From positions 20,437 to 58,953 of the forward strand of contig NZ_JYNX01000016.1 of the NCBI RefSeq assembly GCF_001044255.1: a DNA stretch of 38,517 nt, in the 5' to 3' direction. Shown here in pieces: positions 1-38,517 of the stretch. The notes under the pieces are model-generated. The model was not told the origin of the DNA. It saw only the letters and a program-made list of their open reading frames with translations, and did no database searches. A program made the translations under genes and the position numbers. The first letter of the stretch is position 1, and every line of letters begins with the position of its first letter. Source of the stretch: Mycolicibacterium chubuense. GTDB taxonomy: Bacteria > Actinomycetota > Actinomycetes > Mycobacteriales > Mycobacteriaceae.

Positions 1-289
1 CGATCCAGGGCGGCGCCTCGGCGGCGACGACCATCGGCGCGGACAGCGTCCCGCCGAGCACGGCGGCCAGCATGGAGCCTGCGGTCGCCGCGGTCCCGCG
101 GCCGGCCACCCACACCACGGTCCGCGGCGGCACATCGGAGCGCACCGGTTCGAGGTCGCCCTCGTCGAGAGCCGCGGCGGTGGCCCGCACCTGAGCGCCG
201 GCCATCGACGCGGCCCGCAGCAGCCCCTGACGGTCGGCGGCCAGCAGGCCGTCGGTGTCATCGAGGTCGACGACTACGGTGGCGTTCAC
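1..289 (-). CDS. TobH-like / SIS-type sugar isomerase family protein, N-terminal part only
   Basis: The GTG start overlaps the manB stop as GTGA, a 4-bp overlap that points to translational coupling. Only about 96 residues lie in the window; the gene runs off the left edge. The translation begins VNATVVVDLDDTDGLLAADR and continues with an alanine/glycine-rich stretch containing VVWVAGRGTAATAGS, which looks like a nucleotide- or sugar-binding loop. The start and the position after manB match the mycobacterial gene annotated TobH (Rv3256c), which lies between manB and manA. A role in hexose-phosphate isomerisation is suggested by this context and by SIS-fold relatives; it is not shown by the fragment. 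The catalytic half is outside the window. Confidence 0.8.
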   Translation of the reverse strand, partial: MNATVVVDLDDTDGLLAADRQGLLRAASMAGAQVRATAAALDEGDLEPVRSDVPPRTVVWVAGRGTAATAGSMLAAVLGGTLSAPMVVAAEAPPWI

Positions 290-1671
290 GTCGATTCCTT
301 TGCGCCCGAGGCGATCAGCGCGCCGATCTCGTCGACGAGCGCGGCCACCTCCTCGGGGGTGCGGGCCTCGACGTTGAGGCGCAGCAGCGGTTCGGTGTTC
401 GACATCCGCAGGTTGAACCAGCTGCCGTCGCCGAGGTCGACGGTCACGCCGTCGAGATGATCGATGGCGTGCACCCGCTGCCCGAACGCGGCCAGCACGG
501 CGTCGACGATCTTCGGCGCGTCGGAGACGGTGTAGTTGAGTTCGCCGGAGGCTTCGTAGCGCTCGTAGTCGGCCATCAAGTCCGACAGCGGTCGGTCTTG
601 TTCGCCGAGCGCGGCGAGCACGTGCAGTGCGGCGAGCATGCCGGAGTCGGCGCCCCAGAAGTCGCGGAAGTAGTAGTGCGCGGAATGCTCGCCGCCGAAG
701 ATCGCGCCGGTCTCGGCCATCAGGCCCTTGATGTAGGAGTGCCCGACCCGCGAGCGCAGCGGGGTGCCCCCGCGTTCGATGACCAGTTCCGGCACCGCGC
801 GCGAGGTGATGAGGTTGTAGATGACGGTCGCACCGATCTCGCGGGTGAGTTCGCGCGCGGCGACCAGCGCGGTGACCGCCGACGGCGAGACCGCCTGGCC
901 CTTCTCGTCGACGACGAAGCAGCGATCGGCGTCGCCGTCGAAGGCCAGCCCGATATCGGCGCCGGTCTGAAGGACGTAGGCCTGCAGGTCGACGAGGTTG
1001 GCCGGGTCCAGCGGGTTGGCCTCGTGGTTGGGGAAGGTGCCGTCGAGTTCGAAGAACAGCGGCGAGAGCGTGACCGACGGGATCGGTCCGAGGACGCCGG
1101 GGGCGGTGTGGCCGGCCATGCCGTTACCGGCGTCGACGGCGACCTTCAGCGGACGCAGTTCGCTGACGTCGACGAGTGAGCGCAGGAAGTCGCCGTAGTC
1201 GCCGAGCACGTCGCGGTCGGTGGCGGTGCCGTGCGGCCCGTCGTAGGCGGGGACGCCGGCGATGACCTCGTCGCTGATCGTGACCAGCCCTGACTCCTTG
1301 CCGACGGGCTTGGCCCCGGCGCGGCACAGCTTGATGCCGTTGTAGGCGGCGGGGTTGTGGCTGGCGGTGAACATCGCGCCCGGGCAGTCGAGCAGGCCGG
1401 AGGCGAAGTAAAGCTGGTCCGTGGAGGCCAGGCCGATGCGGACGACGTCGAGACCCTGGGCCATCACGCCCTCGGCGAACGCGGCTGACAGCACCGGGGA
1501 GCTCTCGCGCATGTCGTGGCCGATCACGACCTGGTGGGCGGTGTCGCGAACCAGCCGGGCGAACGCGGCGCCGACCTCGCTGACGAACTGCTCGTCGATC
1601 TCCTCGCCCACGAGTCCACGCACGTCATACGCCTTGATGACGCGCTGTACCGCCTCGGCGGGCCGGGACAT
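286..1671 (-). CDS. manB: Phosphomannomutase / phosphoglucomutase ManB
   Basis: 461 residues, normal for the alpha-D-phosphohexomutase family. It interconverts mannose-6-phosphate and mannose-1-phosphate in the cytosol, feeding GDP-mannose for mannosides and, here, GDP-fucose. All four family signatures are present: the phosphoserine loop TASHNP at 102-107 (Ser104 carries the phosphate), the Mg2+ loop DGDADR at 245-250, the sugar loop GEHSAHYYF at 327-335, and the phosphate-binding loop RMSNTEP at 422-428. The order of genes (DUF3499 upstream, tobH overlapping downstream) matches Rv3258c-Rv3256c. The ATG at 1671 gives the expected N-terminus with the family's YDVRG motif at 15-19. Specificity for mannose over glucose is inferred from the ortholog, not visible in the motifs. 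Confidence 0.95.
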   Translation of the reverse strand: MSRPAEAVQRVIKAYDVRGLVGEEIDEQFVSEVGAAFARLVRDTAHQVVIGHDMRESSPVLSAAFAEGVMAQGLDVVRIGLASTDQLYFASGLLDCPGAMFTASHNPAAYNGIKLCRAGAKPVGKESGLVTISDEVIAGVPAYDGPHGTATDRDVLGDYGDFLRSLVDVSELRPLKVAVDAGNGMAGHTAPGVLGPIPSVTLSPLFFELDGTFPNHEANPLDPANLVDLQAYVLQTGADIGLAFDGDADRCFVVDEKGQAVSPSAVTALVAARELTREIGATVIYNLITSRAVPELVIERGGTPLRSRVGHSYIKGLMAETGAIFGGEHSAHYYFRDFWGADSGMLAALHVLAALGEQDRPLSDLMADYERYEASGELNYTVSDAPKIVDAVLAAFGQRVHAIDHLDGVTVDLGDGSWFNLRMSNTEPLLRLNVEARTPEEVAALVDEIGALIASGAKEST

Positions 1672-1747
1672 GGGGGCTCCTCACGCTTGCGTGCAGACCG
1701 ACGCCGCCAGCCTAGCCGTCGGGAGCCGCGGGTACGGCCGCCGCGGA

Positions 1748-2167
1748 TTAGTCGGTGGGGTCGGGCAGGACGCGCAGGTGCCCGCGGCGACGCCCGTGGG
1801 GTTCGGGCCGGCGCACGGGCGGGGCCATCAGCGCGCCGCCCTGGGCGCCGCTGACGGGATCGGTGAAGGCGGAGAATCCGGCGACCGGTCCGGCCGGGGC
1901 CTCGCGGCCCTCGCGCACCGCGTCGGCGAGCGCGACCAGATCGTCGTCGTCGGGGTGGGTCGGCAGCGGTCCGGCGTGGCGGACCAGTTCCCAGCCGCGG
2001 GGGGCGGTGATGCGTCCGGCGTGCATGACGCACAGGTCCCAGGAGTGCGGCTCGGACACGGTGGCCAGCGGGCCGACGACGGCGGTCGAGTCGGAGTAGA
2101 CGAACGTGAGCGTCGCGACCGCGTAGTGGGGGCAGCCAGGCCGGCAGCAGCGACGGGGAACATTCAC
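1748..2167 (-). CDS. DUF3499 family protein (Rv3258c-like), putative zinc-binding
   Basis: 139 residues from a GTG start at 2167. The N-terminus VNVPRRCCRPGC and the CVMH motif (Cys7, Cys8, Cys12, Cys46, His49) look like a small metal-binding site; the C-terminus is rich in Arg and Pro. The family is conserved in actinobacteria with no established function. It sits directly upstream of manB on the same strand, so co-transcription is likely (76 bp gap). The start is supported by a TAACCT -10 element exactly 7 nt upstream, which would put transcription start on the GTG (leaderless). A longer open frame upstream, reaching 2929, runs antisense to the next gene and was not used. Confidence 0.85.
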   Translation of the reverse strand: MNVPRRCCRPGCPHYAVATLTFVYSDSTAVVGPLATVSEPHSWDLCVMHAGRITAPRGWELVRHAGPLPTHPDDDDLVALADAVREGREAPAGPVAGFSAFTDPVSGAQGGALMAPPVRRPEPHGRRRGHLRVLPDPTD

Positions 2168-2174
2168 GAACGAG

Positions 2175-2180
2175 AGGTTA
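2175..2180 (-). promoter_or_regulatory. -10 element for leaderless DUF3499 transcript
   Basis: TAACCT on the minus strand, followed by 7 nt and then the GTG start codon at 2167. This fits the TANNNT consensus and the spacing expected when the first transcribed base is the start codon. No Shine-Dalgarno sequence precedes the GTG. Confidence 0.6.
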
Positions 2181-2244
2181 TCGTGCGGATTCGCCCGGAT
2201 CGCGGCGGACACGCGCAGCCGGGAGGGGCCCGAAGCCCAACCGT

Positions 2245-2250
2245 TACGAT
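2245..2250 (+). promoter_or_regulatory. -10 element for leaderless PF06262-family gene
   Basis: TACGAT, then 7 nt, then GTG at 2258. It mirrors the minus-strand element at 2175-2180, so two leaderless promoters face away from each other within about 75 bp. It decides the choice of GTG 2258 over the in-frame ATG at 2300. Confidence 0.6.
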
Positions 2251-2257
2251 CTTTTTC

Positions 2258-2722
2258 GTGACCGGGCGCAACCACCGGGGGTCCCGGCGTGGCCGCGGAA
2301 TGCGTGGACCGCTGCTCCCTCCCACCGTTCCGGGCTGGCGCAGTCGTGCGGAGCGTTTCGACATGGCGGTGCTGGAGGCCTACGAGCCGATCGAGCGACG
2401 CTGGCAGGACCGGGTAGCGACGCTGGACGTCGCGGTCGACGAGATCCCCCGCATCTCGCCGAAGGACCCGGACAGTGTGCAGTGGCCGCCGGAGGTCATC
2501 GCCGACGGGCCGATCGCGCTGGCCCGGCTGATCCCGGCCGGGGTGGACGTCCGCGGGAATTCCACCCGGGCGCGAATTGTGTTGTTCCGCAAGCCGATCG
2601 AGCGACGGGCGAAGGACACCGTCGAGCTGACCGAGCTGCTGCACGAGCTCCTGGTGGCGCAGGTGGCCACCTATCTGGGCGTCGAGCCGTCGGTGATCGA
2701 CCCGACGATCGACGACGACTAG
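2258..2722 (+). CDS. PF06262 (zincin-like) metallopeptidase family protein, Rv3259-like
   Basis: 154 residues from GTG 2258. The core from MRGPLLPPTVPGWRSRAERF onward is very close to mycobacterial Rv3259. The family is named for a minimal zincin HExxH motif, but here the motif region reads HELLVAQ (His129-Glu130, with Ala in place of the second His), so peptidase activity is doubtful. A basic N-terminus (RNHRGSRRGRG) precedes the domain; an alternative ATG at 2300 would remove it, but the TACGAT -10 placed 7 nt before GTG 2258 favours the longer form. The gene is divergent from DUF3499 and convergent with whiB2. Function unknown. Confidence 0.85.
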   Translation: MTGRNHRGSRRGRGMRGPLLPPTVPGWRSRAERFDMAVLEAYEPIERRWQDRVATLDVAVDEIPRISPKDPDSVQWPPEVIADGPIALARLIPAGVDVRGNSTRARIVLFRKPIERRAKDTVELTELLHELLVAQVATYLGVEPSVIDPTIDDD

Positions 2723-2729
2723 ACGACGA

Positions 2730-3119
2730 CTAGATGATGCCGCGCTTGATGCGCCGGCGCTCCCGCTCGGACAGTCCGCCCCAGATGCCGAAGCGCTCGT
2801 CATGGGCCAGGGCGTACTCGAGGCACGCGTCGCGCACCTCACAGCCCTGGCAGATGCGCTTGGCTTCGCGGGTCGAGCCGCCCTTCTCCGGGAAGAAGGC
2901 CTCGGGGTCGGTTTGCGCGCACAGAGCACGCTCCTGCCACTGGTCCTCTTCGGTTGCCAGCTCGTCGTCGATCGGGTCGGGCACCACGCTCAGTTGCGGG
3001 CGCCCTCCGATGCTTGCTGCCACCGGTCCGGTCTGGATGTGCGGCGCACTTCCCACCGAGCCGAGGAGCCTGCTGTCAAAATGAACCGAATTGCCGAAAT
3101 CGGCGTGCTCAAATGCCAT
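2730..3119 (-). CDS. whiB2: Transcriptional regulator WhiB2 (WhmD type)
   Basis: 129 residues. WhiB proteins carry a redox- and NO-sensitive [4Fe-4S] cluster; WhiB2/WhmD is required for septation and cell division in mycobacteria. The cluster ligands are Cys67, Cys90, Cys93 and Cys99, followed by the G(V/I)WGG turn (GIWGG, 111-115) and the basic C-terminal tail RRRIKRGII. The roughly 55-residue N-terminal extension matches the long form found in rapid growers such as M. smegmatis WhmD. ATG 3119 has a strong GGAGGAGG Shine-Dalgarno. A longer open frame to 3290 lacks family similarity and runs through the promoter region. A LexA-box-like sequence lies about 75-90 bp upstream. Confidence 0.95.
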   Translation of the reverse strand: MAFEHADFGNSVHFDSRLLGSVGSAPHIQTGPVAASIGGRPQLSVVPDPIDDELATEEDQWQERALCAQTDPEAFFPEKGGSTREAKRICQGCEVRDACLEYALAHDERFGIWGGLSERERRRIKRGII

Positions 3120-3191
3120 GTTCCCCTCCTCCACAGGTCTCGTAGATCCGTTGTATGCCAGCCCCACTATTACTCTGTGTGGCCACCCAAT

Positions 3192-3207
3192 TCGAACAAG
3201 TGATCGA
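3192..3207. promoter_or_regulatory. LexA (SOS) box-like site upstream of whiB2
   Basis: TCGAAC-AAGT-GATCGA matches the mycobacterial SOS box TCGAAC-N4-GTTCGA at 11 of 12 defined positions. It lies inside a 6-8-6 inverted repeat, with its centre about 80 bp before the whiB2 start codon, where a repressor could cover the promoter. Identification rests on the motif alone. Confidence 0.45.
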
Positions 3208-3407
3208 ATCTCGGTCTGCGACACCGGAACCGGCCGGAGAACCGCGAATGACACTGGTGTGATTACACACGCGTTAGCTGTCGCGGTCAAGCGCTAGAAC
3301 AGGAATTCATACCATTCCGTGACACAAATACGGCGCGTCGCGTTGTGGCGTGTCTGTCACTCCGGCGATCCGAGCCCTCCCGGGCGCGGGCCGCACCGCG
3401 GTGCGCC

Positions 3408-3413
3408 TAGTCT
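3408..3413 (+). promoter_or_regulatory. -10 element for fbiA, probably leaderless
   Basis: TAGTCT, then 8 nt, then GTG at 3422. This fits a TANNNT -10 with transcription starting at or one base before the start codon; there is no Shine-Dalgarno in front of the GTG. Confidence 0.45.
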
Positions 3414-3421
3414 CGGTCGGT

Positions 3422-4408
3422 GTGAAGGTCACTGTTCTCGTCGGCGGCGTCGGTGGTGCGCGCTTCCTCCTTGGTGTCCAATATCTGTTGGGGCTGGGGC
3501 AGTTCGGTACTCACGATACCGATGAGCATGATGTGACTGCTGTGGTGAACGTCGGCGACGACGCCTGGATGTTCGGCGTGCGGATCTGCCCGGATCTCGA
3601 CACCTGCATGTACACCCTCGGGGGCGGTATCGATCCCGAGCGGGGTTGGGGGCACCGCGACGAAACGTGGCATGCCAAGGAGGAACTCGCCGCCTACGGC
3701 GTGCAGCCCGACTGGTTCGGTCTGGGCGACCGCGATCTGGCCACCCATCTGGTGCGCACCCAGATGCTGCGCGCGGGCTATCCGCTGTCGCAGGTGACCG
3801 AGGCGCTGTGCCGGCGCTGGAACCCCGGCGTGCGGCTGCTGCCCGCGAGCGACGACCGCAGTGAAACCCACGTCGTGATCACCGATCCCGAGGACGGTGA
3901 GAAGAAGGCCATCCACTTCCAGGAGTGGTGGGTGCGCTACCGCGCCCAGGTGCCCACCGACAGCTTCGCGTTCGTCGGCGCCGACAATGCCACCGCCGCA
4001 CCGGGTGTCACCGAGGCAATCGAGGGTGCCGACGTGGTGCTGATCGCCCCGTCGAATCCGGTGGTGAGCATCGGGGCGATCCTCGGTATCGGCGGTGTCC
4101 GCGCCGCGCTGCGCGCCACCGAGGCCCCGGTGATCGGCTACTCCCCCATCATCGCGGGAAAGCCGTTGCGCGGCATGGCCGACGCCTGCCTGACGGTGAT
4201 CGGCGTCGAGAGCACCTCCGAGGCGGTGGGCGCGCACTACGGCGCGCGGTCGGGCACCGGCATCCTCGACGGCTGGCTGGTGCACTCCGGGGACGACGCG
4301 GTGGTCGAGGGGGTGACGGTGCGCTCGGCGCCGCTGCTGATGAGTGAGCCGGCCGTCACCGCCGAGATGGTGCGGGCCGGGCTGGATCTGGCCGGGATCA
4401 CGCTGTGA
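3422..4408 (+). CDS. fbiA: FbiA, 2-phospho-L-lactate-type transferase of F420 synthesis
   Basis: 328 residues from GTG 3422 (N-terminus [18 protein letters not shown]). FbiA transfers the three-carbon phosphoester unit from its guanosine-diphosphate-activated form (a phosphoenolpyruvate-derived donor in mycobacteria) to the deazaflavin Fo, giving dehydro-F420-0. Visible CofD-family features are the GGVGGAR nucleotide loop (8-14), NVGDDAW (43-49), [11 protein letters not shown] (59-69) and [13 protein letters not shown]. Length matches mycobacterial FbiA (about 331). The stop overlaps the fbiB start by 4 bp (GTGA), so the two are co-translated. An upstream extension of the frame to 3350 has no similarity and starts before the -10 element. 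Confidence 0.96.
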
Positions 4409-5748
4409 GCGACCACGGCACGTCGGCGCGGGTGGAACTGCTGCCGGTCCCCGGGCTTCCGGAGTTCCGGCCCGGCGATGATCTGGGCGCGGCGATCGCC
4501 GAGGCCGCGCCGTGGCTGCAAGATCACGACGTCGTCGTCGTCACCAGCAAGGTGCTGTCCAAGTGCGAGGGCCGCATCGTCGACGCACCCGCCGATCCCG
4601 AGCTGCGGGACACATTGCGCCGCAAGCTGATCGACAACGAGGCGGTGCGGGTCCTGGCCCGCAAGGGTCGCACGCTGATCACCGAGAACGCGATCGGGCT
4701 GGTGCAGGCCGCCGCCGGGGTGGACGGATCCAACGTCGACTCGCACGAACTCGCCCTGCTGCCCGTAGATCCCGACGGCAGCGCCGCGGCGTTGGTCGCC
4801 GCGCTGCGCGAGCGGCTCGGCGTCGAGGTCGGGGTCGTCGTCACCGACACGATGGGCCGGGCGTGGCGCACCGGGCAGACCGACGTCGCGATCGGCGCGG
4901 CCGGACTGCAGGTGCTGCACGGCTATGCCGGCGAACACGATCAGCACGGCAACGAGTTGATCGTCACCGAGATCGCGGTTGCTGACGAGATCGCGGCGGC
5001 GGCCGATCTGGTGAAGGGGAAGCTGACGGCGGTGCCGGTCGCGGTGGTGCGCGGGCTGACGCTGCGCGACGACGGATCGAACGCCCGGACGCTGGTGCGT
5101 GCCGGCGAGGAGGACCTGTTCTGGCTCGGCACCGAGGAGGCTCTGGCGCTGGGCCGGTCGCAGGCGCAGTTGCTGCGCCGCTCGGTGCGCAGTTTCAGCG
5201 ACGAACCCGTCGCGCCGGAACTCGTCGAGGCCGCGGTCGGCGAGGCGCTGACCGCGCCCGCGCCGCATCACACCCGACCGGTGCGGTTCGTGTGGGTGCG
5301 CGACAGCGCGGTACGGACGCGGCTGCTGGACCGGATGAAGGAGCAGTGGCGGGCGGACCTGTCCGGCGACGGTCGCGACCCCTCGTCGGTGGAGCGCCGT
5401 GTCGCGCGCGGGCAGATCCTTTACGACGCGCCCGAGCTGGTGATCCCGTTCATGGTGCCCGACGGCGCGCACACCTATCCGGATGCGCAGCGCACCGGGG
5501 CCGAGCACACGATGTTCACGGTGGCGGTCGGCGCGGCGGTGCAGGGGCTGCTGGTCGCGCTGGCGGTGCGCGGGGTGGGCAGCTGCTGGATCGGGTCGAC
5601 GATCTTCGCGCCGCATCTGGTGCGCGCCGAACTGGATCTGCCACCGGACTGGGAGCCGCTGGGGGCGGTCGCGATCGGCTATGCGTCCGACGGGCCGGCG
5701 TCTCCGCGCGCGCCGGTGCCGACCGACGGCCTGCTGGTTGTCCGTTGA
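4405..5748 (+). CDS. fbiB: FbiB, bifunctional F420:gamma-glutamyl ligase / FMN-dependent reductase
   Basis: 447 residues, the expected length. The N-terminal half (about 1-245) is a CofE gamma-glutamyl ligase, with [17 protein letters not shown] near the start, [10 protein letters not shown], and [19 protein letters not shown]. The C-terminal half (from about 250, [12 protein letters not shown]) is a nitroreductase-fold FMN domain. The ligase adds the poly-gamma-glutamate tail; the reductase domain reduces dehydro-F420-0 to F420-0. Both steps follow directly on FbiA. The GTG start overlaps the fbiA stop. This fusion of CofE with a nitroreductase domain is typical of actinobacteria. Confidence 0.96.
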
Positions 5749-5770
5749 TTCGCGGGGTATCCGGTCACCC

Positions 5771-6325
5771 GTGAGTCTTCATCAGTCGGCGATCGACACC
5801 CTTGACGCGTGGCGGCCGGCCGACCCGGCGCAGGAGTCGATGCGCCACGCGCTGCTGGCCTTCCTCGACGCCAACGAGAAGGCCTGCCTGCGCGAGTCGG
5901 TGCCGGGACACATCACGGGCTCCGCGCTGGTGGTCAATCACGCGGGGACGCACGCGTTGTTGACGTTGCATCCGCGGTTCCAGCGCTGGCTGCAACTCGG
6001 CGGGCACTGCGAGCCGGAGGACGCGACGCTGGTCGCGGCGGCGCTGCGGGAAGCCACGGAGGAGTCCGGCATCGAGGGCCTCATCATCGACGAGTTGCCG
6101 ACCGCGGTGCACGTGCATCCGGTGACCTGCTCGCTCGGCGTGCCGACCCGTCACCTCGATGTGCAGTTCGTGGCCCGCGCGCCGAAGGGCGCCGAGGCCG
6201 AGCGCAGCGAGGAGTCGCTGGATCTGCGGTGGTGGCCGCTGGACGACCTGCCCGACTCGAGCGATTTCGGCCTCACGCAGCTCGCCACCCTCGCGAGAGT
6301 GCACCTCGCCCCCGCCGCGGAATAG
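5771..6325 (+). CDS. Nudix hydrolase
   Basis: 184 residues from GTG 5771, 22 nt after fbiB. The Nudix box is GGHCEPEDATLVAAALREATEESG at 77-100: the REATEESG half is canonical, while the first half follows the GGHxxPxD subtype with one extra residue. Nudix enzymes hydrolyse nucleoside diphosphates linked to another moiety; substrate unknown. Linkage to fbiAB is seen in related genomes, but a link to F420 chemistry is only inference. The last codons (GCG GAA) and the TAG stop lie inside the left terminal repeat of the element beginning at 6315, so the repeat supplies the end of the protein. A longer frame upstream overlaps fbiB in another phase and was rejected. Confidence 0.88.
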   Translation: MSLHQSAIDTLDAWRPADPAQESMRHALLAFLDANEKACLRESVPGHITGSALVVNHAGTHALLTLHPRFQRWLQLGGHCEPEDATLVAAALREATEESGIEGLIIDELPTAVHVHPVTCSLGVPTRHLDVQFVARAPKGAEAERSEESLDLRWWPLDDLPDSSDFGLTQLATLARVHLAPAAE

Positions 6326-6369
6326 CATTCCTGGCTGCGAAATCGGCTTATCCACAGCCATGGCTTCTC
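6315..6369 (+). repeat. Left 55-bp terminal inverted repeat
   Basis: Outer arm 6315-6338, diverged middle 6339-6352, inner arm 6353-6369. The outer arm starts CCGCGGAATAGCATTCCTGG. The TAG of the upstream Nudix gene is positions 9-11 of the repeat. Confidence 0.85.
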
Positions 6370-6408
6370 GTGCGCTGAGGCCCCCGGCGAAGACCGCATG
6401 CTCTTTTC

Positions 6409-7278
6409 ATGGGGGACGTCATCGTCGGTTCGCAATCCGTGCTCGCGGGCACCATCACTCGGGCGTCGTTGCGGTGGAACTACCACGCGATTTTTCCCGA
6501 CATCTACGTGCAAAAGGACGTCGAGCCCACGCTGGCAGTCCGCACGAGGGGTGCGTGGCTGTGGTCCCGTCGCCGCGGGGTGATCACCGGACGAGCCGCC
6601 GCGGCGCTGCACGGCGCGCGATGGGTCGACGACGCGACTGAGATCGAGCTGCTGTGGGCCAACAATCACTGCCCGGACGGCATCGTCACCAGACGGGAGC
6701 GCATCGCGCCCGGTGAGATCACCTGGATCGACGGCATGCCCGTCGCCACGCCTGCCCGCACGGCCCTCGATCTCGGCCGCTACCTTCCCCGCAACATCGC
6801 CGTGGCGCACCTCGATGCACTCGCCTCCGCGACGGGGGTGACTGCTGAGGAGATCCTCGACCTCACCTACCGCTACAAGGGCAGGCACGGCGTGCGACTG
6901 TGCCGCGAGGCAGTGGAGCTGGTGGACGCCGGCGCGCAGTCACCGCAGGAGACTCGGTTGCGACTTCTGTTGATCGACAAAGGCTTTCCACCGCCGCAGA
7001 CGCAGATCCCGGTGATCGACCAGTACGGCTTCGAGTTCGCATACCTCGACATGGGGTGGAAAGATTTGCGGATCGCGGTGGAGTACGACGGCGATCACCA
7101 CCGCACGGACACTGACCAGTACCGCTGGGATGCGCGGCGTCTGCGCAAGCTGGCTGACGCAGGATGGATCGTCGTTCGAGTGATGGCCGGCGATCGCAAC
7201 GACGAGGTCATCGCCTGGGTGAAACAAGCGTGGGCCCGTCGCCAGAGAGAAGCCATGGCTGTGAAAAGGCCCGCATAG
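6409..7278 (+). CDS. DUF559-domain (Vsr-like endonuclease fold) protein carried in the element
   Basis: 289 residues. The N-terminal part (about 10-130) resembles the helix-turn-helix and beta region of AbiEi-type proteins (VITGRAAAALHGARW, then TPARTALDLGRYLP). The C-terminal part (about 175-275) is DUF559-like, related to very-short-patch-repair endonucleases: SPQETRLRLLL with Glu181, Asp214 in AYLDM, then VEYDGDHH (Glu225, Asp227) and DARRLRKL. These residues could form a PD-(D/E)xK site and look intact. Such proteins are common and uncharacterised in mycobacteria. The last ten codons and the stop lie within the right terminal repeat, so coding sequence and repeat have evolved together. 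No clear Shine-Dalgarno precedes ATG 6409; a CATGCT hexamer 6 nt upstream could be a -10. Confidence 0.8.
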   Translation: MGDVIVGSQSVLAGTITRASLRWNYHAIFPDIYVQKDVEPTLAVRTRGAWLWSRRRGVITGRAAAALHGARWVDDATEIELLWANNHCPDGIVTRRERIAPGEITWIDGMPVATPARTALDLGRYLPRNIAVAHLDALASATGVTAEEILDLTYRYKGRHGVRLCREAVELVDAGAQSPQETRLRLLLIDKGFPPPQTQIPVIDQYGFEFAYLDMGWKDLRIAVEYDGDHHRTDTDQYRWDARRLRKLADAGWIVVRVMAGDRNDEVIAWVKQAWARRQREAMAVKRPA

Positions 7279-7301
7279 CAGCCAGGAATGCTATTCCGCG
7301 G
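7247..7301 (-). repeat. Right 55-bp terminal inverted repeat
   Basis: Inner arm 7247-7263, diverged middle 7264-7277, outer arm 7278-7301. The outer and inner arms match the left repeat exactly in inverted orientation. A further TTCCGCGGCG at 7311-7320 repeats the outermost 10 bp directly (7294-7303) and may be a remnant of another copy. Confidence 0.85.
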
Positions 7302-7328
7302 CGGGCGGCGTTCCGCGGCGAAGGGACC

Positions 7329-8408
7329 CTAGATGTCCGTCGAGAAGCGGATGCCGCCGTCGGGGATCGTGATGCCCGGCCACACCCGCGCGCCGCGCAG
7401 CAGTTCGCAGCGGGCGCCGATGTCCGCACCGTCGCCGATCACGCCGTCGCGAATGAGTGCCCGCGGCCCGATATGCGCGCCGAAGCCGATGATCGACCGC
7501 TCGATCACTGCGCCCGCACCCACTTTCACGCCGTCGAAGATCACCGCGCCGTCGAGCCGCGCGCCGCCGGCGATCTCGGCGCCGCGCCCGATCACCGTGC
7601 CGCCGATCAACAGTGCACCCGGCGCCACCGACGCCCCGTCGTGCACCAGCTTCTCGCCGCGCTGGTGCGTCAGGGCCGGCGACGGCGCGATGCCGCGCAC
7701 CAAATCCGCTGAGCCGCGGACGAAGTCCTCGGGCGTGCCCATGTCGCGCCAGTAGCTGGAGTCGACGTAGCCGCACACCTTGTAGCCGTCGGTCAGCAGC
7801 CCGGGGAACACTTCACGCTCCACCGACAGCGCACGGCCCTTCGGGATCCGGTCGATCACCGACCGCTTGAAGACGTAGCAGCCGGCATTGATCTGGTCGG
7901 TCGGCGGGTCCTGCGTCTTCTCCAGGAAGGCCGTCACCCGGTCATCGGAATCCGTTGGCACACAACCGAACGCGCGGGGGTCGCCGACGCGCACCAGGTG
8001 CAGCGTGACGTCCGCATCGTTGTCGGAATGCGAAGCCAGCAGCGCCCGCAGGTCGCACCCGGAGAGCACGTCGCCGTTGAAGACGACGGCCGTGTCGTGC
8101 CGCAGCCGCGACGCGACGTTGGCGATTCCGCCGCCGGTACCGAGTGGCTCGTCCTCGACGACGTAGTCGATCTGCAGCCCGAGCTTGGACCCGTCACCGA
8201 ACTCGGCTTCGAAGACGCCCGCCTTGTACGAGGTTCCGAGCACGACGTGTTCGATACCCGCCTCGGCGATCCGCGACAGCAGATGGGTCAGGAACGGCAG
8301 CCCGGCGGTCGGCAGCATCGGCTTGGGCGCCGAGAGCGTCAACGGTCGCAGCCGAGTTCCCATGCCGCCCACCAGGATCACTGCGTCGACGTCGGCCGGA
8401 TTCACCAT
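7329..8408 (-). CDS. manC: Mannose-1-phosphate guanylyltransferase (ManC; Rv3264c-like)
   Basis: 359 residues from ATG 8408. The nucleotidyltransferase domain opens with DAVILVGGMGTRLRPLTLSAPKPMLP, the sugar-nucleotide pyrophosphorylase signature, followed by FNGDVL (metal-binding Asp), LGTGGGIANV and a C-terminal left-handed beta-helix of hexapeptide-like repeats (about 255-350: GALLIGGTVIGRGAEI and on). It joins GTP and mannose-1-phosphate to give GDP-mannose. The M. tuberculosis ortholog has carried the names manB and rmlA2 in different annotations. The stop of wbbL1 and this start share one base (TGATG), and a GGAAGG purine tract lies upstream; translation is probably coupled. An extension to 8513 would overlap wbbL1 and has no family similarity. 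Confidence 0.92.
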   Translation of the reverse strand: MVNPADVDAVILVGGMGTRLRPLTLSAPKPMLPTAGLPFLTHLLSRIAEAGIEHVVLGTSYKAGVFEAEFGDGSKLGLQIDYVVEDEPLGTGGGIANVASRLRHDTAVVFNGDVLSGCDLRALLASHSDNDADVTLHLVRVGDPRAFGCVPTDSDDRVTAFLEKTQDPPTDQINAGCYVFKRSVIDRIPKGRALSVEREVFPGLLTDGYKVCGYVDSSYWRDMGTPEDFVRGSADLVRGIAPSPALTHQRGEKLVHDGASVAPGALLIGGTVIGRGAEIAGGARLDGAVIFDGVKVGAGAVIERSIIGFGAHIGPRALIRDGVIGDGADIGARCELLRGARVWPGITIPDGGIRFSTDI

Positions 8409-9292
8409 CAGCTCTGCCCTTCCTTCCGTCGGGCCCGAAGCGAACTCCGCACGACCAGCCGTGACCGCGCCCCCAGTGCCCCCCGGAACGCCCACCGTAA
8501 CGGTGCCTGCCACCGTCGCGGGTAGCGATCCGCGAGAAAAGTGTAGGTGCTCTCATGGTGGGCTGCCAGGTTGCGAGCGGGGTCGCGGCCGGTGGAGTGG
8601 CCTTTGTCGTGCAACACCTCCGCCGAGGGCACGTAGACGTTCTGCCACCCGGCCCGGCCGAGTCGGTCGCCGAGGTCGACGTCCTCCATGTACATGAAGT
8701 AGCGCTCATCGAAGCCGGAGATCTCCGTGAACGCCGCGCTGCGCAGCAACAGGCAGGATCCGGACAGCCAGCCGACGGCGCGTTCGCTGGGGTCTTCGCG
8801 CTCCTGGCGGTAGACGGCGGTCCACGGGTTCGACGGCCAGACGGGGCCGACGACGGCGTGCATGCCGCCCCGGATGATCGACGGCAGATGCCGCGCGGAC
8901 GGATACACCGTGCCGTCGGGGTCGCGGATCAGCGGTCCCAGCGCGCCGGCGCGCGGCCAGCGTCCCGCCGCCTCGAGCAGCTGGTCGATGCTGCCCGGTC
9001 CCCACTGCACGTCGGGGTTGGCGACGATGAACATGTCGGTGGCAGCGGGCAGTCCGTATTCGGCGACGGCCCGGTTGATCGCCGACCCGTAACCGAGATT
9101 GCCGCCGGTGCGCAGCAGCCGCGCGTTCTGATAGCGGTCGACGGCCTCCTCGACCGAGCCGTCGACGGACCCGTTGTCGGCCATGATCACCGTCACCGGC
9201 CGCTCGGTCGCGTGCGCCAGTGACGCGAGGAAACGGTCGAGGTGGGGCCCCGGCGAGTACGTCACGGTCACGACGAAGAGTTCGTCGCTCAC
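8408..9292 (-). CDS. wbbL1: Rhamnosyltransferase WbbL1 of the arabinogalactan linker
   Basis: 294 residues, a family 2 glycosyltransferase with a GT-A fold. It transfers rhamnose from dTDP-rhamnose to decaprenyl-diphosphate-GlcNAc, the second step of linker-unit assembly at the inner face of the membrane. Visible motifs are VVTVTYSP at 7-14, ADNGS at 38-42, NPDV at 92-95 (metal/nucleotide site), WLSGSCLLLR at 175-184 and the acceptor-side EDVDLGDR at 203-210. No membrane segment is evident. GTG start at 9292. Directly followed by manC. In M. tuberculosis rmlD is the immediate upstream gene; here a signalling gene lies between them. Confidence 0.93.
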   Translation of the reverse strand: MSDELFVVTVTYSPGPHLDRFLASLAHATERPVTVIMADNGSVDGSVEEAVDRYQNARLLRTGGNLGYGSAINRAVAEYGLPAATDMFIVANPDVQWGPGSIDQLLEAAGRWPRAGALGPLIRDPDGTVYPSARHLPSIIRGGMHAVVGPVWPSNPWTAVYRQEREDPSERAVGWLSGSCLLLRSAAFTEISGFDERYFMYMEDVDLGDRLGRAGWQNVYVPSAEVLHDKGHSTGRDPARNLAAHHESTYTFLADRYPRRWQAPLRWAFRGALGARSRLVVRSSLRARRKEGQS

Positions 9293-9341
9293 GCGGGGGC
9301 TACCAATCTCACGGCGTTGAGGGTATCCGGCCTGAGCCGCG

Positions 9342-11732
9342 TCACCGTACCCGGCTGAGAAGACTGCGCGCCGCCAAGGTGACGAGAAGACGGTCGTTGG
9401 TCAGCGCGGCGGCGAAGTACCGGTCGCCGTCGGCGCGCGGCCCTCCGTGTTCCTCACGGGCGATCAGCGCGGTGGACGTATCCGGGCCGAGGACCAGCAC
9501 GATCCACTCCGCGGTGAGCGGATCGTGGGGGTCGAGGGCGACGCTGCGCAGGTTCGGCCCGAGATCCGCGGGCAGACGCTCGCCGAACAGGGCGACCAGC
9601 GGCGACGCCGCCCCGATGCGGCGGTAGCGCGCCCGGGTGGCCTCCGTGAAGTGCTCGACTCTTTGCAGCGTGGCGAGCACGATCGGCGGGTTGGCCGCGG
9701 CGACGGCCTGGCTTTCGATGTAGCGCGACAGCGCGACGAGGGTGTCTTTGCGTTCGGTGCGCACGTCGGCGTGGGCGACGACGATGTCGAACGGGGTGTT
9801 CGATCCGACTGGTGGCGGATGGTCCACCCGCTCCGGTGACCACGGCACGGTGTTCTCCGACCAGTGCGGCGTGGGTGTCGGTCGGCCGAATCGGTAGCCC
9901 TGACCCAGGGTGGCGCCGAGGGCCCGTGCGCGGTCGAGCTGGGCGGTCGTCTCGATGCCCTCGACGAGGATCGTCGCCCCTGTCCGCCGACGATGGGCGA
10001 GGACCGCCGCCAAGGTGCGTACGTGGTCGTTGCTCGCCCCGTGACCGATCAGGGCGGGCTCCAGCTTGATGATGTCGGGGCCGATGATGTCGAGCAGCGC
10101 GAGCGAATCCGGTTCCGCGCCGACGTCGTCGAGAGCGATCGCGAAGCCCTGCGCGCGCAGCGTGTCCACCTTGTTCAGCAGCACGCCGGGGTGCCCGAGC
10201 AGCCTGCGCTCGGTCAGTTCCAGCACCAGCCGGTCGTTGTCGCGCCCGCTGATCGCCGAGGCCGTGCTCACGGTCGACTCCAGGTTGACGAACAGCCAGC
10301 ACTGCGGGCTCATGGTGGCGGCCACCGCGGACCGGAACGCCGATGCGATGCATCGGTCCTCCAATTCCTCCGTGCGCCCGGTGGATTCGGCCCGCGCGAA
10401 CACGTCGGGCGGGAAGGGGTCGTCGAGCTGCGGCCAGCGGGTCAGCACTTCGAAGCCCACGACGGACTCGTCGGCCAGCAACACGATGGGCTGGAACACC
10501 GAGGTCAGGCCGACACCGTCGACGGCGGCGTCGAGCAGCTTCTCGGCACCGGAAGTCTCAGCGCCTGACGTGTCGGGCGCCGCGGCGCCGCCGACCAGCT
10601 GCGCCGAGCGTTGCAGCCACACGTCGAACGAGAAGTCGTCGGCCGCGCCTAGCGGTGGTGCGGGACGATGCCGAACCCCGTTGCCGCCGTTGCGCTTCGC
10701 GGCGTACATCGCGCTGTCGGCGCACACCAGCAGCGCGTTGATGGCCTGGGCCTCTGCGCCGAGCGCGATGGTGCGCAGACCCATGCTGGACCAGCCGAGG
10801 CTGGCCGTGAACGGCACCGGCGACGCCACCGCGGCGAGGCGGCGACACAGCTGTCCGGCGAATTCACCTGCCTCGCTGTCGATCAGGACGTCGGCGATGG
10901 CGAACTCTTCCCCGCCGTAGCGGCCGATCACCGCCGACGACGCGGCCTCGTCGCGCAAAGTCTTGGCGATGTCGATCAAGGCACGGTCTCCTGCGGCATG
11001 CCCGGCGGTGTCGTTGATCTTCTTGAAGTCGTCGATGTCGATCATGATCAGGACCAGATGGGCGTCGGGGTCGGTCTGCGAATGCGTGATCTCGGCGACC
11101 TCACGCAGGAATGCGCGGCGGTTGAGCAGGCCGGTCAGCCCGTCGTGATCGACCTCGCGCAGGTCCATCCGCACCGAGCTCGCGATGGCGGTGACGGCCA
11201 GCGGCAGGCCGATGTTCAGCGCACAGACCACGGCGACGGCGCCGATCGCCAACGCCGGATCTCCGGTGCGCTGCGCCAGTTCGACGCCCAGCACCACGGC
11301 GGTGCCCGTCGCGATCACCATGACCGCGACGACGCTGCGTAGCGGATGCAGGAAGGCGCCGAAGCTGTTGAGCACCGCGATGATGAAGCACCCCGCGAGG
11401 CCGATCCATGCGTGCGACTGACTCAGGCTCGCCGCCGCGACGGCCACCGCGCCGAGGATGCCGACCACTTCGGACTGCGAGCGCGCGGCCCACAGCGCCC
11501 CGAGCAGCAGGCAGCACAGCGCCGCTGCGATCGACACGGCGGTGGCGGGCGCACCGTGGGGACCTCGCGCACCGAAGACCAAAGCGGTGGTGACGACCCC
11601 CCACAGGCCGAGCACTCCCGCGATCACATATCGCGCGAGAATCTGCCGACGACCGGGCGTCCACGGCGATGTCAGCCCGGCACTGTCGCTTGTCACATCT
11701 TCCGTGCCCCCACCAGCGCAGCTTGCCACCAT
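9342..11732 (-). CDS. Membrane-bound GGDEF-EAL protein with C-terminal DICT domain
   Basis: 796 residues. Order: short N-tail, about six membrane segments (33-185), GGDEF domain (about 190-355), EAL domain (about 400-620), DICT domain (about 645-796). The GGDEF active site is GGEEF (273-277) and intact; the RxxD inhibitory site expected just before it is absent. EAL catalytic residues are all visible: EVL 428-430, Asn483, Glu505, Asp535-Asp536, Lys556, Glu591, Gln611. Both synthesis and hydrolysis of cyclic di-GMP are thus possible. DICT domains are sensory or regulatory modules often found with such enzymes. The start is uncertain: GTG 11696 is an alternative. It lies on the same strand between rmlD and wbbL1. 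Confidence 0.9.
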   Translation of the reverse strand: MVASCAGGGTEDVTSDSAGLTSPWTPGRRQILARYVIAGVLGLWGVVTTALVFGARGPHGAPATAVSIAAALCCLLLGALWAARSQSEVVGILGAVAVAAASLSQSHAWIGLAGCFIIAVLNSFGAFLHPLRSVVAVMVIATGTAVVLGVELAQRTGDPALAIGAVAVVCALNIGLPLAVTAIASSVRMDLREVDHDGLTGLLNRRAFLREVAEITHSQTDPDAHLVLIMIDIDDFKKINDTAGHAAGDRALIDIAKTLRDEAASSAVIGRYGGEEFAIADVLIDSEAGEFAGQLCRRLAAVASPVPFTASLGWSSMGLRTIALGAEAQAINALLVCADSAMYAAKRNGGNGVRHRPAPPLGAADDFSFDVWLQRSAQLVGGAAAPDTSGAETSGAEKLLDAAVDGVGLTSVFQPIVLLADESVVGFEVLTRWPQLDDPFPPDVFARAESTGRTEELEDRCIASAFRSAVAATMSPQCWLFVNLESTVSTASAISGRDNDRLVLELTERRLLGHPGVLLNKVDTLRAQGFAIALDDVGAEPDSLALLDIIGPDIIKLEPALIGHGASNDHVRTLAAVLAHRRRTGATILVEGIETTAQLDRARALGATLGQGYRFGRPTPTPHWSENTVPWSPERVDHPPPVGSNTPFDIVVAHADVRTERKDTLVALSRYIESQAVAAANPPIVLATLQRVEHFTEATRARYRRIGAASPLVALFGERLPADLGPNLRSVALDPHDPLTAEWIVLVLGPDTSTALIAREEHGGPRADGDRYFAAALTNDRLLVTLAARSLLSRVR

Positions 11733-11774
11733 TGGGGCGGCCTCATGGTCGACTCGGCGAATGCGGCAACCGCG

Positions 11775-12620
11775 TCAGGGCCTGCCCAGCGCGTCGGCCA
11801 GCGCCTCCCGCCATCCGCGCAGCGGCGTCAGCCCGGCGCGCGCCGAGCCTTCGGCCGACAACGCCGAGTACGAGGGCCGCGGCGCGGGCCGGGGATGCAG
11901 GTCGCTGGTGACGGGCCGCACCCGCGCCGGATCGGCCCCGAGCAGCGAGAAGACGGCCTGGGCCTGCTCGAACCGGCTGACCGTGCCGGCGTTGGCGGCG
12001 TGCAGCACCGGCCCGCGCACCCCGCCGCCGGCGATCTGCAGCAGCGCCCGGCACAGGTCGCCGACGTAGGTCGGGGAGCCGATTTGGTCGGCGACGACGT
12101 CGACGGTGTCCGACCCGGCGGCGGCGCGCCGCATGACGGCGGCGAAGTCCTTCCCGTCGCCGCCCTCGTAGATCCAGGCGGTGCGCACCACGTAGGCCGC
12201 CGGCAGTGCGGCCAGCACGGCCTGCTCGCCGAGCAGCTTGGTGCGCCCGTACACCGACAGCGGTCCGGTCTCGTCGTCGATCTCGTACGGGTGCCGCGCG
12301 CCGGATGCGCCGAACACGTAGTCGGTGGAGATGTGGATGAGCGACGCCCCGGCCCGCGCGCAGGCCTGCGCAACGTTGCCGGCGCCGGTGGCGTTGACCG
12401 CGTGCGCCCGGTCGGGTTCGGCCTCGGCCTGGTCGACCTGGGTGAACGCCGCGCAGTTGACGACGACGTCGCCGGGTGAGACGAAGTCGTCGCCGGGTCC
12501 GGTGATGTCCCACTCCGCCGAGGTGAAGGCCTGTACGTCATATCCGGTGGACGCGGCCTGACCTGCCAGAAAGCGTCCGACCATGCCGCCTGCGCCTGTG
12601 ATCACGATCCGGTCAGCCAT
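11775..12620 (-). CDS. rmlD: dTDP-4-dehydrorhamnose reductase RmlD
   Basis: 281 residues from ATG 12620, a short-chain-dehydrogenase-fold enzyme that makes dTDP-L-rhamnose, the donor for WbbL1. The Rossmann loop is ITGAGGMVG (7-15). The catalytic set is STDYVF (98-103) with Tyr124-x3-Lys128 in SVYGRTKLLGE, and VRTAWIYEGGDGKDF follows. The C-terminal RPAPRPSYSALS matches the substrate-binding end of mycobacterial RmlD. A start six codons upstream (12638) is possible, but the shorter N-terminus fits the family. It is divergent from the Lcp1-type gene, with 68 bp between starts. The next gene on its strand is the GGDEF-EAL gene. Confidence 0.93.
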   Translation of the reverse strand: MADRIVITGAGGMVGRFLAGQAASTGYDVQAFTSAEWDITGPGDDFVSPGDVVVNCAAFTQVDQAEAEPDRAHAVNATGAGNVAQACARAGASLIHISTDYVFGASGARHPYEIDDETGPLSVYGRTKLLGEQAVLAALPAAYVVRTAWIYEGGDGKDFAAVMRRAAAGSDTVDVVADQIGSPTYVGDLCRALLQIAGGGVRGPVLHAANAGTVSRFEQAQAVFSLLGADPARVRPVTSDLHPRPAPRPSYSALSAEGSARAGLTPLRGWREALADALGRP

Positions 12621-12676
12621 AGGTAGCGAGTGTGGCACGCCGAGGTCGGCTCCCCCGTCTGCCGTCCACGCGCCAG

Positions 12677-12682
12677 TAGCCT
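12677..12682 (+). promoter_or_regulatory. -10 element for leaderless Lcp1-type transcript
   Basis: TAGCCT, 6 nt, then ATG at 12689. The same hexamer and spacing occur before birA and before the CrcB-like pair. No Shine-Dalgarno is present. Confidence 0.55.
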
Positions 12683-12688
12683 GGGCGG

Positions 12689-14158
12689 ATGCCTGCAGCT
12701 CAGCTGACCCGTGTCGTCTCCGTGGTCGTGGCGTTGGCCATCGTGGTCAGCACCGGGGTCGCGTGGGGCAAGATCCGGTCGTTCGAGTCGGGCATCAACC
12801 ACGTCAGCCCGGTCGCGCTGGGCGAGGGCGGCGAGGACGGCGCGATCGACATCCTGCTGGTCGGCATGGACAGCCGCACCGATGCGCACGGCAACCCGCT
12901 TAGCCAGGAGGAGCTCGCGACGCTGCGCGCCGGCGACGACGTCTCCACCAACACCGACACCATCATCCTGGTGCGCATCCCGAACAACGGGCGTTCGGCG
13001 ACGGCGATCTCGATCCCCCGCGACTCCTACGTGGAGGCGCCCGGCATCGGCAAGATGAAGATCAACGGCGTCTACGGCTCGGTGCACCTGGAGAAGATGA
13101 AGCAGCTCGTCGAGCAGCAGGGCGAGGACCCCGCCGTCGCGGAGAAGGAAGCCACCGAGGCGGGCCGCGAGGAGCTGATCAAGACGGTCGCCAACCTCAC
13201 CGGCGTCACCGTCGACCACTACGCCGAGATCGGCCTGCTGGGTTTCGCGTTGATCACCGACGCCCTCGGCGGCGTCAATGTCTGCCTCAAAGATGCTGTC
13301 TACGAACCTCTTTCGGGTGCCGACTTCCCCGCCGGCTGGCAGAAGCTGGACGGTCCGCAGGCGCTGAGCTTCGTGCGGCAGCGCCACGATCTGCCCCGCG
13401 GCGATCTGGACCGCGTCACCCGTCAGCAGGCGTTCATGGCGTCGCTGGCCCATGAGGTGATCTCCAGCAAGACGCTCTCGAGCCCCGCCACACTGAACCG
13501 GCTCGAGGACGCGGTGCAGCGTTCGGTGGTGCTCTCCGACGGCTGGAACATCATGGACTTCGCCGACCAGCTGACCAAGCTGTCGGGCGGCAACGTCGCG
13601 TTCGCGACCATCCCGATCGTCGAGGAGGCGGGTTGGAGCGACGACGGCATGCAGTCGGTGGTGCGGGTGAATCCGTCGGAGGTCAAGGACTGGGTGAGCA
13701 GCCTGCTGCACGACCAGGACGAGGGCAAGACCGACGAGATCGCCTACAGCAATGACAAGACCACCGCCGACGTCATCAACGACAGCGACGTCAACGGCCT
13801 GGCCGCCGCGGTCTCGTCGGTGCTGACGGGCAAGGGCTTCGCGGCGGGCAATGTCGGCAACAACGAGGGCGCCAAGGTCACCAACAGCCAGGTGCAGGCC
13901 GCCAAGAGCGACGACATGGGTGCGCAGGCGGTGGCCAAGGAGTTGGGCGGGCTGCCGATCGTCGAGGATGCCTCGGTGCCGCCGGGCACGGTGCGCGTGA
14001 TGCTGGCCGCCGACTACACGGGCCCGGGATCGGGGCTGGACGGTACGGACGTCGCGCTGTCGGCGCCGGTGACCAATGCGTCGGGTGGCGGCGAGGCCCT
14101 GCCGACGGCGTCGCCGATCATCACGGCCGGGTCCGACGACCCGCAGTGCGTCAACTGA
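12689..14158 (+). CDS. lcp1: LytR-CpsA-Psr family ligase (Lcp1, Rv3267-like)
   Basis: 489 residues: one N-terminal membrane segment (about 7-26), the LCP domain (about 50-330) and a LytR_C domain near the C-terminus (about 375-465). LCP enzymes transfer undecaprenyl/decaprenyl-linked glycans onto peptidoglycan outside the cell membrane; Lcp1 joins arabinogalactan to peptidoglycan. Pyrophosphate- and metal-binding residues are visible: LLVGMDSR (Asp61, Arg63), NTDT (Asp90), SIPRDSYV (Arg111, Asp112), KINGVYG, and later FVRQRH with DLDRVTRQQ. Context fits, as rmlD and wbbL1 of the linker pathway are adjacent. The stop overlaps the next start by one base (TGATG). Confidence 0.93.
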   Translation: MPAAQLTRVVSVVVALAIVVSTGVAWGKIRSFESGINHVSPVALGEGGEDGAIDILLVGMDSRTDAHGNPLSQEELATLRAGDDVSTNTDTIILVRIPNNGRSATAISIPRDSYVEAPGIGKMKINGVYGSVHLEKMKQLVEQQGEDPAVAEKEATEAGREELIKTVANLTGVTVDHYAEIGLLGFALITDALGGVNVCLKDAVYEPLSGADFPAGWQKLDGPQALSFVRQRHDLPRGDLDRVTRQQAFMASLAHEVISSKTLSSPATLNRLEDAVQRSVVLSDGWNIMDFADQLTKLSGGNVAFATIPIVEEAGWSDDGMQSVVRVNPSEVKDWVSSLLHDQDEGKTDEIAYSNDKTTADVINDSDVNGLAAAVSSVLTGKGFAAGNVGNNEGAKVTNSQVQAAKSDDMGAQAVAKELGGLPIVEDASVPPGTVRVMLAADYTGPGSGLDGTDVALSAPVTNASGGGEALPTASPIITAGSDDPQCVN

Positions 14159-14874
14159 TGACCAATCTCGGCGCGGCGATTCTCGACCCGCTGCTGGCAC
14201 GCAACCCGGCGGGCCCGCGCATCACCTACTACGACGATGCGACCGGTGAACGCATCGAGTGTTCGACGGTGACGCTGGCGAACTGGGCCGCGAAAACCGC
14301 GAACTTGCTGCGCGACGAGATGGAGTGTCACCCCAGTAGTCACGTCGCGGTCATGTTGCCCGCCCACTGGCAGACGGCGGCGGTGATGCTGGGCATCTGG
14401 TGGGCCGCCGCGGAGGTCGTGCTCGAGCCCCCGCGGCCTGATTCCGTCGAACAGGTTCTGTGTACGGCCGACCGGATCGATGAGGCATATCTCGCTGTCG
14501 GCGGGGGCTCCGTGGCGGTGTTGTCGTTGGACCCGTTCGGCACGCCCGCGTCGAATCTGCCGGTGGGAGTTATCGATTACGCGACGGCGGTGCGCGTGCA
14601 CGGGGACCAGATCACGCCGTGGCGGCAGACGGAGCTCGCGCTGGACGGCCGGTTGGCGGACGACGTGCTGGCTGCCGCGCGCGCGTCGGCGGCGACGCAA
14701 GGCCTGACCGCCGACGACCGGGTGCTGTCGTCCGCGCCGTGGGACACCGCCGACGACGTGATTGAGCATCTGCTGGCGCCGTATGTGGCGGGGGCATCCC
14801 TGGTGTACGTGGCCAATGCGAACCCGTATTTGCTGGACCGCCGACGCGAAACCGAGAAGACAACTCGCGGCTAA
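14158..14874 (+). CDS. TIGR03089 family protein (Rv3268-like)
   Basis: 238 residues. The start MTNLGAAILDPLL and the segments ITYYDDATGERIECS, HVAVMLPAHWQTAAVMLGIWWAAAEVV and VLSSAPWDTADDVIEHLLAPYVAGASLVYV match the mycobacterial TIGR03089 family. It resembles the N-terminal lobe of an adenylate-forming (AMP-binding) enzyme but is far too short to hold the catalytic C-terminal lobe. Function is unknown. The ATG overlaps the stop of the Lcp1-type gene by one base, so it is very likely made from the same mRNA. No signal peptide. Confidence 0.85.
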   Translation: MTNLGAAILDPLLARNPAGPRITYYDDATGERIECSTVTLANWAAKTANLLRDEMECHPSSHVAVMLPAHWQTAAVMLGIWWAAAEVVLEPPRPDSVEQVLCTADRIDEAYLAVGGGSVAVLSLDPFGTPASNLPVGVIDYATAVRVHGDQITPWRQTELALDGRLADDVLAAARASAATQGLTADDRVLSSAPWDTADDVIEHLLAPYVAGASLVYVANANPYLLDRRRETEKTTRG

Positions 14875-14890
14875 GGCCGAGATCAATTTG

Positions 14891-14989
14891 TGACGTCAAT
14901 CTGCCGTTTTGGCGAACTCCGGTCCGAACCTAGGTAAAGTCAATTCCAGGCCGACATAATTGACATGATCGTAACCGTGACCTTATTGT
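14891..14989 (+). promoter_or_regulatory. Putative operator and sigma-70-type promoter for the small membrane protein gene
   Basis: TTGACA at 14960-14965 and TATTGT at 14984-14989 are separated by 18 bp. A perfect inverted repeat GTCAATT / AATTGAC (14939-14945 and 14958-14964, 12-bp spacer) overlaps the -35, and an 8-bp palindrome TGACGTCA lies at 14891-14898. The whole spacer between the two genes (14875-15112) is AT-rich. The likely target is the gene at 15113, with a leader of about 115 nt. Confidence 0.45.
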
Positions 14990-15112
14990 TTGCATAACCA
15001 CAAGCTGTTCACAGCTTTGTCGTCCACACTCTGAACCGGCGGGTAGCGACAGTTGTGGCAAAGACGGTCTTTGATTTCGCACGAATCAAGATCGTGGCAA
15101 GGAGAGGCGCCG

Positions 15113-15439
15113 ATGGAGTCGACCGTTTCCGCACTCGCGGTCCTCGCCGTGCTCACCGCATGGCACCTGCGCAACCGTCGGCATCCCGGCTGGCTGGCCA
15201 GCCCCGATGGCCGCTTCTTCATCTTCTGCGGCTACGCCCTGGTGGCGATCGCCGCGTTCTGGCTGGAGACGGCGCCCGCCGCGACCACATGGGAGTGGGC
15301 GTTCGGGAACCTGTGGGCGCTCGCCGCGATGATCGCGTTCGTCCTCGGCTTCGGCCACCTCAACCGGGTCACCGCGGATCACGCATGGGCCGCGCAGCAG
15401 GTCGAGACGCTCGAGCACTCGGACGCGGCGACGAATTAG
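15113..15439 (+). CDS. Small membrane protein of unknown function
   Basis: 108 residues, not a family I recognise. The start ATG 15113 has an AGGAGAGG Shine-Dalgarno 6-8 nt upstream. Three hydrophobic segments are visible: about 5-20 (VSALAVLAVLTAW), 35-52 (FFIFCGYALVAIAAFWLE) and 64-84 (FGNLWALAAMIAFVLGFGHL), with a basic loop HLRNRRHPGW between the first two. This suggests a cytoplasmic-membrane protein with three passes. It stands alone between two transcription units and has its own promoter-like sequence upstream. Confidence 0.7.
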   Translation: MESTVSALAVLAVLTAWHLRNRRHPGWLASPDGRFFIFCGYALVAIAAFWLETAPAATTWEWAFGNLWALAAMIAFVLGFGHLNRVTADHAWAAQQVETLEHSDAATN

Positions 15440-15471
15440 CCCGGTACGTAAAGCGAAAGCGCCGGGTCGAC

Positions 15472-15477
15472 TAGCCT
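15472..15477 (+). promoter_or_regulatory. -10 element for leaderless birA transcript
   Basis: TAGCCT, 6 nt, then GTG at 15484, identical in hexamer and spacing to the element before the Lcp1-type gene. No Shine-Dalgarno precedes the GTG. Confidence 0.55.
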
Positions 15478-15483
15478 CGACGC

Positions 15484-16281
15484 GTGCACGCAGTCAACCG
15501 CCCTGCCCTGAATCCTGATGTGCTGCGCGCATCGATCACCGGCACCGAATGGCGACGCGTCGATGTGGTCGAGGAGACGGGCTCGACGAATGCCGATCTC
15601 GTCGCCCGCGCCGGCCGCGGTGAGGACATCGCGGGCGCAGTGCTGCTGGCCGAGCACCAGACCGCCGGACGGGGCCGCCACGGCCGCAGCTGGTCGGCTC
15701 CCCCGCGGACGCAGATCTCGATGTCCTTCGCCGTCGACACCACCGATGTCCCGGCTGACGGCTGGGGTTGGCTGCCGCTGCTGACGGGGCTGGTGGTCTG
15801 CCGGACGGTGCGTCAGCACTACGGCGTCGACGCGACGCTCAAATGGCCCAACGACGTCCTGGTCGGCGGCGGCAAGCTGGCCGGCATCCTCGCCGAGGTG
15901 GCGGGGTCGGTCGTCGTCATCGGCCTCGGGCTGAACGTCAGCCTCGACCCCGACGAGCTTCCCGATCCCAATGCGGTGTCGCTGACCATGCTGCAGCACG
16001 ACGCCGACCGCACCGAGCTGACGGCGGCGCTGCTGGATGCGCTCAGTGAGCGGGTACGGCAGTGGCGTGCGGCCCACGGCGTCGACGGCCCGCTGGCCGC
16101 GGACTACCGAAGCGTCAGCTCCACGATCGGCACGCAGGTACGCGCGCTATTGCCCGGCGGCGACGAAATCGTCGGCATCGCAACGGGTATCGACGACAGC
16201 GGCCGACTGGTGATCGACCGCGACGGCACGCTGGTGACGGTCTCGGCGGGCGACATCACGCACCTGCGCCCGGCAGGCTAG
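15484..16281 (+). CDS. birA: Biotin-[acetyl-CoA carboxylase] ligase BirA
   Basis: 265 residues from GTG 15484, a class I biotin protein ligase without the N-terminal DNA-binding domain found in E. coli BirA. It activates biotin with ATP and attaches it to the carrier domains of acyl-CoA carboxylases. Visible: ETGSTNADL (31-39), the adenylate-binding GRGRHGRSW (62-70), KWPNDVLV (120-127) and KLAGILAE, with Lys131 matching the biotin/ATP-contacting lysine. The C-terminal SH3-like cap follows (ALLPGGDEIVGIATGIDDSGRLVI). A 63-bp solo palindrome begins 47 bp after the stop. Confidence 0.94.
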   Translation: MHAVNRPALNPDVLRASITGTEWRRVDVVEETGSTNADLVARAGRGEDIAGAVLLAEHQTAGRGRHGRSWSAPPRTQISMSFAVDTTDVPADGWGWLPLLTGLVVCRTVRQHYGVDATLKWPNDVLVGGGKLAGILAEVAGSVVVIGLGLNVSLDPDELPDPNAVSLTMLQHDADRTELTAALLDALSERVRQWRAAHGVDGPLAADYRSVSSTIGTQVRALLPGGDEIVGIATGIDDSGRLVIDRDGTLVTVSAGDITHLRPAG

Positions 16282-16327
16282 CGGCAGCCGCGCGCAAACG
16301 CCCTCGCGCCCGCGCCCGCGGCCGCGC

Positions 16328-16390
16328 CCGCGGAATAGCATTCCTGGTTGCGATTTCCGCGAAAGTACAACCGGGAATGCGCTTCCGCGG
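16328..16390. repeat. Solo 63-bp palindrome, copy B (related to the element ends)
   Basis: Arms 16328-16350 and 16368-16390 are inverted repeats matching at 20 of 23 positions. The left arm starts CCGCGGAATAGCATTCCTGG, identical in its first 20 bases to the outer arm of the 987-bp element. It lies between birA and the methyltransferase gene, preceded by a simple CG-rich stretch. Confidence 0.8.
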
Positions 16391-16450
16391 CGCAGAAAAT
16401 GGGGGCATTTGCCCCATGCCGTCGCCACCGTGCCGGTTCACCATCGGGGC

Positions 16451-17206
16451 ATGACTCGATTCCTGACGCTCTGCTACGGCGCTGTCAGCTACGTGCTGTT
16501 CCTCGCCGTGTTCGTGTACGCGATCCTCTGGGTCGGCGATCTGGGCGTGCCCCGCTCCGTCGACCACGCCGTCCAGGCCCCGTGGGGGCAAGCCGTGGCC
16601 ATCGACGTGGTGCTGCTGACGCTGTTCGCCGTGCAGCACAGTGTGATGGCGCGGCCGGCGTTCAAGCGATGGTGGACCCGCTTCGTCCCGCAGTCCATCG
16701 AACGCAGCACCTACGTGCTCGCCGCGAGTGCTTTTCTCGCGCTTGCGCTCTGGCAGTGGCGGGAGCTTCCGACCGTCGTGTGGGAGGTGAGTTCACCGCC
16801 CGCACGATGGACGATCTACATCGTGTTCTGGCTCGGATGGGCTGTCGTGCTCGCGTCGACGTTCATGATCAACCACTTCGAACTCTTCGGGCTCAAGCAG
16901 GTGTTCGCGGCCTGGCGTGGCCACGGGCCGGCCGAGACGGGCTTCCGCACGACGCTGTTCTATCGCGTGGTGCGCCACCCGCTGAATCTCGGCTTCATCG
17001 TGGCCTTCTGGGCGGCGCCGACGATGACGGTAGGCCACCTGTTGTTCGCGTCGGTGACGACGGCGTGGATCTTCCTCGCCATGCACCTCGAGGAGCGTGA
17101 CCTGATGGCGAAGTTGGGACCACGCTATGCCGCCTACCGGGAGACGGTGCCGATGATCGTGCCCCTGCCCGGCAAGGCGGTCTCGCACCCGCGGGCAGCA
17201 GGCTGA
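16451..17206 (+). CDS. Membrane methyltransferase, MddA-like (NnrU / isoprenylcysteine methyltransferase fold)
   Basis: 251 residues with about five membrane segments (near 8-28, 48-62, 88-103, 121-140, 178-210). Signatures QHSVMARP (62-69), FYRVVRHPLNLGF (170-182) and HLEERDLMAKLGPRYAAYRETVP near the end match the MddA type of methyltransferase, which methylates methanethiol to dimethyl sulfide using S-adenosylmethionine; RHP and the EE pair (214-215) belong to the SAM-binding site of this fold. Substrate is inferred from similarity only. ATG 16451 is preferred because upstream residues are not hydrophobic; no strong Shine-Dalgarno is seen. The gene is bracketed by two solo palindromes (16328-16390 and 17218-17280). 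Confidence 0.8.
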   Translation: MTRFLTLCYGAVSYVLFLAVFVYAILWVGDLGVPRSVDHAVQAPWGQAVAIDVVLLTLFAVQHSVMARPAFKRWWTRFVPQSIERSTYVLAASAFLALALWQWRELPTVVWEVSSPPARWTIYIVFWLGWAVVLASTFMINHFELFGLKQVFAAWRGHGPAETGFRTTLFYRVVRHPLNLGFIVAFWAAPTMTVGHLLFASVTTAWIFLAMHLEERDLMAKLGPRYAAYRETVPMIVPLPGKAVSHPRAAG

Positions 17207-17217
17207 GGTCCGCCCGC

Positions 17218-17280
17218 ACGCGGAATAGCATTCCTGGCCGCGAAAATCGCGCAGCAGCAGCCAGGAATGCTATTCCGCGG
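17218..17280. repeat. Solo 63-bp palindrome, copy C (related to the element ends)
   Basis: Arms 17219-17238 and 17260-17279 form a perfect 20-bp inverted repeat around a loop of about 21 nt. The total length equals copy B. It sits between two convergent genes, 12 bp after the methyltransferase stop and 9 bp from the fadE25 stop, so the hairpin could also act in 3'-end formation. No U-tract follows on either strand. Confidence 0.85.
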
Positions 17281-17288
17281 CAACAGGA

Positions 17289-18458
17289 TTACTTCAGCAG
17301 GGCTCGGCTCATGACGACGCGCTGGATCTGGTTCGTGCCCTCGTAGATCTGCGTGATCTTGGCATCGCGCATCATCCGCTCGACCGGGAAGTCGATGGTG
17401 TAGCCGGCGCCGCCGAACAACTGCACCGCGTCGGTGGTCACCTCCATCGCGACGTCGGAGGCCAGGCACTTCGACGCCGCCGAGATGAAGCCGAGGTTGC
17501 CCTCGCCCCGCTCGGCGCGCGCGGCCGCGCTGTAGACCATCAGCCTTGCGGCTTCGACCTTCATCGCCATGTCGGCGAGCATGAACTGCACCGCCTGGAA
17601 ATCGGAGATGCTCTTGCCGAACTGCTTGCGGTCCTTGGTGTATTCGATCGCCGCGTCGAGCGCACCCTGCGCGATACCGACCGCCTGCGCGCCGATGGTC
17701 GGACGGGTGTGGTCGAGTGTGGCCAGCGCGGTCTTGAAGCCGGTGCCGGGCTCGCCGATGATCCGGTCGCCCGGGATGCGGCAGTTCTCGAAGTACAGCT
17801 CGGTGGTCGGCGAGCCCTTGATGCCGAGCTTGCGCTCCTTGGGTCCGATCGTGAAGCCCTCGTCGTCGACGTGGACCATGAACGCCGAGATGCCGTTGGC
17901 GCCCTTGTCGGGATCGGTGACGGCCATGACCGTGTACCAGCTCGACTTGCCGCCGTTGGTGATCCAGCACTTGGCGCCGTTGAGGATCCAGTCGTCACCG
18001 TCGGCCTTGGCGCGGGTGCGCATCGCGGCGGCGTCACTGCCGGCCTCACGCTCGGAGAGCGCGTAGGACGCCATCGCCTCACCGGAGGCGATCGAGGGCA
18101 GCACCTTCTTCTTCAGCTCGTCAGAGCCGCGCAGGATCAGCCCCATGGTGCCGAGCTTGTTGACCGCCGGGATCAGCGAGGCCGACGCGTCGACGCGCGC
18201 GACCTCTTCGATGACGATGCAGGCCGCCACCGAGTCGGCACCCTGGCCGTCGTACTCCTCGGGCACATGCACCGCGTTGAAGCCCGACGCCACCAGCGCA
18301 TCGAGAGCCTCCTGCGGGAAGCGCGAGTTCTCGTCGACGTCGGCGGCGTAGGGAGCGATCTCCTTCTCCGCCAGCGCGCGGATCGCGTCGCGCAGCTCCT
18401 GGTGTTCCTCGGGCAACTGGAACAAATCGAACGACGGATTTCCGCCCCATCCAGCCAT
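17289..18458 (-). CDS. fadE25: Acyl-CoA dehydrogenase FadE25
   Basis: 389 residues from the third of three consecutive ATGs. AAGGAG lies directly against the first ATG but 6 nt from the third, and 389 matches Rv3274c. It carries out FAD-dependent alpha,beta-dehydrogenation of acyl-CoA. The flavin-binding YALSEREAGSDAA and WITNGG, and DRKQFGKSISDFQAVQFMLADMAM in the C-terminal helical domain, are canonical. The catalytic base is the Glu of QIYEGTNQIQRVV, about 17 residues from the C-terminus. Sequence is extremely close to the M. tuberculosis protein. Substrate chain length and type are not visible. It is convergent with the methyltransferase gene; purE lies about 520 bp upstream on the same strand. 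Confidence 0.95.
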   Translation of the reverse strand: MAGWGGNPSFDLFQLPEEHQELRDAIRALAEKEIAPYAADVDENSRFPQEALDALVASGFNAVHVPEEYDGQGADSVAACIVIEEVARVDASASLIPAVNKLGTMGLILRGSDELKKKVLPSIASGEAMASYALSEREAGSDAAAMRTRAKADGDDWILNGAKCWITNGGKSSWYTVMAVTDPDKGANGISAFMVHVDDEGFTIGPKERKLGIKGSPTTELYFENCRIPGDRIIGEPGTGFKTALATLDHTRPTIGAQAVGIAQGALDAAIEYTKDRKQFGKSISDFQAVQFMLADMAMKVEAARLMVYSAAARAERGEGNLGFISAASKCLASDVAMEVTTDAVQLFGGAGYTIDFPVERMMRDAKITQIYEGTNQIQRVVMSRALLK

Positions 18459-18592
18459 CATCATCTCCTTGCTACTCGCCGGTAACTTTACCGTGCTCGC
18501 ACTGCGACGCGAAGTCCGCCCGCCTGCTCTCTCAGCCGGAGCTCAGCTGCAGGCATGGTTTGTTCTCAAGTTGCATGGTTACTCTCCGAAAC

Positions 18593-18784
18593 ATGCAGGT
18601 GTACATCGATGGCCCAGTCCTTCGCCGTACCGCGCACTGCGAGTGTGGCTGGAACGGTACTCGCCATGTTCTGCGCGCATCGGCGGTAGTCGACGCGGGC
18701 GTGCATGCAGCGCAGACCGGGCACATCCAGGCCGCCGCTCCGGTGCAGAGCGCCGAACCGGTCGTCGTCCTCCGGGCGTCCTGA
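18593..18784 (+). CDS. Small Cys-containing protein, hypothetical
   Basis: 63 residues starting MQVYIDGPVLRRTAHCECGWNG. The CxCGW pair followed by spaced His residues (HAAQTGH) resembles small actinobacterial zinc-ribbon-like proteins, and a polypeptide ending VVVLRAS is compact for a real gene. No clear Shine-Dalgarno precedes ATG 18593; an in-frame start upstream at 18560 adds no family-like residues. It lies between fadE25 (divergent) and purE (convergent). Function unknown. An antisense open frame over the same interval lacks recognisable features. Confidence 0.5.
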   Translation: MQVYIDGPVLRRTAHCECGWNGTRHVLRASAVVDAGVHAAQTGHIQAAAPVQSAEPVVVLRAS

Positions 18785-18796
18785 CCGACCCTTTTC

Positions 18797-18909
18797 CGTC
18801 ACACCTTCGTTAGTGTGACGAAGATCACATCTGCCGTGAACGGCTCCCCGCGAGACGTCTCGGCGACACGAATCCGAGTTTGCTAAGCAACCGTTTGACG
18901 CTTGCGTCA
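18797..18909. promoter_or_regulatory. Palindrome-rich spacer with a consensus CRP site
   Basis: In order: hairpin CGTCACAC-N8-GTGTGACG (18797-18820); TGTGA-N6-TCACA at 18814-18829, a full match to the CRP consensus; CGAGACGTCTCG (18851-18862); TTGCTAAGCAA (18880-18890); and TGACGCTTGCGTCA (18896-18909). All sit between the 3' ends of the small plus-strand gene and purE, so no annotated start lies close by. The rest of the spacer up to 18981 shows nothing else. Confidence 0.55.
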
Positions 18910-18981
18910 GCAAGAACCTGCCAGGACCGGAACGGCGGCTCGAGCAGCCATTACCGCCCTTATTGACGCGGTCAGCGAAAT

Positions 18982-19482
18982 CTAGTCACCCAGCAGCCGC
19001 TGCCGCAGCGCCGAGTCCTTCTCCAGCACCATCTTCTCCAGCCCGGCCTGGAAGTCCGCCATCCGCGACCGCAGTTTGGGGTCGAACGCCCCGAGGATCC
19101 GGACGGCCAGCAGTCCCGCGTTGCGCGCCCCTCCGATCGACACGGTCGCCACCGGCACGCCGGCCGGCATCTGCACGATCGACAGCAGGGAATCGAGACC
19201 GTCCAGCCGCGCCAAAGGCACCGGGACCCCGATCACCGGCAGCGGCGTCGCCGAGGCGACCATGCCGGGCAGATGCGCCGCTCCCCCGGCCCCGGCGATG
19301 ATCACCTCGATACCGCGGCCCGCCGCTTCCTGCGCGTAGCTGAGCATGCGCCCCGGCGTGCGGTGCGCGGAGACGACGCCGACCTCGAACGGGATGTCGA
19401 ACTCGGCGAGCGCCTCGGCGGCATCCGACATCACCGGCCAGTCGCTGTCGCTGCCCATGATCAAGCCGACCCGTGGCGTCAT
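18982..19482 (-). CDS. purE: N5-carboxyaminoimidazole ribonucleotide mutase PurE
   Basis: 166 residues, class I PurE length. It converts N5-CAIR, the PurK product, to CAIR in purine synthesis. The signature GSDSDWPVM (9-17) binds the phosphate, SAHRTPGRM (about 41-49) carries the catalytic His, and [12 protein letters not shown] with [12 protein letters not shown] completes the site. ATG 19482 has a GGAGAGGA Shine-Dalgarno 8 nt upstream. In M. tuberculosis purE follows purK directly; here about 4 kb with three plus-strand genes separates them. A longer frame to 19584 has no family similarity. Confidence 0.95.
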
Positions 19483-19619
19483 GCGGGGTCCTCTCCGTTC
19501 GGGGTACGGCAGCACTCTATAGAGCCGCCGCCCGAGGTGTTGCCGGCGACACCCAAACCCGAACAAGTATGTGCGGCGGAACATTGCCAGCGCGGCAGGC
19601 CACTGGCGAAACTCGCACC

Positions 19620-21104
19620 ATGACTTCTGTAACCCCGGTCACACCGCGGCACCGCGAGGACGCGCAAGCCACCCGCGACATCCTCGACCCCGCGACCACC
19701 GCCGTCATCGCCACCGTCCCCGAGCACACCGCCGCCGACGTGCACGCCGCAGTGGCCCGCGCCAAAACCGCCTTCGACACCGGCCCGTGGCCGGCCATGG
19801 TCCGCAGCGAGCGCGCGAAGCTGCTGCTGCGTATCGCCGACGCGATCGAGGCCAACTCCGAGCGGCTGTTCCGCCTGGAGACCCGGAACAACGGACGGCC
19901 GATCACCGAGACCCGCGCGCAGCTGTCCCGGGTGCCGGAGTGGTTCCGCTACAACGCGGGTCTGCTTGCCGCGCAACGCAATGCGGTGCTGCCCGGCGAC
20001 GGCCCCTATCTGACCTACCAGCGCCGACAGCCGCTGGGCGTGTGCGGCATCATCACGCCGTTCAACCACCCGATGCTGATCCTGGCCCGCAGCCTGTCGG
20101 CCGCGCTGGCCAACGGCAACACAGTGGTGGTCAAGCCGTCCGAGCTCACCCCGCTGACGACGCTCGCGCTCGCCGAGATCCTCGCCGAGACCGGCGTGCC
20201 GGACGGCGTCGTCAATGTCGTCACGGGTGGTCGCGAGGCCGGTGTCGCGCTGACCGAGCATCCCGACGTCGCGAAGATCACGCTCACGGGCGGCACCGAG
20301 GCCGGCCGCTCGGCGTCAGTGGCGACGGCCGCGCGGTTCGCCCGGATGACCGCCGAGCTCGGCGGCAAGACGCCGGTGGTGGTGTTCGACGACGTCGATC
20401 CGGTGACGGCGGCCGAAGGGGCGGCGTTCGCAGCGTTCATCGCGGCGGGCCAATCCTGTGTCGCCGGTTCACGATTCCTGGTGCAGCGCGGCATCTACGA
20501 CAAGTTCGTCGACAGGCTGGCCGCCCGGGCGAAAAACATTCGCGTCGGTGACCCGAGTGAGTCCGGCACCCAGATGGGTCCGGTGATCAGCGCCCGCCAG
20601 CGCGACAAGATCGTCGCGCTGATCCGCACCGGCGCCGACGAGGGCGCCCGGCTCGCGGCCGGAGGCCCACCCGAGCTGCCGGACCACCTCGCAGAGGGCT
20701 TCTTCGTCGCGCCCACCGTGTTCGCCGACGCCACGATGGACATGGCGGTCGCGCGGGAGGAGATCTTCGGCCCGGTCGCCGTGGTCGTCCCCTTCGACGC
20801 CGAGGCCGACGCGGTCGCGATGGCCAACGACAACCTCTACGGGCTCGGCGCCGGGGTGTGGACCACCGACGTCGCGCGGGCGCACCGGGTCGCCGACGCC
20901 ATCGTGGCCGGCATGGTGTGGGTCAACGACCACCACCGTCTGGAACCGTCGCTGCCCTGGGGCGGCGTCAAGGAGTCCGGCATCGGAAAAGACGCGGGCA
21001 CAGAGTCTTTCGACGACTTCTCGTGGGTGAAGACGATCGTGGTCCGGACGTCGGATTCGTCCGTCGACTGGTACGGCGCCTCCGCCGAGACCCGGCTGAA
21101 CTGA
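19620..21104 (+). CDS. Aldehyde dehydrogenase family protein
   Basis: 494 residues, NAD(P)-dependent oxidation of an aldehyde to the acid. Active-site residues are all present: Asn149 in TPFNHP, Lys172 in VVVKPSE, Glu246 in ELGGKTP and the nucleophile Cys280 in GQSCVAG. The C-terminal part contains [13 protein letters not shown] and the [15 protein letters not shown] motif usual for betaine/semialdehyde-type enzymes. The substrate is not known. It is the first gene of a plus-strand trio with an MFS transporter (13 nt gap) and an old yellow enzyme, so a catabolic role on an imported compound is likely. ATG 19620 lies 137 bp from the divergent purE start. Confidence 0.92.
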
Positions 21105-21116
21105 CAGGAGCAGCAC

Positions 21117-22457
21117 ATGACCACCAAGACGCCACCCCACACCACCTGGCACCGGGAGATCACCCGCACCCAGTGGCTGGTGCTCGCCGGGACGACGCTC
21201 GGATGGGGCCTGGACGGTTTCGCCGGCAGCCTCTACGTGCTGGTGCTCGGGCCCACGATGACGGAGCTGCTGCCCAACAGCGGGATCGGCGTCACCCCGT
21301 CGGCCATCGGCCTCTACGGCGGCCTGACGGTGACGATGTTCCTGCTGGGCTGGGCGGTCGGCGGGATCTGCTTCGGCATCCTGGCCGACTACTTCGGCCG
21401 CACCCGGGTGCTGTCGCTGGGCATCCTCACCTACGCGGTGTTCACCGCGCTCGCCGCGTTCTCCGAAACGTGGTGGCAGCTGGCGCTTCTGCGGTTCGTC
21501 GCGGGCGTCGGATCCGGGGTGGAGGCGCCCGTCGGCGCCGCGCTGATCGCCGAGACGTGGCGCAACCGGTTCCGCGCCCGCGCGGGCGGCATCATGATGA
21601 GTGGCTACGCCGGCGGGTTCTTCGTCGCCGCAGCGGTGTACGCCGCACTCGGCCACTACGGCTGGCGCCTGATGCTGGGCCTCGCGGTGCTGCCGGCGCT
21701 GCTGGTCTGGTTCATCCGCCGGTACGTTCCCGAGCCGGAGGAGGTCGGCGCTCACCTGGACCGCCGCCGAGAGCGGAAGCGCCGCAACGAAAAAGACACG
21801 TTTGTCCTCAAGCGACTGTTCAGTAAGCCGCTGCTGACCCCGACGCTGGTGTGCACCGCGTTGGCGACGGGCTCGCTGATCGCGTTCTGGAGCGTGTCGA
21901 CGTGGTATCCGCAGATCATCCGCCAGTTCACCGCGTCCGACGGGCTGCCGAAGGAGACGGCCGATCACCGGGTCGCGATCGCCTCGATGCTGTTCAACGC
22001 CGGCGGCATCATCGGGTACGCGCTGTGGGGTTTCCTCGCCGATGCGTTCGGGCGGCGCAAGACGTTCGGGCTGTGCTTCGCGGTTTCGGCTGCGGCGATC
22101 GTGGCGACGTTCGCGTTCGACCGCACCTACACCGAGTACCTGTTCGCGATGCCGATCCTCGGGTTCGGGTTGTTCGGCGCGCTGTCGGGCACGTTCATCT
22201 ACGGCCCGGAACTGTTCCCGGTCAGTGTGCGGGCGACGGCGTTGGCGGTCTGCAACAGCGCGGGGCGGTTCGTCACCGCGTTCGGGCCGCTCGTCGCGGG
22301 CGTCATCGCGGTGTCGTGGTTCGACGGGAATCTCGGTCTGGCCACCGCGTCGGTCGCGGCGCTGGGCGTGGTCGCGGTGATCGGCCTGGCCTTCGCCCCC
22401 GAAACCCGCGGCATGCCGCTGCCGGCGGAGCCGCACACCGAGGAGAGCGTCCGATGA
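21117..22457 (+). CDS. MFS transporter, aromatic-acid/metabolite:H+ symporter type
   Basis: 446 residues with 12 predicted membrane segments. It has an Asp in the first segment (WGLDGF, Asp33), motif A in the first cytoplasmic loop (GILADYFGRTRVL, 88-100), and a long charged central loop (DRRRERKRRNEKDTF, about 215-230). The second half repeats the motif as GFLADAFGRRKTFG. The architecture is that of the sugar/aromatic-acid symporter group; the substrate is unknown. An AGGAG Shine-Dalgarno lies 9 nt before ATG 21117. The stop overlaps the next start as ATGA, so it is translated with the old yellow enzyme. Confidence 0.9.
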   Translation: MTTKTPPHTTWHREITRTQWLVLAGTTLGWGLDGFAGSLYVLVLGPTMTELLPNSGIGVTPSAIGLYGGLTVTMFLLGWAVGGICFGILADYFGRTRVLSLGILTYAVFTALAAFSETWWQLALLRFVAGVGSGVEAPVGAALIAETWRNRFRARAGGIMMSGYAGGFFVAAAVYAALGHYGWRLMLGLAVLPALLVWFIRRYVPEPEEVGAHLDRRRERKRRNEKDTFVLKRLFSKPLLTPTLVCTALATGSLIAFWSVSTWYPQIIRQFTASDGLPKETADHRVAIASMLFNAGGIIGYALWGFLADAFGRRKTFGLCFAVSAAAIVATFAFDRTYTEYLFAMPILGFGLFGALSGTFIYGPELFPVSVRATALAVCNSAGRFVTAFGPLVAGVIAVSWFDGNLGLATASVAALGVVAVIGLAFAPETRGMPLPAEPHTEESVR

Positions 22458-23545
22458 CCACCCATCTGTTCGATCCGTTGACGTTGCGGGACATCACGTT
22501 TGCCCACCGCGTGTGGATGTCGCCGATGATGCAGTTCGCCGCGGTCCCCGATGGCCCGGAGACGGGCGCGCCCACTGACTGGCACCTCGCGCATCTGGGG
22601 GCACGCGCGGCCGGCGGGGCGGCGCTGGTGATGACGGAGGCGACGGCGGTCCTTCCCGACGGTCGCAGCAGCGACTACGACCTGGGGCTGTGGAACGACA
22701 CCCAAGCCGAGGCCCTGCAGAGAATCACCGCCTTCCTCCGCGGGCTGGGCACCGTCCCGGGCATCCAGCTGGTGCACGCCGGTCGCAAGGGTTCGACGGG
22801 TCGGCCGTGGCCGGATCCGAAGCGCACCCAGAACAGTTGGCCGACAACGGCTCCCAGCCCCAAAGCGTTCGGCCGCCTTCCCCAGCCGACCGAACTGACC
22901 GAAGAGGACATCGCCGCGATCATCGCGGCCTTCGGCACGGCGGCCGCCCGCGCGGCGCACACCGGCTTCCAGGTGCTCGAATTGCACGGCGCGCACGGCT
23001 ATCTCATCCACCAGTTCCTGTCCCCGCAGGCCAACCACCGCACCGATCGCTACGGCGGCTCGTTGGCCAACCGGATGCGGTTCGCCACCGAGGTGGTCGA
23101 CGAGGTCCGTCGGCACTGGCCCGAGGAGCTGCCGCTGTTCTTCCGCACCTCGGCCACCGACTGGCTCGCCGGCGATACCGACGACGAGCGTCCCGGCTGG
23201 ACCGTCGACGACGCCGTCGAACTCGCCTCACTGCTCAAGGAACGGGGTGTGGACCTGGCCGACGTCTCCAGCGGCGGCATCGTGCCCGACGCCCCCATCA
23301 CGGTGGGGCCGGGCTATCAGGTGCCGTTCGCGCAGGCGGTCCGCGCCAAGGCGGGCATCCCGACGGCCGCGGTCGGGCTGATCACCGACGCGGAGCAGGC
23401 CGAGACGATCGTGGCGAGCGGTCAGGCCGACGCGGTGTTCCTCGGCCGGGAGCTGCTGCGCAATCCGGCATGGCCGCGGCAGGCCGCCGCCGCGCTGGGA
23501 CACGCGCTGCCCCATCCCCCGCAGTACACGCGGGCGTTCACCTGA
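22454..23545 (+). CDS. Old yellow enzyme family flavin oxidoreductase (YqjM-like)
   Basis: 363 residues, a TIM-barrel FMN enzyme that reduces activated alkenes such as enones with NAD(P)H. The substrate-binding pair is His178 and His181 in ELHGAHGYLIHQFLSP; the barrel continues with QANHRTDRYGGS and ends with the FMN phosphate site GLITDAEQAE / ADAVFLGRELLRNPAWP. Compared with B. subtilis YqjM, the N-terminal FMN contact Cys26-x-Tyr28 (MSPMCMY) reads MSPMMQF here, so the redox-tuning Cys is Met and the Tyr is Phe. Third gene of the cassette; convergent with purK, 4 bp between stops. Confidence 0.92.
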   Translation: MTTHLFDPLTLRDITFAHRVWMSPMMQFAAVPDGPETGAPTDWHLAHLGARAAGGAALVMTEATAVLPDGRSSDYDLGLWNDTQAEALQRITAFLRGLGTVPGIQLVHAGRKGSTGRPWPDPKRTQNSWPTTAPSPKAFGRLPQPTELTEEDIAAIIAAFGTAAARAAHTGFQVLELHGAHGYLIHQFLSPQANHRTDRYGGSLANRMRFATEVVDEVRRHWPEELPLFFRTSATDWLAGDTDDERPGWTVDDAVELASLLKERGVDLADVSSGGIVPDAPITVGPGYQVPFAQAVRAKAGIPTAAVGLITDAEQAETIVASGQADAVFLGRELLRNPAWPRQAAAALGHALPHPPQYTRAFT

Positions 23546-23549
23546 GACC

Positions 23550-24752
23550 TCAGGCGTGCGGGTCCCAGCCGTCGGTCCACTCGGCGTGCGAGAGCCAGTG
23601 TGCCGCCCGCTCGGCGCGCTCGCGCAGCGACTCCCAGTCCTCGCCGACGATGTTGACGTGGCCGATCTTGCGGCCGGGCCGCTCCTCCTTGCCGTAGAGG
23701 TGCACCTTGGCCTCGGGCAGCCGCGCGAACAGGTGGTGCACGCGTTCGTCCATCGACATCGTGGGGGTCGACGGCGCCCCGATCACGTTGCCCATCACCG
23801 TGTAGGGCGTCAGCGGCGTCGTGTCGCCCAGCGGGTAGTCCAGCACGGCGCGCAGATGCTGCTCGAACTGCGATGTGCGGGCGCCGTCCATGGTCCAGTG
23901 CCCGGAGTTGTGCGGGCGCATCGCGAGCTCGTTGACCAGCAGCGCACCGTCGGAGGTCTCGAACAGCTCGACGGCCAGCACCCCGACCACGCCCAGCTCG
24001 GACGCCAGCCGCAACGCCAATTCGGAAGCGGCAGAAGCCACCTCGGAAGACAACGACGGCGCCGGCGCGATCACCGTCACACAGATGCCGTCCTCTTGCA
24101 CGGTCTCGACCACGGGCCACGCCGCGCCCTGCCCGAACGGGGACCGCGCGACCAGCGCCGCCAGCTCGCGGCGCATCGCCACCTTCTCCTCGACCATCAC
24201 CGGCACGCCGTCGGCCAGGTAGCGCGCGACGATGTCGCGGGCGTCCTCGGGGGTGTCGGCCATGACCACGCCGCGGCCGTCGTACCCGCCGCGGATGGTC
24301 TTGATGACGACCGCTCCCCCGACCTCTACGGCGAAGGCCTCCGCCTCGCCGGTGCTCGTCACAGAAGCGAAGCGCGGCACGGGCGCGCCGAGGGCGGACA
24401 GCCGCTGACGCATCACCAGCTTGTCCTGGGCGTGCACCAGCGCCGACGGGGGCGGGTAGACGGGGACGCCGTCGGCGACGAGCTTCTCCAGCAGTTCGGT
24501 GGGGACGTGCTCGTGGTCGAAGGTCAGCGCGGTGGCCCCGTCGGCGACGCGGCGCAGCGCGTCGTAGTCGGTGTGGTGGCCCAGGACGACGTCGGGCGAC
24601 ACCTGGGCGGCGGACTCGTCGCTGCGCACGGCCAGCACCCGCAGCGTCTGGCCCAGCGCGATTGCCGCCTGGTGGGTCATGCGGGCGAGTTGGCCGCCGC
24701 CGACCATCGCGACGACGGGGTGGGAGGATCCGGTTCGTGGCACGCCGTACAT
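23550..24752 (-). CDS. purK: N5-carboxyaminoimidazole ribonucleotide synthase PurK
   Basis: 400 residues from ATG 24752. It carboxylates aminoimidazole ribonucleotide with ATP and bicarbonate; the product goes to PurE. ATP-grasp features are visible: VAMVGGGQLARM near the N-terminus, DKLVMRQRL, KTIRGGYDGRGV, VMVEEKV, and the metal-binding VLAVELFET ... LLVNELAMRPHNSGHWTMDG. Length and sequence fit Rv3276c. The start is uncertain; no Shine-Dalgarno is obvious, and the frame stays open to 24863 without similarity. It is divergent from the GtrA gene with 85 bp between starts. Its usual partner purE lies about 4 kb downstream. Confidence 0.93.
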   Translation of the reverse strand: MYGVPRTGSSHPVVAMVGGGQLARMTHQAAIALGQTLRVLAVRSDESAAQVSPDVVLGHHTDYDALRRVADGATALTFDHEHVPTELLEKLVADGVPVYPPPSALVHAQDKLVMRQRLSALGAPVPRFASVTSTGEAEAFAVEVGGAVVIKTIRGGYDGRGVVMADTPEDARDIVARYLADGVPVMVEEKVAMRRELAALVARSPFGQGAAWPVVETVQEDGICVTVIAPAPSLSSEVASAASELALRLASELGVVGVLAVELFETSDGALLVNELAMRPHNSGHWTMDGARTSQFEQHLRAVLDYPLGDTTPLTPYTVMGNVIGAPSTPTMSMDERVHHLFARLPEAKVHLYGKEERPGRKIGHVNIVGEDWESLRERAERAAHWLSHAEWTDGWDPHA

Positions 24753-24823
24753 CGTGTCATGACCTACACCACATCGTTGACCTGCGGTTACTTCGCGCTT
24801 GGGAGTTTCAAGGGTTCGTTCCG

Positions 24824-24829
24824 TAGACT
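24824..24829 (+). promoter_or_regulatory. -10 element for gtrA-like gene
   Basis: TAGACT, 8 nt, then GTG at 24838. This fits a TANNNT -10 with a start at or one base before the start codon, and it favours GTG 24838 over a start at 24799. Confidence 0.45.
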
Positions 24830-24837
24830 CGCTCCTT

Positions 24838-25500
24838 GTGTCCTTTGCCGATGCGACGATCAAGCGTCTCCCTGGGCCGCTCCGTCCCTACGCGGAGCGG
24901 CACCATGAGCTCATCAAGTTCGCCATCGTCGGCGCCACCACGTTCGTCATCGATTCGGCGATCTTTTTCACGCTGAAGCTGACGATCCTCGAGCCCAAGC
25001 CGGTGACCGCGAAGATCATCGCGGGCATCGTCGCGGTGATCGCGTCGTACATCCTGAATCGGGAGTGGAGCTTCCGGGACCGGGGTGGCCGCGAGAAGCA
25101 CCACGAGGCGCTGCTGTTCTTCGGGGTCAGCGGGGTGGGCGTACTGCTGAGCATGGCCCCGCTGTGGATCTCGAGCTACGTGCTGATGCTGCGCGTGCCG
25201 ATGGTCTCCCTGTTCACCGAGAACGTCGCGGACTTCGTGTCGGCCTACGTGGTCGGCAACCTGTTGCAGATGGCGTTCCGGTTCTGGGCGTTCCGCCGCT
25301 TCGTCTTCCCCGACGAGTTCGCGCGCAACCCGGACAAGGCGCTGGAGTCGACGCTGACCGGCGGCGGCATCGCCGAGGCGCTCGAGGACGAGTACGAGAG
25401 CCGGCACCCCGCCGAGGGCACCGTCACGCCGATGCGGTCGTCGCGCCGCCGCAAAGCGCGGCAGTACGACGCCGAGACCCGGATCTCGAAGACGTCCTAG
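24838..25500 (+). CDS. GtrA family membrane protein (Rv3277-like)
   Basis: 220 residues with four membrane segments (about 27-45, 55-72, 92-115, 128-152). HELIKFAIVGATTFVIDSAIFF and SYILNREWSFRD are the GtrA signature. Family members are proposed to flip polyprenyl-phosphate sugars or to support glycosyltransferases. The basic tail ends ISKTS as in Rv3277. Gene and neighbours (purK divergent) match the M. tuberculosis order. The stop codon TAG shares the palindrome CTAG (25497-25500) with the stop of the convergent FAD oxidoreductase gene, so the genes overlap by 3 bases. Confidence 0.9.
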   Translation: MSFADATIKRLPGPLRPYAERHHELIKFAIVGATTFVIDSAIFFTLKLTILEPKPVTAKIIAGIVAVIASYILNREWSFRDRGGREKHHEALLFFGVSGVGVLLSMAPLWISSYVLMLRVPMVSLFTENVADFVSAYVVGNLLQMAFRFWAFRRFVFPDEFARNPDKALESTLTGGGIAEALEDEYESRHPAEGTVTPMRSSRRRKARQYDAETRISKTS

Positions 25501-26885
25501 CGGCGCAGCCCCTGCTCGTGGTAGCTCAGGTCGGTGTTGACCTGCCAGGGGTCGACATTCTCGCCGAAGTACTTGCCGACGCTGCGGATCGCGCTGAGCA
25601 TCGCGTGGTCCTGGTTGTCGTAGTGGTGCATGCCGTTCCGGCCGATCGGGTGCAGCGACGGGTAATGCTCGCGCAGGTAGTCGCGGATGCGCACCACGCT
25701 GCGGTCGCGCGCCGGATCGTGGATCGGGTAGGCGAACTTGGACCGGGTGATCATCACCCGCTCGATCTGCGGGTTCTTGAAGCCCAGCTGGTGCAGATCG
25801 CGTTCGACGATCGCGCCCAGGCCGTGCTCGTTGGCCAGCCACAGGTCCTGGTCGGGTAGCAGGAAGTATTCGAAGCCCAGGTAGGTGCCATTGAAGCCCT
25901 TGGGGCAGAGGTCCTGCGACCAGCGCCGGTAGTTCTGGATGCGGCCGGCGTGAAAGTTGGGGCCGGGGGTGTACACCCAGTTGTAAGGGATGTCGTAGTG
26001 CTTGCGGAGCGCGACCGCGACGGTGATCAGCGAGCGGTGGCGGAGGTTGTCAGCGACCGCGCGGATATAGTCCGGCGGCGCGGGATCGAGCATGTCGACG
26101 AGCACGCGCAGCGGCATGCTGGAGAACAGCGCATCCCCGCTGACGACGTCGCCCCGGTCGGTGGTCACCGTCCAGGTGCGGCCGTCGTAGCGGGCGCCGG
26201 CCGCCATCGCGTTCAGCCTGACGTCGACCCCGGCGTTCGCGAGCTTCTTGGCCGCGGCTTCCCACAGCTGACCTGGCCCGTAGCGCGGATACCGGAACAC
26301 GTCCTGGTCGGCGGCCTGCTCGTGTTTGGACAGCTGCCAACCGATCGGCTTGATGCGCTGGTTGGCCCAGTCGCTGGCGATGTTCTCGGGGTCGGCGAGC
26401 CAGGTCTTGCGGACGTACCCGTCGAAGAACAGTTCGTACCAGTGCCGGCCGAACTCCGAGCGCCCCCATTCCTGGAAGCTGATCTCGCGCGGCTCGATGC
26501 GGGTCTGGCGGCGGAAGCGTGCCCAGGCGTAGCCGCCGGCACCGCGTACCACGTCACCGATCGCGAGCTGAAGCAGCAGGTCACGCCCCATCAAGGGGTA
26601 TCGGACGTAGCGGTTGTTGACGAGCATCGCGGAGCTGCGGGGCACGACGAGCCACTGATCCTCGGGGAGCAGCGAACGCCAGAGGTCGGCGACTTCCTCG
26701 CTGCGGGTGAAGAACCGGTGCCCGCCGGGGTCGATGCGCCAGTCGCCGTCGACCTGGGTGCGGGCCAGCCCGCCGATGCCGCCGGTGGATTCGAGGATGG
26801 TCGGGGTGACGCCACGCCGGGTCAGTTCGAGGCCGGCCGACAGGCCCGCCGGCCCGGCGCCGATGATCAGCGGCGCGCGCTCCAC
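25497..26885 (-). CDS. FAD-dependent oxidoreductase, amine-oxidase / UDP-galactopyranose-mutase-like
   Basis: 462 residues from GTG 26885. The FAD-binding GAGPAG (9-14) is followed by GGIGGLARTQVDGDWRIDPGGHRFF (35-59), the pattern of a polysaccharide-associated family distantly related to UDP-galactopyranose mutase and protoporphyrinogen oxidase. It is usually found beside glycosyl or prenyl transferases. Its reaction is not established. The GTG lies 2 nt after the stop of the cis-prenyltransferase gene, with a purine-rich GGGGGCGG just upstream inside that gene, so translation is coupled. No signal peptide or membrane anchor. The close partnership suggests that both act on the same lipid; this is inference. 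Confidence 0.85.
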   Translation of the reverse strand: MERAPLIIGAGPAGLSAGLELTRRGVTPTILESTGGIGGLARTQVDGDWRIDPGGHRFFTRSEEVADLWRSLLPEDQWLVVPRSSAMLVNNRYVRYPLMGRDLLLQLAIGDVVRGAGGYAWARFRRQTRIEPREISFQEWGRSEFGRHWYELFFDGYVRKTWLADPENIASDWANQRIKPIGWQLSKHEQAADQDVFRYPRYGPGQLWEAAAKKLANAGVDVRLNAMAAGARYDGRTWTVTTDRGDVVSGDALFSSMPLRVLVDMLDPAPPDYIRAVADNLRHRSLITVAVALRKHYDIPYNWVYTPGPNFHAGRIQNYRRWSQDLCPKGFNGTYLGFEYFLLPDQDLWLANEHGLGAIVERDLHQLGFKNPQIERVMITRSKFAYPIHDPARDRSVVRIRDYLREHYPSLHPIGRNGMHHYDNQDHAMLSAIRSVGKYFGENVDPWQVNTDLSYHEQGLRR

Positions 26886-26887
26886 AG

Positions 26888-27547
26888 TTACCGCCCCCGC
26901 AGTTGTGGGACGCCGCGGAATTCGGCGATGAGGTCGTCGATGTGCCCGGTGGTGAGGTCGTTGAGCGGGGTGTCCAGGAAGCGCAGCTGCGCGTACTGGC
27001 TCTGCAGCGGCAGGAAGCCGCTGAGCAGCGGCTCGGGGGTGGTGCGGATGACGAGGTCGACGTCGCCGATCTCGAACGCCGAGGAGATGTCGCAGCCGTC
27101 CTGCTGGGCCCGCCGGGAGGCCTCGCGCAGCTCGTCGTAGGCGTCGTAGGCGGCGAGCATGTTGATGCGGAACGCATCCCCGGTCATCGCGACTTCGAGG
27201 TCGTGCGCGGCGGCAACATAGTTGTCGGGCAACGCTTTTCGATCGCCATAGAGACGCAGGCTGCACTTCGCCGGGTCGAACCGGTCCGGGATCAGTGTGG
27301 TGAGGAACTGCAGTGACGCCTGGTACACCGCGTCGAGTTCATCGGGGGTGCGGCCGAGGTTGGCCCGGCTCAGGTTGTACACCGTCACGGTGTGTACGCC
27401 ATGGGCTTGCAGCGTCTGCAGAATCTCGATCACTTTGTGGGCGCCGCGCAGATATGCGGCGGCGAGCGTGGTGTCGTGGCTCTTGGCCCACCGCCGCAAG
27501 CCGTCGGGAATCAATCCGACGTGGTTCGGTCCCTGCTCCACACCCAC
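26888..27547 (-). CDS. Divergent cis-prenyltransferase (UppS family)
   Basis: 219 residues from GTG 27547, short for the family (about 240-296). The fold signature is recognisable: GLIPDGLRRWA (11-21) with catalytic Asp15, HTVTVYNLSRANLGRTPDEL, RINMLAAYDAYDEL, and VDLVIRTTPEPLLSGFLPLQSQYAQLRF. Compared with E. coli UppS, Asp26, Arg194, Glu198 and Ser202 have counterparts (Asp15, Arg168, Glu172, Ser176). The IPP-diphosphate ligand Arg200 is Leu174, the Mg2+ ligand Glu213 is Gln187, and Trp75 is Leu. A normal chain-elongation reaction is therefore uncertain. A GGGGAG Shine-Dalgarno lies upstream. It is not the housekeeping UppS. Confidence 0.85.
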   Translation of the reverse strand: MGVEQGPNHVGLIPDGLRRWAKSHDTTLAAAYLRGAHKVIEILQTLQAHGVHTVTVYNLSRANLGRTPDELDAVYQASLQFLTTLIPDRFDPAKCSLRLYGDRKALPDNYVAAAHDLEVAMTGDAFRINMLAAYDAYDELREASRRAQQDGCDISSAFEIGDVDLVIRTTPEPLLSGFLPLQSQYAQLRFLDTPLNDLTTGHIDDLIAEFRGVPQLRGR

Positions 27548-27653
27548 CCCAACCCATCTACTCCCCGAGCAAAGCGTATGACAGAACGGTTCGACGCGAA
27601 TTCAAATGGACGAAACAGCGTGCGTATGTTCCGCCGGCCCGCATCGAACGGCC

Positions 27654-29189
27654 TCACTCTGCGGGCCGCAGTACAGCGAGCACCGTCAGCGCGAGGGTCT
27701 TGAGATCGAGCAGGATCGACCAGTTCTCGATGTAGAAGTTGTCGAACTCGGCGCGGTCGGCGATCGAGGTCTGCCCACGCAGGCCGTGCACCTGCGCCCA
27801 GCCCGTCATGCCGGCTTTGACGCGGTGCCGGTCGCCGTAGCGGCGGATCTGCATCTCGAACAGGTCGACGAATTCGGGCCGCTCGGGCCGCGGACCGACC
27901 AGGCTCATGTCCCCGCGGATCACGTTGAGCAGCTGGGGCAATTCGTCCATCGACGTCTTGCGCATGATCTTGCCGATCCAGGTGCGCCGGTCCTCGCCCT
28001 CGACACCGCCGGGGGCCGCGCCATCCTTGAGCTGGAAGGCCTCACCGGAGGGGTCGGCGGGGCGCATGCTGCGGAACTTCAGGCACTGGAACACCTTGCT
28101 GTCGCGGCCGATTCGGTCCTGTCCGAAGAAGATCGGCCCCGGCGAGCTGAGCCGGACGAGCAGCATCAGTGTCAGGAACAGCGGCGAGATCAGCACCAGA
28201 CCGACGGTGGCGAAGGTGCGATCCATGGTGTGCTTGACCGCGAACTGCCAGCCCTTCGGATTGGTGTGGTGGAGCACCATCAGCGGGATGCCACCCATGT
28301 GCTCGATGGTGGCGCCGACGCCGACGACGTCCATCATGCGCGGCACCACACGGACTTTCAGGCCGAGGTTGTGCGCGCGCTGGGCGACGGCCGCCAGTTG
28401 TTCGTCGGACACCGCAGAGTGCGCGATGATCAGCTTCTCGGCGCCCGATGTCACGACCGCGCGTTCGAGATTGTCGGTGGTGCCGAGGTACGGGACACCC
28501 CCGAGTTCGACACTCGCGGGCCGCGTGTCGTCGATGACGCCGACGGGGCGCAGTCCGTAGTCGGGCACCTGCTGCATCCGGGTGATGATCTGGTGGGCGA
28601 TCGGGCCGCTGCCGACGATGATCGCCGGCTTGCCGAAGTTGAACTTGCGCCGCAGGTAGCGCTGCGTCAGCGAACGGCACAGTCGTACCGCGGGAACGAG
28701 AATCGCTGCGAAAACCCACGTCCACAGCGCGATGCGGCTGAGAGGGATGAAGGGCGGAACTGGCTGGCCTACCTCCAATGGTGGAATTGCCCACGTCATC
28801 ACGGCGAGCGTGAAGAGAGCCGAGACCGCCACCGACGTCTCGACGGGCTCGAACTCGTCGAGGAACCGGTCACCGAGCTTTCGCTTGTACATCGACCGCG
28901 TCGCCAGAATCACGATCAGTATCGGCACGAAGACCCACGACCAGGTCAAGGCGCCCCGGCTGTCGACCTGCCCCCTGAAAACCAGGTGCGCGAAGAACAC
29001 CGCCCAGAAGCCGGCCCAGATGTCCAGCCCAACAGTGACGGCGACATAGCCCGATTCGTTGCGGAGGTAGTCGACCAGGCGGTGCCATAAGGACGGCTTC
29101 TCGACCACGAGCGGCGTACTCGCCGCGCGCAGCGGCGTCGTCGGCCGAGCGCTCGGTGTGTGCACCGTGTGCTTCGTGTCGAGCTGCAT
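27654..29189 (-). CDS. Polyprenyl-phosphate hexose-1-phosphate transferase (WcaJ/WbaP type), first copy
   Basis: 511 residues. Four to five membrane segments lie in the first 175 residues, a CoA_binding_3-type Rossmann domain at about 186-305 (AIIVGSGPIAHQI), a membrane segment at 325-347, and the cytoplasmic catalytic domain to the end. Catalytic motifs are intact: FGQDRIGRD (355-363), KFRSMR (371-376), the Asp-Glu pair in DELPQ (415-419), VGPRPE (431-436) and KAGMTGWAQVHGLRG (458-472). Such enzymes start a surface polysaccharide by placing a sugar-1-phosphate on the lipid carrier. The sugar is not predictable here. It heads a minus-strand run with the cis-prenyltransferase (106 bp gap) and FAD oxidoreductase genes. 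Confidence 0.92.
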   Translation of the reverse strand: MQLDTKHTVHTPSARPTTPLRAASTPLVVEKPSLWHRLVDYLRNESGYVAVTVGLDIWAGFWAVFFAHLVFRGQVDSRGALTWSWVFVPILIVILATRSMYKRKLGDRFLDEFEPVETSVAVSALFTLAVMTWAIPPLEVGQPVPPFIPLSRIALWTWVFAAILVPAVRLCRSLTQRYLRRKFNFGKPAIIVGSGPIAHQIITRMQQVPDYGLRPVGVIDDTRPASVELGGVPYLGTTDNLERAVVTSGAEKLIIAHSAVSDEQLAAVAQRAHNLGLKVRVVPRMMDVVGVGATIEHMGGIPLMVLHHTNPKGWQFAVKHTMDRTFATVGLVLISPLFLTLMLLVRLSSPGPIFFGQDRIGRDSKVFQCLKFRSMRPADPSGEAFQLKDGAAPGGVEGEDRRTWIGKIMRKTSMDELPQLLNVIRGDMSLVGPRPERPEFVDLFEMQIRRYGDRHRVKAGMTGWAQVHGLRGQTSIADRAEFDNFYIENWSILLDLKTLALTVLAVLRPAE

Positions 29190-29331
29190 GCGCGGGTCCC
29201 CTGGGAAGGCACTAGGAAACCCAACTCTAAGTGTGCTGAGCGCCCGCTGCAGTCAAATTGCCATCCGCGAATGTTAATTTGCCACCTTGAACGACGGTAC
29301 AGTGGCGCGCGGCATAGCTGAGCTCAGTGCG

Positions 29332-30051
29332 TCAGCGGCCTTGACCCGTGCCAGGACCGAAGATGCGCTCGGCGGCGAGGCCGGCGAGATCGGTCAGGAC
29401 CTGTACGTGACCGGTCCCCCAGAGCCGCGGCTTGGTGTCGAATACACACAGCGTGCCGACGGCGTTGCCGTTGTCGTCGGTCAATGGGATACCGAGATAG
29501 GCGACGACGGTGCCGTCGCGGACCGCCGGATGATTCTTGAACACCGGGTCAGCTCGGGCGTCCTCGAGGATGAGCGGCAATCCATTAGCCACTGCGTACT
29601 GACAGATCGACCGCGAGAGTGGCGTCTGCCTTTCCTCTGGCGTGTTCGCCTGCATCCCGGCGGCGCTCTTGAAGAATTGCCGGTCCACGTCGACGAGCGT
29701 CACGCAGGAGTTCGGGGCGTCCAGCGCATCGGCCGCCGCGCGGGTGATGCGGTCGTAGATCTCCTCGCGCGGAGAGTCGAGCAACCCGGTGGCATACAGG
29801 GCGCGCAACCGGTCGGGGTCGGCGATCACGGTGGACACACTCGGCATGTCGGTGCCGGCGAAGACGCCGGACTCGGACAGGTGCTCCATGAGCCGTTCGA
29901 CGGCAGCATTGTCGGACAGGCGTTGGTCCGCCACCATCTTCGACGCGACCGCCCGCGCCACATAGGTGTTGACGTCCTCACCGGCGTCGCGCGCACACTG
30001 CTCGAGTTGGCGGTTGAGCCATTCGTCAAAACGCTTCAGCGAACCAGACAC
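29332..30051 (-). CDS. GAF-domain protein with ribbon-helix-helix-like N-terminus
   Basis: 239 residues. The first 45 residues (SLKRFDEWLNRQLEQCARDAGEDVNTYVARAVASKMVAD) look like an Arc/MetJ-type ribbon-helix-helix segment. A GAF domain covers about 80-235: DRLRALYATGLLDSPREEIYDRITRAAADAL, then CVTLVDVDRQFFKSAAG, TPLSRSICQYAV and YLGIPLTDDNGNAVGTLCVFD. This GAF subtype is shared with many bacterial signalling proteins. No output enzyme domain is attached. Together these suggest a sensor-type DNA-binding protein, which is inference. It lies 142 bp upstream of the sugar-phosphate transferase gene on the same strand; the spacer contains TTGACT but no convincing matching -10. Confidence 0.8.
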   Translation of the reverse strand: MSGSLKRFDEWLNRQLEQCARDAGEDVNTYVARAVASKMVADQRLSDNAAVERLMEHLSESGVFAGTDMPSVSTVIADPDRLRALYATGLLDSPREEIYDRITRAAADALDAPNSCVTLVDVDRQFFKSAAGMQANTPEERQTPLSRSICQYAVANGLPLILEDARADPVFKNHPAVRDGTVVAYLGIPLTDDNGNAVGTLCVFDTKPRLWGTGHVQVLTDLAGLAAERIFGPGTGQGR

Positions 30052-30112
30052 CCGTCCACGGTATCTGACATCGGCGTCAGCGCGTGCCCGAGCATCGAAA
30101 GCCGCGTCCGCA

Positions 30113-30118
30113 TAGCCT
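30113..30118 (+). promoter_or_regulatory. -10 element for leaderless CrcB-like pair
   Basis: TAGCCT, 6 nt, then GTG at 30125: the third case of this exact hexamer and spacing in the window. The codon just upstream of the GTG is TTG, so either could be the first codon. Confidence 0.5.
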
Positions 30119-30124
30119 GAGTTG

Positions 30125-30493
30125 GTGCCCGCCCGACACCGTCAATCTCCTACTCACACGGCCGCTCTCGTTGTCGGCGGCACGGTGGGCGCGCTGGTGC
30201 GGTACGGAGCGGCGACGGCGTGGCCGTTGCCGCGCCACGTGTTCGTGTCGACAACGGTGACGGCCGCAATCGCGTTCGCGGTGGCCGGGTTTCTGGTGGC
30301 GGCCGGGCTGACGTCGGCCCTGCGGGTGGCGGTGTTCGGTGCGTGTGCGAGTGCGGCGAGTCTCAGCGCGTGGGCGGTGCTCACCATCAGCCAGCCACCG
30401 AAGCTGTCGATCGGGTTCCTGATCGGGACGCCGGCGGCGGCGGTCGCCGGACTGCTGTGCGGCTTGCTGGCGGCGCGGATGGTGGCACGGTGA
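30125..30493 (+). CDS. CrcB/FluC-like membrane protein, first of a degenerate pair
   Basis: 122 residues with four hydrophobic segments. The N-terminal VVGGTVGALVRYGAA matches the CrcB GGxxGAxxRY signature. The second hallmark of fluoride channels, a GFxGGxTTFSTF stretch, is replaced by FGACASAASLSAWAVLT, which lacks the Thr-Phe-Ser core. FluC channels are dual-topology dimers, in actinobacteria often made from two adjacent genes as here. Fluoride export is therefore plausible from layout but doubtful from residues. The stop overlaps the next start by 4 bp (GTGA). Confidence 0.75.
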   Translation: MPARHRQSPTHTAALVVGGTVGALVRYGAATAWPLPRHVFVSTTVTAAIAFAVAGFLVAAGLTSALRVAVFGACASAASLSAWAVLTISQPPKLSIGFLIGTPAAAVAGLLCGLLAARMVAR

Positions 30494-30861
30494 CGTGGCT
30501 GCTGGTCGCCCTCGGCGGCGCGGCGGGTTCGGCGATCGGCGCGCTTCTGATGCGCCGGCCCACGGGGACGCGGCTGCTGCTGGCGACGGCATCGGTGTGC
30601 GGGCTGATGGGAATGCTGAGCGCACAACTGGTTTCACCGAAGGTGACGGCTGTGCTGGGCTATGGCGTGCTGGGGTCTGCAACGAGCATGGTCGCGTTCG
30701 CGCTGGCGTCTCCGGCGTGGGTGGGCGGCGACGCGCCGGTCCGCAGCACCGCGGGGATCACCAAAAGGCTGGCGGTGTACTGCGTGGTGGGGGTGACGTT
30801 CGCGTTGCTGGGTTATCTCGCGGTGCGCGGCGGGGCAACGCTGTACAAGAAGCTCAGCTGA
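30490..30861 (+). CDS. CrcB/FluC-like membrane protein, second of a degenerate pair
   Basis: 123 residues with four hydrophobic segments. The opening LVALGGAAGSAIGALLMRR resembles the family start, and YGVLGSATSMVAFALAS occupies the place of the GFxGGxTTFSTF stretch, again without the Thr-Phe-Ser residues. The C-terminal RLAVYCVVGVTFALLGYLAVRGG is the last membrane segment. It is translationally coupled to the first gene. The last 8 bp overlap the convergent YdcF-like gene. Both members having lost the same motif suggests a changed role rather than decay of one copy. Confidence 0.75.
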   Translation: MTWLLVALGGAAGSAIGALLMRRPTGTRLLLATASVCGLMGMLSAQLVSPKVTAVLGYGVLGSATSMVAFALASPAWVGGDAPVRSTAGITKRLAVYCVVGVTFALLGYLAVRGGATLYKKLS

Positions 30862-31447
30862 TCCCGTCGCAAGAGCCCTGGACTTCGGCTTTGACCCAGG
30901 CCGCGTACTGATAGAGGAAGGTGTACTGCCAACGGGCCACCGAGAACGGATAGCTGCGCGGTACGTCGCGCATCACTATAGATCGGGAAGGCGAGGCGAA
31001 GCAGGCATTAAATATCCATCGGGCTCGTGGCATGTGATAGCGCCAGCTGATCACGATGATCGACCGCCAGCCGCGCTGCTCGGCGAGAGCACGGGTCATA
31101 AGCGCTTCGCCGCGGGTGGTCTGCAATTTCGATCGCTTGCAAATCACTTCGACGTCAGCGCGCGGTTTGCATACCTCCTCCATAACGACATCCCTTGGCC
31201 CGTACGCGTCAGAAATGAGGACGGTGGGCGCGTAGCCCTGCTCGGCGAGCTTGAGGCCGTACGCTTCCCGGCCGTCGTGTTCGCCGCCGAGTACGACGAT
31301 GGCGTCGACTTTGCGCAGCGGGTCCGGTTGGGCGTGAGCGAAGAAGAAGGTACCGGTGGCGCCGTTGAGGAACAGTATGAAGACAAGGGCGATCACGGCC
31401 GCCGGCAGCGGTCCCGCGCGCACTCCTGAGCGTCGCCTGTCCCCCAT
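30854..31447 (-). CDS. YdcF/SanA-like (DUF218) membrane-anchored protein
   Basis: 197 residues from ATG 31447. One N-terminal membrane segment (about 13-38: GPLPAAVIALVFILFLNGATGTFFF) is followed by the DUF218 domain: KVDAIVVLGGEHDGREAYGLKLAEQG, PTVLISDAYG, SKLQTTRGEALMTRALAEQRGW and VISWRYHMPRARWIF. In the family the S-x-x-T-x-x-E/N stretch and the following His line the presumed active pocket. The domain would face outside the membrane; E. coli SanA and ElyC relatives affect the envelope. The start is favoured over the GTG three codons upstream by a TACCGT -10 placed 7 nt before ATG (leaderless). It is convergent with the CrcB-like pair. Confidence 0.85.
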   Translation of the reverse strand: MGDRRRSGVRAGPLPAAVIALVFILFLNGATGTFFFAHAQPDPLRKVDAIVVLGGEHDGREAYGLKLAEQGYAPTVLISDAYGPRDVVMEEVCKPRADVEVICKRSKLQTTRGEALMTRALAEQRGWRSIIVISWRYHMPRARWIFNACFASPSRSIVMRDVPRSYPFSVARWQYTFLYQYAAWVKAEVQGSCDGIS

Positions 31448-31454
31448 GGTCTGC

Positions 31455-31460
31455 ACGGTA
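31455..31460 (-). promoter_or_regulatory. -10 element for leaderless YdcF-like gene
   Basis: TACCGT on the minus strand, 7 nt, then ATG at 31447. The upstream GTG that could start the frame overlaps this hexamer. Confidence 0.5.
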
Positions 31461-31487
31461 TTGGAGCGCGCAGCGATGCGCAGTCCG

Positions 31488-32006
31488 TCAGCTGGGGGAT
31501 TCTTCCGATCCGAGGGTGTCGAAGACCTCGTGGTAGAGCAGCGAGTGGACGCGCTCGACCTGGGGAATGTCGTGGAACTCGAGGGGGTCCTGCGAGGCGG
31601 ATTCGATGATCAGCGTGCCGGTGCGAAGGATGCGGTCGAGCAGCCCGTGCCGGAACTCGACGCTGTTGATGCGGGCCAACGGGATGTCGATGCCGGAGCG
31701 GGTGACCAGGCCGTGGCGGAACATCACCCGGCGGTCGGTGATGACGAAGTGGGTGGTCCACCAGTTGAGGAACGGCCAGATCGAGAGCCAACCGATGAGG
31801 ATGAGCCAGACGGCGGCGATGACGAGGAAGACGATGTTCTTCGCGGACGGCTCCCAGGCAAGAGTGTTGACGTAGCCGGCGAGGAACGCGGCGGCGGCGG
31901 TCGCCAGAATGAGGACGAGCGCTGGGATGGTGAGACGCCCCCAGTGCGGGTGGCGGTGCAGGACGACGTGTTCGTCCTGCGCCAGCACATTCTCGGGATA
32001 GCCCAC
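31488..32006 (-). CDS. PH-domain (YdbS-like bPH2) membrane protein, Rv3278c-like
   Basis: 172 residues. N-terminal YPENVLAQDEHVVLHRHPHWGRL, two membrane segments (about 27-47 and 57-80), then a bacterial PH domain (about 85-150: FVITDRRVMFRHGLVTRSGIDIPLARINSVEF ... GTLIIESASQDPLEFHDIP). The C-terminus HEVFDTLGSEESPS is identical in kind to Rv3278c. Function is unknown; such domains may bind envelope lipids or partner proteins. The GTG start at 32006 is backed by TACAGT 6 nt upstream. In M. tuberculosis the ortholog lies between the GtrA gene and birA; here it has drifted about 6.5 kb from gtrA. Confidence 0.9.
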   Translation of the reverse strand: MGYPENVLAQDEHVVLHRHPHWGRLTIPALVLILATAAAAFLAGYVNTLAWEPSAKNIVFLVIAAVWLILIGWLSIWPFLNWWTTHFVITDRRVMFRHGLVTRSGIDIPLARINSVEFRHGLLDRILRTGTLIIESASQDPLEFHDIPQVERVHSLLYHEVFDTLGSEESPS

Positions 32007-32012
32007 GCAGGC

Positions 32013-32018
32013 ACTGTA
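32013..32018 (-). promoter_or_regulatory. -10 element for leaderless PH-domain gene
   Basis: TACAGT on the minus strand, 6 nt, then GTG at 32006. No Shine-Dalgarno present. Confidence 0.55.
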
Positions 32019-32119
32019 CTCAGCGGCGGTAGATCGCGCGGGCCAATCTCAGCGGCGCTCTCAGCGACCTGGCAAAATACGACGCCGCACCCAACTCAGT
32101 AAATTCTCAGTATTTGCCA

Positions 32120-32145
32120 GCTAACGCATTAGCCAAGCGTATCTT
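32120..32145 (+). promoter_or_regulatory. Inverted repeat and -10 element before small Cys-rich gene
   Basis: GCTAA-CGCA-TTAGC at 32120-32133 is a perfect 5-4-5 inverted repeat; TATCTT at 32140-32145 is a good -10 whose spacing is 4 nt to ATG 32150 and 7 nt to GTG 32153. The repeat could be an operator. Confidence 0.4.
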
Positions 32146-32149
32146 GATC

Positions 32150-32314
32150 ATGGTGCAGGTCGAGACGTGTCGGTGTGGCCACGACGGGACCGCTCATGAA
32201 CACTACCGAGCAGGAACGGATTGTTCACTGTGCGAATGTCCGCGGTTTCAACGAAGTAGCTGCGAGTCTCGGACGTGGGTGGACCGATTGCTGGCCCGGT
32301 GGCTGACCCGCTGA
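32150..32314 (+). CDS. Small Cys/His-rich protein, putative zinc-binding
   Basis: 54 residues beginning MVQVETCRCGHDGTAHEHYR. Cys and His are arranged CxCGH-x4-HxHYR, then DCSLCECPRF, a pattern seen in small actinobacterial proteins likely to bind zinc. A basic tail (WVDRLLARWLTR) follows. ATG 32150 and GTG 32153 are both possible; the -10 spacing favours GTG 32153 as a leaderless start. The upstream in-frame ATG at 32114 lies before the -10 and is unlikely. Function unknown; it stands at the edge of the AT-richer polysaccharide block. Confidence 0.55.
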   Translation: MVQVETCRCGHDGTAHEHYRAGTDCSLCECPRFQRSSCESRTWVDRLLARWLTR

Positions 32315-32338
32315 GCTCGAAAGCACTGCATGACCTTC

Positions 32339-32386
32339 TATATACGAAGATCGTTGACGTGCTATATACGAAGATCGTTGACGTGC
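32339..32386. repeat. Tandem 24-bp duplication at the 3' end of fcl
   Basis: Two perfect head-to-tail copies, 32339-32362 and 32363-32386. On the minus strand the inner copy encodes the last codons of fcl up to the TAG; the outer copy repeats the same 8 codons and stop in the same frame. Confidence 0.9.
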
Positions 32387-33336
32387 TCGCGGTACCAGGC
32401 GACAGTCCGTTCGAGCCCCTCGCGCAGATCGATCTTCGACGTCCATCCAGTCTGAGTGAGTTTGGAGACGTCGAGGAGCTTCTGTGGAGTTCCGTCAGGT
32501 TTTGTTTTATCCCAACGCGTTTCGCCGTCGTAGCCGACAACGGAGGCAATGGTGTCGGCGATGTCACGGATAGTCACATCGGTGCCGCTGCCGACATTGA
32601 CTTGCTGCGGGCCGTCGTAATGCTCGAGAAGGTGGAGGCAGGCGTCCGCCATGTCGTCCGCGTGGAGGAACTCACGCCGAGGGGTACCGGTCCCCCAGTT
32701 CGTCACGGAGGACGCGCCCTCCGCGACGGCTTCGTCGTAGCGCCGGATCAAGGCGGGAAGCACATGCGACCCGGTGCGCGAGAAGTTGTCGTTGGGCCCG
32801 TAGAGGTTTGTCGGCATCGCCGAGATCCACGGCAAGCCATATTGCCGACGCACCGCTTGAACGTGGAGGATGCCGGTGATCTTCGCGATGGCATAGGCAT
32901 CGTTGGTGGGTTCGAGTGCGCCGGTAAGCAGCGAATCTTCACGGATTGGTTGTTTGGCAAACTTCGGGTAGATGCAGGACGACCCGAGGAACAGCAGACG
33001 TTCGACCTCCGACTCTCGTGCTGCATCAAGCACATTGACCTGGATACGAACGTTGTCACTAAGGAAATCGACCGGGTAGGTGCTGTTTGCCAGAATGCCG
33101 CCGACCTTCGCTGCCGCCAGCACGACGTATGCCGGCTTCTCTGCGGCGAAGAAATCGAATACCGCGTCTCTATTCTTAAGGTCGAGTTCGTTGGAGGTCT
33201 TCCCAACGATGTTGTGGAATCCTGCCGCTTCCAGGCGGCGCACAATCGCGGACCCGACGAGGCCTCGGTGCCCCGCCACATAAAAAGTCGCGTCACGGTC
33301 CAACTCCGTCGGCGAAAACTGCAGGCCTTCAGTCAC
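32362..33336 (-). CDS. fcl: GDP-L-fucose synthase (GDP-4-keto-6-deoxymannose epimerase/reductase)
   Basis: 324 residues, an extended short-chain dehydrogenase. It converts the Gmd product to GDP-L-fucose using NADPH. The Rossmann loop is [10 protein letters not shown] (21-30). The catalytic triad is Ser119/Ser120 in LGSSCIYP, Tyr148 and Lys152 in [16 protein letters not shown] (76-81) and NLYGPNDNF are family-specific. The N-terminus has about 13 extra residues before the fold. The start overlaps the gmd stop by 4 bp (ATGA), so the two steps are co-translated. The end carries a tandem duplication. Codons here are clearly less GC-rich than in the genes to the left. Confidence 0.94.
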
Positions 33337-34388
33337 GGCATTCTCGCGTCCTCAGTCGACGGCGTCACCCAGGACTCCAGCTGCACCCGGTCGATCCACG
33401 GCCGGCCCGCATGCTTGAGCGCCTCGATATCGGCATCCACCATCAGGCGCGCGAGCTGGCGGCCATCAACGGCGGGAACCCAGTCGAGTTTCTTGGCCGC
33501 ACGCGTTGGATCACCAATCAAGGCGTCGACCTCAGTGGGCCGGAGATAGCGTTCATCGAAGCGAACGTGATCCTCCCAGTTCAAACCGGCATGGTCGAAG
33601 GCGATCTCGAGGAATTCCCGAACCATGATTCCCACGCCCGTCGCCAGAACGTAATCGTCAGGCTCCTCCGCCTGGAGCATCCGCCACATGCCCTCGACAT
33701 ATTCAGGTGCGTAGCCCCAGTCGCGGATCGAGTCGAGGTTGCCCATGTAAACGTGTTCCTGCCGGCCGGCCTTGATCGCAGCAACCGCGCGAGTGATCTT
33801 GCGGGTCACGAAAGTCTCACCGCGTCGGGGTGATTCGTGGTTAAAGAGGATTCCGTTGACGGCGAACATGCCGTACGCCTCGCGGTAGTTCTTCGTGATC
33901 CAGAAGCTGTACAGCTTCGCGACGGCATACGGGGAACGGGGGTAGAACGGTGTGTCCTCATTCTGCGGAGGTGACGTCGCACCATAAAGTTCTGACGACG
34001 AGGCCTGATAGAAGCGAGTTTTGATGCCTGAGAGTCGCACCGCCTCGAGCATGCGAATTGTGCCCGTACCAGTCGTATCGGCGGTGTGCTCCGGCTCATC
34101 GAAGGAAACGCGGACGTGGGATTGAGCCGCGAGGTTATAAACCTCATCGGGATCGATATCAGCCAGAAGTGTTACCAATCGTGCGCCGTCACCGAGATCG
34201 CCGTAGTGCAGGAATAAGCGAGCGTCTGGCGAGTGCGGATCAACGTAGAGGTGATCAATGCGGGACGTATTGAAGGTCGACGCGCGACGGATAAGCCCGT
34301 GGACCTCATAACCCTTGCTCAGAAGGAGTTCAGCGAGGTATGAGCCGTCTTGGCCCGTGATTCCTGTAATTAGTGCGCGTCTTGTCAT
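33333..34388 (-). CDS. gmd: GDP-mannose 4,6-dehydratase
   Basis: 351 residues from ATG 34388. It takes GDP-mannose, made by ManB/ManC in the left part of the window, to GDP-4-keto-6-deoxymannose. NADP-binding [17 protein letters not shown] (7-23), then [19 protein letters not shown], the active-site [10 protein letters not shown] (127-136) and Tyr154-x3-Lys158 in [10 protein letters not shown] are canonical, followed by [16 protein letters not shown]. The start follows the family N-terminus MTRRALITG; 24 further upstream codons are open but unlike the family. Coupled to fcl. The 161-bp spacer upstream (34389-34549) shows no clear promoter. Confidence 0.95.
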
Positions 34389-34549
34389 CAGAGTGATGTG
34401 TCTTTCGTATCGGTCCGTCCGTCCGTGCGGCGGGCGAATTGGTTTGACCCTACCGACCATGCATCGGCATCAACAGTCGAAAGCGGCCCTGCGAAGCGGC
34501 CGCATTAAGAGTCGGATTGTGCGGCCAGAGAGGGCATTAACGCGGCACG

Positions 34550-36718
34550 TCAGATCACCCCAGCCGCTCTGAGTGACTCCGCGATTGCTGGCGCGATCTT
34601 CTGCCCATACGCAACGGTCATGTGGTTGGTGTCAAGCTTTGTGGGCGTCGATCCAACAAAACTGGGACAGTACCGCTCCTCGCCGCAGAACCAAGGTCGC
34701 GAGTCAACCCACGTTCCGTGAATCGATGCCGCAACATCACGCTCAACTCCGCCCACCGATCGCCATACGTCGTTTACCTGGCTTATGCAATCTGCCGGAG
34801 AGCTCGATCGAGCGCCGTAGCATTCCCGGATGTTCTTGTCGGCCGGTGGGGCAGAGAGCAATACCACCTTCCCCGTGCTGGGCCGGAACTTCTCGATCAT
34901 CGAGCGCAGGGCGCGAGACCACTCGCGGGGCGTCATCCACTGGTCGCTTCCAACGACACGCTTGGCTCCGTAGAGATTGGACACAATCACGACATCGGGC
35001 TTTGTCGCGTTGATCGAGTCCACAACTCGCTGCGCCCAGCCAGGGCAAGCCTCGACGATAGAGGAGTCGGGATTGAACACTGGCGCGTCCACGAACTCGC
35101 AGCCCCCCATGGCTGCAACCTGAAGTTGAAGCCGGCCCTCGGAATTAAGCGCAATGTCGCGAAGCGGACCGCCGTAGGACAACGCGATCGAGTCCCCCAC
35201 CAGGAGAATGCGGGTTCCTGCAGAGGGCGATCCCCACCGACACCTCGACTCATCCATGGGGTCGGCTGCGTTGCAGGCGTGAACATCAAGTGGTGATTCC
35301 GGAGTGTTCATGGCCGACTCCATCGAAGGATCTAATGCTGGCCACTTCGTGGCTGACAGCGCCTGCACCATCTCCCGCTGTAGTTGTGAAGTAAAAGGCC
35401 CAGAAGGAGGCTTGCCGGCAGAAGGATCTACATTCTCTTGCGCCACAATGACTGGCGGCGTTTCATGAGGTATCTCGGGCCGGATCGCATACGCCCATAG
35501 ACCGAGGGTGATCAGGAAAAGAGCACCCACACCTGCATATCCGCTCGATCTTTGCGGAATATAGCGCCGGCGGCGGATATCTTTGAGCACTTGGCGCAAC
35601 TTGTTCCAGTCGCCGTAGCGCAGGGGATTCTCCACGAAGTGATAGGAGGCGATCGCCAAGGCGAACGACGTCGCTGCAGCCGCCACATAAAAAGATCGGC
35701 CCTCAGGCATCAACGCCGCAAGAAATACAATCGTCGGCCAATGAACCAGGTAGAGGGAATATGAGATATTGCCTATATACACACTTGCAGGGTTCCGGAG
35801 AAAGGCTTGGAATTGCGGCTCGCCCGAGACACCGGCGGCAATGACTAGCGCTGATCCTGCGACTGGCACGAGTGCCCACGGTGCTGGAAAGCCGAGTGAC
35901 TGCTCGCTGATACTCAGCACACCTGCCAGAATCAGCGCCAATCCAGCCCACGAAAGCCAAGGCTTCGCGATTCTCGGAATCCGCGCCAGTACGCCTGTAG
36001 CTGTCGCCATGAGAGCCCCGACGCCGAGCTCCCACACGCGGACGAAGGTGTCGAAATAGGCCCACGTCGGTGCTACGGCAGTCTCGTACATGGCCCATAC
36101 AAAAGATGCAACGACGATTCCAGCCATGATTGCCCCAGCGAGGTGAAGCCGACGCTGATGATTCCAGGATTTTCGCGCAACTATCAGGCCGACCACAAAT
36201 ATTAATGCCGGCCACACAAAATAAAATTGCTCTTCAACTGACAGCGACCAATAGTGCTGTAACGGCGAGACGGCATCGCCCCCCGCGAAATAGTCGGTCT
36301 GCTGGAACGCGAACCACCAATTAGATATAAAAGCGAAAGCGAACAACGCATCGACGCCGACTTCATTCGCTCGAAATGTTTGAAATACAACTAGCGAACA
36401 GCAGTACGTCAGAACTAGCACCACTGTCGCAGCTGGGACGATGCGACGTACACGGTGCCAGTAGAATCGCTTGAAGGAAACATTTCCAGCGCGATCCGCC
36501 ATCCTCAGAAGATTGCCCGTTATCAGGAATCCCGAGATCACAAAGAAGACGTCGACGCCGACGAACCCGCCCGACGGCCAGCCAAAGAGGTGCGAAGAAA
36601 AGACGGTCAGAACAGCAACCATCCGCAGCCCCTGGACATCGAGGCGTTGATTCGCCCGTTCGGCGCGCCGGCGTTGGCGGCGTACTTGTTTGCCGTAATT
36701 TACTAACAATGTAGACAT
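34550..36718 (-). CDS. OatA-like O-acyltransferase (acyltransferase 3 plus SGNH domain)
   Basis: 722 residues. The N-terminal acyltransferase-3 domain (about 24-365) has some ten membrane segments, with RLDVQGLRMVAVLTVFSSH (catalytic-type His43), GFVGVDVFFVISGFLIT, FYWHRVRRIVPA and HYWSLSVEEQFY. A further segment (about 395-412) leads to an extracytoplasmic SGNH esterase/transferase domain: GDS at 508-510 (Ser510) and Asp696-x2-His699 in DTNHMTVAYG. Such fusions acetylate peptidoglycan or surface polysaccharides by passing acyl groups across the membrane. Beside gmd-fcl and a sugar-phosphate transferase, acylation of a fucose-containing polysaccharide is likely (inference). The gene is markedly AT-richer than the core genes. 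Confidence 0.92.
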   Translation of the reverse strand: MSTLLVNYGKQVRRQRRRAERANQRLDVQGLRMVAVLTVFSSHLFGWPSGGFVGVDVFFVISGFLITGNLLRMADRAGNVSFKRFYWHRVRRIVPAATVVLVLTYCCSLVVFQTFRANEVGVDALFAFAFISNWWFAFQQTDYFAGGDAVSPLQHYWSLSVEEQFYFVWPALIFVVGLIVARKSWNHQRRLHLAGAIMAGIVVASFVWAMYETAVAPTWAYFDTFVRVWELGVGALMATATGVLARIPRIAKPWLSWAGLALILAGVLSISEQSLGFPAPWALVPVAGSALVIAAGVSGEPQFQAFLRNPASVYIGNISYSLYLVHWPTIVFLAALMPEGRSFYVAAAATSFALAIASYHFVENPLRYGDWNKLRQVLKDIRRRRYIPQRSSGYAGVGALFLITLGLWAYAIRPEIPHETPPVIVAQENVDPSAGKPPSGPFTSQLQREMVQALSATKWPALDPSMESAMNTPESPLDVHACNAADPMDESRCRWGSPSAGTRILLVGDSIALSYGGPLRDIALNSEGRLQLQVAAMGGCEFVDAPVFNPDSSIVEACPGWAQRVVDSINATKPDVVIVSNLYGAKRVVGSDQWMTPREWSRALRSMIEKFRPSTGKVVLLSAPPADKNIRECYGARSSSPADCISQVNDVWRSVGGVERDVAASIHGTWVDSRPWFCGEERYCPSFVGSTPTKLDTNHMTVAYGQKIAPAIAESLRAAGVI

Positions 36719-36884
36719 CGATTATCCCCCGAACGACGGCCTATCGCGATAAATAGTGGCATGGATTTAGCAATTGCGAGAGCGCTCGATCAAAACCGCA
36801 GCCTCGAACAAGCGAAATGCCGCACCCACTTCGTTCGGCACCGCAAAGCGAGCCATGTTCGATGCCGCCGTCATCGCGGAAAAA
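36719..36884. other. AT-rich spacer between acyltransferase and second sugar-phosphate transferase
   Basis: 166 bp without a gene. It contains runs such as ATAAATAGTGG and GGATTTAGCAATTG near the acyltransferase start. I see no confident -10/-35 pair, terminator or repeat. Confidence 0.4.
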
Positions 36885-38375
36885 TCAGTACGCGCCTGTG
36901 TGACTGAGAATAGCTTTGACTGTTTTAATGGCGATCAGCAAGTCTGAGATCATCGACCAGTTCTCAACGTAGAAGAGATCGAGTCGCACTGAGTCTTCCC
37001 ACGTCAGGTCGGAACGGCCACTGATCTGCCACAGACCAGTAATACCCGGCCGCACAAGCAGACGACGCCGAGCGTAATCGTCGTAGGTTTTCACCTCAGA
37101 AGCGAGGGGTGGTCGCGGACCGACGACGCTCATATCGCGCTTCAACACGTTGATGAACTGAGGCAACTCATCGATGCTGTACTTTCGGAGGATCCGCCCG
37201 ACAGAGGTCACTCGAGGATCTTGACGGATCTTAAAGAGCACGCCGCCGTCACTTTCATTCAGTGCGGCGAGGTTGCCAACCAATTTGTCGGCGCCATCGA
37301 CCATCGTCCGGAACTTGATCATCTGGAACGGCTGGCCGTCTAGGCCGATGCGTTCCTGTTTGTAAAAGACCGGCCCTCGGCTAGTGAGCTTCACAGCGAG
37401 CGCGACAATTCCCAGTACCGGCAAACCGACAAGCAACACAGAAGAGGAGAACATGATGTCGAAGAGGCGCTTCTGGAAGCGCTTGGCGCCGTGATATTGC
37501 GGTTTCTCGACGTGAATGAGAGGCAAACCAGCGACAGGGCGCATCTGCAATCGGGGACCTGCAATGTCGACCACTCCTGGGGCAACCAGAAGATCGATAT
37601 CTAGTTTCTCCAGCTCCCATGACAGGTCCCGGATGCCACGACCATCAAGCCGTTCGGTGGCTGTCACAGCTACCGCATTGCTACTGGTCGCTGTAACGGC
37701 TCCCACGACGTTTGACTCATCACCGAAAGTCGGTATGGCACCAACCCCGGGAACATCTATTTGCGTTCGGGGCGCTGGACCCGGAATGCAGGCGCCCACC
37801 ACCTCATAGGCAGACCGCGGGTCGCGAGCGAGAGAGGACGTCAGATCGCGTACTGCTGAAGCACTGCCGACAACCAGTACCCGCGTGATGCACCGCCCAT
37901 GCTTCCGTCGCGCCTGAACAACAACTTGGCGCGCGAGCCACCGAATGAGAACCAAGATGGCGATGCCCGCCGGCAGCGCGATCATCAAGTATCCGCGAGC
38001 TATCTCCAGCTTGAACAGCATCGAGAAGATGGCGACGCCTCCGAATACCGCGAGAGTCCCGAGCCATACGCGTCGATACTCCTCCACGCCAGAACCGATA
38101 ACGCGCGGGGATCGAGAGTGGTTGATGGTAAGCGCCAGCGTCCAAACGACCACTAGTGCCGCTGACACGACGGGATAATCCAGGTACGGACTGGTCGTCA
38201 CCTCGCCAGTCAAGCCACCGAAACGGAGCCATTGAGCTAACCCGACGGCCAAGAGCACACCCAAGGCGTCAAGTACGACAAGCCGTCTCGCGTAACCCCG
38301 TTGCCACGCTGGCGCCTTCGCCGGGATGGCGACAATATTTGCCGCTACATCTAGCCGGTCATTTACGGCCGTCAC
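36885..38375 (-). CDS. Polyprenyl-phosphate sugar-1-phosphate transferase, second copy
   Basis: 496 residues: four membrane segments in the first 150 residues, a Rossmann-like domain (about 164-290: RVLVVGSASAVRDL), one segment at 308-330 and the catalytic domain. Motifs KQERIGLDG (339-347), IKFRTM (353-358), DELPQ (402-406), VGPRPP (418-423) and RPGITGLWQISGRS (442-455) are intact; the last resembles galactose/undecaprenyl-phosphate transferases more than the first copy's GMTGWAQVHG. It would begin synthesis of a surface polysaccharide on the lipid carrier. The two copies differ throughout, so they are not a recent duplication. The gene is AT-richer than the core; the 142 bp from its start to the right edge show no clear promoter. 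Confidence 0.93.
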   Translation of the reverse strand: MTAVNDRLDVAANIVAIPAKAPAWQRGYARRLVVLDALGVLLAVGLAQWLRFGGLTGEVTTSPYLDYPVVSAALVVVWTLALTINHSRSPRVIGSGVEEYRRVWLGTLAVFGGVAIFSMLFKLEIARGYLMIALPAGIAILVLIRWLARQVVVQARRKHGRCITRVLVVGSASAVRDLTSSLARDPRSAYEVVGACIPGPAPRTQIDVPGVGAIPTFGDESNVVGAVTATSSNAVAVTATERLDGRGIRDLSWELEKLDIDLLVAPGVVDIAGPRLQMRPVAGLPLIHVEKPQYHGAKRFQKRLFDIMFSSSVLLVGLPVLGIVALAVKLTSRGPVFYKQERIGLDGQPFQMIKFRTMVDGADKLVGNLAALNESDGGVLFKIRQDPRVTSVGRILRKYSIDELPQFINVLKRDMSVVGPRPPLASEVKTYDDYARRRLLVRPGITGLWQISGRSDLTWEDSVRLDLFYVENWSMISDLLIAIKTVKAILSHTGAY

Positions 38376-38517
38376 TGTCCCCCCCAGATGTTTGCCCGTG
38401 TGGTCAGCAACTTTAAACCCCCGCCGTTACCGTTCTCAAGGCGAATCATCTCTTCGCTCAGCAACCTAACACGACAGATGAGGCGAACGACGTGGAATTC
38501 ACGCGCCCGTTACTTGG

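Follow-up and report, generated by a model that had tools for sequence, protein, structure and literature searches.

We propose that DUF559 genes encoding an AbiEi-like half joined to a Vsr-like nuclease half form, together with the palindromes that flank them, a two-part selfish system that would resemble the RAYT-REPIN partnership while relying on an unrelated enzyme. This reading is drawn by analogy, and we give it a probability of roughly 0.6; it points to a novel type of minimal mobile element for which no transposase is known. The gene studied here lies in a stretch of 38,517 nucleotides of Mycolicibacterium chubuense DNA (hereafter the window). Our proposal rests on the presence of the same palindrome on both sides of most genes of this type (80/98 loci), on palindrome sequences that track the protein, on copies dispersed away from the genes and on the positional agreement between different palindrome types in two close relatives (8/11 places). 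It also draws on the lack of any Y1/HUH protein in this genome, and on the purifying selection and invariant catalytic-type residues of the nuclease.

At the window locus, two arms of 59 nt each, 86% complementary, are separated by 877 nt (Table 1). The first-pass annotation had described perfect outer arms of 24 bp and inner arms of 17 bp with the same 14-bp spacing on both sides. This arrangement was confirmed, except that the 24 bp are a subset of 28 perfect outer base pairs; the inner 17 bp are also perfect and the 14-bp spacers are unlike each other. Aligned locally, the two flanks gave a best score of 31 (40 with a wider window), relative to at most 13 in 12 shuffles. As had been read initially, one ORF lies between the arms, with its final codons inside the right arm. 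The left arm provides the stop codon of the upstream ORF (ending at 6325), presumably a Nudix gene. The arms enclose no transposase gene, which agrees with the earlier reading: the ORF found there is the DUF559 gene, and it matches no Pfam transposase family. No second gene-sized ORF between the arms was taken as real, and the cassette therefore has no partner toxin.

Table 1. Positions of the features discussed in the text (window coordinates, unless a contig of this genome is named).
Feature	Position	Strand	Remarks
Left palindrome copy, family A, asymmetric form	6311..6369	+	Outer arm 6311-6338, 14-bp spacer, inner arm 6353-6369
Right palindrome copy, in inverse orientation to the left copy	7247..7305	-	Outer arm 7278-7305, inner arm 7247-7263; nuclease gene ends within this copy
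DUF559/MTES_1575-like nuclease gene	6409..7278	+	289 aa
AbiEi-like half	6409..6927	+	Residues 1-173
Vsr-like nuclease half	6934..7248	+	Residues 176-280
Presumed DnaA-box-like 9-mer TTATCCACA	6348..6356	+	In the left copy, upstream of the gene
Solo palindrome, family A	16328..16390		
Second solo palindrome, family A	17218..17280		
Insertion-sequence-like breaks at contig ends (G000, this genome)	C14:96, C62:95, C33:113370 and C16:104, C74:95, C6:34190		Loci L017, L035, L013, L026, L016, L036

The arms belong to a dispersed palindrome of about 60 bp, which we call family A. Searching the genome with the outer-arm pattern (at most three mismatches, half-sites within 80 bases merged into one place) yielded 40 half-sites, 18 forward and 22 reverse, at 33 places including both arms, and the reversed pattern gave no half-site genome-wide. 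These 33 places rule out private terminal repeats. The claim that the arms are 55-bp termini of one element had to be abandoned: they are whole dispersed palindromes, and 31/33 places lie away from the gene. Many family-A copies are closed palindromes composed of a half-site, about 29 bases and an inverted half-site. A minority, including both window arms, present a different inner half that ends in CAGCC-ATGGCTTCTC or a similar sequence, and the spacing noted in the first-pass annotation is therefore a spacing within one palindrome. Across 45 family-A half-elements, conservation begins sharply at CCGC-GGAA and no GTAG-type tag was present beside the palindrome. The 28 solo loci scanned in this genome overlap, and some are clipped at contig ends; in none of them does a DUF559 gene lie within 1.5 kb.

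Several other features of the palindromes were recorded. Eleven of 15 complete family-A palindromes pair a TA-type with a GC-type arm and 0/15 possess two GC-type arms, so that an extruded hairpin would bear a recurrent two-base mismatch, a notable feature given the Vsr-like nuclease half. Pyrimidine-rich stretches often precede the palindrome from the outside, on both sides and at many loci (judged by eye and uncounted), and could either belong to the element or reflect a preferred target. The 9-mer TTATCCACA, which we take to be DnaA-box-like, was found within 150 bp upstream of 12/80 DUF559 genes (eight forward, four reverse) and 0 times in the rest of these loci (431,659 bases); close orthologs make up seven of the eight forward cases, and two Arthrobacter loci contain a similar sequence. 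A DnaA box as a universal part is ruled out by this count of 12/80 loci on either strand. Finally, the assembly is broken inside the family-A palindrome spacer by two different insertion-sequence-like ends, three times each (Table 1); REPs are known as insertion-sequence targets, according to the accessible part of PMC1525189.

The same palindrome was found on both sides of most DUF559 genes. The test set comprised 108 loci: 80 relatives (the best 80 of 570), the 12 genes of this genome and 16 loci from a genus search. Ten were dropped, nine with flanks shorter than 700 bp plus L113, and the remaining 98 were scored, a score of at least 16 counting as a pass. Matching palindromes flanked 80/98 loci, a figure in which the relatives are the best 80 of 570, and 71/89 loci after removal of nine near-duplicates. 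For comparison, this score was reached by 1/391 shifted windows, by 72/1,470 pairs of flanks from different loci and by 4/199 ordinary genes in 20 stretches of this genome, the strongest of these four being a repeat of a tRNA-Met end. The counts for ordinary genes and shifted windows exclude the idea that every gene has such flanking hairpins. Paired arms around other DUF559 genes, which the first-pass annotation had suggested looking for, are present at many loci and in many species.

Within this genome, the palindromes differ between paralogs and mostly agree across the two sides of one paralog, with 8/12 paralogs passing the fixed score. The 18/98 loci without a matching pair by score include the paralogs L070, L075, L078 and L079, and L079 possesses a clear pair outside the scored window. 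L078 (G000 C23:45142-45984) is the sole paralog of this genome with an in-frame stop and also has no matching flanking palindromes, as expected if the pair decays along with the gene; L111, which has an in-frame stop too, keeps a borderline pair (16.0). Two contigs labelled as a Bifidobacterium breve MAG (L245 and L269) bear mycobacterial-type DUF559 loci and are probably mis-binned.

We also compared palindrome sequences with protein sequences. The genus search identified 17 loci in 14/118 genomes at E ≤ 1e-95, including our own locus. Fifteen of the 17 share a palindrome on the left and right (score of at least 16; L104 and L113 fail), and this palindrome changes from locus to locus. Among 4,369 locus pairs without matching outer flanks, those with a palindrome similarity of at least 20 make up a share that rounds to 0.00 in each of the four protein-identity bins under 50% (2,317 pairs), which are not strictly empty since the pair L240-L277 reaches 20. 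This share is 0.01 at 50-55% identity, 0.04 at 55-60%, 0.08 at 60-70% and 0.21 at 70% or more (34 pairs); control windows showed no rise with protein identity and stayed at 0.00 throughout. The Mantel r was 0.236, a value that 0/2,000 permutations reached. Across the 118 genomes, five present a protein match of at least 61% identity and nine present family-A arms at E ≤ 1e-4, with four in common, our own included (hypergeometric, 8e-5, uncorrected for kinship). One genome outside this overlap, G027, has a protein match of at least 61% but a changed palindrome, and 5/118 genomes carry family-A-like arms without a close ortholog, which counts against our preferred reading. The locus pairs show that the palindrome follows the protein.

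Other palindrome families are dispersed as well. P079 was found at 30 places (E ≤ 0.0144, the two flanks of its own gene included), which contain eight neighbouring pairs, one of them the gene flanks, all in the same inverted order, relative to 0.16 neighbours expected. P074 returned 14 rows, with seven places at E ≤ 0.05, of which two are the flanks of its own gene, and two weaker places. In a same-genome sample of 558,415 bases (about 0.56 Mb, with overlaps), P075 and P080 each had copies at sites other than their own genes, and P070, P071, P072, P076, P077 and P078 had none; P073 gave two weak matches in this sample, no better than the reversed control with three. In total, dispersal was established for 5/12 families of this genome, and 7/12 had no convincing dispersed copy in the 0.56 Mb sample. 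Two P079 inverted pairs enclose sequence other than DUF559 (G000 C88:11071-11780, L189, and C31:245786-246214, L198), and no convincing DUF559 remnant was found between them.

Plasmid records contained seven relatives (three in Tsukamurella, three in Arthrobacter and one in Nonomuraea), and 6/7 were flanked on both sides by long matching palindromes (scores of 28 to 47.5, controls at most 13.5). The Nonomuraea locus, whose gene start is only guessed, had no flanking match. Searching 72,556 plasmid records (E ≤ 0.01) with three palindromes of these plasmid-borne relatives gave 39, 11 and 20 places, counts in which the two strands of one palindrome may appear twice, and all their matches fell within the organism of origin. 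These searches show that gene-less copies of several families occur at scattered positions and, in the cases tested, are confined to one genome. The palindromes could instead be MITEs moved by an unrelated transposase, with the DUF559 genes as passengers or as users of the same insertion hot spots. This explanation would account for P079 palindromes that enclose other genes too, for the two different insertion-sequence-like ends that interrupt family-A palindromes at contig ends and for the repeated use of intergenic sites. We nonetheless consider it quite unlikely, because the palindrome tracks the DUF559 protein in locus pairs with unrelated surroundings and because paralogs of one genome have different palindromes. 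A transposase scan, which covered PF01797 (Y1/HUH, RAYT-type), also found no match in this genome, with 5/14 control genomes positive; this rules out a RAYT as the mover and, for the Y1/HUH type, extends the initial observation of a missing transposase beyond the arms.

Occupancy of the Nudix-manC junction varies among relatives. A search of 116 genomes identified 30 junction loci, 17 of which were read in detail. Four carry the window gene type (this genome, G019, G027 and G085). In four others (G054, G099, G082 and G037), a different DUF559 gene points the other way and has palindromes of another kind. Of the remaining nine, eight present one solo palindrome of one of several types, as judged by eye, and one (L150) is clean. 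The empty sites anticipated at this junction were found, together with alternative states. The second site (window 16328-17280) is empty in G027 and G099 and holds other palindromes in G019, G085 and G082; in G019 and G085 these other types occur despite a family-A-type manC-side nuclease, which counts against our preferred reading. The ORF located between the family-A solo palindromes at the second site is missing from the site in G019, G027, G099, G082 and G085, has 76% identical DNA elsewhere in G066 and G037, and is possibly a cargo gene.

Across the loci read, the genes are usually bracketed by their own palindrome and the sites turn over between relatives. Arms occur beyond the locus, and DUF559 relatives are neither always found here nor armless; the outcomes that the first-pass annotation had named as refuting its reading did not occur. 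A homing endonuclease gene inserting into pre-existing palindromes, which would otherwise be inert host repeats, could also produce solo palindromes and gene-bearing cassettes at the same junction in different genomes, and the nuclease half is indeed similar to the I-Bth0305I catalytic domain, with a fold among those known for homing endonucleases. This alternative appears highly improbable: each flank, at the window locus and at several others, bears a whole palindrome rather than half of a split one, and the solo palindromes vary from genome to genome and correspond to the nuclease found there.

Among the relatives examined, G054 is the closest (its manC-side gene is 95% identical). In G054, both solo sites of the window are occupied by palindromes of the type found on either side of that genome's own DUF559 gene. 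A pattern search for this type yielded 21 half-sites in G054 and three in our genome. The 21 half-sites were grouped by hand into 11 places, and 8/11 aligned to family-A sites of our genome, one being the nuclease locus itself (rough binomial of 1e-10 for 7/10). The other three had no counterpart locus among the sequences compared and are neutral either way. In G054, a single match to family A reached E ≤ 1e-4, 7/13 candidates having been scored there and 7/34 in our genome. At four more family-A sites with G054 counterparts by position, one asymmetric copy is kept, two counterparts have no palindrome and one is indeterminate. No target-site duplication was recognised by eye among the 45 family-A half-elements and the sites compared with G054. 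This pattern is compatible both with targeted re-insertion at hot spots and with conversion in place. We tentatively entertain the possibility, at below even odds, that the nuclease re-writes existing palindromes: after a swap of the nuclease allele, sites of the old type would become the new type, the sequence of the dispersed family would change along with the enzyme, and sites rather than sequences would be inherited. Family A and the G054-type palindromes have a common GCATTCCT core, which could permit cross-recognition.

Based on a second look with VIA-align, the first half of the protein resembles AbiEi antitoxins and the second half resembles Vsr and I-Bth0305I. The earlier proposal of a Vsr-related nuclease is borne out, with the addition that the Vsr-fold half is joined to an AbiEi-type half. 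The protein matches MTES_1575, AbiEi_1 and DUF559 in Pfam, all under curated cut-offs; NCBIfam returned only matches far under the cut-off, and Foldseek found no match in PDB at E < 0.001. Residues D214, E225, H231, D241 and W253 are invariant in 66 sequences. The dN/dS of 0.16-0.22 relative to four orthologs indicates purifying selection and rules out a dead gene. The genome carries 12 matches to the protein, including the window gene, and the gene type is present in many mycobacteria and some other actinomycetes. A phage- or plasmid-borne element was ruled out, the phage search giving two weak matches and the plasmid search seven records, all large and predicted to be non-mobilizable. A second DUF559 type (L080) was found in six plasmid records, of which only that of Tsukamurella covers 80% of the query.

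The protein might alternatively be a regulator, with its AbiEi-like half binding palindromic operators at the gene and at dispersed sites; the palindromes would then serve as operators or two-way terminators and be immobile. The AbiEi fold, the stable hairpins predicted in the flanks and the position of the window-locus copies at the 3' ends of adjacent ORFs are all consistent with such a role, which we consider unlikely: a matching copy also lies downstream of the gene, relatives present empty, occupied and type-switched sites, and the nuclease half is conserved under purifying selection. For the two-part selfish system that we favor, the association of gene and palindrome is observed directly in these genomes, and we infer from it a cycle of cutting, copying and replacement. 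AbiEi antitoxins bind inverted repeats, and the AbiEi-like half would bind the palindrome arms. Nicking or cutting by the Vsr-like half would take place at the palindrome, probably in its extruded or single-stranded state. Host repair would then insert a copy of the palindrome alone, or of the entire palindrome-gene-palindrome cassette, at a new site or in place of an existing palindrome. To our knowledge, Vsr-like enzymes possess no strand-joining activity, so integration would fall to the host. This point weighs against our reading, as do the 18/98 loci without a pair by score, the Nonomuraea locus, the 7/12 families without convincing dispersed copies in the 0.56 Mb sample, the P079 pairs around other genes and the failure to recognise a target-site duplication.

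The accessible portions of PMC3116915, PMC8266576 and PMC3733652 describe RAYT/REPIN systems in which palindromes flank a single gene and also occur dispersed in its absence, with several families per genome and intergenic locations. The DUF559 genes are similarly flanked by members of dispersed palindrome families, several per genome and intergenic. RAYTs are HUH tyrosine enzymes, whereas the protein here is AbiEi-like and Vsr-like, and the GTAG tag found there is replaced by the CCGC-GGAA start of family A. In TIRtrons/TIRYTs, long inverted repeats specific to each gene lie on both sides of it, and some of these repeats make up families (PMC3733652, in the part available); our loci share this organization, but TIRtrons/TIRYTs encode HUH tyrosine transposases. 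What distinguishes the window gene from I-Bth0305I-type homing endonucleases is the added AbiEi-like half, the dispersed palindromes on its two sides and its intergenic position, outside any intron or intein as read here. Relative to the AbiEi antitoxin of type IV toxin-antitoxin systems, a nuclease half is added and the cassette is without a partner toxin. CGTC REPs, which the accessible text of PMC3733652 presents as dispersed palindromes without a dedicated transposase, are similar in both respects, and a possible connection to DUF559 is a lead only.

No description of this system was found in the open-access literature, a search that covered no preprints and few subscription papers, and none of the 14 papers found there that name DUF559 has a title about repeats. 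If our reading is correct, dispersed palindromes could be spread by a nuclease class without known transposase chemistry, and the REP-type partnership would have had a second, independent origin. It would also provide a function for DUF559-type genes, of which there are twelve in this genome alone, and many naturally diverged enzyme-palindrome pairs for studying recognition. Finally, these nucleases would constitute a candidate partner class for palindrome families that are said to be without a transposase.
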